Part shown: piece by piece, positions 1 to 64,000 of the stretch
How the letters are laid out: every line of letters starts with the position of its first letter
Position numbering within the stretch: the first letter of the stretch is position 1
Source of the DNA: Calycina herbarum
Lineage: Eukaryota; Ascomycota; Leotiomycetes; Helotiales; Pezizellaceae
Assembly (NCBI GenBank): GCA_001414485.1
Contig: LLEY01000075.1
Span: forward strand, 229,165 to 293,164
Direction: 5' to 3'
DNA length: 64,000 nucleotides
Position numbers and translations under genes: made by a program
Notes under the pieces: generated by a model
Databases searched by the model: none
Told to the model about the DNA's origin: nothing
What the model saw: only the letters and a program-made list of their open reading frames with translations

Positions 1-1513
1 TAAAGCTTCCTAGGCTTTTATAACTTCTACTAGAGGTTTATACGAAATTATAGAATTATTATAAAACTACTTATATATCTTATAAAGGACAACGTACTCT
101 TTAACTTCGACAAAAGCTACTAGGACGCTTTTAAAGAGCTAAAAGAATATCTTATAATAGTACTAGTCCTTCGCTACTACTTTCTAGAGCTTTCTACGAT
201 AATCGAGATAAACGTCTTAGATAAGATAATCGCTAGAATACTATAATAATAGTAAGCAGACGGCGAATAGTATCTAATAGCTTACTTTAGTAAGGTTATA
301 TTCTTAGCTAAATATAATTACGAGATTTATAATAAAGAGATACTTATAATTATACGCTTGCTTATAGAATAGAGACTAGAATTACAAAGTATATATAAGA
401 AAGTTTATATTTATACTAACTATAAAGCACTTAAGTACTTTATAATAATAAAGCAGCTTACTATACGTTAAGCTAGATAGGCTAAAGCTTTAGCTAAATA
501 CTACTTTATAGTAATATACTATTCTAGAAAAGAGAATAGAAAAGCAGATGCTTTAATATAAAAAACAGACGAGTTATAGACTTAGAAGGAGCTAAAAGAA
601 TAATACTAGACCTATACGCTTTTAATAAAAGAATAAGTTGATATAGAAGTACTTAAAGACTTTAAAGTCGAAATAAGCTCTATTATACTAGCTCTAGTCG
701 ACGACGATCACTTCTAGGAGTCTCTTATACTCTTTAAACGAATCTATAAAGTAAATAAGAATACTAAGACACTTTAAGCTTTACGATTATAAGCTAAGAA
801 CGACGAAGACTCTCTATATATCTTAGAGGAAGACCTACTACTTTATCGAGACTGCTTAATAGTACTAGATATTAATACTTTATAGATAGACCTAATTTAT
901 AAAGTATATAACTAAGTACTACTAGCTTACTCTAGACGAGATAAGACCTACTAGATCCTTTACTCGAGATATATCTAGCGAAATATAAAGTCTAATATTA
1001 CGTAATATATACGTAACTATTACGAATATCGAAGAGCGGATATATTAAGAGATAAGACCTCTAGTTATCTACACCTACTTCTAGTTCTATTACGTATATA
1101 GTAACACGTAGTAATAGACTTTAAATTCTTTCTAGCTAATAAGTACGGCTTTAATAACGTGTTTATAGTTATCGACTAACTATCTAAATAATCTATCTCT
1201 ATTCTATACTAAAAGGAAGTAACAGCTAAGTAGATAGCTAGGCTATACTTATAACACGTATTACGATACTACGGAATCCTAGAGAGTATTATCTCTAATA
1301 GAGGCTCTTAGTTTATCTCTGCCTCCTAGTAAGAATTTATATAAATCCTTAGTATCTAGCTTCGACTTTCAACTATAAATTACGTCTAAATAGATAGATA
1401 AACTGAAATTATAAATTAGTACCTAGATTAGCGCTTATAGCTATATATAAATTACTACTAGAATAATTAGTTAGAGCTACTTCTAATAATAGACTACGCT
1501 TAGCTTATACTAC
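1..1513 (+). mobile_element. RIP-degraded Ty3/gypsy element A, 5' part (RNase H, integrase)
   Basis: This is the left part of a plus-strand Ty3/gypsy pol gene that runs off the window edge. With stops ignored, the translation shows the end of RT and RNase H at about 60-560 (AYFSK, NYEIYNKE, then KALKYF and a KADAL-like end). An integrase zinc-finger region follows at about 900-1040, then an integrase core at about 1100-1500 with VIDRLSK-like, SDRGSQF-like and QTDGQTE-like remnants. Nearly every expected Trp or Gln position is TAG or TAA, and the DNA is TA-saturated, as RIP leaves it. The reading frame is interrupted at 1513 by element B and resumes at 8681. No functional protein is possible. 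Confidence 0.88.
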
Positions 1514-1974
1514 TATAACGAAACTTAAACGAACTAAACAAAGATAACTAAGTCTCGAAGGTTAGTATACAGGTAAGAAGTATAGATACGCCGGGTTATT
1601 TACTTAGAAGTAAACTCGTTACTTATATTAAAGATATTAAATAAGATAATAAGATTAATAACTAAAGTTGAGTACGAAGCTCCTATCTAATAGCAGATGT
1701 GCTAGTCTTATATAGAACCTTCGTTTATATTAGAGTCCTCTTTAGTAGGAGTCCCGAAGATAGAGTCTAACTCTATTTCTAAGGCTCTTTAAAACTAGAC
1801 TCTATTACCTAACTACTCCTAACCGAGTTACGTAATATAACTATAATAAGATCCTAGGATTATATGTTCTACTATATCTAATCCTTTCTTCCTTCTAGGG
1901 TTATAATAGTGCTCGTCCTATTAGAGCGTCGCCTAGACTTTACTTCGTTACGTACTAATACGTGATTCGTAATA
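1514..1974 (-). repeat. LTR of element B (left copy, 3' LTR of a minus-strand element)
   Basis: This 461-bp direct repeat matches 8214-8675 along its whole length. It starts TATAACGAAACTT and ends CGTGATTCGTAATA; the partner copy ends CGTGATTCGTGACA. Most differences are C/T or G/A transitions. The original ends were therefore probably TG...CA, the retroviral-type LTR ends, changed by RIP in this copy. Confidence 0.9.
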
Positions 1975-4900
1975 CTATCCCCTTCTTAGCCTAGCGTATC
2001 CCTATACTAGAATATAAACCTAAAATATATTTATTAGAAAGATATTAACCTTCTCTTATATATAAATATATCCTCTTTATATACTAAACGAAAAGAGCGT
2101 TTAGCTCTTACTATATAGATCGAAACCGTGTAACGTCTAGCTAAGACTTGTTCTTTTTATTATAAACAGTCCTGTCGATGTCTTCTAGAGCTCTCTAAAT
2201 CCTCTCGCTGTTCTAAGTATATTCGGTTAAAAAGATCCTACGATAGCCCTAGCTATCTTATCGTTCCTGTCCCTAGGCCTTGAAAACCTATGTATCGATT
2301 CTTCTTTAGCCTTATATATAAACGATTCTCTATTACTCCTCTAAGTCCTCTCTCTTCGAGTCCTTCTTCTGAATCTTCTTCTGCCTGGTTTCCTATCTTT
2401 GAAATAGCTTCTTTTATTAAATAGGTACTTTCCGATAATATGTCCCTATCTAACCCTGGTCCTAAGTTCTAGGTAGCTCTAGGTTTTATTAGTAGAACTT
2501 CTAAAGTTCTCTTAAGCAATAGTTAAGATTGCCTTTTAGTTCTTATATGTTTTCTAAGTATAGGTAATCTAACTATTTAATTAAATACTTAATCTTACTT
2601 CTAATAATCTTATAGTTAAGAATCCTTTTAACTTTATATTCAGTGTTTAGATTAACTAGTTGAATTTCTATAAATAGGGCTAGTAGTACTCTCGGTAGTA
2701 CTAGTTCGAGTAAGGATATATAGAATACTAGGTAGATGTTTATTATCCTTAGTAGCGCTAGTTTATAATTTAAAGGTCCTTTAACTTATTTAATTTTAAA
2801 CAGTCTAAGTTTTTTATAGTCTAGTTTATTACTTAGTCTTTTCGTATCGATATTTTTTCGTACTAAGTAGACTTTATCTCTCTCTTTTAGCGTTAGCTCC
2901 TAACTACGTCGTTTGTTATAGTAATACATGTTTCTTTTAGCTATAAACTATAAATCCTCTATAAGTTCCTTATATAGACTTTTAATTTTCAAGACTTAAA
3001 TACGAGTAAGTTAGTTATTAATAGTTATAGATAGTAGTTCTTAATATACTAATAATTTATATCTAAAGTTAGTATAGAATAGTGTAATAAGTGTTATTTC
3101 TATTACTAAACTGTTATAAGCAAACTATACTAAGGGCAGCAGTTCTACCTAGTTGTCTTACTAGTAGTTTATATAATAATAAAGGTATGTTTTAACTACT
3201 TAATTTATCTATTTATTTCCTTTATTTATTTAAAAGTAAAAAGCTATAGAAAGCTTTCTCTTTATACCTAATCGTTTTATAAGAGCGATCTAAAATTTTA
3301 AGGTAAAGAGCTTGTCTCTATCTAAGATTATCTCTTCTAGTAGTCTATATCTTAAGACTACTTCTTTTAGGAATACAAATACTAATTCCTTAGCTATACT
3401 TAATTCTATATATTATACTAGAATTATATATTTCGTAAACCTTTTTATAATAACTAAGATAGAATTATATTTAACTCCTATTATCGGATCTTTAGATTTT
3501 AGTAATTTAATAATAAAATCTATAAATATTAATTTCTAAGGTATCTATAGTATTAGAGTAGTGTTTATCTATCTATAAGAAGTATAACAGGAAGCCTTAT
3601 TCCTAGTATAGGTATTATATTCTACTATTACTTTCTTAACTATCGTAGATAACTAATTAATATAGTAGTATTATCTTATTCTTTAGAGGGTTCTACGAAT
3701 TCCTTAGTAACCGTAAGCGAGCATAGTATAGTATTCCTATATAAACTCTTTTATATATAAGCTAGGAACTTATAATTTCCCTTTTATATACTAGTTATAA
3801 CCTTTGTATATATCTTAAATTTTATCTATCTAGATGTTGTTTATTACTACTATTTCGTATATAGTAGGTACTAAGTCTCTATTCTTAAGAGTTCTTAAGA
3901 TCGTAATCTTCTTATACTCTTTATTCCTCTTATATCCGGGTTTCTAGCTAAGAGCGTTAGCTTAAGTATTTAACGTTCTCTTTATATATTAAATAATAAT
4001 GTTAAATCCTTCTAATATCTTTAACTATCTAGCTAATTGTCTTATTATAAGTTCCTTAGTTGTTATAAACGTCTTAAGGTTTTTATAGTTAGATAAAACT
4101 ATAACTAGGTATTTTACTAGCTATAAATGAATTCTCTAATATTCTAAAGCTAATACTATAGTAAGCAGTTCCTTATCGAAGATACTATAGTTTTATTATA
4201 CTAGGTTAAATGTTTTAGAATAATATATAATAGGTATAAGTTTTCTTTTATTATTTAGTTATAAGTAAATCGTATCTACTACTATATCTAAGGCATCTGT
4301 TTTAATTATACTAGGTTTATCTATGTTAAAATTATATAGAATAGGTTTTTCTATAAACTTTATTTTAATTTTCTAAAAAGTATTCTCTACTTATTTATTC
4401 TATATAAACTTAATAGCTTTCTTAACTAATACTAATATTAGTTTAGTAATCTTTATATAGTCTTAGATAAATAGACGGTAGAAGTTTATAAATCTAAGGA
4501 AGGACTATATATCTTTTATATTCTCTAGTAACTTCTAGTTTAAGATGTCTTAGATCTTTATTAGATTTATCTCTATTTTCTCTAAGCTAAATACCTATTT
4601 TAAGAAAAGTATCTAAGTTACTTTAAACTTATATTTTAAGAGTTTTAATTAAGAGTTTACTTTTATAAGTTATTATAAAACCTCTCTAATATATCTCTTA
4701 TATTCTTCTTCTTTTTCTAAGAAGATTAAGATATTATCTAGGTAATAGATTACTATTACTCTTAGAAGATTTCCTAAAATGTTATTATTTTATCTTTAAT
4801 ATATAGCTAGTATATTATAGAGTCTAAATAGCATAACTATATATTTATAAAGGCCTAATAGTAAGGTAAATACTATCTTCTATTCGTCTCTAACTTTTAT

Positions 4901-7900
4901 TTATATAAGTCTATAAGCGTTTTATTAATCTAGTTTTATAAATCGTACTACCTTACCTAACTTATCCTATAAGTATTAGCTAGGTAGTAGCGGATAAGCG
5001 TTCTTAACTATAGTATAATTTACTTCTTAGTAATTAATATATACTCTTCTATCTAGGTTATCTTTCTTCTTAATAATAAGTATATTTAAGGTAATTAGTA
5101 ACTTAGATCTTCTAATATATCCCTTTTCAATACCTTTCTTTATATAACTTTCTATTCTCTATAGGCTTTTCTAGTTATATAACCGAAGCTTCTACTTTAA
5201 GAGATAATAACTCTCTTTTAATTTAATCTTATAATCTTATAAGCAATGTTTTAGCAAGGCTTATAAGTCTTCTAAGTTTTTAAATAAAGCCTTAAATTCT
5301 CTGTACTACATAGGTATTTTGTTATTAGCTTTCTTACTAACCTATAGAGGACCCTAGGCAAGGTGTCTTAGCGTCTTAGAAGAGGTAGCGCTAACCTTGT
5401 TCTAGTCTTAAAGTTATAAACGCAAACCTACGTATTTATATTAACTAAAGGTTATCGTTCTAGCCTTCTAGTCGATTTCTAGATTATATTCCTAAATCTA
5501 TAATATACTAAGTATTACTTCCTTACTTCCTATTTTAATAATATCGAATTATATATTTAAGTAGTATCTTTTAATATTAACTTTTATTAAAATAGTTTAC
5601 TAATTAATAATCCTATTTTAATATATAATATCTATTCTATCGACTACTCCTAGTTAATATAGTCTTATCCCTTTAATTAGAACGTTCAGCTTCTTATAAG
5701 CTGTTAGTAAGATAAAGTTGCCTATTACTCCTGAGTCTATTATAACTTATAACTTTTTCCCTTCTATTTCTATAGTTACTACTAACTATCTTTCTACTAA
5801 AGTAGTATTTAACTTTACTTTAATATATTAGACTTTGAAAGATTGATTTTCTTAATTATAATTCTTTCTCTCCTTGTTCTTATATTATAGAAAGAATCTT
5901 ACTCTTTCCTTATTAACGTATACTACCTTATATACTAATCTATATTCTATAATTCCTATAGTTTTAGGAATTCCTCTTATAAATCGCTTTAGTATTTGTT
6001 TATAATTATATTAGATCTATTTATAACTAGTTTCTAAAATAGCTTCTATAGACTATAGTTCTCTTATATATAGATAATCTAAAGTAGCCTCTAGTACACT
6101 TATCTCTAGTTTTATATAATAAACCTTAAATATATAGTCTTTTAAATTCTTTTCCTTAACTGCTTATATCTAAGACTAAGGAAAGAATACCACTCCTTCT
6201 TTATCTAATAATACTACTTCATATATCTAATAATATTCTACTATTTTAGTAGGTTCTAGTAACATTCCTTCGAACCGCTTCTATAATAACCAGTCTAAGG
6301 TCAGGCTTAGTTTATATTATATCTATTATACTATCGTTTCCTAAACTATTTCTATAAACTATAGTTCTCCTATTAATAGATAGTATAATTCTTCTAGTTC
6401 CGTTTTAGCCTATCTAGTTATATCGAGCTCTCTTTACTCCTAGAATAGTATATTAAACAGTTATTATAAGTCGTATTTTCTAAATACTAACCTATTATTT
6501 CTAATTAATATAACTATAATATATTACTTAAACTCCTTTAGTATAATATCTTTAGATAGTGTCCTAAGGAAAGAGGTTTTAATTCGTCTCTTAAATCCTG
6601 TTAGAACTTACTATATCTATATACTAGTTTTATCTAAAATATTATATATTCTCTATATATCCCCTATTTTAAGATAGCTAGGTTTTTTAATTAGTTATTA
6701 TTTATGTTCTAGTTCTTTCTCTTTAATAGTTTTCTATCTAGTAATTAAGCTAACTAGAGTTATTATTTTAGAGTTATTACTTATAACTATATATATTATT
6801 AAGATAGTTAGGTTAACTTCTTATATTATATAAGAGCTCTAGAAGTCTAGTTTCTAGTTATTAATATATATTTATTAATTTCCTTATTTAAAGGTTCTAA
6901 GAAAAGCCTAAGTTTCTCTAACTTTAGAGTCTTTATTTTTTATTTCTTCTTCTAAACTAGAAGATAAGTCTAATATCTCTAAAGAACTAGTTAATAGTAG
7001 TAATTCGTATTTTACTTAAAGAGGTTGCTTAGATTCTATTACTAATTATATATTATAATATTCTTTAAGAAGTAGATCTCTATTATTATTAGTATTTTAT
7101 ATACTATTAATTCCTTTATTATTTTTAATCTAGGTTCTATATCCTTATACTTTAAGCTCCTTATCTATAAGTTTAATATAATCGGTTAAGGCTACCTATT
7201 ATTAAACAGTAGTATTAATTTATTTCTTTTCTTTAGAGTCTTTCTTCTTACTATACTTATTTGCTCTATAACCTAGTAAGCTATAATTATAATATAAGTT
7301 CTACTCGCGTCGTCGATTTCGCTCTTCTTAGGAAAGTCCTTCTTTCTTTAGAAAGGTTTTCTTCTATATAGTATTTACCTCCTTACTATGTTTATTAGTA
7401 TAAGAGTGCTTCTACTTCTCTAACTCTTTACTCTTTTTCCTATATTTAGAGTTACTCTTTTTAAATTTATATAAGCAGTTGTCTAGCTAGACAACTTCCT
7501 TAATTATACCTATAATAGTTAAGAATTATATATTCTACTTAGCTATTTCCTTATAAATATATATCTTTAATCCTTTATAAAAGAGTTCTATAAGAGTAAT
7601 AGTATTCTATCCCAACTTTGTTCTATAACGTTAAAATTTATTAGCGTAATCTATTACTAATCCGGTCTAGTATAATTCTAAAAGCTTATATATAGCTGTT
7701 TAGATTATATTAAAGTCTTTAAAGACTTTTCTAATAGTTGTTTTAAATCCTTTCTAAGATTTAAATATAGTCTTAGTTAATTCTATCTTTCTGTCTTTAT
7801 TCTTATTCTTAAAGAAGTCTTCTAAGTATAGCTAAGCCTATTCTAATACTGCTCCTCTAAGGTAGGAGATAGTAAAGATAGTTCGTAAGTTATAATTACC

Positions 7901-8213
7901 TTCGAACTTGTTAGAGTTAAAGTTAAAGTAGATGTCTATTTAGAGAAGGAATAAGTCGAGTTTCTTTCGCTTCCTATAATACGTATCTAGTATCTTGACT
8001 TTAATAGACTTAAGTACTTCGACCTTGTAGGGCTCGGGTATGTCTAGTATACTAACATTGTCGTCGTTCTAGGTTAACTATATACCGGCAGGTGTTCTTC
8101 TAGTTACACTTCTAGAAGTTCCTACGACGTTAACTCGACTAGTATTCGAGCTAGCTGCTACGGCGGGGGTTACTAGGGCTATGGCGACTAAACTTCTAAG
8201 CAGGTGCTTAAAG

Positions 8214-8675
8214 TATAATAAAACTTAAACGAACTAAATAAAGATAACTAAGTTTCGAAGGTTAGTATATAGGTAAGAAGTATAGATATACTAGGTTGTT
8301 TACTTAGAAGTAAACTTGTTACTTATATTAAAGATATTAAATAAGATAATAAGATTAATAACTAAAGTTAAGTACGAAAGCTCCTATCTAATAGCAGACG
8401 TGCTAGTCTTATATAGAACCTTCGTTTATATTAGAGTCCTTCTTAGCAGGAGTCTCGAAGATAGAGTCCGACTCTATTTCTAAGGCTTCTTAAAACTAGA
8501 CTCTATTACCTGACTGCTTCTAACCGAGTTACGTAATATAACTATAATAAGATCCTAGGATTATATATCCTACTATATCTAATTCTTTCTTTCTTCCAGG
8601 GTTATAATAGTGCTCGTCCTATTAGAGCGTCGCCTGGACTTCACTTCGTCACGTACTAACACGTGATTCGTGACA
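8214..8675 (-). repeat. LTR of element B (right copy, 5' LTR of a minus-strand element)
   Basis: This is the second copy of the 461-462-bp LTR. It keeps the terminal TGACA that the left copy has lost to transitions. The gag remnant begins just inside it on the minus strand. ACTAC follows at 8676-8680, repeating the five bases before the left LTR. Confidence 0.9.
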
Positions 8676-8680
8676 ACTAC

Positions 8681-9478
8681 CTTATAGTACTAATAGAATA
8701 TCTTTATTTAAATTATAAAAGAGCTACTTACTAAGAACGTCTTTTAACTAGTATACGCCTAGACCCTCGACTATATAAGAGAGGCTATTATAAGAAAAAG
8801 CTATAATAGTTATAAAGACTTTTTAAGAAGTACTAGACGTCGGCTAAGCGAATATAGTAAAAGCTTAAGAAAAGAAAAAATAAGACATAAATAGATATAA
8901 ATAAGAAGTAGACTTTAGAGTTAGTAATATAGTTTTTATTACTATAAAGAACTAGAATATATAAAGACCTAGCTAGAAGTTAGACTACTAGATAGCTAGA
9001 CCTTTTAAGATTCTTAAGGAAGTTAGCTCTATTTTTAGACTCTAGTTACTATTCTCTATTAGAGTCTATTCTGTCTTCGTACTAGAGAAGTTATAAAAAG
9101 CTTTAGACGATTCTCTACTTAGATAAGTAAGTACGCTACCTCTATTAATTATCGTTAACAAAGAAGAAGAATAGGAGGTTAAGAAAGTACTTATAAGTAA
9201 GACGCGATAGAAGTCTCTTTACTACCGACTAAAGTAGAAGAGCTACGACGAGGACCTTAACTAGTATCTAGCTTACTACGTAGCCTACTCGCTATATATA
9301 TTAAAAGAATTCTATTTAGCGAATCTAACAGCTAACAGGCCTCTAAAAGCTCTTCCTTTGTAGCTAGAGGCGTACGAGGTAGGAAGAGACAATTATAACG
9401 AATTAGAGAGTAACGACTCTATATCTACGGAAGACAAAGCGGCTTAGTTAGAGAGGGCCCGGTTAAAGAAGAGAGTAG
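8681..9478 (+). mobile_element. Ty3/gypsy element A, 3' part (integrase C-terminus, chromodomain)
   Basis: Element A resumes here after element B. Translation with stops ignored gives an integrase C-terminal region, then a chromodomain-like stretch (about 9210-9420, with YDEDLN and LKEFYLAN remnants) and an acidic end. A purine-rich tract lies just before the 3' LTR. Its reverse-complement relative at 9672-10545 lacks the element B insertion. Confidence 0.82.
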
Positions 9479-9661
9479 TATAACAGTCCCAGTTATATAC
9501 GACTGGATCACGTGCCGAGATTCTACCGAAGTCTCGCTTAGTATATATAAATAGAGACAGAGCGTACTAACTCTTCTCTTCTCTCTTTAGTTTAGTTTTC
9601 TTCGAATATAGGTACTATTCTATAAGTATCTCTGTTAATATATTTATAGAAAGCTGTTATA
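9479..9661 (+). repeat. Putative 3' LTR of element A
   Basis: This 183-bp segment starts TATAACAG and ends CTGTTATA, short inverted ends typical of LTRs. It lies directly after the pol remnant and a purine-rich tract. Its CACGTG-containing interior is less degraded than its surroundings. The matching 5' LTR would lie left of the window, so the assignment rests on position and ends alone. Confidence 0.6.
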
Positions 9662-9671
9662 ATAATCAGTA

Positions 9672-10545
9672 GAAGTAGCGTACTTACTTATCTAGGCAGA
9701 GGATCGTCTAAAGCTTTATATAACTTCTCTTATACGAAGATAGGAACTAGAGTTAAAAAGTAGAGCTAACTTTCTTAAGAATCTTAAAAGGTCTAGCTAT
9801 CTAGTAGTCTAACTTCTAGCTAGGTCTTTATATATTCTAGTCCTTTATAGTAATAAAAACTATATTACTAACTCTAAAGTCTACTTCTCGTCTATGTCTA
9901 TTTACGTTCTATTCTTTCTTTTCTTAAGCTTTTACTATATTTACTTAGCTAACGTCTAGTACTTCTTAAAAAGTCTTTGTAACTATTATAGCTTCTTCTT
10001 ATAATAGTCTCTCTTATATAGTCGAGGGTTTAGGTATATACTAGTTAAAAGACGTTCTTAGTAAGTAGCTCTTTTATAATTTAAATAAAGATATTCTATT
10101 AGTACTATAAGATAGTATAAGCTAAGCGTGGTCTATTATTAGAAGTAGCTCTAACTAATTATTCTAGTAGTAATTTATATATAGCTATAAGCGCTAATCT
10201 AGGTACTAGTTTATAATTTCAGTTTATCTATCTATTTAGACGTAATTTATAGTTGAAAGTCGAAGCTAGATACTAAGGATTTATATAAATTCTTACTAGG
10301 AGGCAGAGATAAACTAAGAGCCTCTATTAGAGATAATACTCTCTAGGATTCCGTAGTATCGTAATACGTGTTATAAGTATAGCCTAGCTATCTACTTAGC
10401 TATTACTTTCTTTTAATATAAGATAGAGATAGATTATTTAAATAATCGGTCGATAACTACGAATATGTTATTAAAGCTATATTTATTAGCTAGGAAGAAT
10501 TTAAAGTCTATTATTATATATTACTACGTATGTAATAGAACTAAT
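9672..10545 (-). mobile_element. Minus-strand fragment of an element A copy (pol end)
   Basis: Reverse-complemented, this stretch matches the chromodomain/integrase region of element A: 8681-9140 first, then about 1090-1513 running on without a break. It is therefore an inverted second copy of A that was never hit by element B, and it holds the empty site at about 10112-10116. It is RIP-degraded with no open frame. At about 10545 the sequence switches abruptly to B-like gag. Confidence 0.8.
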
Positions 10546-12202
10546 ACTATTCTATTATTCTAAAATATTATAACTATAATATATCGTCTACCTTTCTCTA
10601 GTTTAGTATTCTTAGATAGTATTCTAAGGAATAATATTTTAAAACGTCTTATAAATCCGGTTAAAGCGTTCTATATCTACGTACTAGTTTCCTTCTAAAT
10701 ATTATAAACTTTCTATATATCCTCTACTTTAAAATAGCTAGGTCTCTTAATTTATTATTAGCTATACTCTAGTTTCTTTTCTTTAATAGTTTCTTATCTA
10801 GTAATTAGACTAACTAGAGTTATTATTTTAGAGTTATCTCTTATAACTATATATATTATTAAGAGAGTTAGTTTAATACCTCTTATAGTATAAGAGCTTT
10901 AAAAGTCAGGTTTCTAGGAGTCTATATATACCTAGTGATTTCCTTACTTAAATATTCTTATAAAGGCCTAGGTTTCTTCTATCTTAGATTCTATATTATA
11001 AACTTCTTCTTTTAAACTAAATAATAAGTCTAATAATTTAGAGGAACTAGTCAAAGGTAGTAACTTATACTCTACTTAAAGAGGTAACGCGTACTCTTCT
11101 TTAGATTATATATTATAGTACTCTTTAAGAAGTAGATTACCGTCGTTACTAGTATCTTATACTATACTAGTTACTTTCTTATCTTTAACTTAGGTTCGGT
11201 TCTATACTCTCGTATCTTAAGTTCCTCTTCTATAGACTCTTATCTTTTAAGTACTACTGTTATCTATTAATAAGTAGTACTAAGATACTTTTTCTCTTTC
11301 TATAGTTTCTTTATAGTATTCTTACTATCCTTATTAACTCTATAGCTAGAAAAGCTATATAAGTAATATAAGTTCTACTTACGTTATTTAGTATATTTCT
11401 CTTAGAAAAGGCCTCTTTTCTTAAAAGATTTTTTCTTAGTTATATCTAGTTCTATTAGCTGTAGCTATTAGCTACGTTCTAACTTTCTACGTTTAGTAGA
11501 GTAATAGCTATACTAGCCTTTTCTTTTAAAGCTCTGCTTATAAGCTCGATTATCGATTTTAATAGAAAGGTCGATTATCTTACTAAGGTCTTCTAGTTAT
11601 TCTCTCTAGGATATCTCGTCTTTTATATAACTCTTAAGTCCTTAGTAGAAGTAGGCTTTAAGAGCTAAATCCTTCTATTCTACTCTACTAGCGAATTACT
11701 AGAAGCGTACTATATAATTAGTAGCTAACTTCTTCTATTATAATCTTAATAATTGTTATTTAGTAGTTCTTTCTATATCGATATCTCTAAACACTCTTCT
11801 TATCTTTCTTTTAAATCTAATCTAGGTTTTAAAAATCTTATTTATTTTATCTTAGTAATCTTTAGTCTAATCTGTTTCTAGTAATTTAAGATAGTCTTAT
11901 AAGAACGTCTTAATCTAGTTAAGAGCTAGTCTACCTAAGAAGGTAGTAGCTTATATCGTTTTTTCTAGGTTATTAGTAAACTCTATAAAGTTAAAAGTAA
12001 TATATATTTTATACTAGAGTAAGAAGCTCTAGAGTTTAGTTCACTTACTAAGATAAGAGTCTAGAACTTTAATTTTAATTCGACTATAGTATATAGATAT
12101 AGTAGTAACTACTTAAGCTAGTACTACTAAGCTAGTAGCAGAGGCAGGTGTCTAATATAAAGTTATTATAATAGTATTAGCTTTAAAAGTAGATACTTAA
12201 AG
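10546..12202 (-). mobile_element. Gag-region remnant of a B-related gypsy element (element C)
   Basis: On the minus strand this region is collinear with the gag/protease part of element B (compare about 6500-8180), including the CCHC-knuckle neighbourhood, but it is clearly diverged. Its LTR lies on the right (12203-12664). The pol part is missing and is replaced at 10545 by the element A fragment, so this is a truncated or rearranged copy. It is RIP-degraded. Confidence 0.7.
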
Positions 12203-12664
12203 TATAACGAAACTAGTATCTAACTATAAAAGTATCGAGTTTAATAGTTAGTATATAGATAAAGAAGACAACTATTATATTTATATTTACTTAGAAGTAA
12301 ACTCGTTACTTATATTAAAGATATTAAAGCAAAGTAATAAGATTAATAACTAAAGTTAAGTACGAAGCTTCTATCTAATAGCAGACGTACTAGTCTTATA
12401 TAAAACATTCGTTCTCTAAGTATATTATCTATATCGCTTATATCGCTTACGTCGCTCGCGATCTAGGCAATGTAGACGATGTAGGCGATCACGTCACGTG
12501 ACCGCACGTGACTTCTAATAGTCCTTTAACAGTGAGATCCTAAAATCCTTAAATACCCTTCGTATTACTAATTCTCTCTTATGTTATCTTCTATAACCTA
12601 GATATTATACCTTGTTCTATTAGAGCGCTATCTAGACTACTTATTATATTCCGTGATTTATAAT
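12203..12664 (-). repeat. LTR of element C (B-family related)
   Basis: It starts TATAACGAAACTAG and ends CGTGATTTATAATA, the same ends as the element B LTRs, and shares long internal blocks with them (for example around 12295-12400). The middle, about 12410-12540, is different and less AT-rich and contains CACGTGAC motifs. It marks the 5' end of the minus-strand element C. Confidence 0.75.
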
Positions 12665-12929
12665 ACTTATATAACAGAGAAGTGCCGTTCTTAAGTTTCT
12701 TACTATCTTAGAACTTATAAGTAGAGCTGTTAGAAGAACTATATTAAGAATAGGAGGAGTTAGCTATATCTATCTAGAGTAACTACGAGAACTCTTAGCT
12801 AGAGAGAGAGTTATCTAGGTTAGTTATAGGCTATAATAGAGTATTATAGTCTAAAAGTGCTTATAACAACTCGACTTTGGTCTATAAGCGAGCGTTTTCG
12901 TCTATAAGAGGCTCGCTTATTATAGAGGA

Positions 12930-13450
12930 GACGCGAGTACTATCTACTTATAAAAGTCCTAGAATAGAAACAGTTTAAGATAAACTACTAGTTGTTTTAC
13001 TAGCTATTAGACTAGTAGATGTTTTTCCTTTTCTACTCTTGTTATTATAAGTAGCTTTAGATATTATATTTATAGAAAAAAAAGAAGAAAGGAAGAGAAG
13101 GTTATAAAAAAGATTATATAAGCTATTATAGACGTGTCTTTTAAGAAGATAAGTTATAATTAAACTATTATAAACGTATAGATCCTCGACCTTTAAGAAG
13201 ATAAGTTATAATTAAACTATTATAAACGTATAGATTCTCGACCTTTAAGAAGATAAGTTATAATTAAACTATTATAGACTTAGAGATTCTTAAGAGATCT
13301 GTTTATAAAAAGAGAGGCTATTATAAACAGAGAAGAAATATTATAATTATACTATTATAAGTATAAGATCTTCTAGCTATTATAAGCGTAGAATCCGTAT
13401 AATATTATAATTCTTTATAGAAGAGTAAAAGAGTGTTAAGCTTTAAATAA
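12930..13450 (-). mobile_element. Gag start and leader of a D-family gypsy element (element E)
   Basis: Reverse-complemented, this matches the leader and first gag codons of the better-preserved element D (39101-39490). The match is through C-to-T and G-to-A changes. The leader carries a local expansion of a 52-bp repeat (13141-13290). Everything downstream of the gag start is missing; the left boundary near 12.9 kb is uncertain. Its LTR is 13451-13747. Confidence 0.72.
13141..13290. repeat. 52-bp tandem repeat, nearly three copies
   Basis: Units start at 13141, 13193 and 13245, each beginning TTAAGAAGATAAGTTATAAT. The third copy diverges at its end. The repeat lies in the untranslated leader of element E; element D has no such expansion at the matching place. 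Confidence 0.85.
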
Positions 13451-13747
13451 TATTATAATCTATAACTAAAAGCAAAGGTATAAGAGTATATATATATAAA
13501 TACGAGAATTTAAAGCTACAGTTCTATCTATAAGAGTAACGCGGGTTATATATCTAGAGAAAAGAGGTTACTTAGTAAGTGTAAGCTATAAGAAGCTATC
13601 TCGTTATAGCTATAAGAAGCTAAGATCTCGCTATAGCTCTTATTATAGCTCTTATTATAGATCGGTATATCTTTATCACCGAGGTGATTACCGAGGTTAC
13701 GTGCTTATTACGTGTATTCTTCTAGGCTATAGACTAGCGCTATAATA
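13451..13747 (-). repeat. D-family LTR (element E)
   Basis: This 297-bp repeat matches the solo LTR at 41818-42127 and, reversed, the 5' LTR of element D at 38833-39100. It ends in AGCGCTATAATA, like the solo LTR. It is RIP-degraded; the CACGTG boxes kept in element D read as TACGTG or similar here. Confidence 0.82.
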
Positions 13748-14430
13748 TATATCTAGGTTAAGTTAAAAGCTCTTATATTATCTTTAAAATAGAGATAGAT
13801 AAGAAGATAATAGTAATAGTAGAGGATTTTATAGATTAGAATAAGGCTTAGAATACCTTTTTATAAATAATATTTTAGTAGGTAAAAGTAGTAAAGAGAG
13901 ACTAGGAAGTAAGAGAAAGAAAGCCTTCGAGAAAGCGTATAAGCGAAGCTATTTTTATAAGAGATAGAAGAATAAAATAAGAAGATAGAAGTAAGAGAGA
14001 TAGATTAGTATAGGCTTTATATATCTTACTTTAAGCTAAAGCTTATCTCTTAGATACGAGAGCTAAAGAGAGAAAGAGGAGAAGAGATATACTTAGCTAT
14101 ATATAATATATCTTACGTAGCTTAGAGTATATAAGAGACTTTAGTATATAGTTCTATCTACTAATACTTCTACTCTCCTTAGCCTCTGGATCTTAACTCT
14201 ATTAAGTATTATTAGATATATATTAGAGCGTAACTTAGAAAGAGACCTAATCCTCTAAAAATAAGAAAGCAGCTATAGAAGGCTTAGATAGAGAAGTAGA
14301 ATAATATATTCTAGGAAACGATAAATAATATTATTTTAGGTATATAAGATACTGCTTAGAAGTGTATTAATAATAGAGGAAAGAACAACTTCTAGGGCTA
14401 GATATAAGTTATAAATAGCTTTATTTTTCA
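13748..14430. other. AT-rich tract, no recognisable feature
   Basis: TA-rich, purine-skewed DNA with stops in all frames. I found no transposon motif, repeat or gene in it. At about 14430 the composition changes sharply to that of normal genic DNA, marking the edge of the polyketide gene island. Confidence 0.6.
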
Positions 14431-14652
14431 TATATAATAACATATTATTGTCATTTCCAGCTCCTGCCATAGTAAATTAGGTGGGCAGCGCTGCGGCTGA
14501 CAAACGCTCGGTCCCTCTCGTGGCACTCAGTACATACCTGCCCTTGTAGTTTGTTGGTGTTGTTGGCCTTAGCTGAAGAACATCAATTTTCATACCGGTA
14601 TTCTTTAGATTCGATCGAGTGAGTCTAAGCACGTACACTAATACAGTAAGTA

Positions 14653-14752
14653 GTACTATCCCCCCCCCCCTTAAGTAAATGTAGAGTGCACAGACATTGA
14701 GTATGGCACAGCGGCCGTGCGGTTACATTTAGTTCCGGGGGGGGGGAGTATC
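14653..14752. repeat. Inverted repeat with 11-C and 10-G runs in its arms
   Basis: The left arm (14653-14682) holds 11 consecutive C and then TTAAGTAAATGT. The right arm (14724-14752) reads ACATTTAGTTCC and then 10 consecutive G and AGTATC. The arms pair imperfectly across a loop of about 41 bases. It lies about 220-320 bp upstream of the Zn2Cys6 start codon, in otherwise ordinary promoter DNA. Confidence 0.75.
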
Positions 14753-14768
14753 GGTATCGTAAAGGGCA

Positions 14769-14868
14769 CCAGATTGACAAGCTAAAAGATGACGCTGACG
14801 ACAGCTTTCTATGGGCCACCAGATTGACAAGCTAAAAGATGACGCTGACGAGAGCTTTCTATGTGCCA
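14769..14868. repeat. 50-bp tandem duplication
   Basis: Two adjacent 50-bp copies (14769-14818 and 14819-14868) differ at only a few positions (for example GACGACAGC against GACGAGAGC). They lie about 100 bp upstream of the Zn2Cys6 start codon. The low divergence suggests a recent duplication. Confidence 0.88.
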
Positions 14869-14968
14869 CTGCCCACTGTGGAGCACAGTTGCTCTACTCG
14901 ACTTGTGGTTTAAAAATGATTATATCTAATCATACACTCAGTTGTCCTAACCTCAACTCTAATCCTCG

Positions 14969-16377
14969 ATGATGGCTGACGATATAGGAAGTAACGGACG
15001 ATCACAAACAACAGCAACGAGCCGCGATGCATGTGATAAATGTCACGCTTTGAAGACACGTTGTGAGAGAATACCAGAATCTAGTCTCTGTCAAAGGTGC
15101 AACCGACTGCAAATTTCATGCACATATAGTCCTCCTTTGCAGCTCGGGAGACCCCAAGGACGCCGTGCAACAAACGCAAGCAACTCGCATGGTCAAAACG
15201 GGTTGAAAAACTCGGCGGGGGGCACACGTTTGCAGAACGGAGAAGGAAACAGCAAGCACTTGCGCAGTAAGGAAGTGCTTGAAAAACCGACTTGCGAGCA
15301 ACTCCCCACGTTCAAGAGTAAGTCGTGATATGACAAAATCACCTGATTTATTCCCCTCTGGTTGCAAATTCTAAGCGTGTGATAGAAACTCGTTCCGGGC
15401 TGGCTCAAAACCAAACATCTCAGGGTGATACTCAGTTTATATACCCCGAATTCGACGAGCAACCCGGTAATTTCCAAGACTTTCCCTATCTTGGAAGCCT
15501 CTTGGACACCAACGGCATGGAGGCTTTCTATCCGTCCATGCAGGACGACATCCCGATGTTTGATTTTGAGAATCTAGCACATCTTGACACGGCACGCAAT
15601 ACCTCATTCCTGGGCGATACCAAAAATGTCGATCGCTTGATCCATATTCACCTCAAGCTCCTTCGCTTACATGAATCCTTTGCCGCTGGCATTGAGCACA
15701 TCTCGAAATACGGGGGAGAAGACTTGGCAGCGAGCAGCATGAGCTCAGGTGCCGAGATATGGAAAGACATGGAGGACCTCTACGTAACGACAGAAGACAT
15801 GTTGAGTATAATTGGAAGCGTGTATGGGATTAGCCACGACTGCAACAGAACCACCACATTGGAACCTGCCATGGGCGATGATGGTCTTATATCACAGCCA
15901 GCGCCTTTAGAGCCTCCTCACGTTTCTACCATCTTACTGATCTCCAGCTGCTACGTTCGCGCTGTGCACATCTATCAGCTTCTTATCGAGACTTTGCAAC
16001 AGCGGTCTAAGCCTAGTGGCACGACAATAGCTCCCCATAAACTCTCTCTGGATCCGCCAGTTTCTGTCAGCGTCCCAGAATTCCGCATGGGTCATTCGAG
16101 ATTGAGGTTGCCACCCACGGTTACCTTGGGTCTCCATCTACATGTTATCACCCAAATGATGGGGCGTATGAAGAAAACACTGCAGTCTTGTGAATCGCAC
16201 CGGACCAAGCCAAGCGAGAGACCTTTGATACCCCAACATGACAAGGACAGCTTGGCGAGTTCGACGGACATGCATCCCGGATTTTCTATGATTGAGAAAG
16301 CACTGCCCGAGATCAGCTTGCGAGAGGAGGGTCTCAAACATGCTCTACATAGTGCAAAAATGAGTGCTGGAGTCTAG
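14969..16377 (+). CDS. Zn2Cys6 transcription factor, AflR-like, putative cluster regulator
   Basis: Two exons, 14969-15317 and 15386-16377, give 446 aa. The 68-bp intron has a GTAAGT donor and a GATAG acceptor, and the phases match. Residues 22-51 form a fungal zinc binuclear cluster with spacing C-x2-C-x6-C-x8-C-x2-C-x6-C (Cys22, 25, 32, 41, 44, 51), which binds CGG-type half-sites. A Gly/Ser/Asn-rich linker follows. The C-terminal half has a helical segment, about residues 300-330, resembling the AflR-type regulatory domain of polyketide clusters. ATG codons at 14969 and 14972 are equally possible starts. It is convergent with the monooxygenase gene and the only regulator near the PKS, so it probably controls this cluster; that is inferred from position. 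Confidence 0.88.
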
Positions 16378-16686
16378 GATCAAACAGCTTATTGAATTGG
16401 GGAACAGATCGCGACTGAGAGTTGGTGTGCATGGGATTATTTCGGGTTTATAGTTATTGAGAAATAAAATATAAGACTGCATAAATTCAGCACCAAACAT
16501 CTGTCTTGTCCGCCACGTGGAGGTGTGTCCTGAGTAATAGCACGTGCACCACTAGTCCCAATTGGTCATGACAACACCTCAGGTCAGCCCTGCCCCGTCT
16601 AATAATTATCGTGATCTACTAGCTGCAGAACACCAAAGCCATCTTACGTCAAGACTTCTTCGGACGTTGCCTCTCCGCTATTGTAG

Positions 16687-19265
16687 CTACGGAACGTTCA
16701 AATTTTCAGGCTTCACCAGTGCCCCCTTATGTCGTCGGGTTGCCAGGATATGCTCCCTCCATAGCCACGCACCTGCGGCCGTAGCACCGGGACCAAGAGA
16801 CATTGTTGAGGCTGTCAGCATGAGAGAAAGCTTGATCCAAGGGGTTTTCATCATTCCGGCTTTCTTGAGGTCTCGGAAAAAGTAGATCACCCAGAGGAGT
16901 GAGCTCAGACTGAAGAAAATCTGGTCATTTCGAAAAAGCTTCCGGGTTTGGGAGACGAAGGTCATCGCGTTGTTTCCCGGAGGCCAGAATATCTGCTTAA
17001 ACGACAACGGTGCTCTGAGAACATTGTTGAGCCAGGAAATGCTCGACCACAGAGCCAGCGAGCCGATGCTGAGTCGGATAACCTTCATATCTCGGACGAC
17101 ATTGTGTATACGGTCGCTTGCGAGAGTGGTGGAGCGAACGATGGTCTTAGCCAGAACCCACTGGCCTAGGGAAACCCAGAGAGGAGACATCTGAAAAAGC
17201 CAGATGGCGGTGCGCTGGATCTCTGCAGTGGGTCCAAGATACGACACCAGATATGGGATATAATATCCCACTATCATGACTGGCAGCACTGATCGTGTGT
17301 AGCTCAGGTCCGTCAAACGCGAATCAGTAGCCCTGAACCAAGAAATTGGCACCAGGCTTGAATGCAGAAAGAAATAAAGTGGAAATACCGTTCCTGCGCC
17401 AAATATACGGCTTCCCAAACCAAACGCGAGGGGACTTCGCAAAATCGTCAGTTAACATCCAGATCTGATGATTGAAGGAGAATACTCACAGTCGCAGCGG
17501 GGTCAACATATTGGCTCGCCGAGCTGACTCTACCAATACAATAGCATAGATGGTCCCAACATCCGCAAACAAGGTCGATAATTGCCAGCAAGAGGCAGGG
17601 TCAAGACTCATCATAGATGGGATGAATAAGATCACCCTTTTCTTCCACAGATTATCCAAGAAGAATATCTTATAGAACTCATTTGTGAGGACGAAAGAAG
17701 ATGCTCCGATTGCCAGTCTGCCCGTTTCAATCGCGGATTGGATTGCCTGGCGTGGGACGGCACTCTCCAGCATTCGCAGGTGGTAAATTCCTAGAGCTGC
17801 CAGAGGGAATGCCGTAAGAGCTCGGATGAATGGATTTTCCATTTTCCCGAGCCCTTGCTCTGGATTGAACGGCATGGTGCCAGTCAGCGATCTGGGTGGG
17901 ACTTCGATATAATCAAGGCGTGCAGCTCCGATCCATGATAGCGAGGCCATGTCCACGAGCAAATCGCCGGCATATGGCATAAGATAGTACGCTGCAATTC
18001 TTTCAACCAGGCCACGGACTGCATGCAACCTGGTGACGTAGTTCGACATTTTGACTGTGGAGGAAGCCCGAACGCCCCTTTCCTGCTGGTATTTCAGTAG
18101 GCTTTGGTGGATACTTTCCGTTTTCGAGTACTCGCTAGGACCTCGAGTCGCGAGCTCATGCAGAACATTGGCAAGAGAAGCAGCGCTCTCGATCGCAGCA
18201 TTCCCCCCTGAGCCCATGTTCGGCGTCATTTTGTGGACACTGTCACCAAGACAAACAAACCGACTCCAAGTCCAGTGGGAAAAATAGGCCTCCTCAAGCG
18301 CCAACAGACTGCAGGTCTCGCGCTTCACCCAAAGGTCTCCGAAGGTTACACACGCTCCTGGTGCAACAGGAACGTCGAGGTTCTCTTCCGCAAAGTCAAC
18401 TGCCTGCTTTTGCGTAAATTTCGGGATATTTCCTTCGCGGTACACCTCTGGCATTCGTGCTATCAGAAACCAGTACACTCGATCATCCTTACCAGTTATG
18501 ACAATTGGGGTAAGGCCCTTTATATAAGTGACGTCGAAGTGGTGAGAAGGCAGACCAGCGACCGGGCCTGAGATTCCGTACAGGCATTTGTACTCTGCCA
18601 ACATGCTCTTTTGTTCATTCAGAGGGATTTCGCCTGGCGCCATGGAATTGGCTTTTCGCCACATCTCTCGACGAATCTTGCTATAAGTACCATCAGCCCC
18701 GACCACGATATCGCCGTCGTAAGAGGTAGCGTCGTCACACAACACAGTCACCCCGTCATCTCGATGCTCGACTTCTATGACACGCTTCATCAAAAACACC
18801 TTGTCGAGATTGACTAGCTTGCTTGCAAGAACGCGAAGAACGGCTTGGCGGTCGAGGAAGCACATGCAGTAGTTTGCTCTGGAATGGTCGACTCTATAGT
18901 CAGAAATCGAATGGGAACAGGAACAGCGATGATAGTTGGGCCTGTTGGACTTACCTGGCTTGCACAAGTTGAAATGCGTCAGTTTTGGGTCTGATCAGGT
19001 TACCGTCTGGCTTGTGGCTAGCCGTGTATTCGATAGGATCTGTCAGTGCCATGATATCGTCATAACAGCCCAACTGATCCAGTATACGACTCCCATTGGG
19101 GCCCAATCCTATTGACTGTCCCACTTGGGGAGCTATCTCGTTGCGAGCTTCAAGCAACACATAGTCGATGCCAGCGTGCTGCAAAGCATTTGCCAGAGTA
19201 AGACCCGCAATTCCACCACCAACAATTATGACTCGAAAGCTTGGTGGGTTTCTAGTGGTGGCCAT
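16687..19265 (-). CDS. FAD-dependent monooxygenase fused to a polytopic membrane domain
   Basis: Three exons (19265-18955, 18893-17490, 17434-16687) give 820 aa. Introns of 61 and 55 bp have GTAAGT and GTGAGT donors, and the phases close. The N-terminal ~450 residues are a UbiH/PaxM-type flavin hydroxylase. They show the GxGxxG FAD motif (GGGIAG, residues 16-21), the DG motif (VVGADG, 167-172) and the GD motif GDSVHKM near residue 320, then GSGGNAAIE. Residues ~450-820 are mostly hydrophobic with several likely membrane helices, roughly doubling the usual length of about 470 aa. The fused part could anchor the enzyme or be a membrane cyclase; I cannot assign it. It shares a 678-bp intergenic region with the PKS and probably oxidises (epoxidises) its product, by inference. 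Confidence 0.85.
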
Positions 19266-19943
19266 GTTGTTTGATTTCGATGCGTGGGCTCGTGGGCTTC
19301 GTTTCCTCTTTATGATTTAAGGAATAAGTCTGATTCCTCCAAGATGATGGGAAAGCTCGGGGTTGTTTGAAAATGAATGAAGTATAGTCCCGTTTTTATT
19401 TGGGCAGTATATTGGGAACGCTCACCAGAGTCTTAGCACTTGCAGAATACTTTGCTGCTGGGCGGTATGGCTCAGTGAGCGGAACAACAGCAATCCATGA
19501 AGCGGCGATGAACAGGACTCTCAAAAGTCGGTTACAGTACTACATGTGTGATTAAAGGTAAGTCTCCGCCCGTTATCAGTTGAGAGTATCCCTCCGTCTA
19601 GACTTCCATGGCTTGTAAGGTGAGAATTAGATAATCTATGTACCTCTTTCGAAACCGTGTTGGTTGGAAACTCGCCGTCTTGTGTGTTTGTTCTCTCCTA
19701 GTGGGGCGGCGCACCCAAAGTTGCCGCCGGCGGTGTGCTCAGATAAGTGTTTAGCAAAGCAGATCTTTTTACAACATCGGAGAGACATTATTTAAGTCAA
19801 ATGGAAACCTTCAATAAACAAATTAATCAACGGCGATATTTACCGAGCCTAAACTGTCAAACTTCAACATATCAAATACTTGTCTGGATAACCCTAGTAT
19901 TCAACCTGTATTCTGTTTCCTGAGTGGCGAACAGACTGTAAGT
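19266..19943. promoter_or_regulatory. Bidirectional promoter region between monooxygenase and PKS
   Basis: These 678 bp separate two divergent start codons. They contain a perfect 10-bp palindrome, CCGCCGGCGG, at 19724-19733, with CGG half-sites of the type bound by Zn2Cys6 dimers. AT-rich segments near each start could hold the core promoters. Binding by the neighbouring regulator is only a suggestion. Confidence 0.45.
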
Positions 19944-22900
19944 ATGAAGTCGCCATCGAATGAGCCAATTGCTATTGTGGGAATTGGTTGTCGGTTCCCC
20001 GGAGAGTCGAGCTCACCATCCAAGCTCTGGGACCTCCTTCGAGAGCCAAGGGACATTGCCAAGCAGATTCCCTCGGATCGGTTCAATCTGGACAGATTCT
20101 ACCACCCCGATGGCTCACATCACGGAACCTGTAACACGAAAGAGACCTACTTCCTTGATGAGGATGTTCGACACTTTGATTCAGCCTTCTTCGGCGTTCC
20201 CCCTGCTGGTGAGTCTCTCTGATCCTCTCTAATCAAGGCTGTCGTCTAAACATACATGAACAGAGGCATCAGCAATGGATCCTCAGCACCGGGCTCTTAT
20301 GGAAACGGTCTATGAAGCCCTCGAATCTGCCGGAGAGACCATTCCCTCCTTGCAAGGATCGGACACGGCTGTCTACGTCGGAGTTATGTGTAGCGACTAC
20401 TACATCCTTCACGCGCAGGATTTCAACCATGTACCAACTTATAACTCAACGGGTATTGCCAACAGTAATGCTTCTGCTCGTCTTTCCTATTTTTTTGACT
20501 GGCAAGGACCTTCCATGACTATCGACACGGCCTGCTCATCCAGTCTTGTCGCGGTTCATCAAGCTGTCCAGGCATTACGAGCTGGGACTTCTCGAATTGC
20601 CATCGCTGCTGGAACCAACTTATTACTCTCTCCGCTAGGCTATATCTCTGAGAGTAAATTGAGCATGCTTTCGCCCTCTGGCCGGTGCCAAATGTGGGAC
20701 GCCAACGCCAATGGTTATGCCCGCGGTGAAGGCGTTGCCGCACTCATTCTCAAGCCACTTAGCACCGCTCTTGCGGATGGTGATCGCATCGAATGCATCA
20801 TCCGTGAGACCGGTGTCAATCAGGACGGCAAGACGAAGGGTATCACGATGCCAAGTGCTGCTTCGCAGGCATCTCTTATCCGGGACACCTATGCTCGCGC
20901 AGGTCTCGACTTGGATAAGAAGAAGCACCGGTGTCAATATTTTGAGGCTCACGGTACAGGTACCCCCGCCGGCGACCCTCAGGAAGCAGAGGCGCTGCAG
21001 ACCGCTTTTTTCTCAAGCAAAACTCATGACCCCGAAGATATTCTTTATGTTGGCTCGGTCAAGACTGTTATAGGTAAGCGATTGCTCAGGAGATATATTT
21101 ACGTATGGCAAATATGATCGCATGGCTTTCATACACCGTCGCTTGAGTTCCTTGCCTAAATACCTTAACTGACAACGTGCTCTCCTCATTTAGGTCATAC
21201 CGAAGGGACTGCAGGCATCGCAGGTATTGTCAAAGCCTATCTGGCCATCAAACATGGCGTTATTCCACCGAACCTCCATTTCAACAGTTTATCTCCCAGC
21301 GTAGAACCTTTCTACAAAAACCTCGAAGTTGTGACCTCTCCCAAACCTTGGCCGACACTGCCTGCTGGAGTGCCTAGACGAGCAAGCGTCAACAGCTTTG
21401 GTAAATTAATCCATAATATTTTCTGTGCATTTGAAGCAGTTATTGACTCAATGCGCAGGCTTCGGGGGAACCAACGCCCACGCCATCATTGAAAGCTTCG
21501 GTGACGTGCACAAGCACGAGATTGTAGCATTGCAGGCAGCTTCCGAGCCTACTGGATATTTTGTGCCATTCACATTCTCTGCCACTTCAGAGACTTCCCT
21601 GCGGGCTCTTGTCGAGCTGTACAGAAAATATCTTGCGTCAACCGAGAAACTCGACCTGCGCAGACTCGCTTATACACTAGGTTGCAGACGATCGCCTTTC
21701 GCTTATAAGACCACCTTCTCCGCCACGAGTCGTTTGGATCTGATCTCAAAGATAGAAAGAAGCATTTCCGACAATACAAATGCACTTGGAGCACGCTCTG
21801 TCACCAAGTTACCGTCCATTCTTGGTATCTTTACTGGTCAAGGAGCGCAGTGGCCAAAAATGGGCGCAGAGCTCGTAAGAAGTTCAACCTTCGTTCGTGG
21901 TATCATCGAAGAGCTTGATTGCAGCTTAGCATCGTTACCCGTCGCAGATCGTCCAGACTGGACCATTATGGGAGAATTGGAGAAAGATAGTAGGATCAGC
22001 CGTCTTGATGAAGCTGCAGTCGCGCAGCCCGTTGTGAATGCTGTCCAGATCGTTCTGGTGAACCTCTTGCGTCGCGCCGGTGTCCGTTTTCGTGCCATTC
22101 TCGGTCACAGCTCTGGAGAAATTGCAGCAGCCTATGCTGCTGGTTTTATTGGCCAGAAGGACGCTATTAGGATTGCTTACTATCGTGGGTTTCACTCTAA
22201 GCTTGCAAAAGGCTTGTCGGGACAACAAGGTGGGATGCTCGCGGTAGGGACATCTCTCGAAGACGCAGAAGAGTTCTGCTCTCTTGAAGATTTCCAAGGC
22301 CGAATTGTTGTCGCTGCATCAAACTCGCCAACAAGTGTGACACTCTCAGGCGATATTGATGCAATTGAGGAAGCAAAAGCATTATTCGAGGAGGAGAACA
22401 AATTTGTCCGATCACTTCGAGTCGACAAAGCGTACCATTCCCATCATATGCTAGCTGCTGCCAAGCCATTTCTGGGCAGTCTCAAGGCCTGCAATATCGA
22501 AGTTCTCACTCCCATTGACTCTCCGACATGGTTTTCTACTGTCCATCGTGGGACCACAGTCGACGGCACCTTTGCGCTCGATGGTCAATACTGGGTTGAC
22601 AATTTGAATAGCACCGTCTTGTTCTCCCAAGCTCTGGAGGATGCTCTCGAGAAAAGCGGGCCATTCGACTCTGCCATCGAAGTAGGACCCCACGCAGCTC
22701 TCAAGGGTCCTGCATGCGATGTTATCAACAAGTGCACTAGCGGTATAATCCCCTATACAGGCACATTATCTCGAGGAAAGAGTGATATTGAGTCCTTTGC
22801 CAATTCTCTCGGCTCGCTCTGGACCAATGCTGGTGCTATGGCGGTTGATTTTGAAGGCCTTCAAAATGCTGTTTATGATGACACTGAAAATATCGTACAG

Positions 22901-25900
22901 CTTCATGAACTTCCTTCGTATCCATGGACCCATGATCGTGTTTTGTGGTCCGAGTCACGATACACCAGACTCTTGCGTCTACAGGAAGGCTCCTTCCACG
23001 ATATTTTGGGCACCCGAACTCCTGATGGCACAGAGGAAGAGTGGAGGTGGCGCAACATTCTCTCATCGAAGGAACTTCCCTGGCTCTCTGACCACGGTCT
23101 GCAAGGCCAAACTGTCTTTCCTGCCACTGGATACATATCTTTCGCGATGGAGGCCGGCATGCAAATTGCTGGGCATAGCGGGGTCCAATTACTCGAGCTG
23201 ACCGAACTCAGCATTCGCAAAGCTATTGCGATCGACGAGACCAACGGCACAGAAACACAAGTCTCCTTAACGAGGATCGTGAGGACTGATGGAGAAGTCA
23301 CGGCACTTTTTGCATGCTATTCAGCCGTCAGCAAAGATTCTTCACAGCTTGCTCTCAATGCGATAGGGAAACTCCGCGTACAGCTAGGAACCCCAATCGA
23401 CGAAATCTTAGCTCCACGAGCGTCTCCTTCACATGGTATGGTACCAGTTTCGCCTGAACACTTTTTCAATGAAGTAGATAAAATTGGCTACAACTATGGC
23501 CCGACGTTCCGCGGTATCAAGAAGTTAGAGCGGAAGCTTGGTGAATCTAGGGGCACAATCCGTGGACCTGCAAATAACGAAACAGGAACGACACTCCTTT
23601 TCCATCCAGGTATGCTCGACGCCGCGCTGCAGGGGATGTTGTGTGGCTTTAGTTCTCCTGGTGATGGCCGTCTTTGGTCATTGCATGCACCTTCCACGAT
23701 CCGACGCGTCACACTTTTGCCTGCCTTGTGTGCGAGCAAAATGACCCCGGAAGTATACTTCGACTGTGCTGTCACCGATGTCTCCTACAACAAGCTCACT
23801 GGTGACGTTGAAGTATTCCAGAGTGACACGGGGTACAAGTCAATTGCAGTTGAAGGTGTCAGCTTTATTCCGTTCTCTGCTGCTACGCGAACTGATGATC
23901 GTCATTTGTTCGCCTATAACACATGGGGTATAGAAGAACCAGATGGGGACCTTGCACTCGGCGGGGTTAGGGCCACGGCCCTGGAGATTGAAAAGGCCTT
24001 CGATGCGGAGCGAGTTGCGTACTACTACTTACGAATGCTACGAGAAAACGTTACTGTGTCGGAACGGACCACCCTGCAACTACCTGACCATCATGAAGCT
24101 TTGTTTGATTACGCAGATCATATCTGGAGTCAGGTTCAACGAGGAGGGCATCTTTATGTAAAGCCCGAGTGGGAGAACGACAGCTACGATAAGGTTTGTA
24201 GCATCATGGATAGGTAAGTGATTCTAATATCCCAACCGGCCATGCAGGCCTGTCCTAGAGTTGCTCTCATTTCATTTGTATCGCACTTTGTGACTAGAGG
24301 CGGACTACTAACTGATGTCCATAGATATGGCTCCCAAGATGCCGACTTTGTTCTAACAAAAGCGGTTGGCGAAGCACTGCCTGCTGTGGTTCGGCAACAA
24401 ACTACGATACTGGAGCATATGACCAAGGACGACAAGCTCGACAACTACTACAAGAATGCTTTAGGCTTCGTTGAACTCAACCGCTTGATGGCAAACGTTG
24501 TCGGCCATATCTCGCATCGATACCCTCAAATGAACATTTGTGAAATCGGTGCTGGCACCGGGGGTGCTACAAAGGGTATCATTGAAAAGCTCGGCACAGC
24601 CTATTCGTCGTATACATATACCGATATCTCCAGCGGTTTCTTCAACAAGGCGCAGGAGAACTTTTCTTCTTCCAAAGACCGAATGATATACAAGACTCTC
24701 GATATCACCGTGAATCCAGTTGACCAGGGCTTTGAAGCTCACTCCTATGATCTCATTCTTGCCGCCAATGTTCTTCACGCAACTCCTGACCTCGTAGAAA
24801 CACTGAAGAATGTACGTCGCCTCCTCCGTCCTGGAGGGTTCCTCGTTATGATGGAATTTACCGATATGAGTCCCATGCGAATGGGGTTGATCATCGGTGG
24901 TTTGCCTGGATGGTGGATCGGACGAGACAGTGGGCGAAAGTATTCTCCAGCCGTCGACCTCAATGCTTGGAACGAAAACCTGCTCGCGTCCGGCTTTGCC
25001 GGCGTTAAAACCTCCACTCCTGTCCTTGATCCAGTGGTCATGCCAGCGTGCATCATCGTCTCTCAAGCCACTGACACCGATATGAAGCTGCTGAGGCAAC
25101 CTCTCATAGCTCAGCCATCACAGGTTGCCTCCGACCTCATTATCGTTGGTGGCAATGGCGTCGCTACCGCCCTTGTGGTCAGCCAGATATTGATCAAATT
25201 GGAGCCTTACTACAAGCGCATCATCCAAGCGACGTCCTGGGAAGTACTTGATGTAAAGACAATCCCCGAATCCTGTGCCATGTTGAACCTGAGTGAATGC
25301 GACTCGCTCTTTTGGAAAGATATGACGGTTGATCGATTTGAGAAGCTCAAGACGATACTCCTGGCAGCATCCAATCTTCTCTGGATCACATGGGGCTCTG
25401 ATCGTGAGAACCCAGACAGTGCCATGACCTATGGCTTTTTCCGTTGTCTCTGCTACGAACTCCCGGAGACTCTCATTCAAATTATTGACCTTGAAACCCC
25501 TGACAGTGTCAGTTCTAGCATCCTGGCTGAGCGTCTCTTACGTCTCGAGACCACGGCCAGCATGAGGAAGAATGGATCTTTGAACACCAAGCTTTGGACC
25601 ACAGAACCAGAGGTCAGATTGCGTGAGGGACGTTTCCTGGTTCCCCGTCTACGGCCTGAAATGCAATCGAACGATCGATACAACTCGGCCAAACGAGAAA
25701 TTCTCAAGGACGTTGACCTTCGCAACGCTATTGTTACTCTGAGCTGGAACTCTACCAAGTACGTCCTGAGAGAGGAAGAACAGCCCAGTTTACCATCCGT
25801 CTTGGGTCGCCGGAGAGTGCGAGTAGATTCCTCTTTACTCTCTTCAACCATTACACCAGCTGGTCGCCTCTTCTTTAGCCTGGGAACTGATATGGACAGC

Positions 25901-28004
25901 AAAGAACATGTCCTCAGCGTATCCACCAACAATGCCTCTGCCATTTCAGTGCCTCAAGAATGGACAGTGACCGTCGAGGTTGGTAGAAGCATCGACGCTC
26001 AATACCTGTCCTTCCTCTCTGGTTACTTGATGAGCCAGCATGTGGCATCCCTCATGCCCGCTGGTGGCACAACTGTTGTATTCGAAGCCGATCCCGGTCT
26101 AGCATCCCTCATTTCTCGTCAACTGGCAGCAATTGGCTCCCGTGTACTCTTCATTACCACGTCCCAAGGCACTACGAAGAGAAATTGGACTTACATGCAC
26201 CCACGTATTGCGGACCGCCACCTTGCAGCCGCTCTTCCCAAAAATACGTCGATGTATCTCGATCTTTCGGCAGCCTCTCCGACTTTTGGATCCGAAGCTT
26301 TAGGTACCAGAATTGCGGCTATGCTCCCACCACTTTGTGAGAAATATGATGCGTCTATACTAATAGCGGCGGAGTCAACTAAACCATTAGGATCCAACGA
26401 CGATGCTATCCAAGCATTATTGGAAAAGGCCAACGCTTTTGCAGCTGCGCAATTCAACGGTGTACCTGACGGAATGCCACTGCGGATGATTCCTATCAGC
26501 CAGATCGTAGGCGGTGCGCTGAAGATTGAGCCCATGAGCATCGTCCACTGGCAGGGTGAGACCATCGTTCCCGTGCAAGTGGAGCCGATTTTCAATCGTC
26601 GTGACCTTTTCGTGGGCGACAAGACATACTGGCTTATTGGCTTAGCTGGAGATCTTGGTCGATCTCTCTGCGACTTCATGGTTGAGCACGGCGCTCGTCA
26701 TGTTGTTCTCACCAGTCGGAGCCCCAAGGTCGATGCTGAGTGGACCGAAACCCACCGTCTTCAAGGTGCTACAATCACCTACATCCAAGGGTTAGTCAAA
26801 TCCTTCCGACTCAAGAGTGATCACCTTTTTCCTCGAAGCTAACAATATTTATCCTCTAGTGACATCTCCGTGAGGTCAGATGTACAGCGTGCATACAAAG
26901 AAATAACAGACACGATGCCCCCAGTTTCCGGTGTGGCTAACGGTGCGCTGGTGCTTCGTGACAAAGGTTTGGTCAACATGGATCTGGATACTTTCTTTTC
27001 AAACACTCGCTGCAAAGTCGAAGGAACCGAGCATCTTAATGAAATCTTTCCTGAAGATACCCTGGATTGGTTTATTGCATTCTCATCCATTAGTTCCACC
27101 GTTGGCAACATGGGCCAAATGGCATACACGGCGGCTAACAGTTTTATGAAAGCACTGGTAGCGCAGCGACGTGCGCATGGCCTCGCTGGTACCACAATCG
27201 ATATTTCCCAGGTCTTTGGCGTTGGGTATATCGAGCGTGAGATGAAGCTGCAGACACAACTCAGTCGCGAGCAAGCACTTCGCTTGATGCATCGATCCGG
27301 CACTATCATTATGTCTGAGCCAGATCTACATCAACTCTTCGCCGAGGCTATCATTGCTGGACGACCTGGATCAGGCGCTGGTCACGAACTTATTGCCGGT
27401 ATACAGACTCTCACACCTTCGAAGGCCACTGAGGCTCTTTGGGGTACTAACGTGAGATTTGGCCACTTCATCCAAAATGTTGGTACAGCCACATTCAGCA
27501 GCGTCACCAGATCAGTCGCAGTCCCTGTGAAGACGAGACTCGAATCTGTGAAGGACGAACAACAAATGGCCAAGATTCTCAGGGGTAAGCCATTACCAAT
27601 CTCCCCATCAAACATTGTATTGCAGAAGTCCTAACATAATTTGCACAGATGCCTTCATTGCCAAGCTGAAAAGCAGTATGATGACTGGGGATGATGCTCT
27701 CAGTGAAGTTACTCCACTAATCGACTTAGGAGTGGATTCTCTGGTGGCCGTCGAGATCCGCACATGGTTCGCGCAAGAGGTCGGCGTGGACGTTGCCGTC
27801 CTGAAGATTCTTGGTGGACCATCCGTTGAGGAGCTGGTCGATGATGTGGTGCAGAAGCTTTGTGCGAATGCTGAAGCCAGCAAATCGGAGACCGAGAGCA
27901 GTGATGGCACTTCACCTGTTTCCGAAGAGGTTGATAAAACTGAGACATCGAGGACTTCCGTTGATCTCGATGCTGAAGAGATGATGGACAAGAAGGAAGA
28001 ATGA
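19944..28004 (+). CDS. Highly reducing PKS (KS-AT-DH-MT-KR-ACP), PKS-NRPS-clade type without NRPS
   Basis: Seven exons (19944-20208, 20264-21073, 21194-21400, 21459-24213, 24325-26790, 26860-27584, 27649-28004) give 7584 nt, 2527 aa. All intron borders are GT-AG and frame-consistent. The KS has Cys179 (TACSSS), His318 (EAHGTGT) and His360 (GHTEGT). The AT serine is Ser645 (GHSSG). The DH has His973 and Asp1148 ([11 protein letters not shown]). The methyltransferase motif EIGAGTGG starts at 1419. The KR has GLAGDLG at 2118 and Tyr2257. The ACP serine is Ser2440 (GVDSL). No enoylreductase motif is present. The MT-KR linker and KR resemble PKS halves of PKS-NRPS hybrids, and the acidic Ser/Glu-rich tail after the ACP looks like the usual linker to a condensation domain, but the gene stops there. 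It should make a methylated polyene or partly reduced chain, with release and any enoyl reduction done in trans. Confidence 0.93.
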
Positions 28005-28971
28005 TCCCCCATCAACTATGACCGCCCCTTAAGGGTCCAGCAGACGGCCGCGACGCCAAAGGTAGCATCTAATAGAGCGTTTCGAACATGTATATCGCAA
28101 ATGAAATATCCCGCTGGTTGGTCTTCTCAGCCAGCCGGCGCCTCTCCTTGAACAAAATTTGAGCTTCACGGAGATGTTTTTCCAATGCTTCCTATCGTCA
28201 TGCCATCCTTTGTAGTCAATCACATTCTACGGGGCAGCCAATTCACGAGGAAAGTGAGGGATGGTAAAGTAAACTGCGGATTAACTATGATCGGTACGTG
28301 TATTTCCAAGAAGCATTACCAATATAACTTTAGCATGTAGCATGAAAACTAGCTACATCAATACTAGCATCTCCTGGTTTCTCTCTTCCCCCCTTAGAGA
28401 CATAACTAGTTTTGTTCTGTGCCAAAAGAAAAGTGTCCGCGAAGTGCCAAATCTACGAGGATTCTATAAGTGTCAAGCACTCAAAACCTAATTATGAATA
28501 CCTCCACCAATAACTTGGGCAAATTTCAGCCAGTTTCAAGGGGCAATTGAAAGAAACGACAATCCAGCATCGATTTGTATATATGAACAAAGAATTCCGT
28601 CAACCTCCAATCTCTAAACATTCCCAGACTATATCTAGAATCCAAAGAATTAGTCACTCGCTTAATACCAGAAATTCACAAACCACTCATTTGGAGACCT
28701 AAAGACAGTAAATATACTTCCTTCTTACACTCTTTAGTTGCACACTTGTCTCTCCCTGTCGTCTTTCCGAGATTATTTCTAGATATGACCCAAAATGTAC
28801 TCTCTCCGACTCACACGTTCTCGCTGTTCCCGCTCAAAGCGTACTAAACTGTTGCTATTAGCGATTTGTTCCCGGCCCTCTTAAGTACTTTGAACTTAGA
28901 CATTATGGCAGAATCCTCGAGATAGAAAAGCAAGGAAAGGGTCGGTACGTAGGACATCTTCTAGTTTGTGC
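28005..28971. other. PKS downstream region, no gene seen
   Basis: Ordinary-composition DNA becoming AT-rich towards 28.9 kb. No NRPS, reductase or thioesterase coding sequence could be read after the PKS stop in either strand, and the small open frames here have no recognisable content. Confidence 0.55.
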
Positions 28972-28973
28972 TA

Positions 28974-29409
28974 CAGCGGGGGTTCGCAGATATTCGTACG
29001 CTCTCTTTTTTACACCTAAAATCACTGAAAGTCACCTTGTTTAAAACTCTACTATAAAATAAACCCTAACTATTTTTTGAAAGTTCTTAAATATATCTCT
29101 AGAAAATTGAGATATCTTTACTTTGTATACTTAGTCTTCCTTCTAAGCTAAGCTAATCTTGAATTAATTAGATTATAGTAAGAGGTGTTGAGAAAGTTAC
29201 TAAATTTTACTCGATTTTGATATAATCTAGTATTTTCTAACTTAAGACCCAGTATATATTTAGTGTATTTGTCTTTAGAGACTATTATTTAAATGCTTGA
29301 AATAATCTTAGTTCTTAGTTTTAGATATTATATAAATATATATAACGTCTTTCTTAAGATGACTTTTAGTATAAAAAGTAGACCGACGAATATTTACGAA
29401 CCCCCGCTG
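28974..29409. mobile_element. Tc1/mariner-like MITE (436 bp) with ~26-bp inverted ends
   Basis: The left end CAGCGGGGGTTCGCAGATAT and the right end, which reads CAGCGGGGGTTCGTAAATAT on the other strand, form terminal inverted repeats of about 24-26 bp. The element is flanked by TA at 28972-28973 and 29410-29411. The interior is AT-rich with no coding capacity. TA flanks fit the Tc1/mariner/pogo superfamily; these ends differ from those of the transposon at 48554. Confidence 0.8.
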
Positions 29410-29687
29410 TATATTCTCAGAAGAGAATAGAAAGAGAGCTACGTCTATCTACTTAAGTATTTTGTGAATCCTAAGAACCAAGGTTGCTTTAGGGTTTATT
29501 CCACTTTGATTTTGTCTTAGTATAAATATTTGATCTATTATACTCTATAGAGAGTTAACTAGTAGTTAAGTAATATATAAATAGGTTTGTTGATTATAAC
29601 TCCTCGTGTAGAAGTAGAATAGCATCGCTAATTTTTCAGTAGAGATTTAGAAGATAGCTAGAGAAAGAAGACATTATATAAAATATA

Positions 29688-30690
29688 AGAGTTATAGCTA
29701 CAGCTCGTAGCACACCTAAGCGAGAATACTAAAACCCAGACCTTATTTTTAAAAATAGATTATAAATCTAATTCTAGTTATATTAACTTTAAATTAAAAA
29801 CTTTTATTAATAAATAGTAGTAATCTATATACTTTAATAATATCTTCTAATTTATATATTAATCTCTTAGTATATACCTAATAATTACGTAGATCTACTA
29901 GATTCTAAAGCCTTTAGATCTCTCTTATTAACTCCTTCTTAGAAGTCGGTATAAAGGGTAACTTTTCTAGCTCTTCTTTTATCTACTACTAGACCTTCTT
30001 AATTACATTTAAATTAGAGGAAGAAGAATACTAATTAAACCTGTGGATACTATGTTTAAGCTTAGCTAAACGAGTATATCTCTTATATACTTTGGAACTG
30101 TCTTCTATAAAGATATACTTAGTTCTAAGCTTATTAAATAAGGGAAAGATAACTAGCTTAAGAACTTAGTCTCTATAAACGTGGGAATTTACTCTTTTAT
30201 AGCCTTGTTCTTTCTCTAAGAAGATAAGAGAGAATTTATAATCCTAGCCGATCGCGCTCTAGATTATAACTAATACTCTTCTTAAACGATAAGTTAACTA
30301 AATATAGTTAGAACACCGTTTTTCGTCTATACGCTACGTTACCTAAACCCTCCTACTCTTTCTAAGCTTGAATATATACTTATTCGACTATATAACCTTT
30401 CTCTAGTCTTCTCTTCTTAGATTCAAGGCAGCGTAGTTAGAGGTCTCTTACTAACGGTGTTCTAGTATAAAACTAAGGGGCTTTTTAGCTTATTTCTAGG
30501 ATATAAAAGGTCGATAGTATACTATACAGCGAGGGTAGTCTATATAGCGTAGTTCTTATCGAATAGTATATACTAATACGTTAATACCTAGAATGTTTTA
30601 GACTTACTTAAAAGTTATATAACGAGTAGTATAATTTGTTAATATAAATCAAATAATCTAGTATATATCTCTCTTTCCTCACCTTATCAC
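29688..30690 (-). mobile_element. RIP-degraded Tc1/mariner copy
   Basis: On the minus strand this matches the transposon at 48554-49888, from the outer end of its inverted repeat (here 29688 to about 29725, with a TA at 29686-29687) through the DDE region to about codon 75 of the transposase. The match holds despite dozens of C-to-T and G-to-A changes that leave stops everywhere. The remaining 5' end and second inverted repeat were not found; the right boundary near 30.7 kb is approximate. Confidence 0.8.
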
Positions 30691-30859
30691 CTTTTTTCGC
30701 AGATTGAAATTTTTGTTCTAAAAAGCTTAATCTCTCTTGCTTCCGCTTAATAAGCTAAATTCCTTCTATAGAGTCTCTTTTAGGAGGGCCTCCGTCCTCG
30801 CCTACGCCTCTAGGAAGAGGCATAAGGAGTAGGGGGGTTTGCCCGATTCTCTCTATCCT

Positions 30860-33800
30860 GAACATCTAATAACACTTCGTCTCTAAGACTACTAGAGCTC
30901 TTGAACGTAGAGCTATAGCCTAAACCTTCTTTAGAGGGATTAGAGAAGCTATAGACTACTACCTTAGCACTACTCTCGATAGTGCCTCTCTAGAACTCTT
31001 ACTCTTCCTCTAAGCTTTTTATACTTAAGTAGCCGACCTTAGTCTTTCTTTCTACTAGGTATTTACTAAAGAGACCTTACCTCCGCTTCCTTTAGCCCTT
31101 AATACTCACTTAGAGTATAGGGACGCCTCTACGCCCTCGTCGACTCCCTCCTCCTCTCTAGGCCCTGTAAGGAAAATTTCATACGTATAGACTATAAGGA
31201 ATGCCTTAGCGCCTAAAAACAAAGCCAAAGCTATAAGTATAATAATAATAATAATAATAATAATAACTATATCACCTCTCTCTTCTGCCGCTTTTAAGCT
31301 ATAGAAGAATAAGAGAACACCGGCTAAATCTAACCTTAGAGTCTTTATCTAACTTCTCTAGGACTCTCCTAATAGGAACCACTCCGCCTAAGCTATCTTT
31401 CTTATATTTTACAACCTAAAAATAAGCTGTAAAGAGCTAGTATAAGAAGTACTCTCGGTTAAATCTGGTTTCGCTATTATCTCTAAAGATAAAGAAGCTC
31501 TAGATACTCTTTTAATAACAAAGAGGGCCTATATCTAAACCCTATTTACTATAGCTAAAATAGAGGTCTTATAAGACTAGGTAGTATACTATATAACAGG
31601 TATACCTCGAAGTATAAAAACTGTCCGAATTAGCAAAGAAGGAGCGATTCTTTTAACCCTTATCCCTACTATAGCTAAAGTAGTAGCTATAGTAATAAAG
31701 GAACAAATTAGAATAGCACCTATAAAAGTTAACATAGCTGCTAGCTCTCTCTTAAACGAGCTGTTTTACACTACCTAGATCGCCTTCTTTAAAGAAGAGG
31801 ACGTAAGAGGTTCTTCCGCTATCCTAGATATAACGTCACTCCTAGGTAGCAGAGCCTTCCTTAAGCGTCTCCCTAAAATCTCTACTGTAATTTAGTGCTT
31901 AAAGTGCTAGAAGTGATATAACTTATAGAACTACGGTAAAAATCAACGATACTACCTATACAGTAGTATGAAACACTTAAAAGCCTTCTATCTAAGGTAT
32001 ATAAAGCACTCTTAATACAAATTAAAATACCTATACTATAACGGCCCTTACGCCTTAGACAACCCTACGTGCTAACTCCGGCTAAAAGCCTCTAGACCCT
32101 CGTCTTTAATAGAGAATAAGAGATCTATATAACAAGTATATAATAAGATTCGCCTAAGAAAAGAGGAAGACTCGCCTTATAGCAACGTAGATACTAAAAT
32201 AAGCTACTCTACTACTCCTACCCTCCCCTCGAACTTACTATAACTAAGCAAAGAGGCTCTTATAAGCGCCTCTTCCCTGCTTTCGAACCCCTCTTCTTAA
32301 CTAGGGAGCCTAGACCCTTACCCCTCTCCTCTATAAGTAGACAAGGACCTTTTAAGTAACACTGCCTTTAAGTCTTATAAATCAACATATATAAGTCTAG
32401 TAAGTACTAAGAGCTAGTACTCTAACTAGCCCACTCTAGACAAATAGATATAGTTCTTATCTAAGAACTATATATTTACTAGAAGGAGATCAACTGTTAA
32501 ATTATAAGACAACACCTAAACTATACCTGCTTTACACCTATATACAACTAGAACGTTAACCCTCCTAGAGTTCTTACTTTTATACGAAAGATAGCAGGGA
32601 TTCTCTTAAGTTAACAATCACCGACTATACCCTCGCTTAAATACCGAGACCTTGTTTATATTAAGATCACTTCCTTTTAAAGCTCTCCGCTTTATATACT
32701 TAACGTATATAACGCCCCCCTAGGTGCTAAGAGAGTAGGAGAGGCTGTTAACCATGTTCTTAGCTTAGTATATATTCTTATAACTAATACTCTAATAGCT
32801 AGCGACTTTAACCTAAAAAGCCAACTCTAGCAGCTAGACTTTCTAGGGCAGGAAAGCACACAGTCCTCCCCGCTTATCAACTAGATAGAAGACAGAGGGC
32901 TATAACTCTCTACCTCTTCTAGTATACGAACTTATAACCTCGGTAACACCCTCGACCTAGCCTTCTACTCTAATAACCTCTACTAGAGAGGGGCTGCTAC
33001 TGAGGTTAACCTTATATTTAAGTGTAGCTCTAACCACTTCCTACTTCTTACTCGACTTCTATACGTAGGAAACTTAACTATAAAGGACCCCCCTCTTAAG
33101 CTTAGCTCTCTTAATATTAAAACCTTTAAGACAACTCTTTAAGGAAAGCTTGAAACTTAATAGCTTTACGAACTTATAGAGCAACCAGACTCGGACTCGC
33201 TAGAGGCCCTGGCAGGATTTATTACTAAGAGCGTATATAGCGCATATCTTAGCAGCGCTAAGCGAGGGCTCAGACACGGGCTCGGACACCCCTGGTAGAA
33301 TAAGAAGTGCTAGACAGCGGCTACCGAGGCAAGGCAGGTACAAAGGCTCAACGCGAGCGTACAAGCCTTAAAGACTCTTTATAAGAGTCTAAGGTAGGAA
33401 ATCTGGAAGGTAAAGAGAGAATACTTCCGTACCCTAGTTAATAAAGCTACAAAGAGCAAAGATGTATTTAAAATTTATAAGTAGTACTAGAGCACTAGAA
33501 TCTATAAGTCTCCCCCTCTAAGAGACTCGGCAGGCTAACTAGGCTTCTCTACCTAAGAAAAGCAGAAGATCCTAGTATAAGAGCTACTTATAAACAAGGC
33601 CGAAGTCGAGGATATTCTATTTAATACTCTAACCACCTTTACTTAGTCCCTTCCCTAGACAGTCCTTATACTACGCGAGGTCAAGGAATCGATCCTTAGG
33701 AAAGCTTCTACCGCGTCAGGAGAAGACAAGCTAGTAACAGGAGTCCTTAAAGCAGCTTAGCTATAGATCTTATATCTTGTCCTCTCCTTATTCAAAGGCT

Positions 33801-36150
33801 ATATAGAGGTAGGTTTCTACTTAAAGATCTTTCGTACTACTATCGTCGCTATTATCCCAAAGCCTAATAAGAAAGACAAGTCGTCCCCCTAAGTATATCG
33901 CCTAATCACCTTACTCTTAGTCTTTAGAAAGAGGCTTAAAAGGCTCCTTATAAAGAGAGCGTCTTAGATAGCTATTAAGCACTCTGTCCTAGAGTAAAAC
34001 CAGTTCAGAGCTCTCCTCTTAAGAGCTGCTATAGACCTTACTACCTACCTTACCTTCGATATTAAGTCAGCTCTTATAGATAAACAGGAAGCCTCTCTTC
34101 TTATACTTGATATTAAAGGGGCCTTTAACGTAGTACTTCCTAGTCGCCTAATTAAAAGGCTAAGAGAGTAAGGTTAGCTAGATTACTTTATTAAATAGGC
34201 TACCTCTTTCTTAACTAATAGACTAGTAAAAGTAAAACTAGACAAGGAAATAGAAGCTTTTACCCCGCTTTAATACGGGCTTTCTTAAGGCTCGCCTATC
34301 TCGCCTATTCTCTTTATACTTTATATCCAGCCCCTCTTTAGCTTAGAGGTTAGCTCTCTTCCGGTATTACAGAGATTCGGTTACGTAGACGACATTGGAT
34401 TACTTGCTTTTAGGCTATCAAAGGCAGGGAATACTAAGGCCTTTATAGAGCAGGTAGCTAGCGCTCTAGAGTAGGGTATAGACGAGGGTATTACTTTTAA
34501 CGCTAAGAAGTTAGAACTTATATACTTCTCTTATAAAAGGAAGTAAAAGGAGAGAGGTATCCAGCCCCCTCTCTCTATTGTAGTTAAAGAGAAGATAATA
34601 GAACCTATATAAGAGCTTAGGTAGCTTAGTATCTTCTTTAACCCCTGTCTTACGTTCTATAGCTACGTTAAAAGAATAATAAGCAAGGCTACACTTATAG
34701 CTAATACTCTTAAAGGAATAACAAATACGATAAGAGGCTTACCTCCTTATCTACTTAGGTAAGTTACTACTGCTTCTATTCTCTTAATCGCCTACTTTAG
34801 ATATAAGACCTAGTACCCTAGTCGAATAAGAGAGGAAACAGGCTAAGCAGGCTCTATAAATAACCGGATCGGCCGCTACCTAACTCTCTTAGATAGAGTA
34901 GTATCAAAGTGTGCTAGGATCATCCTCCTAGTCTATAAGACTACCTCTACCTCGGCATTCCTTATAGAATCTAGCCTCTTAGCTGCTGAAATCGCTCTTA
35001 TAGTAAAAAGTAGAGTATTTAAGGCTAGAACTCGCTAACTCGACTCAGCTTACCTGCTTAAACGATGTATAAATAACCCTTGCTTAAAGGCTAGGCTTAT
35101 TTACCGCTCTTCTAAACCCCTCTCTCTCTTAGAAGAAATCGACCTAATATAAGACCCTCTATAGAATAGAGGGTTTAACTAGCAGGCCCGCCTTCTCGAG
35201 GTAGCAGGTCTAAGCCCTAGTAGTAATAAGGACTCCTATAAAGCTAAATTCCTTAAATTCCTTACCTCTGTCTCGCCTACAGACCTGGTTATATTTACTA
35301 ACGGCTCTCGCTTAGGCAACAAAAGTACTAGTAGCAGCGTATGTCTTATAAGAGGAGGGGTTGTTCTAAATATAAGGCTCTTCCTCTTTAGTAAAACATT
35401 AGAGATATATAACACAGAAGCTAAAGCTGCCTTACATAGTCTAGAACTAGCCCTAGACTCCTCTTTCTAGGCCTCGGCTACGAAGTACTAGATTTGTCTT
35501 AATAACCTTAAAGCTATACTATAACTAACCTACCAGTCTTATAACACGTCGTAAGAGACCTTTAATAAGGTATATAGCTTTACTTAGCTATACCTAGAGA
35601 AGATTTAGACAAGGTAGTGCCCTAGTTATATAGGAATCCGCAGCAACGAAATAGCCGACAAAGCTATAGGAAAAGCAGCTTAAACACCCCTTTCTAGTTC
35701 CTCTCTACTCTATACTACTATACTTAAGAGAGAGGTTAAAGAGACAGGAATCAGGCTCGCAAATCAGCTCTAGTAGACAACGCTCTCGAATACCTATAAA
35801 AACCTAGGACTTACTTCCTAGCTTTCAAAACCTAAGACTCTCCAGCTACTAAGAGAGGTCCTAGCTTAGCTAATTACAGCTCGAACTAGCTACGGAGACT
35901 TCATAGTATACTATCTTCGCTTCTTCCACCTTAATACGTTACTAGAAGTAGGGAATTACAAGTATAAAAGAGCTAAAACACAATTTCACCTACTCTTCTA
36001 TAAGCTAGCTAATAACAAAGATCTAAGGCTATTAGCTAAGGTAGAGGGAAAACCTTATCTTCTATTCAGACCCGGCTACGAGGAACTCTTTAGTAAGGTC
36101 TATACTAAAACTAAGTTCTTTACGAAAATCTGTCCTTTAAAATAGCTTAA
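30860..36150 (+). mobile_element. RIP-degraded LINE (non-LTR retrotransposon)
   Basis: The order of domains is that of fungal LINEs with an RNase H (Tad-like). A gag-like region has a damaged zinc knuckle at about 31890-31960, with Cys and His partly lost. An endonuclease remnant with SDFNL (for GDFNL) lies near 32810. Reverse transcriptase spans about 33850-34450, with LDIKGAF near 34113 and the catalytic FGYVDD near 34376. An RNase H start, IFTNGS (Asp to Asn), lies near 35290. Many TAG/TAA stops stand where Trp or Gln is expected. Both outer ends are approximate and no poly-A tail is visible. Strand is certain, family name is not. Confidence 0.83.
31239..31266. repeat. (AAT)n microsatellite
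   Basis: About nine to ten AAT/ATA units in an uninterrupted run inside the 5' part of the degraded LINE. Confidence 0.85.
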
Positions 36151-37551
36151 CTCTTCTTTCCTTTCCTTTCTTTTTCTTTATATATATATCCCCTTTGTCT
36201 TTCTCTAATTCTATAAACTAATTAAGAATAAGAGCTGTTCCGAAAGTAGAGCTTCTCTTTAAACTGTCTCTTATAAATTAGCTTACTCGTTTACTATCCC
36301 TGTAGCCTAGAGCACCTCTCTAGCGTCATTTGCCCTCTTTTAGGACTCTTTTAGGACTTAGCCTACGCGAGCTATTCTCCGCTTAACGTTAAATAGAAAT
36401 AAATAAATATCTCTCTTTCCTAGTCGTCTTCTTTGATATTACGTCTCTTTCTATATATATTAACTTATTCTATTCTTATAAATCTATCTTATAGTAGTTC
36501 TAGAAATCTCTAATTAATATAGAAACTATTTTAATTTCTTTAGATTTATTAGATCTCTCTATTATCTCTATACTTTCTATCTTAATCTCTCTTTTTATAG
36601 ACGAGTATATACTCGAATATTATAATCTCTTATTTATACTCTTATTTATAAGCTATAGTATAGATATTAATAAGACGCTATTTAACCTCTTATTAGATTC
36701 TAAAGTAGATTATATAAATATAGTAGTATTTCTCTATATATAAGTATCTTATAAAAATACTAACTCGTCTAGGGTTTACTAGCTTATTACGTCTTTCTCT
36801 AGTAAGGATTGTCTTTTAATTAATATAATAGTAGTATTTACTTCTCTATTATCAGATATAGCTTATACTTAGAACCTTCCTAGTAAATACTTCTATTAGG
36901 CTTGTCTTCTTACTATTAATTACAGGTCTATAATCGGTTCGATTTCGTAAGTATATATCTATTTCTATAGCTTTGTCTTAGAATTCTATTAGAAGATTAG
37001 CTTAGTTAAGTAAAGCTCTTATACTTACCTTAGTAGTTTAGATAGCCCTCTTAGCTAGTCTATTCTAATATAATAAAGTAATAATAGTAGATTATTCTTT
37101 AACACCTATATTAACTTACTATTCCTTAATAGCTTTTAAGAGTTCTAATATATATATATAATTCTTATACTACGTAGACCGTAGACTAAGCTCTAAGAGC
37201 AGGCAGTACTTCTACTAGTTATTATTTAAGATATAGGTAAAAATAAACTCTAAAGACGAGTTAAAGTAGTCTTATAATATCCTACCCTACTTCTCAGCTC
37301 TAAGGTTTATCTAGGTAGCTGTTCCCGCTCTTCTATAACCGGTGTAATACTTCTCTCTATCTCTACAGATCTCTACTATCTATTCAACAGCTAGAAAAGG
37401 CACCTTTATATACTTTAAAAGCTATATCTAAATATAAGGTGTCTATTCCTCTATTAAACAAGCCTGTTATTATCTAATACTTCTCTCTTATTCCTACTTA
37501 CTACTAACTAATCCCTTAGTCTTATATTTGTATTTCCTTCTTTAATATATA
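36151..37551. other. AT-rich RIP-like tract without identified content
   Basis: TA-rich sequence with stops in all frames. I could not recognise a transposon domain, inverted ends or a gene. It probably derives from repeats too mutated to read. Confidence 0.5.
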
Positions 37552-38092
37552 TATACCTTTAAGTATTATTCTCTCTATTCTAAGAGAGAGGTAAGTAGTC
37601 CCTTCTAAATCAGAGTATAAGACGCCTCGATAGAGTTTCTCTTTCTAAGATACGTATACTCTAAATACTCTCTTTACTACCTATCTAGTAGTAGGTAGAG
37701 ATAAGGCACCTACTCTAGAGTCGAGGTCCTACGCTTATCGAGCCTTCGGTAGAATATATTATATATTATTATTATAATCTATAAATTAGTCCTACGTAAT
37801 CTCTGCCTTATTCTTAACTTAAACTTAGTAATACTCTTAAATTTCCTCCTCTGATATACGTATACTTTCGAGTATTATTCTCTCTATTCTAAAGAAGAGG
37901 TAAGTAGTCTCTTCTAAATCAGAGTATAAGACGCCTCGATAGAGTTTCTCTTTCTAAGACACGTATACTCTAAATACCCTCTTTATTACCTATCTAGCAG
38001 CTGGTAGAGACGAGGCACCTACTCCGAGGTCGAGGTCCTACGCTTATCGAGCCTTCGGTAGAATATACTATATATTATTATTATAATCTATA
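37552..38092. repeat. Two ~232-bp direct repeats, 309-bp period
   Basis: The copies at 37552-37783 and 37862-38092 match closely, from AGTATTATTCTCTC through a TCGAGCCTTCGGTAGAATAT block to TAATCTATA. The spacer is about 78 bp. They could be LTRs of a collapsed element or a tandem duplication. Most differences are transitions, so RIP has acted on both. Confidence 0.8.
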
Positions 38093-38832
38093 CAACGCCT
38101 TCTTATCTAATTCTCGTCCGCCGTGTCGGTTATGTCTTCTTATAATACTTCGTTTAGGTATAGCTTAAGAGGTAGTATAGTAATTATAGATAAGATATTT
38201 ATATCGGTTTTGTTATTATTATCGCTGTTATAAAAACTCTGCTTTCCTAGTCTTACTACTAGTTCTACGGTCGTACTACAACGACGACGACGACAACCTC
38301 TTTCCTCCTCTTATACGCCTCTTATTAGCTCTCTAATAATATAATCGAAGGTTCGTAGCCAGCGCCTCGTATAAGCTAAGAGTTCGACTTTGCTAACTAG
38401 TATTTCTCTATAATATAGTAAAAAGATCTGTATTCTTATTTAAAAGAACTATTAAACTTAAAAAGTCTAGAATTATAAGTAGAAGTAGAAAGATATTAGT
38501 ACTAGAGGAAAGATATATAACTTAATCGAATATATAGAAGTATAAAGATAGTATTTAATAGTAATATCTTAGAAAGAGAATAAGTTTAGTAAATCTTTAA
38601 ATAGTATATAGTAGATATTTAGAAAAGAGAGTATTTAGAGTTAAAATTATAGATTTTAAGAAAGAGTTATTATATATATTATTAGAAAGTATATTTTTCT
38701 TATTTATAGATTATATTAATTATATTAACTATATAGTATATTACGAAAAACTTTTAAGTACTAGGTATACTAGCTAGTTATAAAGATTTAAGTCTAGTAA
38801 ATAAGCTTAGTTATTCTTTAGAAATTAGAATT

Positions 38833-39100
38833 TGTTACGGTCCGTAACCTGGAAGAATAACACGTGACAAGCACGTGACCTTGGGAACCACCTCGGTAAT
38901 CACCTCGGTGATAAGGATATATAGATCTATAACGAGAGCTATAACGAGATTTCAGCTTCTTACAGCTTACACTTACTAAGCAACCCCTTTTCTCTGGGTA
39001 TATAAACCGCGTTGCCCTCGTAGATGGAACTGTAGCTTTAAATTCTCGAATACACACACATATACTCTTGTGCCTTTGTCTTTAGTTATAGAACGTGACA
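38833..39100 (+). repeat. 5' LTR of gypsy element D (little RIP)
   Basis: This 268-bp LTR begins TGTTACGGTCC and ends GAACGTGACA. It contains two CACGTGAC boxes and keeps near-normal GC. Reversed, it matches the solo LTR at 41818-42127 and the degraded LTR at 13451-13747, which have a slightly different start (GTTATAGCGCTGG type). Confidence 0.8.
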
Positions 39101-39367
39101 TTATTTAAAGCTTAACACTCTTTTACTCCCTTGCGAAGGATTATAATATCGCACGGATTCCACGCTCGTAACAGCTGGAAGATCTTACACTCGTAACAGT
39201 GTAATTACGACATTCCTCCTCAGCCCGTAACGGCCTCTCTTCCTATAAACAGAACCCTCGAGCATCTCTGCGTCCGTAACGACTCATCTCCTCGAAAGAC
39301 ACGCCCGTAACGGCCTGTATAACCTTTTTACAACCTCCTCTTCCTTCCTCCTGTTTCCACGAATACA

Positions 39368-39820
39368 ATGTCCGAAGCTACTCGTAGCAACAAGGGTGGA
39401 AAAGGAAAAACACCTGCTAGTCCAATAGCTAGCAAAACCCCTGGTAGTTCGTCTCGAACTGTTCCAGGACTTCCACAAGTAGACAGTAACGAGGCCATAG
39501 AAGCCCGTAAGGTCTTTCGCAAACTCTTGATGCGAGAAGACGAGACTTTTGCTGGTTTTAAAGCAACCTTTTTAAGCCTTGCGACCAAGGCTTATATTCC
39601 GCAAAGCGAGTGGTCAGAGGACCTATACCAGAAGCTTACGCCAGCGCTTCAAGTAAGCATCTCGCCAATCCGTATCTTCCTAACAACCTTTAACCAGTTG
39701 TGTAACCACTGTCACTCTGTCTATCAAGACGGGGTAACGATCAAAGAACGCCTTGCGGCTCGCTATAATCGCCGCCTACCTATAAGAGGTCTCCCTGCTG
39801 CCCACGGATCAGCTTACTAA
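39368..39820 (+). pseudogene. Gag fragment of gypsy element D
   Basis: This is the first 150 codons of the retrotransposon capsid (gag) gene, with a basic, Ser/Gly-rich N-terminus and a helical capsid-like region. The frame ends at a TAA that most simply derives from CAA, since the same frame continues downstream through a CCHC zinc knuckle. It is not a host gene. Confidence 0.8.
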
Positions 39821-41817
39821 CTTCCAGCTCCCCGTGCTGCTATTGGTTATCCGCCAACTCAAAGCCCGGTCCGTTTCGCTCCAGTTATAGACCGCAAGGC
39901 CTCTTTCCCCGCTCGTAATAGTACGACTCCTGCCAGGGATGTAGCAGACGTCATTTGCTATAATTGCGATGAAACCGGGCATTACGCGAATAAATGCCCT
40001 CTTCCTCGAAAACCCTCCACGGCTATTAAGCTACTGTAGGAAGACGCCGAGGGCTCGCTTACGGATTCCTACGGCTCGCAAGCGTCTGGCGAAGAATCGG
40101 CTGACGAGGAACTCGTCTATAAGGACTCGGGAAAGGAATAGCTCTAAAGCAAGTCTCCTCTTTAGAGTAAAACGAACTTAGATCTCAACCTCTTAATCTA
40201 AGTTATATAATAGGTAGAAAGGCTTTTACGACTATATATACTTTAATTAAGAATAGATATACTTTTAATACTACTAGACTTATTAATACTAGAGTAAACG
40301 GATAGTTATTTATTAATACGGCTTTAGCTAACTAGTTAAGTTAATATTATAGATAGGCTACGGAAGAGCTGTCGTATATAATATCAATTACAGGTTTTAA
40401 TAAACGTAAAAGACTAGCGATCACTTATACTATTCGCTTAATACTAAGTATTAATAGACGATAGTTTACTAATACGCTCTTTCTAATTACTAATATCAGC
40501 GGATATAATATTATTATTAGCTATTAATAGCTTATAGACGTAAACGTAAAGTTAGCGGTTCGTAGCTATAAGATTAAGTAGCTAGAATCCCTTCCTCTAG
40601 TTCGTTGATTTAATTACTTAGTACCTATTACTAGAGAATCGATAACTATCTCTCTACTAGACCTCTAGGCTTAGGAGGATATAGAGAACTACGACCTTTA
40701 CTAGAATACTATAGAGGAACCTATATTAATCTATTTAATACTATCTTAAAACCAGTATTAATACTAAACCCCGCTACTAGTTACTATCGAGGAAATTCTA
40801 GATAAAAGCTTTTAGTAAGACCTCGTCTCTACTAGGAACGGAATATAGGTTCTTATTCTTAACCACTAGTAACGTTATAAATCCTTCTTAGGAAAACGTT
40901 TAAAAGCAGCTATAAGCTCGCTTATAGCAACCTATAAACCTATAGAGGACTTCGCTATTAATATCTATAGTATTAGCGCTACTGCTTTTAAACTTAACCT
41001 TTAAAAGCACGATAACGAAGTCTTTTCTACTAGCTTATAAGAGATCGACTATGCTCTTATAGACAGGTTATATATAGAGCTCTCTTTAGTAGATTACGCT
41101 TTAGACGAATAACTAGTAGAATAGAACGTTCGCTAGAAATATATAGAATTTAAGAATATCTTTTTAAAGAGAGCTTTAGACGAGCTTCCTCTACTATAGA
41201 ACTAAGTCAACTATAGAATCGAGCTTATAAGCTTAAATACCCTCTTATATAGCCTGCTATATAGGATAACAACCGAGGAACTTCTAGCTATTAAGTAGTA
41301 TATTCTTAATAATCTTAATAAAGGGTTTATTATTCCTAGCTACGCCTCTTTCGCTTCTCTAGTACTGTTTATAAAGAAGTTAGACAGAAGCTTATAGCTC
41401 TATATCGACTACTAGAAACTTAATAACCTTACTTATAAAGACTAGCACTCTCTTCTACTAATCGACGAAACTCTTATACGAATTACTAGTACTAAAATCT
41501 TTATAAAGCTAGATATTCGTTAAGCTTTCAACTATATTTAAATAGAACTAGAGTTAGAAGAGCTTATAACCTTCTAGACCCGCTATAGTATATTTAAATA
41601 TAAGATATTACCTTTTAGCTTAACTAATAGTTCTACTACGTACTAGAGATATATAAATAACGTTCTTATAGAGTATCTCGATAACTTCTATATAGCTTAC
41701 CTTAATAACAGTCTTATATACTCTAATAATAAGCTTAAACACGTCGAACACGTCTATAAGATCTTAGAACAGCTCTATAAAGCTGGATTATAAGTAGATA
41801 TTAAGAAGACAGAGTTC

Positions 41818-42127
41818 TATTACGAACTATAACTAAAGACAAAGGTATAAGAGTATATATATATAAATACGAGAATTTAAAGCTATAGTTCTATCTACGG
41901 AAGCAACGCGGGTTATATACCTAGAGGAAAGAGGTTACTAAGTAAGTATAAGCTATAAGAAGCTAAAATCTCGTACGAGCTATAAAGAGCTAGAATTATA
42001 TATAGCTAAGATCTCGCTATAGCTTTCGTTATAGCTCTTATTATAGATCTACATATCCCGAGGTGATTACCGAGGTCACGTGCATTGTCACGTGTATTCT
42101 TCCAGGTTACGGACCAGCGCTATAATA
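41818..42127 (-). repeat. Solo LTR inserted in element D pol
   Basis: This 310-bp D-family LTR lies in inverse orientation inside the RT region of element D. It is flanked by a 5-bp target duplication, AGTTC (41813-41817 and 42128-42132). The pol translation continues across it when it is removed. It starts TATTACGAAC and ends GCTATAATA. A solo LTR implies insertion of a full element followed by LTR-LTR recombination. Confidence 0.88.
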
Positions 42128-42447
42128 AGTTCTACGTTACTTATATAAAGTACCTTAGTTTTATTATCTCTATAGACGGAATCGAAGTCAACTCTAAGAA
42201 GATCTTAGTAATCGTTTATTTTCTATAAATTAGCTAAAATATTACGTTATAAAGGTATACTAAGTAAACGTTAACCTAGCTTATAGTAATCTATAGAATA
42301 GGTCTTAGCTATAGCTCGAGTATATAAATTTAGGTCTTTTTATATAGCCTGGATAGCTAAGACTAAGCGGCTTTTGTTATTTTTCTAAGATATCGTTTAT
42401 TATAGAGAAATTTAATATTTAACGGAGGTATAATAGAGGCGCGAGGT

Positions 42448-42481
42448 TTTAGCCGGTTCGCTTATTTAGCCGGTTCGCTAT
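42448..42481. repeat. 17-bp tandem pair with AGCCGGTTCGCT core
   Basis: Two 17-bp units (42448-42464 and 42465-42481) share TTTAGCCGGTTCGCT. They stand at the point where element D sequence ends, so they may belong to the end of a different transposon. Confidence 0.7.
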
Positions 42482-42489
42482 ATATACAC

Positions 42490-43322
42490 GTTATCTATAT
42501 ATTTATATAATTAATGAAGTTATTATTTTTCTCTTATACTATTTAACTAATAATACTATTATTATAATAGCTTACTATAATATCTACCCCGTTTGGCTTC
42601 GACGAGTTATAAGTAGTATATAATACTAGCTCCGATTCTCTATACGAGTTTATTAAATAATATAATAATAACTTTACTACTAGCTTAGCTAGCCTTTTTC
42701 AAATCTACGACGAATTAGTAAAACAAGAATAGAATTATAAAGTAGACGTTCTACGTGAAGAATTATACTTAATAGCCTAAGTTAAGTAACTTTAAGCCTA
42801 GTTTATCTACTTAATAACCTAAACTAAACTGCTCTAAACCTAGCTTATATCTAAAATATTCTTCAAGTGTAGTTAAGAAGTATAGCAAAGGAATTTAGTC
42901 TATGTTAAAACCCTCGACGTTTCAAAAAATCTTTTGTCGGCATTAACATCCTCGTCTGAACTTAATTATCATATAAATGATGCTCAGAACAAGGCTAAAG
43001 TGTGCCTTGTGGTGTTGTGGACGAGCAAAATATGCAGCACAGCCACCCCTATGTCACTCCAGCAAAATATCCTGTCCCGCCTGCGGCTGGTCATGAAACG
43101 GCACCAGAAAATCCAATATAAAATCGACATTCATGTTGTGCGAGAGTTCTAGAATAAGGGAAAATTTTGTTCTGCAACATCTAGATTGATATTCTAAACG
43201 CTTTTAAACTTGTAGGTCAATTACTCGTAGAGAACATCGAGAGCTACCCGTATAAGCCCTCAACACGAGAACCTACGCTCATCTCAAATTTCCAACCCGC
43301 CTTCCTTAGCTTTATGAACGAT
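42490..43322. other. Transition from RIP block to gene region, no gene
   Basis: AT-rich, stop-laden sequence continues to about 42.9 kb, with no identifiable transposon domain. Normal composition starts after that. Nothing coding was recognised before the 3' end of the DUF1996 gene. Confidence 0.5.
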
Positions 43323-44615
43323 TCATGATGTTGTAGGACCGTATTGAGACTGGTAACCGCCCGGAAGTGCAGGAAGCCCTATACAATTGAATGTGTGGTT
43401 AGCTCAAAATCCACTACTAATACACCAAGATTAAGAATGAAAAGGTATAACTCACACCCATCAATATCTTCATCAACGACCACCTTTTGCGTACAAGCAT
43501 TCATCTTCTCAATAGACTGTAACAGCGCCCTAGCCGGAGCCTCCTGCGTACAATTCGTATAAAAATTGCAAGGAGTATCTAACACCCTCTGTAACGCATC
43601 CCCCTTCCATCCAAAGATGTAATCGGCATGATTCGCATACCCAGTCGCATCACCAAATGACCAGACAAAAGGCTGACTTCCATCTGTTGGCCAATAATTC
43701 TTGTTATTGAATGCCTGTAATCAGGTTATTTGAATTAGCGAATCTCATATTAAAAATCGCGAATGTAGTTAGAACTTGCCTTTGTATCCCAAACAACCTC
43801 ATACATCACTTGAGCAGTGCGAACAGGATGAGAAGTAGGACATGTTCCATTGCTTTCGAAGGATCCGGTTTCGGGATAGGACATGTGTGCCATATGATCT
43901 GGACTATCCAGATTCTTACCATCCCAGCATGTTGGGAAACGTAGGGAGGTCATGATTCCTTCTGCACATTCTCGGGTTGGGAATTTTACCCATTCTGGTT
44001 GACGGGTGGTGAAGGTATCGAGGCAGGTGTAGGTCAGTTGACGGTAACGGGCTGCTTCTTCTAAGGTTCTTGCCATGACGTCTCCGATGAACATACGGAA
44101 GCCCTAGGTCTGTTTTAATTTTGAAATCCAGAAGTTTGGAGAGAACCTGAAACATACCGGCTGAAAAGCAGTGACATGCGACTTTTGCGCATTATCGTAA
44201 ATGGCATCTTGCATATAATAAACTGTCAAACCACCATTGGCCGTCCTAAACTGATTGTTTCCCAGTTGTGGAACTCGTTTGTAACTCCCGTTTTGTGCTC
44301 TGAAATATAATACCGCAGTCCAGTAATTGGAAAAGTCCTGGGTAAACTGGCAACTTGTGCAAGTTGATTCGCCTGGCATATCCTTTTTGGGGTCCATGGT
44401 TGCATTAAATGAGTCCTAGTAGAGTTAGTAAAGTGAAAAAAGAATTATGTTGGTCTACGAACGCCTCCGACGATTTGATGGACATGACTAGATGGTGACA
44501 ACCCCGGACTGATCAAAGGGTCAAGTCTTTCGGTCACTAGCTGAGAGCAGTGAAATCGAACAACCGCACTGCTGGGCACAGCAAGCGCTAAAGCGAGGAG
44601 AGCCGCCCACTGCAT
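43323..44615 (-). CDS. Secreted DUF1996 protein
   Basis: Five exons (44615-44463, 44415-44158, 44103-43780, 43714-43456, 43378-43323) sum to 349 aa in a consistent frame. Residues 1 to about 18 are a hydrophobic signal peptide. The mature protein starts near VVRFHC and carries the HVHQIVGG block and the PTCWDG and HMAHMSYPE blocks typical of DUF1996, a family of secreted fungal proteins of unknown function. Several cysteines suggest disulfides. The third intron must use a GC donor (GCAAGT at the 43779 side) to keep the frame; this is a known minor class. The start ATG at 44615 was chosen because it opens directly into the signal peptide. The C-terminus is short and lacks the long Ser/Thr tail some members have. 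Confidence 0.85.
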
Positions 44616-45329
44616 TCTGTCGATTGTTTCTTGCAAACTTGTTCTTTTGCTTCTTGGTGTTGAAGATTCGATGTCAAAGAGGGATGACGAGGGTATGGGA
44701 TTCCCGGGAGAATAAAGACAGTCCAGTTCTTTTCAGTAGGTACTGATTGAACACGTGTACGGATTTTACCACTATAGGTCGATAGTACGTGCAGAAAACC
44801 AAGAACGAAAGTGCCGAGGGTCGTCCAAGTAAGGCATTTTGCCATATCTTCCCCCTATGAGGGGAACTGTGGATATTCTAGCTATGTATAATTATTGACA
44901 TAAGAATATTGGCGTAGAGAAATATAGCGTTTTAATATACGAAATAGTTTGCTGCTGGTGGATATACTGAATAATCAAGAGTTCTTTTGGGTCGGTAACT
45001 CATTTCGTCCTCGCTAAACATTGGTAAGGGCAGTTTAGGCGAGGAAAAACACCTAGGCTATTGTCCTTCATTAATATATACCCACCTATCTATACACTAG
45101 TTAATCAAGCATGTTGAGCTTACAACCACCAGGTTGTAGATCGCAAGTGGGGTGGAAAAAATTAAGTGCCGAAACGGTGCGGGCCGTAAATCATTGGATA
45201 CAAATTTCGGATCACCGGAATGCTTTAAAAAGATAGGGGATATGATATAAGGTAAGCAGAATACTCTTATGGTACTCATCCCTAGTTCCCAAAAACCAAA
45301 ATCAAAACCCCAAACCATATGCATCCACA

Positions 45330-45684
45330 ATGTACCTCAAAATCAACCTCCTCACCTTACTTTTTACCCTTGTTGGCGTCAAGGCCCTCGAAGATGGATG
45401 TCCAAAGGGTGAAATCGCATGCCTGGATGTCATGAACTCAAGCCAATGTATCGAACAACTGATTCTCGAAAACTCAGCGCCTGTAACGAAAGAAGCCTTG
45501 GTAAAATGTGTAGTGAATGAGGGTAGTGCATCAGATCTGCCCGGAGGAACGAAGGTAAGCTTGAGGTGGTCGATACCTTGGACTTTGAGCTGATAAATTT
45601 TCGAAATTAGTATTGCAGATGCCCGGGTTGTCATTCTGCGCCTATAAATGCGAAAATTGCGGAACTGTTTCCGACGCCTTGTAG
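45330..45684 (+). CDS. Small secreted cysteine-rich protein, function unknown
   Basis: Two exons (45330-45554 and 45619-45684) encode 96 aa, with a GTAAGC donor, a TTGCAG acceptor and matching phase. Residues 1-19 are a clear signal peptide ending in VKA-like residues. The mature chain of about 77 aa contains seven cysteines, three of them in the last exon within a CxxxCxxC arrangement. Size, secretion signal and cysteine content fit small secreted proteins, some of which are effectors, but I recognise no family. It is divergent from the DUF1996 gene with 714 bp between the starts. Without the intron the frame would end in a different, cysteine-free tail, so the splice matters. Confidence 0.62.
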
Positions 45685-46009
45685 TTAGAGAAAAGAAACA
45701 GTCAAGACGAAGGGTTCTGAATATATAGTAGAATTCCGTACTGGTGGTGTACCATCAATTGGGGGGTATATGTTGGGAGTGAGAGGGGAAGCTTGCTTGG
45801 TGATGCGATAACCAAAGGGGATAACACCAGATGTCAACATGCAAATAAACACTAGTTGAGAAACCCTGGTTCCGTAGGTGTGTGTATTTTGAGCAGGTGA
45901 GCCCATTAGTGAATGAGGTAGAATGCCAAGCCTTATAGCTCCCCTTCGACTTAAAAAATGATACTCACCTCTTCAACAATCGAGACCAAGCATACATCAT
46001 ACCGCGACC

Positions 46010-47312
46010 ATGACGAACACACGAGAAATCGTTAAGGACAATCCCATCAAGGGATTGCGAACCCTCCTCCGTGATACGGAAGCAAAATTCTTGGTCCGCG
46101 GTTACTATCTGTCACCAGATACGGTCAAAACTTTCTTCGACTTCAAGCCCAACGAAGGTGAGGCCTACTTCTCCTCCTATTTTGTGATGCAAAGCCCTAA
46201 TAATATCTATAGTCCGCCTACTTATCGAAGAACTTCTTGATACCTTGCAGAAAGAAACAGCCGCAAATGTCCTTGCTCCACTAAATGGGGACGAGACGCT
46301 CTCTTTCCTTCTTCGAGTCATGAAATCGCGCTTCCGGCGTCGTGATATCGACATACAGAAGGCAATCACCCTCATAGAACGAGTCGCTTTTTTCAAACCA
46401 CGTACTCGAGGATGGAATCGGGAGCTTTCAATCTGGAACGAAGCAATAGGCCTTGCGGTTACGATGGATTCTACGATGGCGGTAACCGAGGCGGAAAAAG
46501 AAGCCGCGTTGCGGATGGAGGCCTGGCAGACTACTCGCAAGGTCGTTCAACAAATCGAAAACGCTTCATTTCCACGATTTAATTCCCTACCTCTTGAACT
46601 CAAGAACGAAATATGGGGAACTATCGTGATAGAGAACACCTCGGTGGCACGGCTGAAGCTCTTTTGGGGTTTACCTCCCCGCCTTCTTCCCTGCTCTCGC
46701 ATTCCAGCGGTATTTCAAGTCAACCAATAGTCACGGGCAGAGGCTACGAGATTAATGTTGAACCTTAGGTTTACGGATAGATTTAGACTTGAGACACAAG
46801 CGCACATCTCACCAAATCATGGCCTTCTACATCTGGAGTCATACAATACCGACCCGGGATACTTGAGCGTAGAATTTGGAGCTGAAGCTATCAAATGTCT
46901 TGCAGCTTCTCTATCTGAAAGCGAGAGGGACGGGATTAGAAATCTTGCGATTGATATTCGGCCAGCGGATCTTACTTTCAAAGCCACCAAAGATGTCGCG
47001 GATGGACTCAGTCGTTTTCCAAAGCTGAAAAATCCAGTCGTGAGGGGAATATGCAGGACGTGGATCATGCCACCATCTATCTGGGCTACCATGTTTACGG
47101 AGATAGTAGATATTATGGAGCAAGTTGATGAAGTCAAGAAAGGCAATAACCCTGACTGGAATGAACCCAGCCTCTGGTGTTTGGTTGTTGGAAAGGCGGC
47201 TTCTGTAATTACTTGCAGTGACCACATGCTGCTTGCCAGAAACCATGGCAAAATTGAGGGGAAAAGAGAAGAAGCTTTACCAACTTGGTTTGGCGTGCTT
47301 AATCGTTATTGA
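46010..47312 (+). pseudogene. 2EXR-domain protein gene with in-frame TAG
   Basis: Exons 46010-46157 and 46213-47312 join in frame across a 55-bp intron (GTGAGG donor, CTATAG acceptor) to 416 codons. A single TAG at 46728-46730 interrupts it. Before the stop comes the 2EXR signature (FNSLPLELKNEIW...), and directly after it the expected continuation SRAEATRLML, so one ancestral domain is split by the stop. CAG-to-TAG, a C-to-T change, is the simplest origin. 2EXR proteins are a large fungal family of unknown function. No intron that would skip the stop is evident. The first 222 codons could still make a truncated protein. Confidence 0.75.
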
Positions 47313-47600
47313 GTGGCACCTGAACACATTCCTAGGACAACAGCATTGTATTGATTAGAGAATAAGCGAATCACGGGAGGGGAATAATAGTGTACACTCG
47401 TGGTTATTGCCAATCAAAGTGCTGGACCCACACAATCAACAATATGAAAGGCCAAATCCTATCTTTGCTAGTGAATAATTCTTGGACCTCAGGATTTTAT
47501 TAAAACAAGTTCCAAACAGTGGTGAGCGATTCAAAGTGATAAGCACCTAAATCCACGCAAAATCCACGACTCCCTAACCACGAATCCCGCGCAAATTACA

Positions 47601-48554
47601 ATGTGCAGAACATACGAAATAACTTATCGAGGATGCGATCATGTCGACTCCTTCGGAGGCATGAGATGCGAGTCTTGGAAGAATTGTACACCGGAGGTCG
47701 CAGGCACGGCAAAGCGATACGGAGTGTGTACACAATGTACGCAAGACGAGACTCTTATTTACCGCACTTCTCGAAACAGATTAGACGGCAGAGACATGCA
47801 CCGACCTTGCGCAAGCTTTTACTTCGAAAACGTCATTGAGTTTTTGTTTGATCCTGTATTGGCTCGGAGGGATGGAAACGGCATGGACGCTTTCAAGGCT
47901 AGCATAGGGAGCCCCCAAAATGCACAAGCCCTACTCTCGATCTACTACATGGTTGAATGCGAATATCAATTCCGATGTGAGGAGAAGGAGCATTTCGACC
48001 GGGTTAAGATGAGGCGCTTTCTGGCACAACTTATGTCAGCTATCAACCAGTACTTCATGGCAGAAGCCGAGAGCAGCAGGTGTGATCGCAAAAGATGGTT
48101 TCATCGTCTAGCGAGGCCTGACATGAGGATTATATCACTTCCGGATGATGATAACGAAAGGAGATGTAGTATTTGTTTCGAAAACTTCGTGCCTAGCCAG
48201 GGCGACCTTCCATCAAAACAAGACCAGAACCGGAATGACAACCAAAACGACAGTCAAGAAGACAACCAAGATGAGATCCAAGATCAAATACAAGATCACA
48301 ACCAAGAAAGCAATGATCTAGAACTGCCCTACAGAACTGCCTGTGGCCATGTATTCGGAAAGCGATGTCTCAACAAATGGCTAGAGGAGAACGGTGATTG
48401 GAGAGGAGCGAGGTGTCCGATTTGCAGGTTGAAGTTCCCGTCAATTCTCGAGATAGATATGATCATACAGAATGGAACGACCGAAGCTCTGTGGTTGCAA
48501 GGACTGATGCGCGAGGGCGCACAGCTTGAATATTTACAAAATCGACGAAAGTAA
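47601..48554 (+). CDS. RING-finger protein, C-terminus altered by transposon insertion
   Basis: A single exon gives 317 aa. The N-terminal part has several Cys and His residues (CRTYEITYRGCDH). A RING domain of the E3 ubiquitin-ligase type spans about residues 189-275. It begins CSICFENF, has CGHVFGKRCLNKW in the middle and ends CPIC, with a Gln/Asn/Asp-rich insertion of about 35 residues between its first pairs. It probably transfers ubiquitin; the target is unknown. The stop codon TAA (48552-48554) consists of the TA target site plus the first base of the Tc1/mariner element. The ancestral frame continues beyond the element at 49891 to a TAG at 50024-50026, about 44 codons more. Confidence 0.82.
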   Translation: MCRTYEITYRGCDHVDSFGGMRCESWKNCTPEVAGTAKRYGVCTQCTQDETLIYRTSRNRLDGRDMHRPCASFYFENVIEFLFDPVLARRDGNGMDAFKASIGSPQNAQALLSIYYMVECEYQFRCEEKEHFDRVKMRRFLAQLMSAINQYFMAEAESSRCDRKRWFHRLARPDMRIISLPDDDNERRCSICFENFVPSQGDLPSKQDQNRNDNQNDSQEDNQDEIQDQIQDHNQESNDLELPYRTACGHVFGKRCLNKWLEENGDWRGARCPICRLKFPSILEIDMIIQNGTTEALWLQGLMREGAQLEYLQNRRK

Positions 48555-49888
48555 GAGTTGGGGCCATTACTCGTGGGACACCTAAGCGAGATTTCCCGCC
48601 CCACCATAATTTCCGACACTCCGTCTTCAAAAACCTACCATAATTCAACCTTTTAACCAAAACTCATTAAATTGAAAATGGCAGACCGGATCCTCTCCCC
48701 CTCTTCTATACACGAATCTGGCCAGAATTGGTCGACACCGAAGCGCGCTAGAGTACGTCAAGCGCGAGACGATGGAAAATCGTGGAGGAAGATAGAAGCT
48801 GAATTAGGTGTACCAAAATCGACCGCGCAAAGGATATGTAAGAGCAATTCAAGTCGAACTACATGGAAAGGGAAGCAGTTTCGGAAGAGATTACTATCTA
48901 AGCGACATATACGCCAAATCCTTCGATTTATATTACAAAATTATACTACTCGTCGTATGTCTTTTACACAAGTCAAAAACGCTCTTAATCTACCTGCTTC
49001 TGCCCGTACAATCCGCCGAGAACTTCGCTACGCTGGCTACCGACGATGTATTGCTTGCCCTCGTCCCTTTATTAGCCGACTCTAAGCAAAGAAACGTCTT
49101 GCTTTTGCATATACGCACCGCTGGTGGGGGACATCGGACTGGGCAGCTACTCATAGGCAAAAGGGGGACTGGAGGAAGGTCATATGGTCGGACGAGTGTA
49201 TATTTGAGCTTGGAAAGAGTAGGAGAGTCTGGGTTACACGGCGTGTAGACGAAAAGAGGTGTCCGGACTGTATTAGGTCGACATATCGCTCAAGGAGGGT
49301 GACGGTTATAATCTGGGGCGCGATCAGCTAGGATTATAAATCCCCTCTTGTCTTCTTAGAGAAGGAACAAGGCTGTAAAGGGGTGAATTCTCGAGCCTAT
49401 AGAGATCAAGTTCTCGAGCCAGTTATCTTTCCCTTATTCGACGAGCTTGGTACTAAGTATATCTTTATGGAAGACGGTTCTAAGGTGCACAAGGGACATG
49501 CTCGTTTAGCTAAGCTCGAACATAGTGTCCGCGGGTTTAATTGGCCTCCTTCTTCACCTGATTTAAATGTAATTGAGAAGGTCTGGCGGTAGATGAAAGA
49601 AGAGCTGAAAAAGTTGCCTTTTGTCCTAACTTCTAAGGAAGCGTTGATTAGGGAGGTCCAAAGGCTTTGGGATCTAGTAGATCCACGTAATTATAGGCGA
49701 TATACTAAGCGATTAACTTATAAGTTAGAAGATGTTATCAAAGTTAAAGGATTAGCAACTATTCATTAATAATATATATAAGTTTTAAGGCAAAAGACTT
49801 AAAGTTTAAATTATAATAGATTTTTAAGTAATAAGTGTCAATTTGGTGGGGTTCGCTTAGGTGTCCCACGAGTAATGGCCCCAACTCT
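48554..49888 (+). mobile_element. Tc1/mariner transposon, lightly mutated
   Basis: This 1335-bp element has inverted ends of about 36 bp, starting AGAGTTGGGGCCATTACTCG at both termini. It is flanked by TA (48552-48553 and 49889-49890), the target site of this superfamily. It carries one transposase frame on the plus strand with three nonsense codons. Compared with the degraded copy at 29688-30690 it has kept normal base composition. Confidence 0.93.
48678..49769 (+). pseudogene. Tc1/mariner transposase, three nonsense codons
   Basis: A single frame of 363 codons is broken by TAA (49083), TAG (49329) and TAG (49590). All three are explained by C-to-T or G-to-A changes from Gln or Trp codons. 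The N-terminus has a helix-turn-helix (SWRKIEAELGVPKSTAQRI). The DDE triad is visible as WSDEC, FMEDGS and SPDLNVIE, with 33 residues between the last two acids, as in the Tc1/mariner class. The RNase H-like fold is otherwise complete to the end, so inactivation appears recent. Confidence 0.88.
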
Positions 49889-49890
49889 TA

Positions 49891-50026
49891 CCACATATTC
49901 ATTAATGACGCCACACTCACCCTGCCCCTCTCGAGGCGATGGAGGAGAAAAGGAAGAGAAACTCGGACGCCTACCCATCCAAAACAACTGCTAAACCTAT
50001 ACTGGGATACTTTGACGGGGACTTAG
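49891..50026 (+). pseudogene. Severed 3' end of the RING gene
   Basis: The sequence after the right-hand TA continues the RING frame (…lysine codon, then TAC CAC ATA) for about 44 codons to TAG at 50024-50026. This stretch is Arg/Pro/Leu-rich with no domain. The continuation is deduced from removing the transposon and one TA. It may equally have been poorly conserved C-terminal tail. Confidence 0.55.
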
Positions 50027-50743
50027 AAGCGAGGGTGAACGACTTTCGGCAAAGCTGTAATAAATAGCCAAGAGAACTTTCCGGGCTGAGATCGATGATG
50101 GAAGAAGCGATGTATACAAAGCTATTGCAACGATGGTAGGAGTGGCGTTTCAAGGGATTGATGAGAAATCGGGTGCAGACTTTCCATACGAGGTGAACTT
50201 TGAATATTTTCTACTCTTCCAAAAGAACAGGCGAACATGTAAGGGGGTCTCCATAATTTACAAGCAGTGGTGGAGAGGCCGATTTTAGGAGTAATTGTGC
50301 GAGACGAGGCACCATAATCAACCATTATCTGAGAAACTCTAGGAGAATTGGAGGAGTCAATTCTCAACTCTCCTAAAGTTTCCAAACATTATTTCACATT
50401 GTCCCAGAATCTTTGAACCGTTATTGAAATGCGGGTAAGACAAGATTTTCAAACGACTTTTGGGCAGCGCTAAAACAGAGCGGAAGAACAAAAAAAACAT
50501 TGTGATGTATTGACTCGATGATATGCTAAATTATTAGAGGCTATTGCAGTCATTGATCGTATTTGTGTCGAAATCTGAGGGTGGAGAGAGGGGGAGGAGC
50601 GAGTTGAGATGAGACTTGAGGTCCCCCGATGATAACCCATGGTGCACTAAAAACCACGCTAGCTTCATCCAGCACTCCTCACCTCCAACCTTGGAACTCA
50701 CAAACCGCGATTGAAACCCCCCGCAAACCTCCAGTCGCCCATC
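50027..50743. other. Intergenic, NDUFB7 upstream region
   Basis: Normal-composition DNA with no supported gene on either strand. The last ~150 bp are pyrimidine/C-rich on the plus strand and should hold the NDUFB7 promoter and 5' leader. Confidence 0.5.
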
Positions 50744-51157
50744 ATGACCGTCACCGAAACAATCAAAGCTGCCGTTGGCTTGGGCGATGCGCCCTCCAAA
50801 AGTACGAAATCCAATTACCCTCTCCGCTTTTCCCGCTAACCAATTCCCAGCTGCGACACGAGAAGCCATGAGCGAAGCCAAACTACCTCTTGCATACCGT
50901 GACAGCTGCGCTGGACTCCTAATTCCACTCAATCGATGTCGATACGAAGAATACTATCTGCCATGGAAGTGCGAGGTGCGTATGGAGCAGCATACCACAG
51001 GGAGAGCGGGACTAGCATTTTCCGGGAAACAGCTAACATGTTGGGGTTACAGACAGAAAGACACAGCTACGAGAAGTGCCAATATGACGAATTCAAGAAG
51101 CGGGTTGCGAAGATGGACGAGTTGAGGGCGGCAAAGGGTGGTGCGAGAAGCAATTGA
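50744..51157 (+). CDS. NDUFB7: NADH:ubiquinone oxidoreductase (complex I) B18 subunit
   Basis: Three exons (50744-50801, 50851-50975, 51053-51157) encode 95 aa, close to the usual size for fungi. The protein is an accessory subunit of mitochondrial complex I, on the intermembrane-space side. Two CX9C motifs (CAGLLIPLNRC and CETERHSYEKC) form the CHCH fold that is oxidised by the Mia40 pathway. The conserved YLPWKCE, SYEKCQY and KKRV..MDELR blocks make the identification firm. Intron donors are GTACGA and GTGCGT, both acceptable. This is a conserved housekeeping gene, so the region right of 50 kb is not subtelomeric debris. Confidence 0.95.
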
Positions 51158-52579
51158 GGTGGAACTGTACTTGTAAATATGGAAGGAATGCGATGTTTTT
51201 ACAATGGGGCAAGGGCCGACGAATCCTCAATAATGCACGGTCTTTGGAAGTCTACTTGGATTCTGTGATAAAGAATATTTTCAGCGTGGGGTCTATTCAC
51301 CTTTTAGGACATACGAACCCCGAAACCCTTTCCTGGGAATACTTGAGGAGGCAGGAGGATATCGCCAAGCACAGCAATACATTGAAGTATTCGATGGCAA
51401 CTTCGACGGCAGAATTTTGTACAAGGAAATATCGGCGAGGATAATATTGTTCATGCTCTATTTGTCAGGGAGTGGGAACTAAAACTCGTTTCTCTTAGTG
51501 AGCTTTGGAGTGCCTTCCCAAGAGTCGTGTGAGGACGAGAACCAACACCGGTTGTCGATGGATTTCATGAGGTTTCCGGGCTGAAGGACGAGGACATATG
51601 TTTGAGAAATTGGAGATGATGAATTTATGACTTCAAATTAAGATGGAAATCTGAACTCAGTTTTGGTGAATCTTTACAAAGACCTTGGTAAGTTGATAAT
51701 ATCCTAAGCCACACTTAATACTAGCCAAATAATCAAAAGCTCAGAAACAAAGTCAAGTCAAACTAGTCAAGCGGTAACATTGTCGCCAGAGATTCTCGCT
51801 AACGAATAAAAAATAGGATTCATCTCCCAGCCTTCCAACCCTCGAAACGGCTTTGCAGCTACTGACCGGCTATTCCAATATTTCAAAATCAAAACCTTGC
51901 TTGTGCCTGAGTCAAATTTGTGGCCGTACCTCGCATTGACACTCACCTGAGTTAGTCAGACAAACGATCCTTTCTGTAGAAAGCAGAGGGAAATATCAGC
52001 CAGCATACGCAGATGCAAAGAATCAAACAACCTAAATGACAAGCATGTATTCAGAGACATGTACCGGATTTCAATAAGTAAGTTTCCTTTCTATTTCCTC
52101 TCTATTATCCTCTCTACCGCTTGACTTGACATGACTTGACTACCTGAGGGGCTACGACGAATTCAGCTATGGTTCTTTTTTCTTTTCTTTCTCCTTTTTG
52201 CCCAGTCTTGCGGTGGAGACAACAAAAACGGTTGTAAACAGTTGACTGGGCAAACCTTTCAACTAGGTATTGCCCTAGTAAAAACTTTAGGTCAATCGAA
52301 ATTCAATGTTCTAAACTCCTAGGTTCATATTTTAAATTGTCTAAAGCGTTTAGGATAATTACCTTGAATTGGCCTAGAAGGCTGGAACAACGAACCGGGT
52401 ACGACCCGAAGTATCTACTGCTGCTTTTACTGTCTACTGCGAGCCAGTTTACCTCGCTAACATGATTTCTAAGGACTACGAAAGGATAAAATTCCCCCCA
52501 GAGTCTCCTTGAGGCGTTCAATGCACCTGAATTGGCGCTCATCACCATTGAAACAAGCCCCAGCAATTCATAAACATCG
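51158..52579. other. Intergenic region, no gene seen
   Basis: About 1.4 kb between the 3' ends of NDUFB7 and the MFS gene. Open frames here are short and lack domain content or splice continuity. It should contain the two terminators/3' UTRs. A polypyrimidine stretch (TTCTTTTCTTTC type) lies near 52.18 kb. Confidence 0.5.
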
Positions 52580-54004
52580 TCAGGTCTTCTCTCTAAGTTT
52601 CCATCCTGTTCGAGCTACTCTTGCCACTGTCAACGCCACTGCTCCCAACATCATGCTCGTCCCTGCCCACACCTGCGCGCCCAAGTAACGACCTCCATCC
52701 CTATCAATTAGAGCACCAGCGATCGGACTACCAGTCAAACTCGCAAACGCAACCACACTAAACACCATTCCCATTCGTGTTCCCAGGTTACTAAGATCTG
52801 TCGTCAAAGCAGCCAGTGAGACTGCGAAAAGCGACTGGATTGCCGAAGCGACAAGTCCATAAAAGGCTGTGTATACGTACAGTCCACTATGGGAATGGCC
52901 CACCCCAATCCAACAGTATGAGACGGCAGCAACAGCAGCTGCGGTAGGAATGGCGGTGTTGAGTGGACCGAGCCAACGGGAAGCGATGAATCCTGGTAGA
53001 ATACGGCCGGGAATACCTATGCCGTTGGCAATGAGAAGGATGTTTATTGAGTCCAGAGAACTGAAATTGGCGAAGTTGGAACCGTAAAGATCCATCTACT
53101 GGTATGTCAGTACTTGTATTAACAGAGGATAGCAGGGGAAAACAGACGTAGTAGAAGGCAAAGTAGACAGCCCAGTATATGAGAAAGAAACCGAGAACGA
53201 AAAATATATAAGGGATTTCGGTGAAAGCTCTCCAGTCCAGAAGTGGTCCTGATGTCCTAGGAGGGATCCGTACTCGAAGGAGGAGGTTGATTACGATGGC
53301 AACGAAGAGTGTAACGAATGCCATGGATCTCATTGTCCACCCGAACCCTTTTTATGTTAACAAAATATCAGATGCGACAATTTCGAAGAACTCCTACCAA
53401 TTCGAGGAAGAAGATGCTGCACCATAACCGGGTACACCAATCCCCCAGATCCAGCCCCAGAGGCAATGATGGCAACAGCAAATGATTTCTTCTCTTTGAA
53501 GTAGGAAGATGGCACCGAAAGTCCCGGCATGTAAAGAATCCCCATCCCCAATCCAATGCATATGCCCTGAGACAGAAAAACCTGATAGTACTCCGTCGAC
53601 AAACTTGTCATGAAAAGACCCAAGACGATCAGCAAAGTCCCCGCGAGGACAGCTTCATGCACGAGCCCAGCATCACTTGCTCGACCAGAGATAGTTCCTA
53701 CGAGAAGGAGTGTGAATATTTGTATCGTCCCAATCCAGGAAACAGTTGAGTGACTGGAACGGAGGGTCTCTTCATAATGGGATTGGAAGATTCCGAAGCT
53801 GGTGATGAGACCCCAAGTTATGAAGCACATCAAATGACCGGCCAGAACTTGGAGCCAAGCTGTAGTGCCTCCATCTGGAGGTGGACCCGGGTTTGTTGTT
53901 GGAAGAGGTGGGAAGATGCCGTATTTTCTAGGGGGTTTGGTTTGAAAGGGTTTGTTTTCTTCCAAGTACTGAAGAGAACCATTTGTCGGGGTGGTATCTG
54001 ACAT
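52580..54004 (-). CDS. MFS transporter, monocarboxylate (MCT-like) family
   Basis: Exons 54004-53398, 53347-53148 and 53095-52580 give 440 aa with consistent phases (introns 50 and 52 bp). The start has the family's PPDGGTTAW block just before the first membrane helix, and the chain alternates hydrophobic helices as in a 12-helix major facilitator. GRASDAG after helix 2-3 corresponds to the MFS loop motif. Relatives move monocarboxylates, riboflavin or secondary metabolites across the plasma membrane. It stands 612 bp from the peptide-precursor gene on the same strand, so export of the peptide product is plausible but inferred. The second intron's GTCTGT donor is weak; the boundary there is the least certain part. 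Confidence 0.85.
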
Positions 54005-54616
54005 TTCCGTCTTCGATAGTCAAGTGTTCATGTGAATTGGTAGTAGAAATAGTTATGGTAGAGTTCAGATTTAGGGGTATAGCTTTTCATACCTCGAGAC
54101 GCCACCAACATATACCCATGTATGTCTTACAACAATTACTTTCAGCACTTGGACTAGGGTTACAGTTGCCAGGATAGGTTGAGGTGAGTAATGGGGCGAG
54201 TGAAGTGACAGCCTAAAGAGGAGGAGGGTCTGGGTTACGAACTCGGAGGATCATGCTGTGTAGCGATCGATAATGAGGCGATTGAAACACATAGATTGAT
54301 CCCTTCGAGTTACTTTGACCGACTAACTCTCATACTGCTCTTATTTTATACCTATAAGATGATGCTAGTCGAACAAGCACCGGGAAAAGCCCGATATGAT
54401 GGTTTTATCACCAACAATAGCATACTCAGAGATCACCGAGTCACGTTTACTTTGAACAGAAGGTGGTTCAGTAGACACTTGAAGTATTCGCTACAGAAAT
54501 TTTCCTAACAGAGCATAGATTCCAAGCTACTGATCTCCTGAAAACAGGAAATAACCTTCGATGCAGCCTTCAAAATTCAGCTTGAATCCGTTTACCGAAA
54601 GCAAAAGTGACACTGA

Positions 54617-54880
54617 CTAGTAAGTCTCTGCATATGAGCTCGCCTCCGTCTCCCCAACCTGAAGCATCGGGTCGGTCTCAAAGTTTGCTCTCTTTTCAGC
54701 ATAGGAACTGCTTTCAACCTCGCCAACTTGGAGCATGGGATCGGTTTCAAAGTCTTGCTACATTAGTAACGTTCTCATTTTCACTTGTAACTTATGATTT
54801 TACTTACTAGCCGGCTTAGCAACCGGAATTGCTACACTGACAGCAGTCAAGAGAATAACAATGAAGAGGTGTAGGAGCAT
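54617..54880 (-). CDS. Secreted repeat-peptide precursor with Kex2 site (candidate RiPP precursor)
   Basis: Two exons (54880-54808 and 54753-54617) encode 69 aa. The 54-bp intron has a GTAAGT donor, a TACTAAT branch-like site and a CAAG acceptor. Residues 1-17 are a hydrophobic signal peptide. The rest is two near-identical acidic repeats, each ANFETDPMLQVGE followed by a Ser-rich end with SYAE. Residues 45-46 (Lys-Arg) between them form a Kex2 protease site. This layout, signal plus repeats cut by Kex2, is that of fungal dikaritin precursors and of pheromone-like peptides. Each repeat ends in a tyrosine that could be oxidised. The UstYa gene 1.6 kb away supports a RiPP role; the MFS gene is on the other side. 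The gene is too short for ordinary ORF calling. The splice is backed by repeat identity: the join creates the Asn that begins repeat 1 exactly as in repeat 2. Confidence 0.75.
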
Positions 54881-54998
54881 TGTGGTTGAAGAGTGTATGA
54901 GAAGTCCGTTAAAGTGAGAAAGCAGATTTTGGTGTTCTTATTTTTGCAAGGTTATGAATCTCTCCTTAGACATGCTAGACAACAGTGGGTCCCTGCCA

Positions 54999-55006
54999 TA
55001 TTTATA
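54999..55006 (-). promoter_or_regulatory. TATA box of the peptide-precursor gene
   Basis: TATAAATA on the minus strand lies about 120 bp before the precursor ATG. The ATG itself sits in a good fungal context (CACAATG). Promoter strength is not known. Confidence 0.45.
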
Positions 55007-55806
55007 CTTCTAATGAACTTCAGTATATTTAGTATACCGGAATTCGATTTTTGACTGCCGATCGGTACTTCACTCGCTAACTGATGAGTCTGCATTTCAA
55101 GTAAGCAGACCTGGATCGGCATGGCAATGTATCCCAGACGATACTGGAAAGAAATGCGCAACATCTCAGTGAGATTATTTGCGATTATTCTATTCAAAAT
55201 CGATGATCCGATAGTGTGCCAGGTCAACTTCCTAATCAGAACATGTTCTTTTCAGAAGCCAATCAAGAACAGAAACACACCTGCCAGATGACCGCAGAGC
55301 TGATTTAGCCTCATACCTGGTCTCACAAATGTTGTTATTTTCCTTATCGAAGGTATGTCCGCGTTCTCAGAACCAACATAATGATAGTCGTGTTGCTCAA
55401 CGGTGACCGTGCATATTAAGTCAGGCGCCACTCGGCGGATCACCTCGTTTCAACCAATCCAACCGCCAAGGGAATCGTGAGATCTAATTATCCGCTGCAA
55501 CGTGAATGCGGCTCAGCGGCACAACTTATCATTTTCCAATGAATTGAATATGGCGTGCAGCCAATGTTGGAATTCACAGGCTCCAATCTTTCTTCTCGGC
55601 GAATGGGGGGATTTTGAAATTAAGCGACTCAAGTGCCGGTCCGTTCAGGGGTTTGATCTATATCAAAGTTCTATGTTATGCTTGTAAATGTTTAGTTTCT
55701 CACTCCGGAATGAATCTGTCCGTCTCTCGCCGTGTCAGGATCTACACACCCTTCTTACCCCATTTGTGCAAAAACTTTTCAGCTCCATCTTTTGAAGTGC
55801 GAATCT
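55007..55806. other. Intergenic DNA between precursor and UstYa genes
   Basis: No supported gene on either strand. It separates the divergent peptide-precursor and oxidase genes and should hold part of their promoters. Confidence 0.5.
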
Positions 55807-55950
55807 GTAAGAATCCCGAGCTTTGCTCTGAGTACACCCCCTCCATCCATTACTCTAGAAACTTAACACAATCTCAACTATTATGCAAAAGCATCTAGGA
55901 GAATAGAGAAATCAGTTTCCCCATTCTTCTAAACCTTCTCAGAGAATGAA
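55807..55950. repeat. Intron-like repeat copy A, related to the intron at 58828
   Basis: These 144 bp align without gaps to 58828-58972, the first three quarters of an intron in the rhodopsin-like gene, at roughly 75% identity by eye. Both begin GTAAGAA(T/C)CCCGAGCTTT and end in CAGAGAAT/CGGAGAAT. Here the copy lies in intergenic DNA, not in a recognised gene. Confidence 0.72.
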
Positions 55951-55974
55951 TCTCGTTTTCCTAGACCCTTTCGC

Positions 55975-56024
55975 ACAGTATTTGCGAAAGCGGGTGTACT
56001 CGGAGCAAAGCCTATGTTTCTTAC
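55975..56024 (-). repeat. Inverted partial copy of the intron-like repeat
   Basis: Read on the minus strand from 56024, this begins GTAAGAAACATAGGCTTTGC, matching the start of copies A and B over about 38 bp. It then runs into a small hairpin (CTTTCGCA/TGCGAAAG). With copy A it forms a head-to-head pair. Confidence 0.6.
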
Positions 56025-56467
56025 ATATATAGGTAGGTGTACAGCGAGCTGAGGATCGTACAGGGGACAATCCTGAGAAGAAGGGATAGGTCAGAGAATC
56101 TACTATCTCGTCGTAAATTAACCATCCAGTCATAAACCTGAGACCACAGGCACTCTCCAATCTGACTCAAGCATGCAGACTACAATGGTGAGCGAAGCAT
56201 TCCCTATATGCAGTCCTCGTTCGTTGTCGTGCATTGTAGAACTACCCGAAATCCAGCCATTCGCATATCATTTCGGCAGATGTGACGCAGCATGATTTTT
56301 CGAGGAAGCACCCGCTCTCGTCACAATCGAGTTCTGAGATTGAAAGCTTTTACTCTTCGGTCCCCTAAACAAAAAAGAGTTTTGAATCCTTTCTTGAATG
56401 ATTCCTCCTTGCTCCAACTAGTTTTTGAAACTTCACTCAATAACTCTTTCTGTATGGGTTCATAGTT

Positions 56468-57410
56468 ATGGCCTCTAATATGTTTCAACCATCTCTTTAC
56501 TCTCCCCTAGCAAGCGAGGAATCGATTTCCCCACTACTCGACAACGCGAAAGTGGGCCCGAAAAATCGCGGAAACGTGCTTAGATACCTACACTGGGTAA
56601 TTCATGCTGTCAATGGGGTTATAATCCTAGCATTGTCACTTGGAATGCTGAGAACCTCGCAACTGAGCCGAGAAAGGTGTTGGGATATGTTCAATTACTA
56701 TTGTGAGAAATCCGTAGTCTATGACTCTGAAGGCGTGTGGTTCAGATACTGACTTAAATACCGTGATACAGCCCCGGTGAATGAAGCAGTTGCTCCTAAT
56801 TCCTACGTCCATCAACAATTTAATGGCTCTCTCTGGTATAAAAGTCCCTTCAAAGGACCTCCTACACAAGAAGTCGAAGAAGCTTGGTACGATATCATGA
56901 AATGTGAGTATTTCACTTCGCCGTATACTTTATTTCCTCAACTAATTCCGCACAGTCGGCATGATCAGTGTTTCCAAAGAAGACATCGAGAAAATTCAGC
57001 ACCCAGACTGGTCAGCACAATTCCCACCAGAAGCAGGAGGAGGCTACATAGCAGCAACCATCGGTTCGCACCAGGTCCATTGTCTCCACTACATCTGGCA
57101 AGACCATTACATGTCCTATTTTCCCAAGACTCAAGATAAGAAGGAGCGAGTACCAGAGTTGTACGAGTTGCACTATGAACATTGTGTGGATTACATCCGC
57201 CAAAGTCTCATGTGCCAGTTTGATACTGGTATTATTCCATATAACTGGGTACTTGACCATCAAAATCCTACACCGAATGCTAATACACATCACAAGTGTG
57301 TGAATTGGGATGCATTGCAGGATTGGTTGGAGGATCGGAAGGTGGTTATGCCAGAAGGATTTCAGTGGAAGCAGCCGGAAGATGCTGTTTCCCTGGGATG
57401 GAATCCGTGA
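56468..57410 (+). CDS. UstYa family (DUF3328) oxidase
   Basis: Three exons (56468-56702, 56772-56903, 56956-57410) encode 273 aa, the usual size, with GTGAGA and GTGAGT donors and closed phases. A short cytosolic N-terminus is followed by one membrane helix (about residues 41-62). The lumenal domain has both diagnostic motifs: HQVHC (His161-Cys165) and HYEHC (His195-Cys199), the latter within EHCVDYIRQSLMC. UstYa proteins catalyse oxidative ring closure or other oxidation of ribosomal peptides in ustiloxin-type pathways; other members act in small-molecule pathways. It is divergent from the precursor gene at 54617-54880, which makes a RiPP role likely. Known dikaritin clusters often have two such genes; only one is visible here. 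Confidence 0.92.
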
Positions 57411-58446
57411 TAGGTTGTGATTTTCATGTAGATCAATGAAATGCCACTTCTTTGCATCGTCGCAGAATCCATCGTCAAGTTCCAGTTGAAAAGTGTGCCA
57501 ACCATAATCTCGCTGTTACCAATTAATTTCGTAACACAATAGTCGCTCTAACTTACCAACCTAGGTATATTTGGGGGAGAAATAGACTCATGAGTCATAA
57601 AATCTTTTGCTTGTCTCAAACCCTTCTGCACCAGAAAGGAGTTCAGGCTTTCGTCACTCCGTCCCCTCTCTCGCCGTGGACATCAAAAGTGACAGGAAAT
57701 AGCTCCCATTATTCCACCTTTCTAGAATAATGCAAACCATTAACCAAAACATTTTCAAACAATATAAGTAATTATTCTAAACAGTCAGAATAACAACAGA
57801 TATTGACCCAGACCCTTGATTGTCCTAAGGGTTCGAGCAACGAGAGTTACGTCTTATTCTCAATTGCTTTTCTTGATCATCGCTTACTAAAGACAAGGAT
57901 ACTTCCATCATCAGCGTTGTCAAGACAAGCATCTCAACATCTTTGTGTCACCTTCCTATCTCCCCACACCCTCATTGGCAAAGGCTTGATCCTTCCCACT
58001 CATGCATTAATTGCCCGCCAAGATAGCACCATGATTGGTGGCACATCACTGCTTCCCCGCCTTGTGACCTACTGATTTGGCTACCGGGTTTCTTCAGCCA
58101 TACAAAAGCCATGTACCGTGAAGTAGACAATTAAAAAACAAGGAGATCGACAGCATCTGGTGCAGGTTGAGGGTAAAAGTATTCCACGCCACCTCTCAAC
58201 ATAACGGCAAGAAAGCCTTCCGCCTCCCCCCGCATATGCATATTTCCCCTTCCGGCAAACGATCAACCTTAACAATCTATCTCACCACACCACCAGACAC
58301 CTCATAGCCATCCCCGAAACGTGCCTTTCTCATTCCCCACGTTTTTAATAAGCCTCGTTGTTGGTGACTGATGCACATTCGTCACTCTCTCTGTGTTTTC
58401 ATCTCTCCACTCTTTTAGTACCATCGAATAAGCATCACGATTTACG
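57411..58446. other. Intergenic, no gene seen
   Basis: One kilobase between the UstYa gene and the rhodopsin-like gene. No convincing coding frame on either strand; pyrimidine-rich stretches near 58.2-58.4 kb are consistent with a promoter. Confidence 0.5.
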
Positions 58447-60072
58447 ATGGCAGGAATTGCAACAACTGGAAGCGCCATCGCCATCGGATTCTGCTTTCCC
58501 ATCATTTGTGGTGTTCTTGTACTTTTGAGGTTCCTGACGAGATATCATCATAATGTTGAACGATATGTTGATGATTGGTTTTGTCTGGCTGCCTGGGTAA
58601 GTTGACTAAAGTCTTGAAAAGCATGGATACTGTAAACTGACTTCTCCAGTTCTGTTTGACGGGATGTTGTGCCTCTCTTTTGACCGGTAAGTTGGTTTTG
58701 GTGCCTTGACGAAATTTCTGTTTTACACTGCTGATAGAATTCGATAGGCGTCTTCAAGAATGCCTTCGTTGACGAACCATTGAGCGGCCCAAACAATGTC
58801 ACGGAGCAACAGCAACTCTTAGCCCAAGTAAGAACCCCGAGCTTTCCTCTGTGTGCATCCCCTCCCTCAATTGCCCTAGAAATTCTTATACACTTTCAAC
58901 CATTGTCCGAGAGCATTTCAAAGAATCGAGAAGTCAATTTCCCGATTCTCCTATACCTTCCCGGAGAATAAGTGGAAACAAAAACCAACAAGAAAAAACC
59001 ACTAAGCCAACACCAGGTAACCGGCGCCCTAGTAATCTTCTGGATGGGAGCAAACACCTTCATAAAACTAACAGTCCTCTTCTTCTATCGCCGAATATTC
59101 CTAGGAAAATGGTTCAACATCTGCAGCTGGTCCCTAATCGGCCTCTCTGTCCTCTGGTTCATATACGCTGTTCTCTCTTGGCTCCTCTACTGCGGTACAC
59201 ACTTCAAAGAGGATTTCGAGGGAGGATGGTTGGTGTGCCCACTTTGGGGATTCCAGATCCAGATGGGAGTTTTTGCTCTGGATAGTTTTATTGATTTCTT
59301 TCTGCTCGTTCTGCCGATGCCTTTTGTGAGTATAGAATGGATAAAAGGGAAGGGGAGTGCTGATTGAACGAAATAGGTTTGGAGATTGCATTTGGATCTT
59401 AAGAAGAAGATTGCTCTTTGTGTGGTCTTTTTGCTTGGTGGCTTGTAAGTTTTCCTCCTCCGGGCTCAATCATTCGGTGCTGATATTCCAAGTGCCTTTG
59501 TCGCAGGTCTCAACAACACCATAATCCAGCTTGTTTATCTCACCAATCCTTCCTTGGTGGCAAGCGGTGGAGGCGCGAACTTCTTCCAAGGTACCCTATC
59601 CCCTACTCCCCCCTTCCCATCCATCCTAGTTGGGTTTTATAGAAATTAACAAAACCAAGGCTCATCACTCCTCTTCTCAAACTGGCCAGCTATCGAAATC
59701 GGAGTTGGACTCATAGCCTGCAACCTCCCATCCCTCTCATTCCGCGCCGTCCACGTCTTGCCACGAGCCATTCGCCGCGGATTCGATATCTCCTTGTCAA
59801 AGATCCAGCACGCGGCAGCAGTGATAACGCTGCGTTCTGGATCTCGACATACTAGCCCGACGCATTCGAATCGGAGCCCATATCAGACAGTTGACCCTAC
59901 TAGACCAGCAGGATCTGGAGGCTCCGATATCACCGGAGCATCAAAACCATCAAAGGGGAATTTTGGAAGTGGATCGCTGTCCGGAAAAGGCTCGATGTCG
60001 GGGAAGAGTGGCGTGGAGGAGGTCCAGCTTGAGAGTCTAGGAAAGGGGAGGAGTGGAGGAGAGCCACGTTGA
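58447..60072 (+). CDS. Rhodopsin-like integral membrane protein (fungal PTH11/SAT20-type family)
   Basis: Seven exons (58447-58596, 58650-58686, 58748-58827, 59017-59325, 59377-59444, 59493-59590, 59660-60072) encode 384 aa. The protein has about seven membrane helices, with VDDWFCLAAW at the end of helix 2, an extracellular loop and WxGANTFIKL...FYRRIF as in the fungal rhodopsin-like domain. A Ser/Gly-rich cytosolic tail of about 90 aa follows. Such proteins are common near fungal gene clusters and may sense or signal, but function is unknown. The third intron is 189 bp, three times its neighbours, and belongs to a repeat family. The gene is tail-to-tail with the FAD monooxygenase (72 bp apart). 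Exons 2 and 3 are short; the rest of the model is firm. Confidence 0.82.
58828..59016 (+). repeat. Intron 3 of the rhodopsin-like gene, carrying repeat copy B
   Basis: This 189-bp intron (GTAAGA...CACCAG) contains repeat copy B at 58828-58972, starting exactly at the splice donor. The copy's 3' part holds an imperfect hairpin (GATTCTCC...GGAGAAT). The remaining 44 bp to the acceptor are not in copy A. Confidence 0.75.
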
Positions 60073-60144
60073 TTTGATGTGGTATGAATGATTGATATGG
60101 AGATAAAAGTCTGATGGAAGCAAACTTGTAGTAATTAGAAGTTC

Positions 60145-61329
60145 TCAAATACCAATTTCCTGATACTCGAACCAATCTCCTCCTTTCCAGAACTTCTTCC
60201 CTCCTTCGTATGAGTGTTCGATTTTTTCCTTCGCTCTTTGTGCCATCCTCTCTTCAAATTCTTCTATACTCTGTTGGACAGTTCCGTGCTGGCCGATGGT
60301 CTCTGCCAGATCCGCCGCATTGAGAATTGCTGCATTACCACCGGAGCCACCCATTGGACTCATCGCATGAGCCGAGTCACCAAGAAGAGTTACTTTGCCC
60401 CTCTGGTTGGACGACCGGATCTCGATGTCTGGTTTACTAGACAGGACTGGGACACACGTCGAAAGATCGTGAGATGCCTCGCTGAACACCAATTGTAGGT
60501 CAGAGTGCCAATATTTCGTGATGTTGAGCAATAGTTCTTTTCTCTCTTCCGCCGTCTTGGGTAGGGGAAGACCACCAGGCGCTGACTCGGTACACAAAGC
60601 CCAGTATATGTAGTCCTGACAATCAGGAAGCCAGTATTCCGAAGACTCCGCAACACTTTTCTTCCAGACCATGGGTTCGAGAACAACCTGCACATTGGCT
60701 TCTTTGTCAATGGCCATAAACCAAGTAAGCTGGTCTTCCTTCAAACAAGCTCGAAGACTTTCCGTCAATAATGTCCTACCCCAAATAACCCATCTCTCGA
60801 GATCGAGAAGCCGACGATCGGGTTGCAATTGTTGACGAACACGACTTTTGATCCCATCGGCACCCACAAGAAAACATCCAGTTGCCCAAGAACCGTCGGA
60901 AAAGGAGACGCATACTTTGTTGTCTATCACCTCATAGGAAGCAAATTCTTTCTCATACTCGATTGCGTCTTCGATGCCGAGCATCATTACTCTTCGTAGC
61001 CAGGTTCGGTCGATTGGCATACCTTGGGCATCCGAGGCAATTGTTGGGGATGGGAATACGAATTCCTTTGCATCGACATATCGTGGTTGAAAGTTTCCCC
61101 TCTCTGCAGCAGTACGGCGGAAGAGGGATTTGGATGGAGGCAGGAGGATGGAGTTAAGTGCCGTCAATGTTTCGGGGGATATGCGGAGACGGTGACCTTG
61201 GGAGGAGTGGGATAGAGGATGTCTCTCAAAGAGGCGGAAGGGGATTGATCTGAGACGAAGGCCTTGGGCGAGCGTAAGTCCAGAAATGCCAGCGCCCATA
61301 ATCAAAACCGGCGAAGTAGAAGACGCCAT
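60145..61329 (-). CDS. FAD-dependent monooxygenase (UbiH/PHBH type)
   Basis: A single exon encodes 394 aa, starting at the ATG at 61329; an upstream in-frame extension has no ATG in the conserved place. The FAD-binding GAGISG is at residues 12-17. The DG motif reads VGADGIKSRVR and the GD motif GDSAHAMSPMGGSGGNAA near residue 320, so the fold is complete. It belongs to the class-A flavin hydroxylases, which oxygenate aromatic or polyene substrates using NAD(P)H. It lies at the end of the UstYa region, tail-to-tail with the membrane-protein gene. A role in tailoring the peptide product is possible; known dikaritin flavoenzymes are often of another class, so this is weakly supported. Confidence 0.88.
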   Translation of the reverse strand: MASSTSPVLIMGAGISGLTLAQGLRLRSIPFRLFERHPLSHSSQGHRLRISPETLTALNSILLPPSKSLFRRTAAERGNFQPRYVDAKEFVFPSPTIASDAQGMPIDRTWLRRVMMLGIEDAIEYEKEFASYEVIDNKVCVSFSDGSWATGCFLVGADGIKSRVRQQLQPDRRLLDLERWVIWGRTLLTESLRACLKEDQLTWFMAIDKEANVQVVLEPMVWKKSVAESSEYWLPDCQDYIYWALCTESAPGGLPLPKTAEERKELLLNITKYWHSDLQLVFSEASHDLSTCVPVLSSKPDIEIRSSNQRGKVTLLGDSAHAMSPMGGSGGNAAILNAADLAETIGQHGTVQQSIEEFEERMAQRAKEKIEHSYEGGKKFWKGGDWFEYQEIGI

Positions 61330-61819
61330 TGTGAGTATGACAATCTGATAGAGAGGGAAATACGACCTTGTCTGGCTTTTCTCCAACCACTTGCTCAAGA
61401 AACCTAACTGGAGGGAAAGCCTGCAGCTGTGATTGTACCAGGATAGAAAGAACGAATGGCAACGACCTTCCCAACGCGACGGGACAAAAGCAAAGGGACA
61501 AATCAAGAAGACATGGACAGGAGCTTGAACTTAGAAACAACAAATTGAGAAGGATTGATGAATCAAGTTGAATCGCGTTCCTTGTCAAGAGTCGAAACCA
61601 ACACCTCAGTTGCGAAGACCCAATCGACCCTCAGCCGCACTGCGGTTCAGTAAGAGCCTCTGAAAAGAAATGGAAGAAATCGTGGCAATGCTGCTGTCTT
61701 TGGTATTTCCATTCATACCCAGATTTTTGCGACCATAGTGCTGAACTAAATTTACGAACTCCCCGCGAGACGCTAAAATGTGAGCTTATCTCTCGGGGCC
61801 TCCCCTCTGAAAAACACTG

Positions 61820-62759
61820 ACACATTCCAAGGCCCACCACCACCCTCGATCCACCCTTCTCGAAAGACTACATCACGACCGTCCCGATAATCTATCCTGC
61901 CGTAATCCCTCTCCGCGATGGTCACAATCTCCTGCGACCAGGAGACGACATCGACTCCTACGTCCGCCTCGAGGTGACCACGCGGCGGCTCGATAAAATG
62001 TGGAAATACCTCCACTACGCAGGACTCCCACGCCATGCGCGACCCCTCCATCGACAAATCCTCATGGGCCGAAGGATAATAATCACCGAAGACGTGGACG
62101 AACATCTCGTCTGGCATCGCGGGAGGATATTCATGAAGCCCCTGCCGATGGCTTCTCGACAAAGATTCCTGGCAGGAAAACCTCTGCGTCGATGAGGATA
62201 TATATAAAGCAGCCTGCGGATTCCTGCTATCCTACACATACATGGCTGATATCTCGAGAAAGCGATTTCGTACTCGGGAAGGAGCTACATCTTCTTCTCG
62301 ATGGTTTGAACTGGGAACACTGGATCAATTTTCAAAATGGATTTTTTGAGAAAATTGACGCGGAATCCCTGGTCCAGGTCTCGAAGAGATATCAGTATGG
62401 GGGAACTGAGATTGACTCGTCTCAGTCAAATATATAGGTTTGCACCCTCCGTGACTTCCTTGCGGAATTTCGTTGTGGGATATTTTGTGCCTTCTACTTG
62501 GTATCAAGAGTTCTTCAAACTTCATTTTGGTTGGCTTTTGGCTGTCTTTGTCTATTTTACCGTTACGCTTGCTGGTATGCAGCTTGGATTAGCGCAAGAG
62601 GATTTACAGCAAAATAAGGCTTTCCAACAAGCCTCGTATGTGTTGGTGGTGTTTTCTTTGGTGTTTGTTATAGCAAGTATACTTGCGATTGTGTTGACGT
62701 GGTTTACCTTGACGGTTTTCATTTCGTGTCTGTGCAGCTTTACCATCGCAAGGTTATGA
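61820..62759 (+). pseudogene. DUF6601 membrane protein gene with three frameshifts
   Basis: Similarity to a fungus-wide membrane-protein family (DUF6601 type) is continuous but changes frame three times. The first segment, with VRLEVTTRRLDKMWKYL and GLPRHARPLHRQ, runs to about 62150. The second, with SWQENLCVDEDIYKAACGF, runs to about 62240. The third, with SRESDFVLGKELHLLLDG, runs to about 62400. The last, with GELRLTRLSQIYRFAP and two C-terminal membrane helices, ends at 62759. Each change is a one-base shift (for example in the GGGGG run near 62400). No introns explain them. The 5' end and start codon were not found. Sequencing error cannot be excluded. Confidence 0.72.
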
Positions 62760-63540
62760 AAGCTCGACAGGGAAAGATTTCTAGGACTGGAACTGAAGTC
62801 TATATCAGGAAGCATAATATGTAAATATAGGATCTCAGATTCAGCTAGGTAGAATATTTCGTATCCTTCGCTATGGCATTTAATTTTCGTAAGAGCCTAT
62901 TACGTTCACCTTAGAGAATATTATACGAGAAACGCTAAAATGATTACTTCAGAAGACTTGTAACAATGAAGAGAAGCGAAAGCCCATTACTCTACATAAT
63001 CACTTTGATTATTCGAGGCTTTTCAAAAAAGAGAAAAAAGAAGAAAAATCCAGCTGTACGTAAAACGATGAACCAGGCTCTAACACTTTTGATTACAGAC
63101 GAGACACACGAGGTCCCTCGGTCGTTCCTCCCTCTGATCCCAACTCGGCCTCAAATGATATCACAACCTCGATCCTGGGAGACGAGACTCGAGGTTGCTC
63201 CTTCCCTTCTTGCAAGACACAACAACAACGAAGCAGTTCTTGCCGCAAGTGCGCCCACATTTCTCGCGCGAGGAAGGAACGACCAAGACCAACGATGCTA
63301 ATTCAAATCTTCAAAACCCTCGCGCTCCCCCGTCCCTCTCTCTCTTCCTTTCTTCCTCTTCACACAAACTTCTTCTCCATCAACAACCCGACTAGCCCCC
63401 AAAACCCCTCCATTACACGCACTCCCAAGGCTTCTACACGCGAGACTGGAAAGGCCAACAGCTGAGGCCAATCCCTCAGTCTGATCCCGAGGTAGCTCAG
63501 AATACTCACATAAAATCTAAATTTCTAATTCTGTCGACCT
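62760..63540. other. Region without supported gene
   Basis: Normal-composition DNA. Open frames up to about 110 codons are low-complexity and lack recognised domains or splice continuity. Confidence 0.45.
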
Positions 63541-64000
63541 TTCACGAATAAATTGTCCTAGTTGACTTTATAAAACAATACGTGTAATAGTACACCTGTT
63601 AGAAACTCTGGATTTGACGAAGATGTAAAGATTTCCATTACTCTATAATCATTGAAAATCATTGAACAATATTGAAATATAAATAAACAGGAAGGTGTAA
63701 AATACACAGACTTAGTTTTATCTTAGCCTGCTTTGAAGTACTTAATTATTCAAGTAGATTATTCTAGTAAAATATTATAGATTATTGAAACAAGAGTTAA
63801 AAATTGAGACTTTAAGTATTTTAACCCTGTTCAATTATCTCAGTTATTCTAAACCTATAACGTGGTTTATCAGCGAGTCGATCATATCAGCGAGTCGATC
63901 ACTAAAAATACATACAAAAAACGTCTGTGCAACCCTAGTAAAAATCTGTAATTCTTAATAAAAATTAATAAAATTAAAGAATCTACTTTATTACTATATA
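63541..64000. other. AT-rich flank
   Basis: Composition becomes AT-rich again to the window end. A 17-bp unit is repeated in tandem at 63868-63884 and 63885-63901 (TATCAGCGAGTCGATCA). This may be the edge of another mobile element; no coding content is visible. Confidence 0.5.

What the first reader, a model, noticed from the sequence alone, without database searches (positions are those of the whole stretch)
52580..61329. Candidate undescribed dikaritin-type RiPP cluster: Kex2 repeat peptide, UstYa oxidase, MFS exporter, FAD monooxygenase
Seen: a secreted precursor with two near-identical repeats split by Lys-Arg, a UstYa-family protein with both HxxHC motifs, an MFS transporter and a flavin monooxygenase within 9 kb. 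Known: ustiloxin, phomopsin, asperipin and epichloecyclin pathways pair Kex2-cut repeat precursors with UstYa proteins. Inference: these genes form one pathway. The repeat unit (ANFETDPMLQVGE... ending SYAE) is not one I recognise, and with only two repeats and one UstYa gene the set is unusually small.
Basis: partly seen in the sequence, partly recalled or inferred. Interest (0 to 1): 0.9.

Follow-up and report, generated by a model that had tools for sequence, protein, structure and literature searches.

The report
Conserved three-gene fungal peptide cassette
This fungus carries three neighbouring genes, found linked in whole or in part in other fungi, for a small protein with two near-identical peptide copies, a UstYa-family enzyme and a transporter; together they likely make and export an oxidised peptide whose sequence is almost unchanged in the relatives found.

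Summary
54880-54617(-) encodes a 69-aa, predicted secreted precursor with two units split by Lys-Arg; 18 of 20 aligned residues agree while 11 codons differ by one silent base. 56468-57410(+) encodes a UstYa protein with both HxxHC motifs, 54004-52580(-) an MFS transporter. The precursor is a conserved family: 35 other rows from Leotiomycetes, Sordariomycetes, a lichen assembly and metagenomes. Orthologues share contigs: 13 named genomes hold at least two of the three genes on one contig (two hold all three, with consecutive gene numbers in Hypoxylon sp. CI-4A); lower-ranked MFS rows do so in 0 of 96. The core cassette is therefore MFS-precursor-UstYa. The FAD monooxygenase is not shown to belong: a rhodopsin-domain gene lies between, and no search was left to test it. 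New detail: unit 1 has no Kex2 site before it but an in-frame X-Pro/X-Ala run (19 of 22), which predicts dipeptidyl trimming to the same N-terminus as unit 2. Expression, cross-link and function are untested. Both published surveys of such precursors required at least three repeats; text searches found no report of this one.

The parts
54617..54880 (-). Precursor gene, 69 aa: predicted signal peptide, X-Pro/X-Ala run, unit 1, KR, unit 2; one 54-nt intron (54807-54754)
54695..54811 (-). Unit 1 ANFETDPMLQVGEVESSSYAE (spans the intron); Kex2-type KR follows at 54694-54689
54620..54688 (-). Unit 2 ANFETDPMLQVGETEASSYAETY, runs to the stop codon
56468..57410 (+). UstYa/DUF3328 protein, 3 exons, 273 aa, one predicted membrane helix, motifs HQVHC (57069-57083) and HYEHC (57171-57185)
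   Evidence: model of the orthologue P0037
52580..54004 (-). MFS transporter, about 440 aa, two introns; 440-aa model 54004-53398, 53347-53148, 53095-52580
54881..56467 (.). Divergent intergenic region (1,587 bases) between precursor and UstYa starts; holds an introner-like repeat copy at 55807-55947
58447..60072 (+). Fungal rhodopsin-domain gene (PF20684) between UstYa and the monooxygenase; not shown to belong to the cassette
60145..61329 (-). FAD-dependent monooxygenase (PF01494), 394 aa; membership untested

Best explanation
The window carries a three-gene cassette (MFS transporter, two-unit predicted secreted precursor, UstYa-family protein) whose orthologues share contigs in 13 other named ascomycete genomes (all three in two, two of three in eleven), and it likely makes and exports an oxidised, probably tyrosine-cross-linked peptide of about 21-23 residues. 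Predicted route: the precursor enters the secretory pathway by its signal peptide; the single-pass UstYa protein, with its catalytic domain in the lumen and two copper ions held by the two HxxHC motifs (as others showed for CctR), would oxidise the Tyr of SSYA or join it to another side chain; Kex2 would cut at KR before unit 2; for unit 1, which has no KR before it, signal peptidase and then a Ste13-type dipeptidyl aminopeptidase would remove the in-frame pairs IP-VA-KP, so that both units start at the same A-N-F; the MFS protein would move the product out of the cytosol or into a vesicle. Shown: gene models, repeats, silent substitutions, family, contig linkage, processing-site pattern. Inferred: every enzymatic step, the cross-link, transport and function.
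For: Silent divergence of the repeats. Precursor family with 35 rows besides the window's own. With no motif asked for, the 38 stretches that follow a KR or RR in 35 of 36 sequences read F 37, E 37, T 36, D 36, P 36, M 35, L 37, Q 33, V 36, G 35, and Tyr of SSY 36 (one of the 38 is an upstream artefact of a long gene model). Shared contigs: 14 contig lengths occur in at least two of the three homologue lists, 13 with the same named organism and one 9,808-base metagenome contig; MFS rows 1-24: 10 share, rows 25-120: 0 of 96, two of which (P0155, P0240) belong to the orthologous group by tree. Consecutive numbers 316337 UstYa, 316338 precursor, 316339 MFS in Hypoxylon sp. CI-4A. UstYa tree: all 8 linked rows lie outside a 29-row group (100/97) that holds none. 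MFS tree: all 11 linked rows lie in one 27-row group (100/100) on a long stem. Nearest UstYa paralogue in the own genome 35% identical, best outside match 72%. In-frame X-Pro/X-Ala run of two or more before the first unit in 19 of 22 full-length rows, in 1 of 22 when shifted by one residue. One Kex2-type P-domain match and DPPIV-N matches at two loci in the genome. DUF3328 as binuclear copper enzyme: PMC12435403, passages read.
Against: No transcript, peptide or enzyme data. Linkage is at contig level except in CI-4A, since no fungal contig outside the own genome could be fetched; 'same contig' was read from equal contig lengths, and some of those contigs exceed 1 Mb. In Hymenoscyphus albidus, which holds the closest relatives of precursor and MFS, the precursor (10,381-base contig) and MFS (194,412-base contig) lie on different contigs, possibly by assembly. 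Nine of 20 named precursor rows have no partner on the same contig in the lists, and 14 of the first 24 MFS rows have none. collects only proteins that share exact five-residue words with the query, so the near-invariance is partly selected. No tyrosinase or S41 peptidase match lies on this contig, so release of a short core has no local enzyme.
Confidence: 0.76

Rival explanations
1. The precursor is a plain Kex2-processed signal peptide (pheromone-like, linear); UstYa and MFS are neighbours with another role.
For: Strong sequence constraint, two units, alpha-factor-like dipeptide leader; all tailoring is inferred.
Against: Linkage to one UstYa lineage in several genera; per PMC7329392 (abstract) almost all KEPs annotated as alpha-factors or pheromones lack DUF3328 neighbours.
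Confidence: 0.13
2. It is a typical dikaritin mycotoxin cluster of four or more genes in which the FAD monooxygenase tailors the product.
For: Flavin monooxygenases occur in known ustiloxin clusters (recalled); the gene is 2.7 kb from UstYa.
Against: A rhodopsin-domain gene lies between; no second DUF3328 gene, tyrosinase or S41 peptidase match on the contig. Linkage of the monooxygenase in other species was not tested.
Confidence: 0.12
3. UstYa here does not cross-link but hydroxylates, chlorinates or otherwise oxidises the peptide (a variant of the main reading, so its odds overlap with it).
For: The family is implicated in halogenation, hydroxylation, macrocyclisation and isomerisation (PMC12435403, passages).
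Against: The unit has a nearly invariant Tyr, the residue cross-linked in ustiloxin, phomopsin and asperipin (PMC7329392 section 7; PMC9233826 passages); this does not exclude other chemistry.
Confidence: 0.3

Closest known systems
Asperipin-2a pathway (Aspergillus)
   Same: A single DUF3328 protein and a Kex2-repeat precursor with Tyr (PMC7329392 section 7; PMC9233826 passages)
   Different: No sequence comparison was made; here two units of 21-23 residues, nearly invariant between genera and classes, with an X-Pro/X-Ala leader before unit 1
Ustiloxin / phomopsin pathways
   Same: Secreted Kex2-repeat precursor near DUF3328 genes
   Different: Those have 2 and 5 DUF3328 proteins and need a tyrosinase (PMC7329392); here one DUF3328 locus and no tyrosinase or S41 peptidase match on the contig
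Kex2-processed repeat proteins, KEPs (PMC7329392, PMC6339444)
   Same: Signal peptide, repeats, Kex2 sites; 22% of KEPs have DUF3328 neighbours
   Different: Both surveys require at least three repeats; most members here have two
Yeast alpha-factor maturation
   Same: Kex2 plus dipeptidyl aminopeptidase (Ste13) trimming of X-Ala pairs (recalled)
   Different: Here the X-Pro/X-Ala run lies between signal peptide and unit 1, and a UstYa gene is linked

Membership tests
Dikaritin (UstYa-type RiPP) | DUF3328/UstYa enzyme with two HxxHC motifs (class-defining in the 2021 definition cited in PMC12048977, passages) | tested here: met
Dikaritin (UstYa-type RiPP) | Precursor with N-terminal leader and repeated cores separated by Kex2 sites | tested here: met
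   signal peptide by eye
Dikaritin (UstYa-type RiPP) | Precursor and UstYa genes linked | tested here: met
   window itself; six other contigs hold both a precursor row and a UstYa row, by equal contig lengths
Dikaritin (UstYa-type RiPP) | Oxidative side-chain cross-link in the product | not testable with these tools
   needs mass spectrometry
Dikaritin, older five-gene definition (as cited in PMC12048977, which adds that later cases lack some of the genes) | Tyrosinase gene in the cluster | tested here: not met
   45 PF00264 matches in the genome, none on contig C353
Dikaritin, older five-gene definition (as cited in PMC12048977, which adds that later cases lack some of the genes) | Several DUF3328 genes | tested here: not met
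   one PF11807 locus on C353
Dikaritin, older five-gene definition (as cited in PMC12048977, which adds that later cases lack some of the genes) | Transporter or peptidase | tested here: met
   MFS linked; no S41 peptidase match on C353
Dikaritin, older five-gene definition (as cited in PMC12048977, which adds that later cases lack some of the genes) | Methyltransferase | not tested
   only 11 different proteins or ORFs of the window went through Pfam; none matched one
KEP as defined in PMC7329392 | At least 3 tandem repeats of at least 8 residues between Kex2 sites | tested here: not met
   two units here; three in Cytospora mali P0002
Fungal alpha-pheromone | Homology to alpha-pheromone precursors | tested here: inconclusive
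   none of the 36 rows has a Pfam domain, and no name shown says pheromone (many rows have no name); no direct comparison made

The most novel reading that the evidence does not exclude
A single UstYa-oxidised peptide, FETDPMLQVG....SSYA, has been kept nearly letter for letter in Leotiomycetes, Sordariomycetes and (from a lichen assembly) Lecanoromycetes, with the enzyme-transporter pair also in a dothideomycete: a conserved oxidised fungal signal rather than a fast-changing toxin, released by Kex2 at one unit and by dipeptidyl trimming at the other, and missed because surveys ask for three repeats.
Probability: 0.35. Interest if true: 0.82.

Novelty: new variant of a known kind. Interest (0 to 1): 0.63.

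Why it matters
Kex2-repeat precursors are described as highly diverse, with most types found in one genus only (PMC7329392, section 6 read), and those paired with UstYa enzymes are best known as toxins. A precursor whose ten-residue block hardly changes between classes would point to one shared product with one shared target or receptor, and offers a small, three-gene system in which the substrate rules of a single UstYa enzyme could be tested. It also shows a blind spot: precursors with two repeats are excluded by the filters of both published surveys.

Tried and rejected
Scans of viral contigs with the precursor alignment and of genome contigs with the UstYa alignment gave no relatives, so no fungal contig outside the own genome could be read, and adjacency rests on contig lengths and gene numbers.

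Horizontal transfer between Xylariales and Helotiales: the UstYa tree puts the window beside Rostrohypoxylon (90/92, under the star threshold), while the MFS tree puts the window with Hymenoscyphus albidus, outside the 23-row group that holds all Sordariomycete rows of that tree. Unresolved, not claimed. The AU test (Sordariomycetes as one clade, p 1.8e-67) was badly posed, because Zopfia and unnamed metagenome rows sit inside that group; it is not used. On the MFS tree the label 'linked' is not clustered beyond chance (341 of 500 shuffles as low), most rows sampled being from the orthologous group.

A first count of unit conservation (61 units) used a pattern that itself fixes F, D, L and A; it is replaced here, which asks for no motif. 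One search had also counted P0017, the window's own exon 2; leave it out.

A second UstYa gene on the 9,808-base metagenome contig was considered and dropped: P0129 and P0060 read as exons 1-2 and exon 3 of one gene.

Structure: the AlphaFold2 model of orthologue P0037 has mean pLDDT 69; it places the motifs on helices 158-173 and 189-206 and one long helix 38-75, in keeping with the CctR description, but is too weak for a fold search, which was not run. No solved structure matches by sequence at E <= 0.01.

Not done: monooxygenase linkage (no protein search left), co-expression, direct comparison with known dikaritin precursors (none fetched), reading of survey supplements. Sampling: the UstYa tree used 41 of 93 listed rows plus the window, the MFS tree 36 of 120 listed rows (489 passed the threshold) plus the window.
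Full report
What is there. On the minus strand 54880-54617 is a two-exon gene for a 69-residue protein, MLLHLFIVILLTAVSVAIPVAKP-ANFETDPMLQVGEVESSSYAE-KR-ANFETDPMLQVGETEASSYAETY. The acceptor CAAG, four bases after a TAG, is the one that keeps the frame, and the annotated protein of Hymenoscyphus albidus (P0001) shows the same junction. Between the two units 13 of 20 codons differ; 11 differ by a single silent base and two are replaced outright. That pattern means old repeats held by selection on the protein, so the gene is very unlikely to be a chance reading frame.

Neighbours. 56468-57410(+) is a three-exon UstYa gene (273 aa, PF11807 E 1.1e-50) with HQVHC and HYEHC. 54004-52580(-) is an MFS transporter. 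Beyond UstYa come a fungal-rhodopsin-domain gene (58447-60072), an FAD monooxygenase (61329-60145) and a DUF6601 gene. The genome (68.8 Mb, 379 contigs, unnamed) has 71 exon-level UstYa matches at E <= 0.001, only one on this contig. The nearest paralogue of this UstYa in the own genome is 35% identical, while the best outside match, from Hypoxylon sp. CI-4A, is 72%. The only precursor matches in the own genome are its two exons here.

A new precursor family. The protein search gave 36 rows at E <= 1, among 36 candidates, one of them the window's own exon 2. Named organisms include Hymenoscyphus and Clarireedia (Leotiomycetes), Cytospora and many Xylariales (Sordariomycetes) and, from a lichen metagenome assembly, Letrouitia (Lecanoromycetes) (classes checked for five species; other placements recalled). 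To measure conservation without asking for the motif I took every KR or RR and read the residues after it: 38 stretches from 35 of 36 sequences (one, in P0014, is an upstream artefact; three too short were left out). They read A 37, then N 25, H 6, Y 3, I 3, then F 37, E 37, T 36, D 36, P 36, M 35, L 37, Q 33, V 36, G 35; four variable positions follow, then S 35, S 36, Y 36. Because the search collects only proteins that share exact five-residue words with the query, this is an upper estimate, and more distant relatives may exist. Sixteen of 22 full-length rows have exactly two units, three have three and three have one intact unit.

Linkage. The homologue lists carry the length of each protein's contig. 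Of all lengths in the three lists (36 precursor rows, 93 UstYa rows, the best 120 of 489 MFS rows), 14 occur in at least two lists; in 13 the organism name is the same, and the other is a 9,808-base metagenome contig with precursor and UstYa. Two contigs (Hypoxylon NC1633, Hypoxylon CI-4A) hold all three; in CI-4A the gene numbers are consecutive, 316337 UstYa, 316338 precursor, 316339 MFS, the order found in the window. Among MFS rows, 10 of the first 24 (66-85% identity) share a contig with a precursor or UstYa row and 0 of the other 96 do; two of the 96, P0155 and P0240, belong to the same group by tree. Of the first 12 UstYa rows 7 share; of the other 81 only the two exon rows of the 9,808-base contig do. 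Of 20 named precursor rows, 11 have a partner on the same contig. Counting by hand the species that show both a precursor and a partner from the orthologous ranks, it is 11 of 12; the exception is H. albidus, whose precursor contig is only 10,381 bases. Viridothelium (Dothideomycetes) and Xylaria bambusicola show UstYa with MFS, but no precursor row.

Trees. In the UstYa tree (42 rows) 29 rows form a group (100/97) with no linked row; all 8 linked rows, the window included, are among the other 13, one of which (Dothistroma) is a long branch of unsure place. In the MFS tree (37 rows) all 11 linked rows lie in one group of 27 (100/100) on a stem of 2.14 changes per column. So the cassette appears to use one lineage of each protein.

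How it likely works. KR or RR stands before the next unit in 35 of 36 spacers, the exception being one ER in Clarireedia. Unit 1, however, has no dibasic site before it. Instead, counting back from its first residue in steps of two, the family shows X-Pro or X-Ala pairs: a run of two or more in 19 of 22 full-length rows, against 1 of 22 when the frame is shifted by one residue; Pro stands directly before the unit in 18 of 22. In the window, signal cleavage after ...SVA would leave IP-VA-KP and then ANFETD, the same N-terminus that Kex2 would give unit 2. The three exceptions are two Cytospora rows (P0002; and P0003, whose first unit is cut in the gene model) and Clarireedia. This predicts a Ste13-type dipeptidyl aminopeptidase; the genome has DPPIV-N matches at two loci and one P-domain (Kex2-type) match. 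DUF3328 proteins are described as membrane-anchored, binuclear copper enzymes with the HxxHC pair in the organelle lumen (PMC12435403, passages read); this protein has the same order of parts. Tyr of SSYA is the likely target, by analogy only.

What is known. Asperipin-2a also uses a single DUF3328 protein (PMC7329392 section 7). Ustiloxin and phomopsin need a tyrosinase as well (same section); here no tyrosinase and no S41 peptidase match lies on the contig, although some accepted clusters lack a peptidase too (PMC12048977 passages). The two large surveys of Kex2-repeat precursors require three or more repeats (PMC7329392 section 13 read; PMC6339444 passages read), so two-repeat members are outside them; three-repeat ones such as Cytospora may be in their supplements, which I could not read. 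A Hypoxylaceae survey notes that RiPP detection depends on similarity to known precursors (PMC8403587 passages). Text searches for the repeat and for six locus tags found no paper, and I saw no report of it in the listings of six topic searches, four of them cut to the best 5-40 rows. The library holds only openly licensed papers.

Limits. Nothing here shows transcription, processing, modification, transport or function. The FAD monooxygenase and rhodopsin-domain genes remain unassigned.

Noticed in passing
window 58828-58969 and 55807-55947: Introner-like repeat: 77% identical over 142 bases, both copies starting exactly at a GTAAG donor, one as an intron-like stretch in the rhodopsin-domain gene, one upstream of UstYa. 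The own genome holds 14 further places at 70-80%, 7 of them starting at the same base (a lower bound; the copy at 55807 is not among them).
   Followed up: partly
G000 contigs C250, C248, C357, C329, C371: The genome is rich in UstYa genes: 71 exon-level PF11807 matches, several in groups on one contig, which may mark further peptide clusters.
   Followed up: no
window 63300-64000 (end of contig C353): The window is the last 64 kb of a 293,164-base contig; its end is AT-rich with no telomere-like repeat seen by eye.
   Followed up: no
window 61821-62759: DUF6601 gene (PF20246) in at least three reading-frame pieces next to the monooxygenase.
   Followed up: no
window 37532-38092: 309-base tandem repeat, 1.8 copies, 90% matches.
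   Followed up: no
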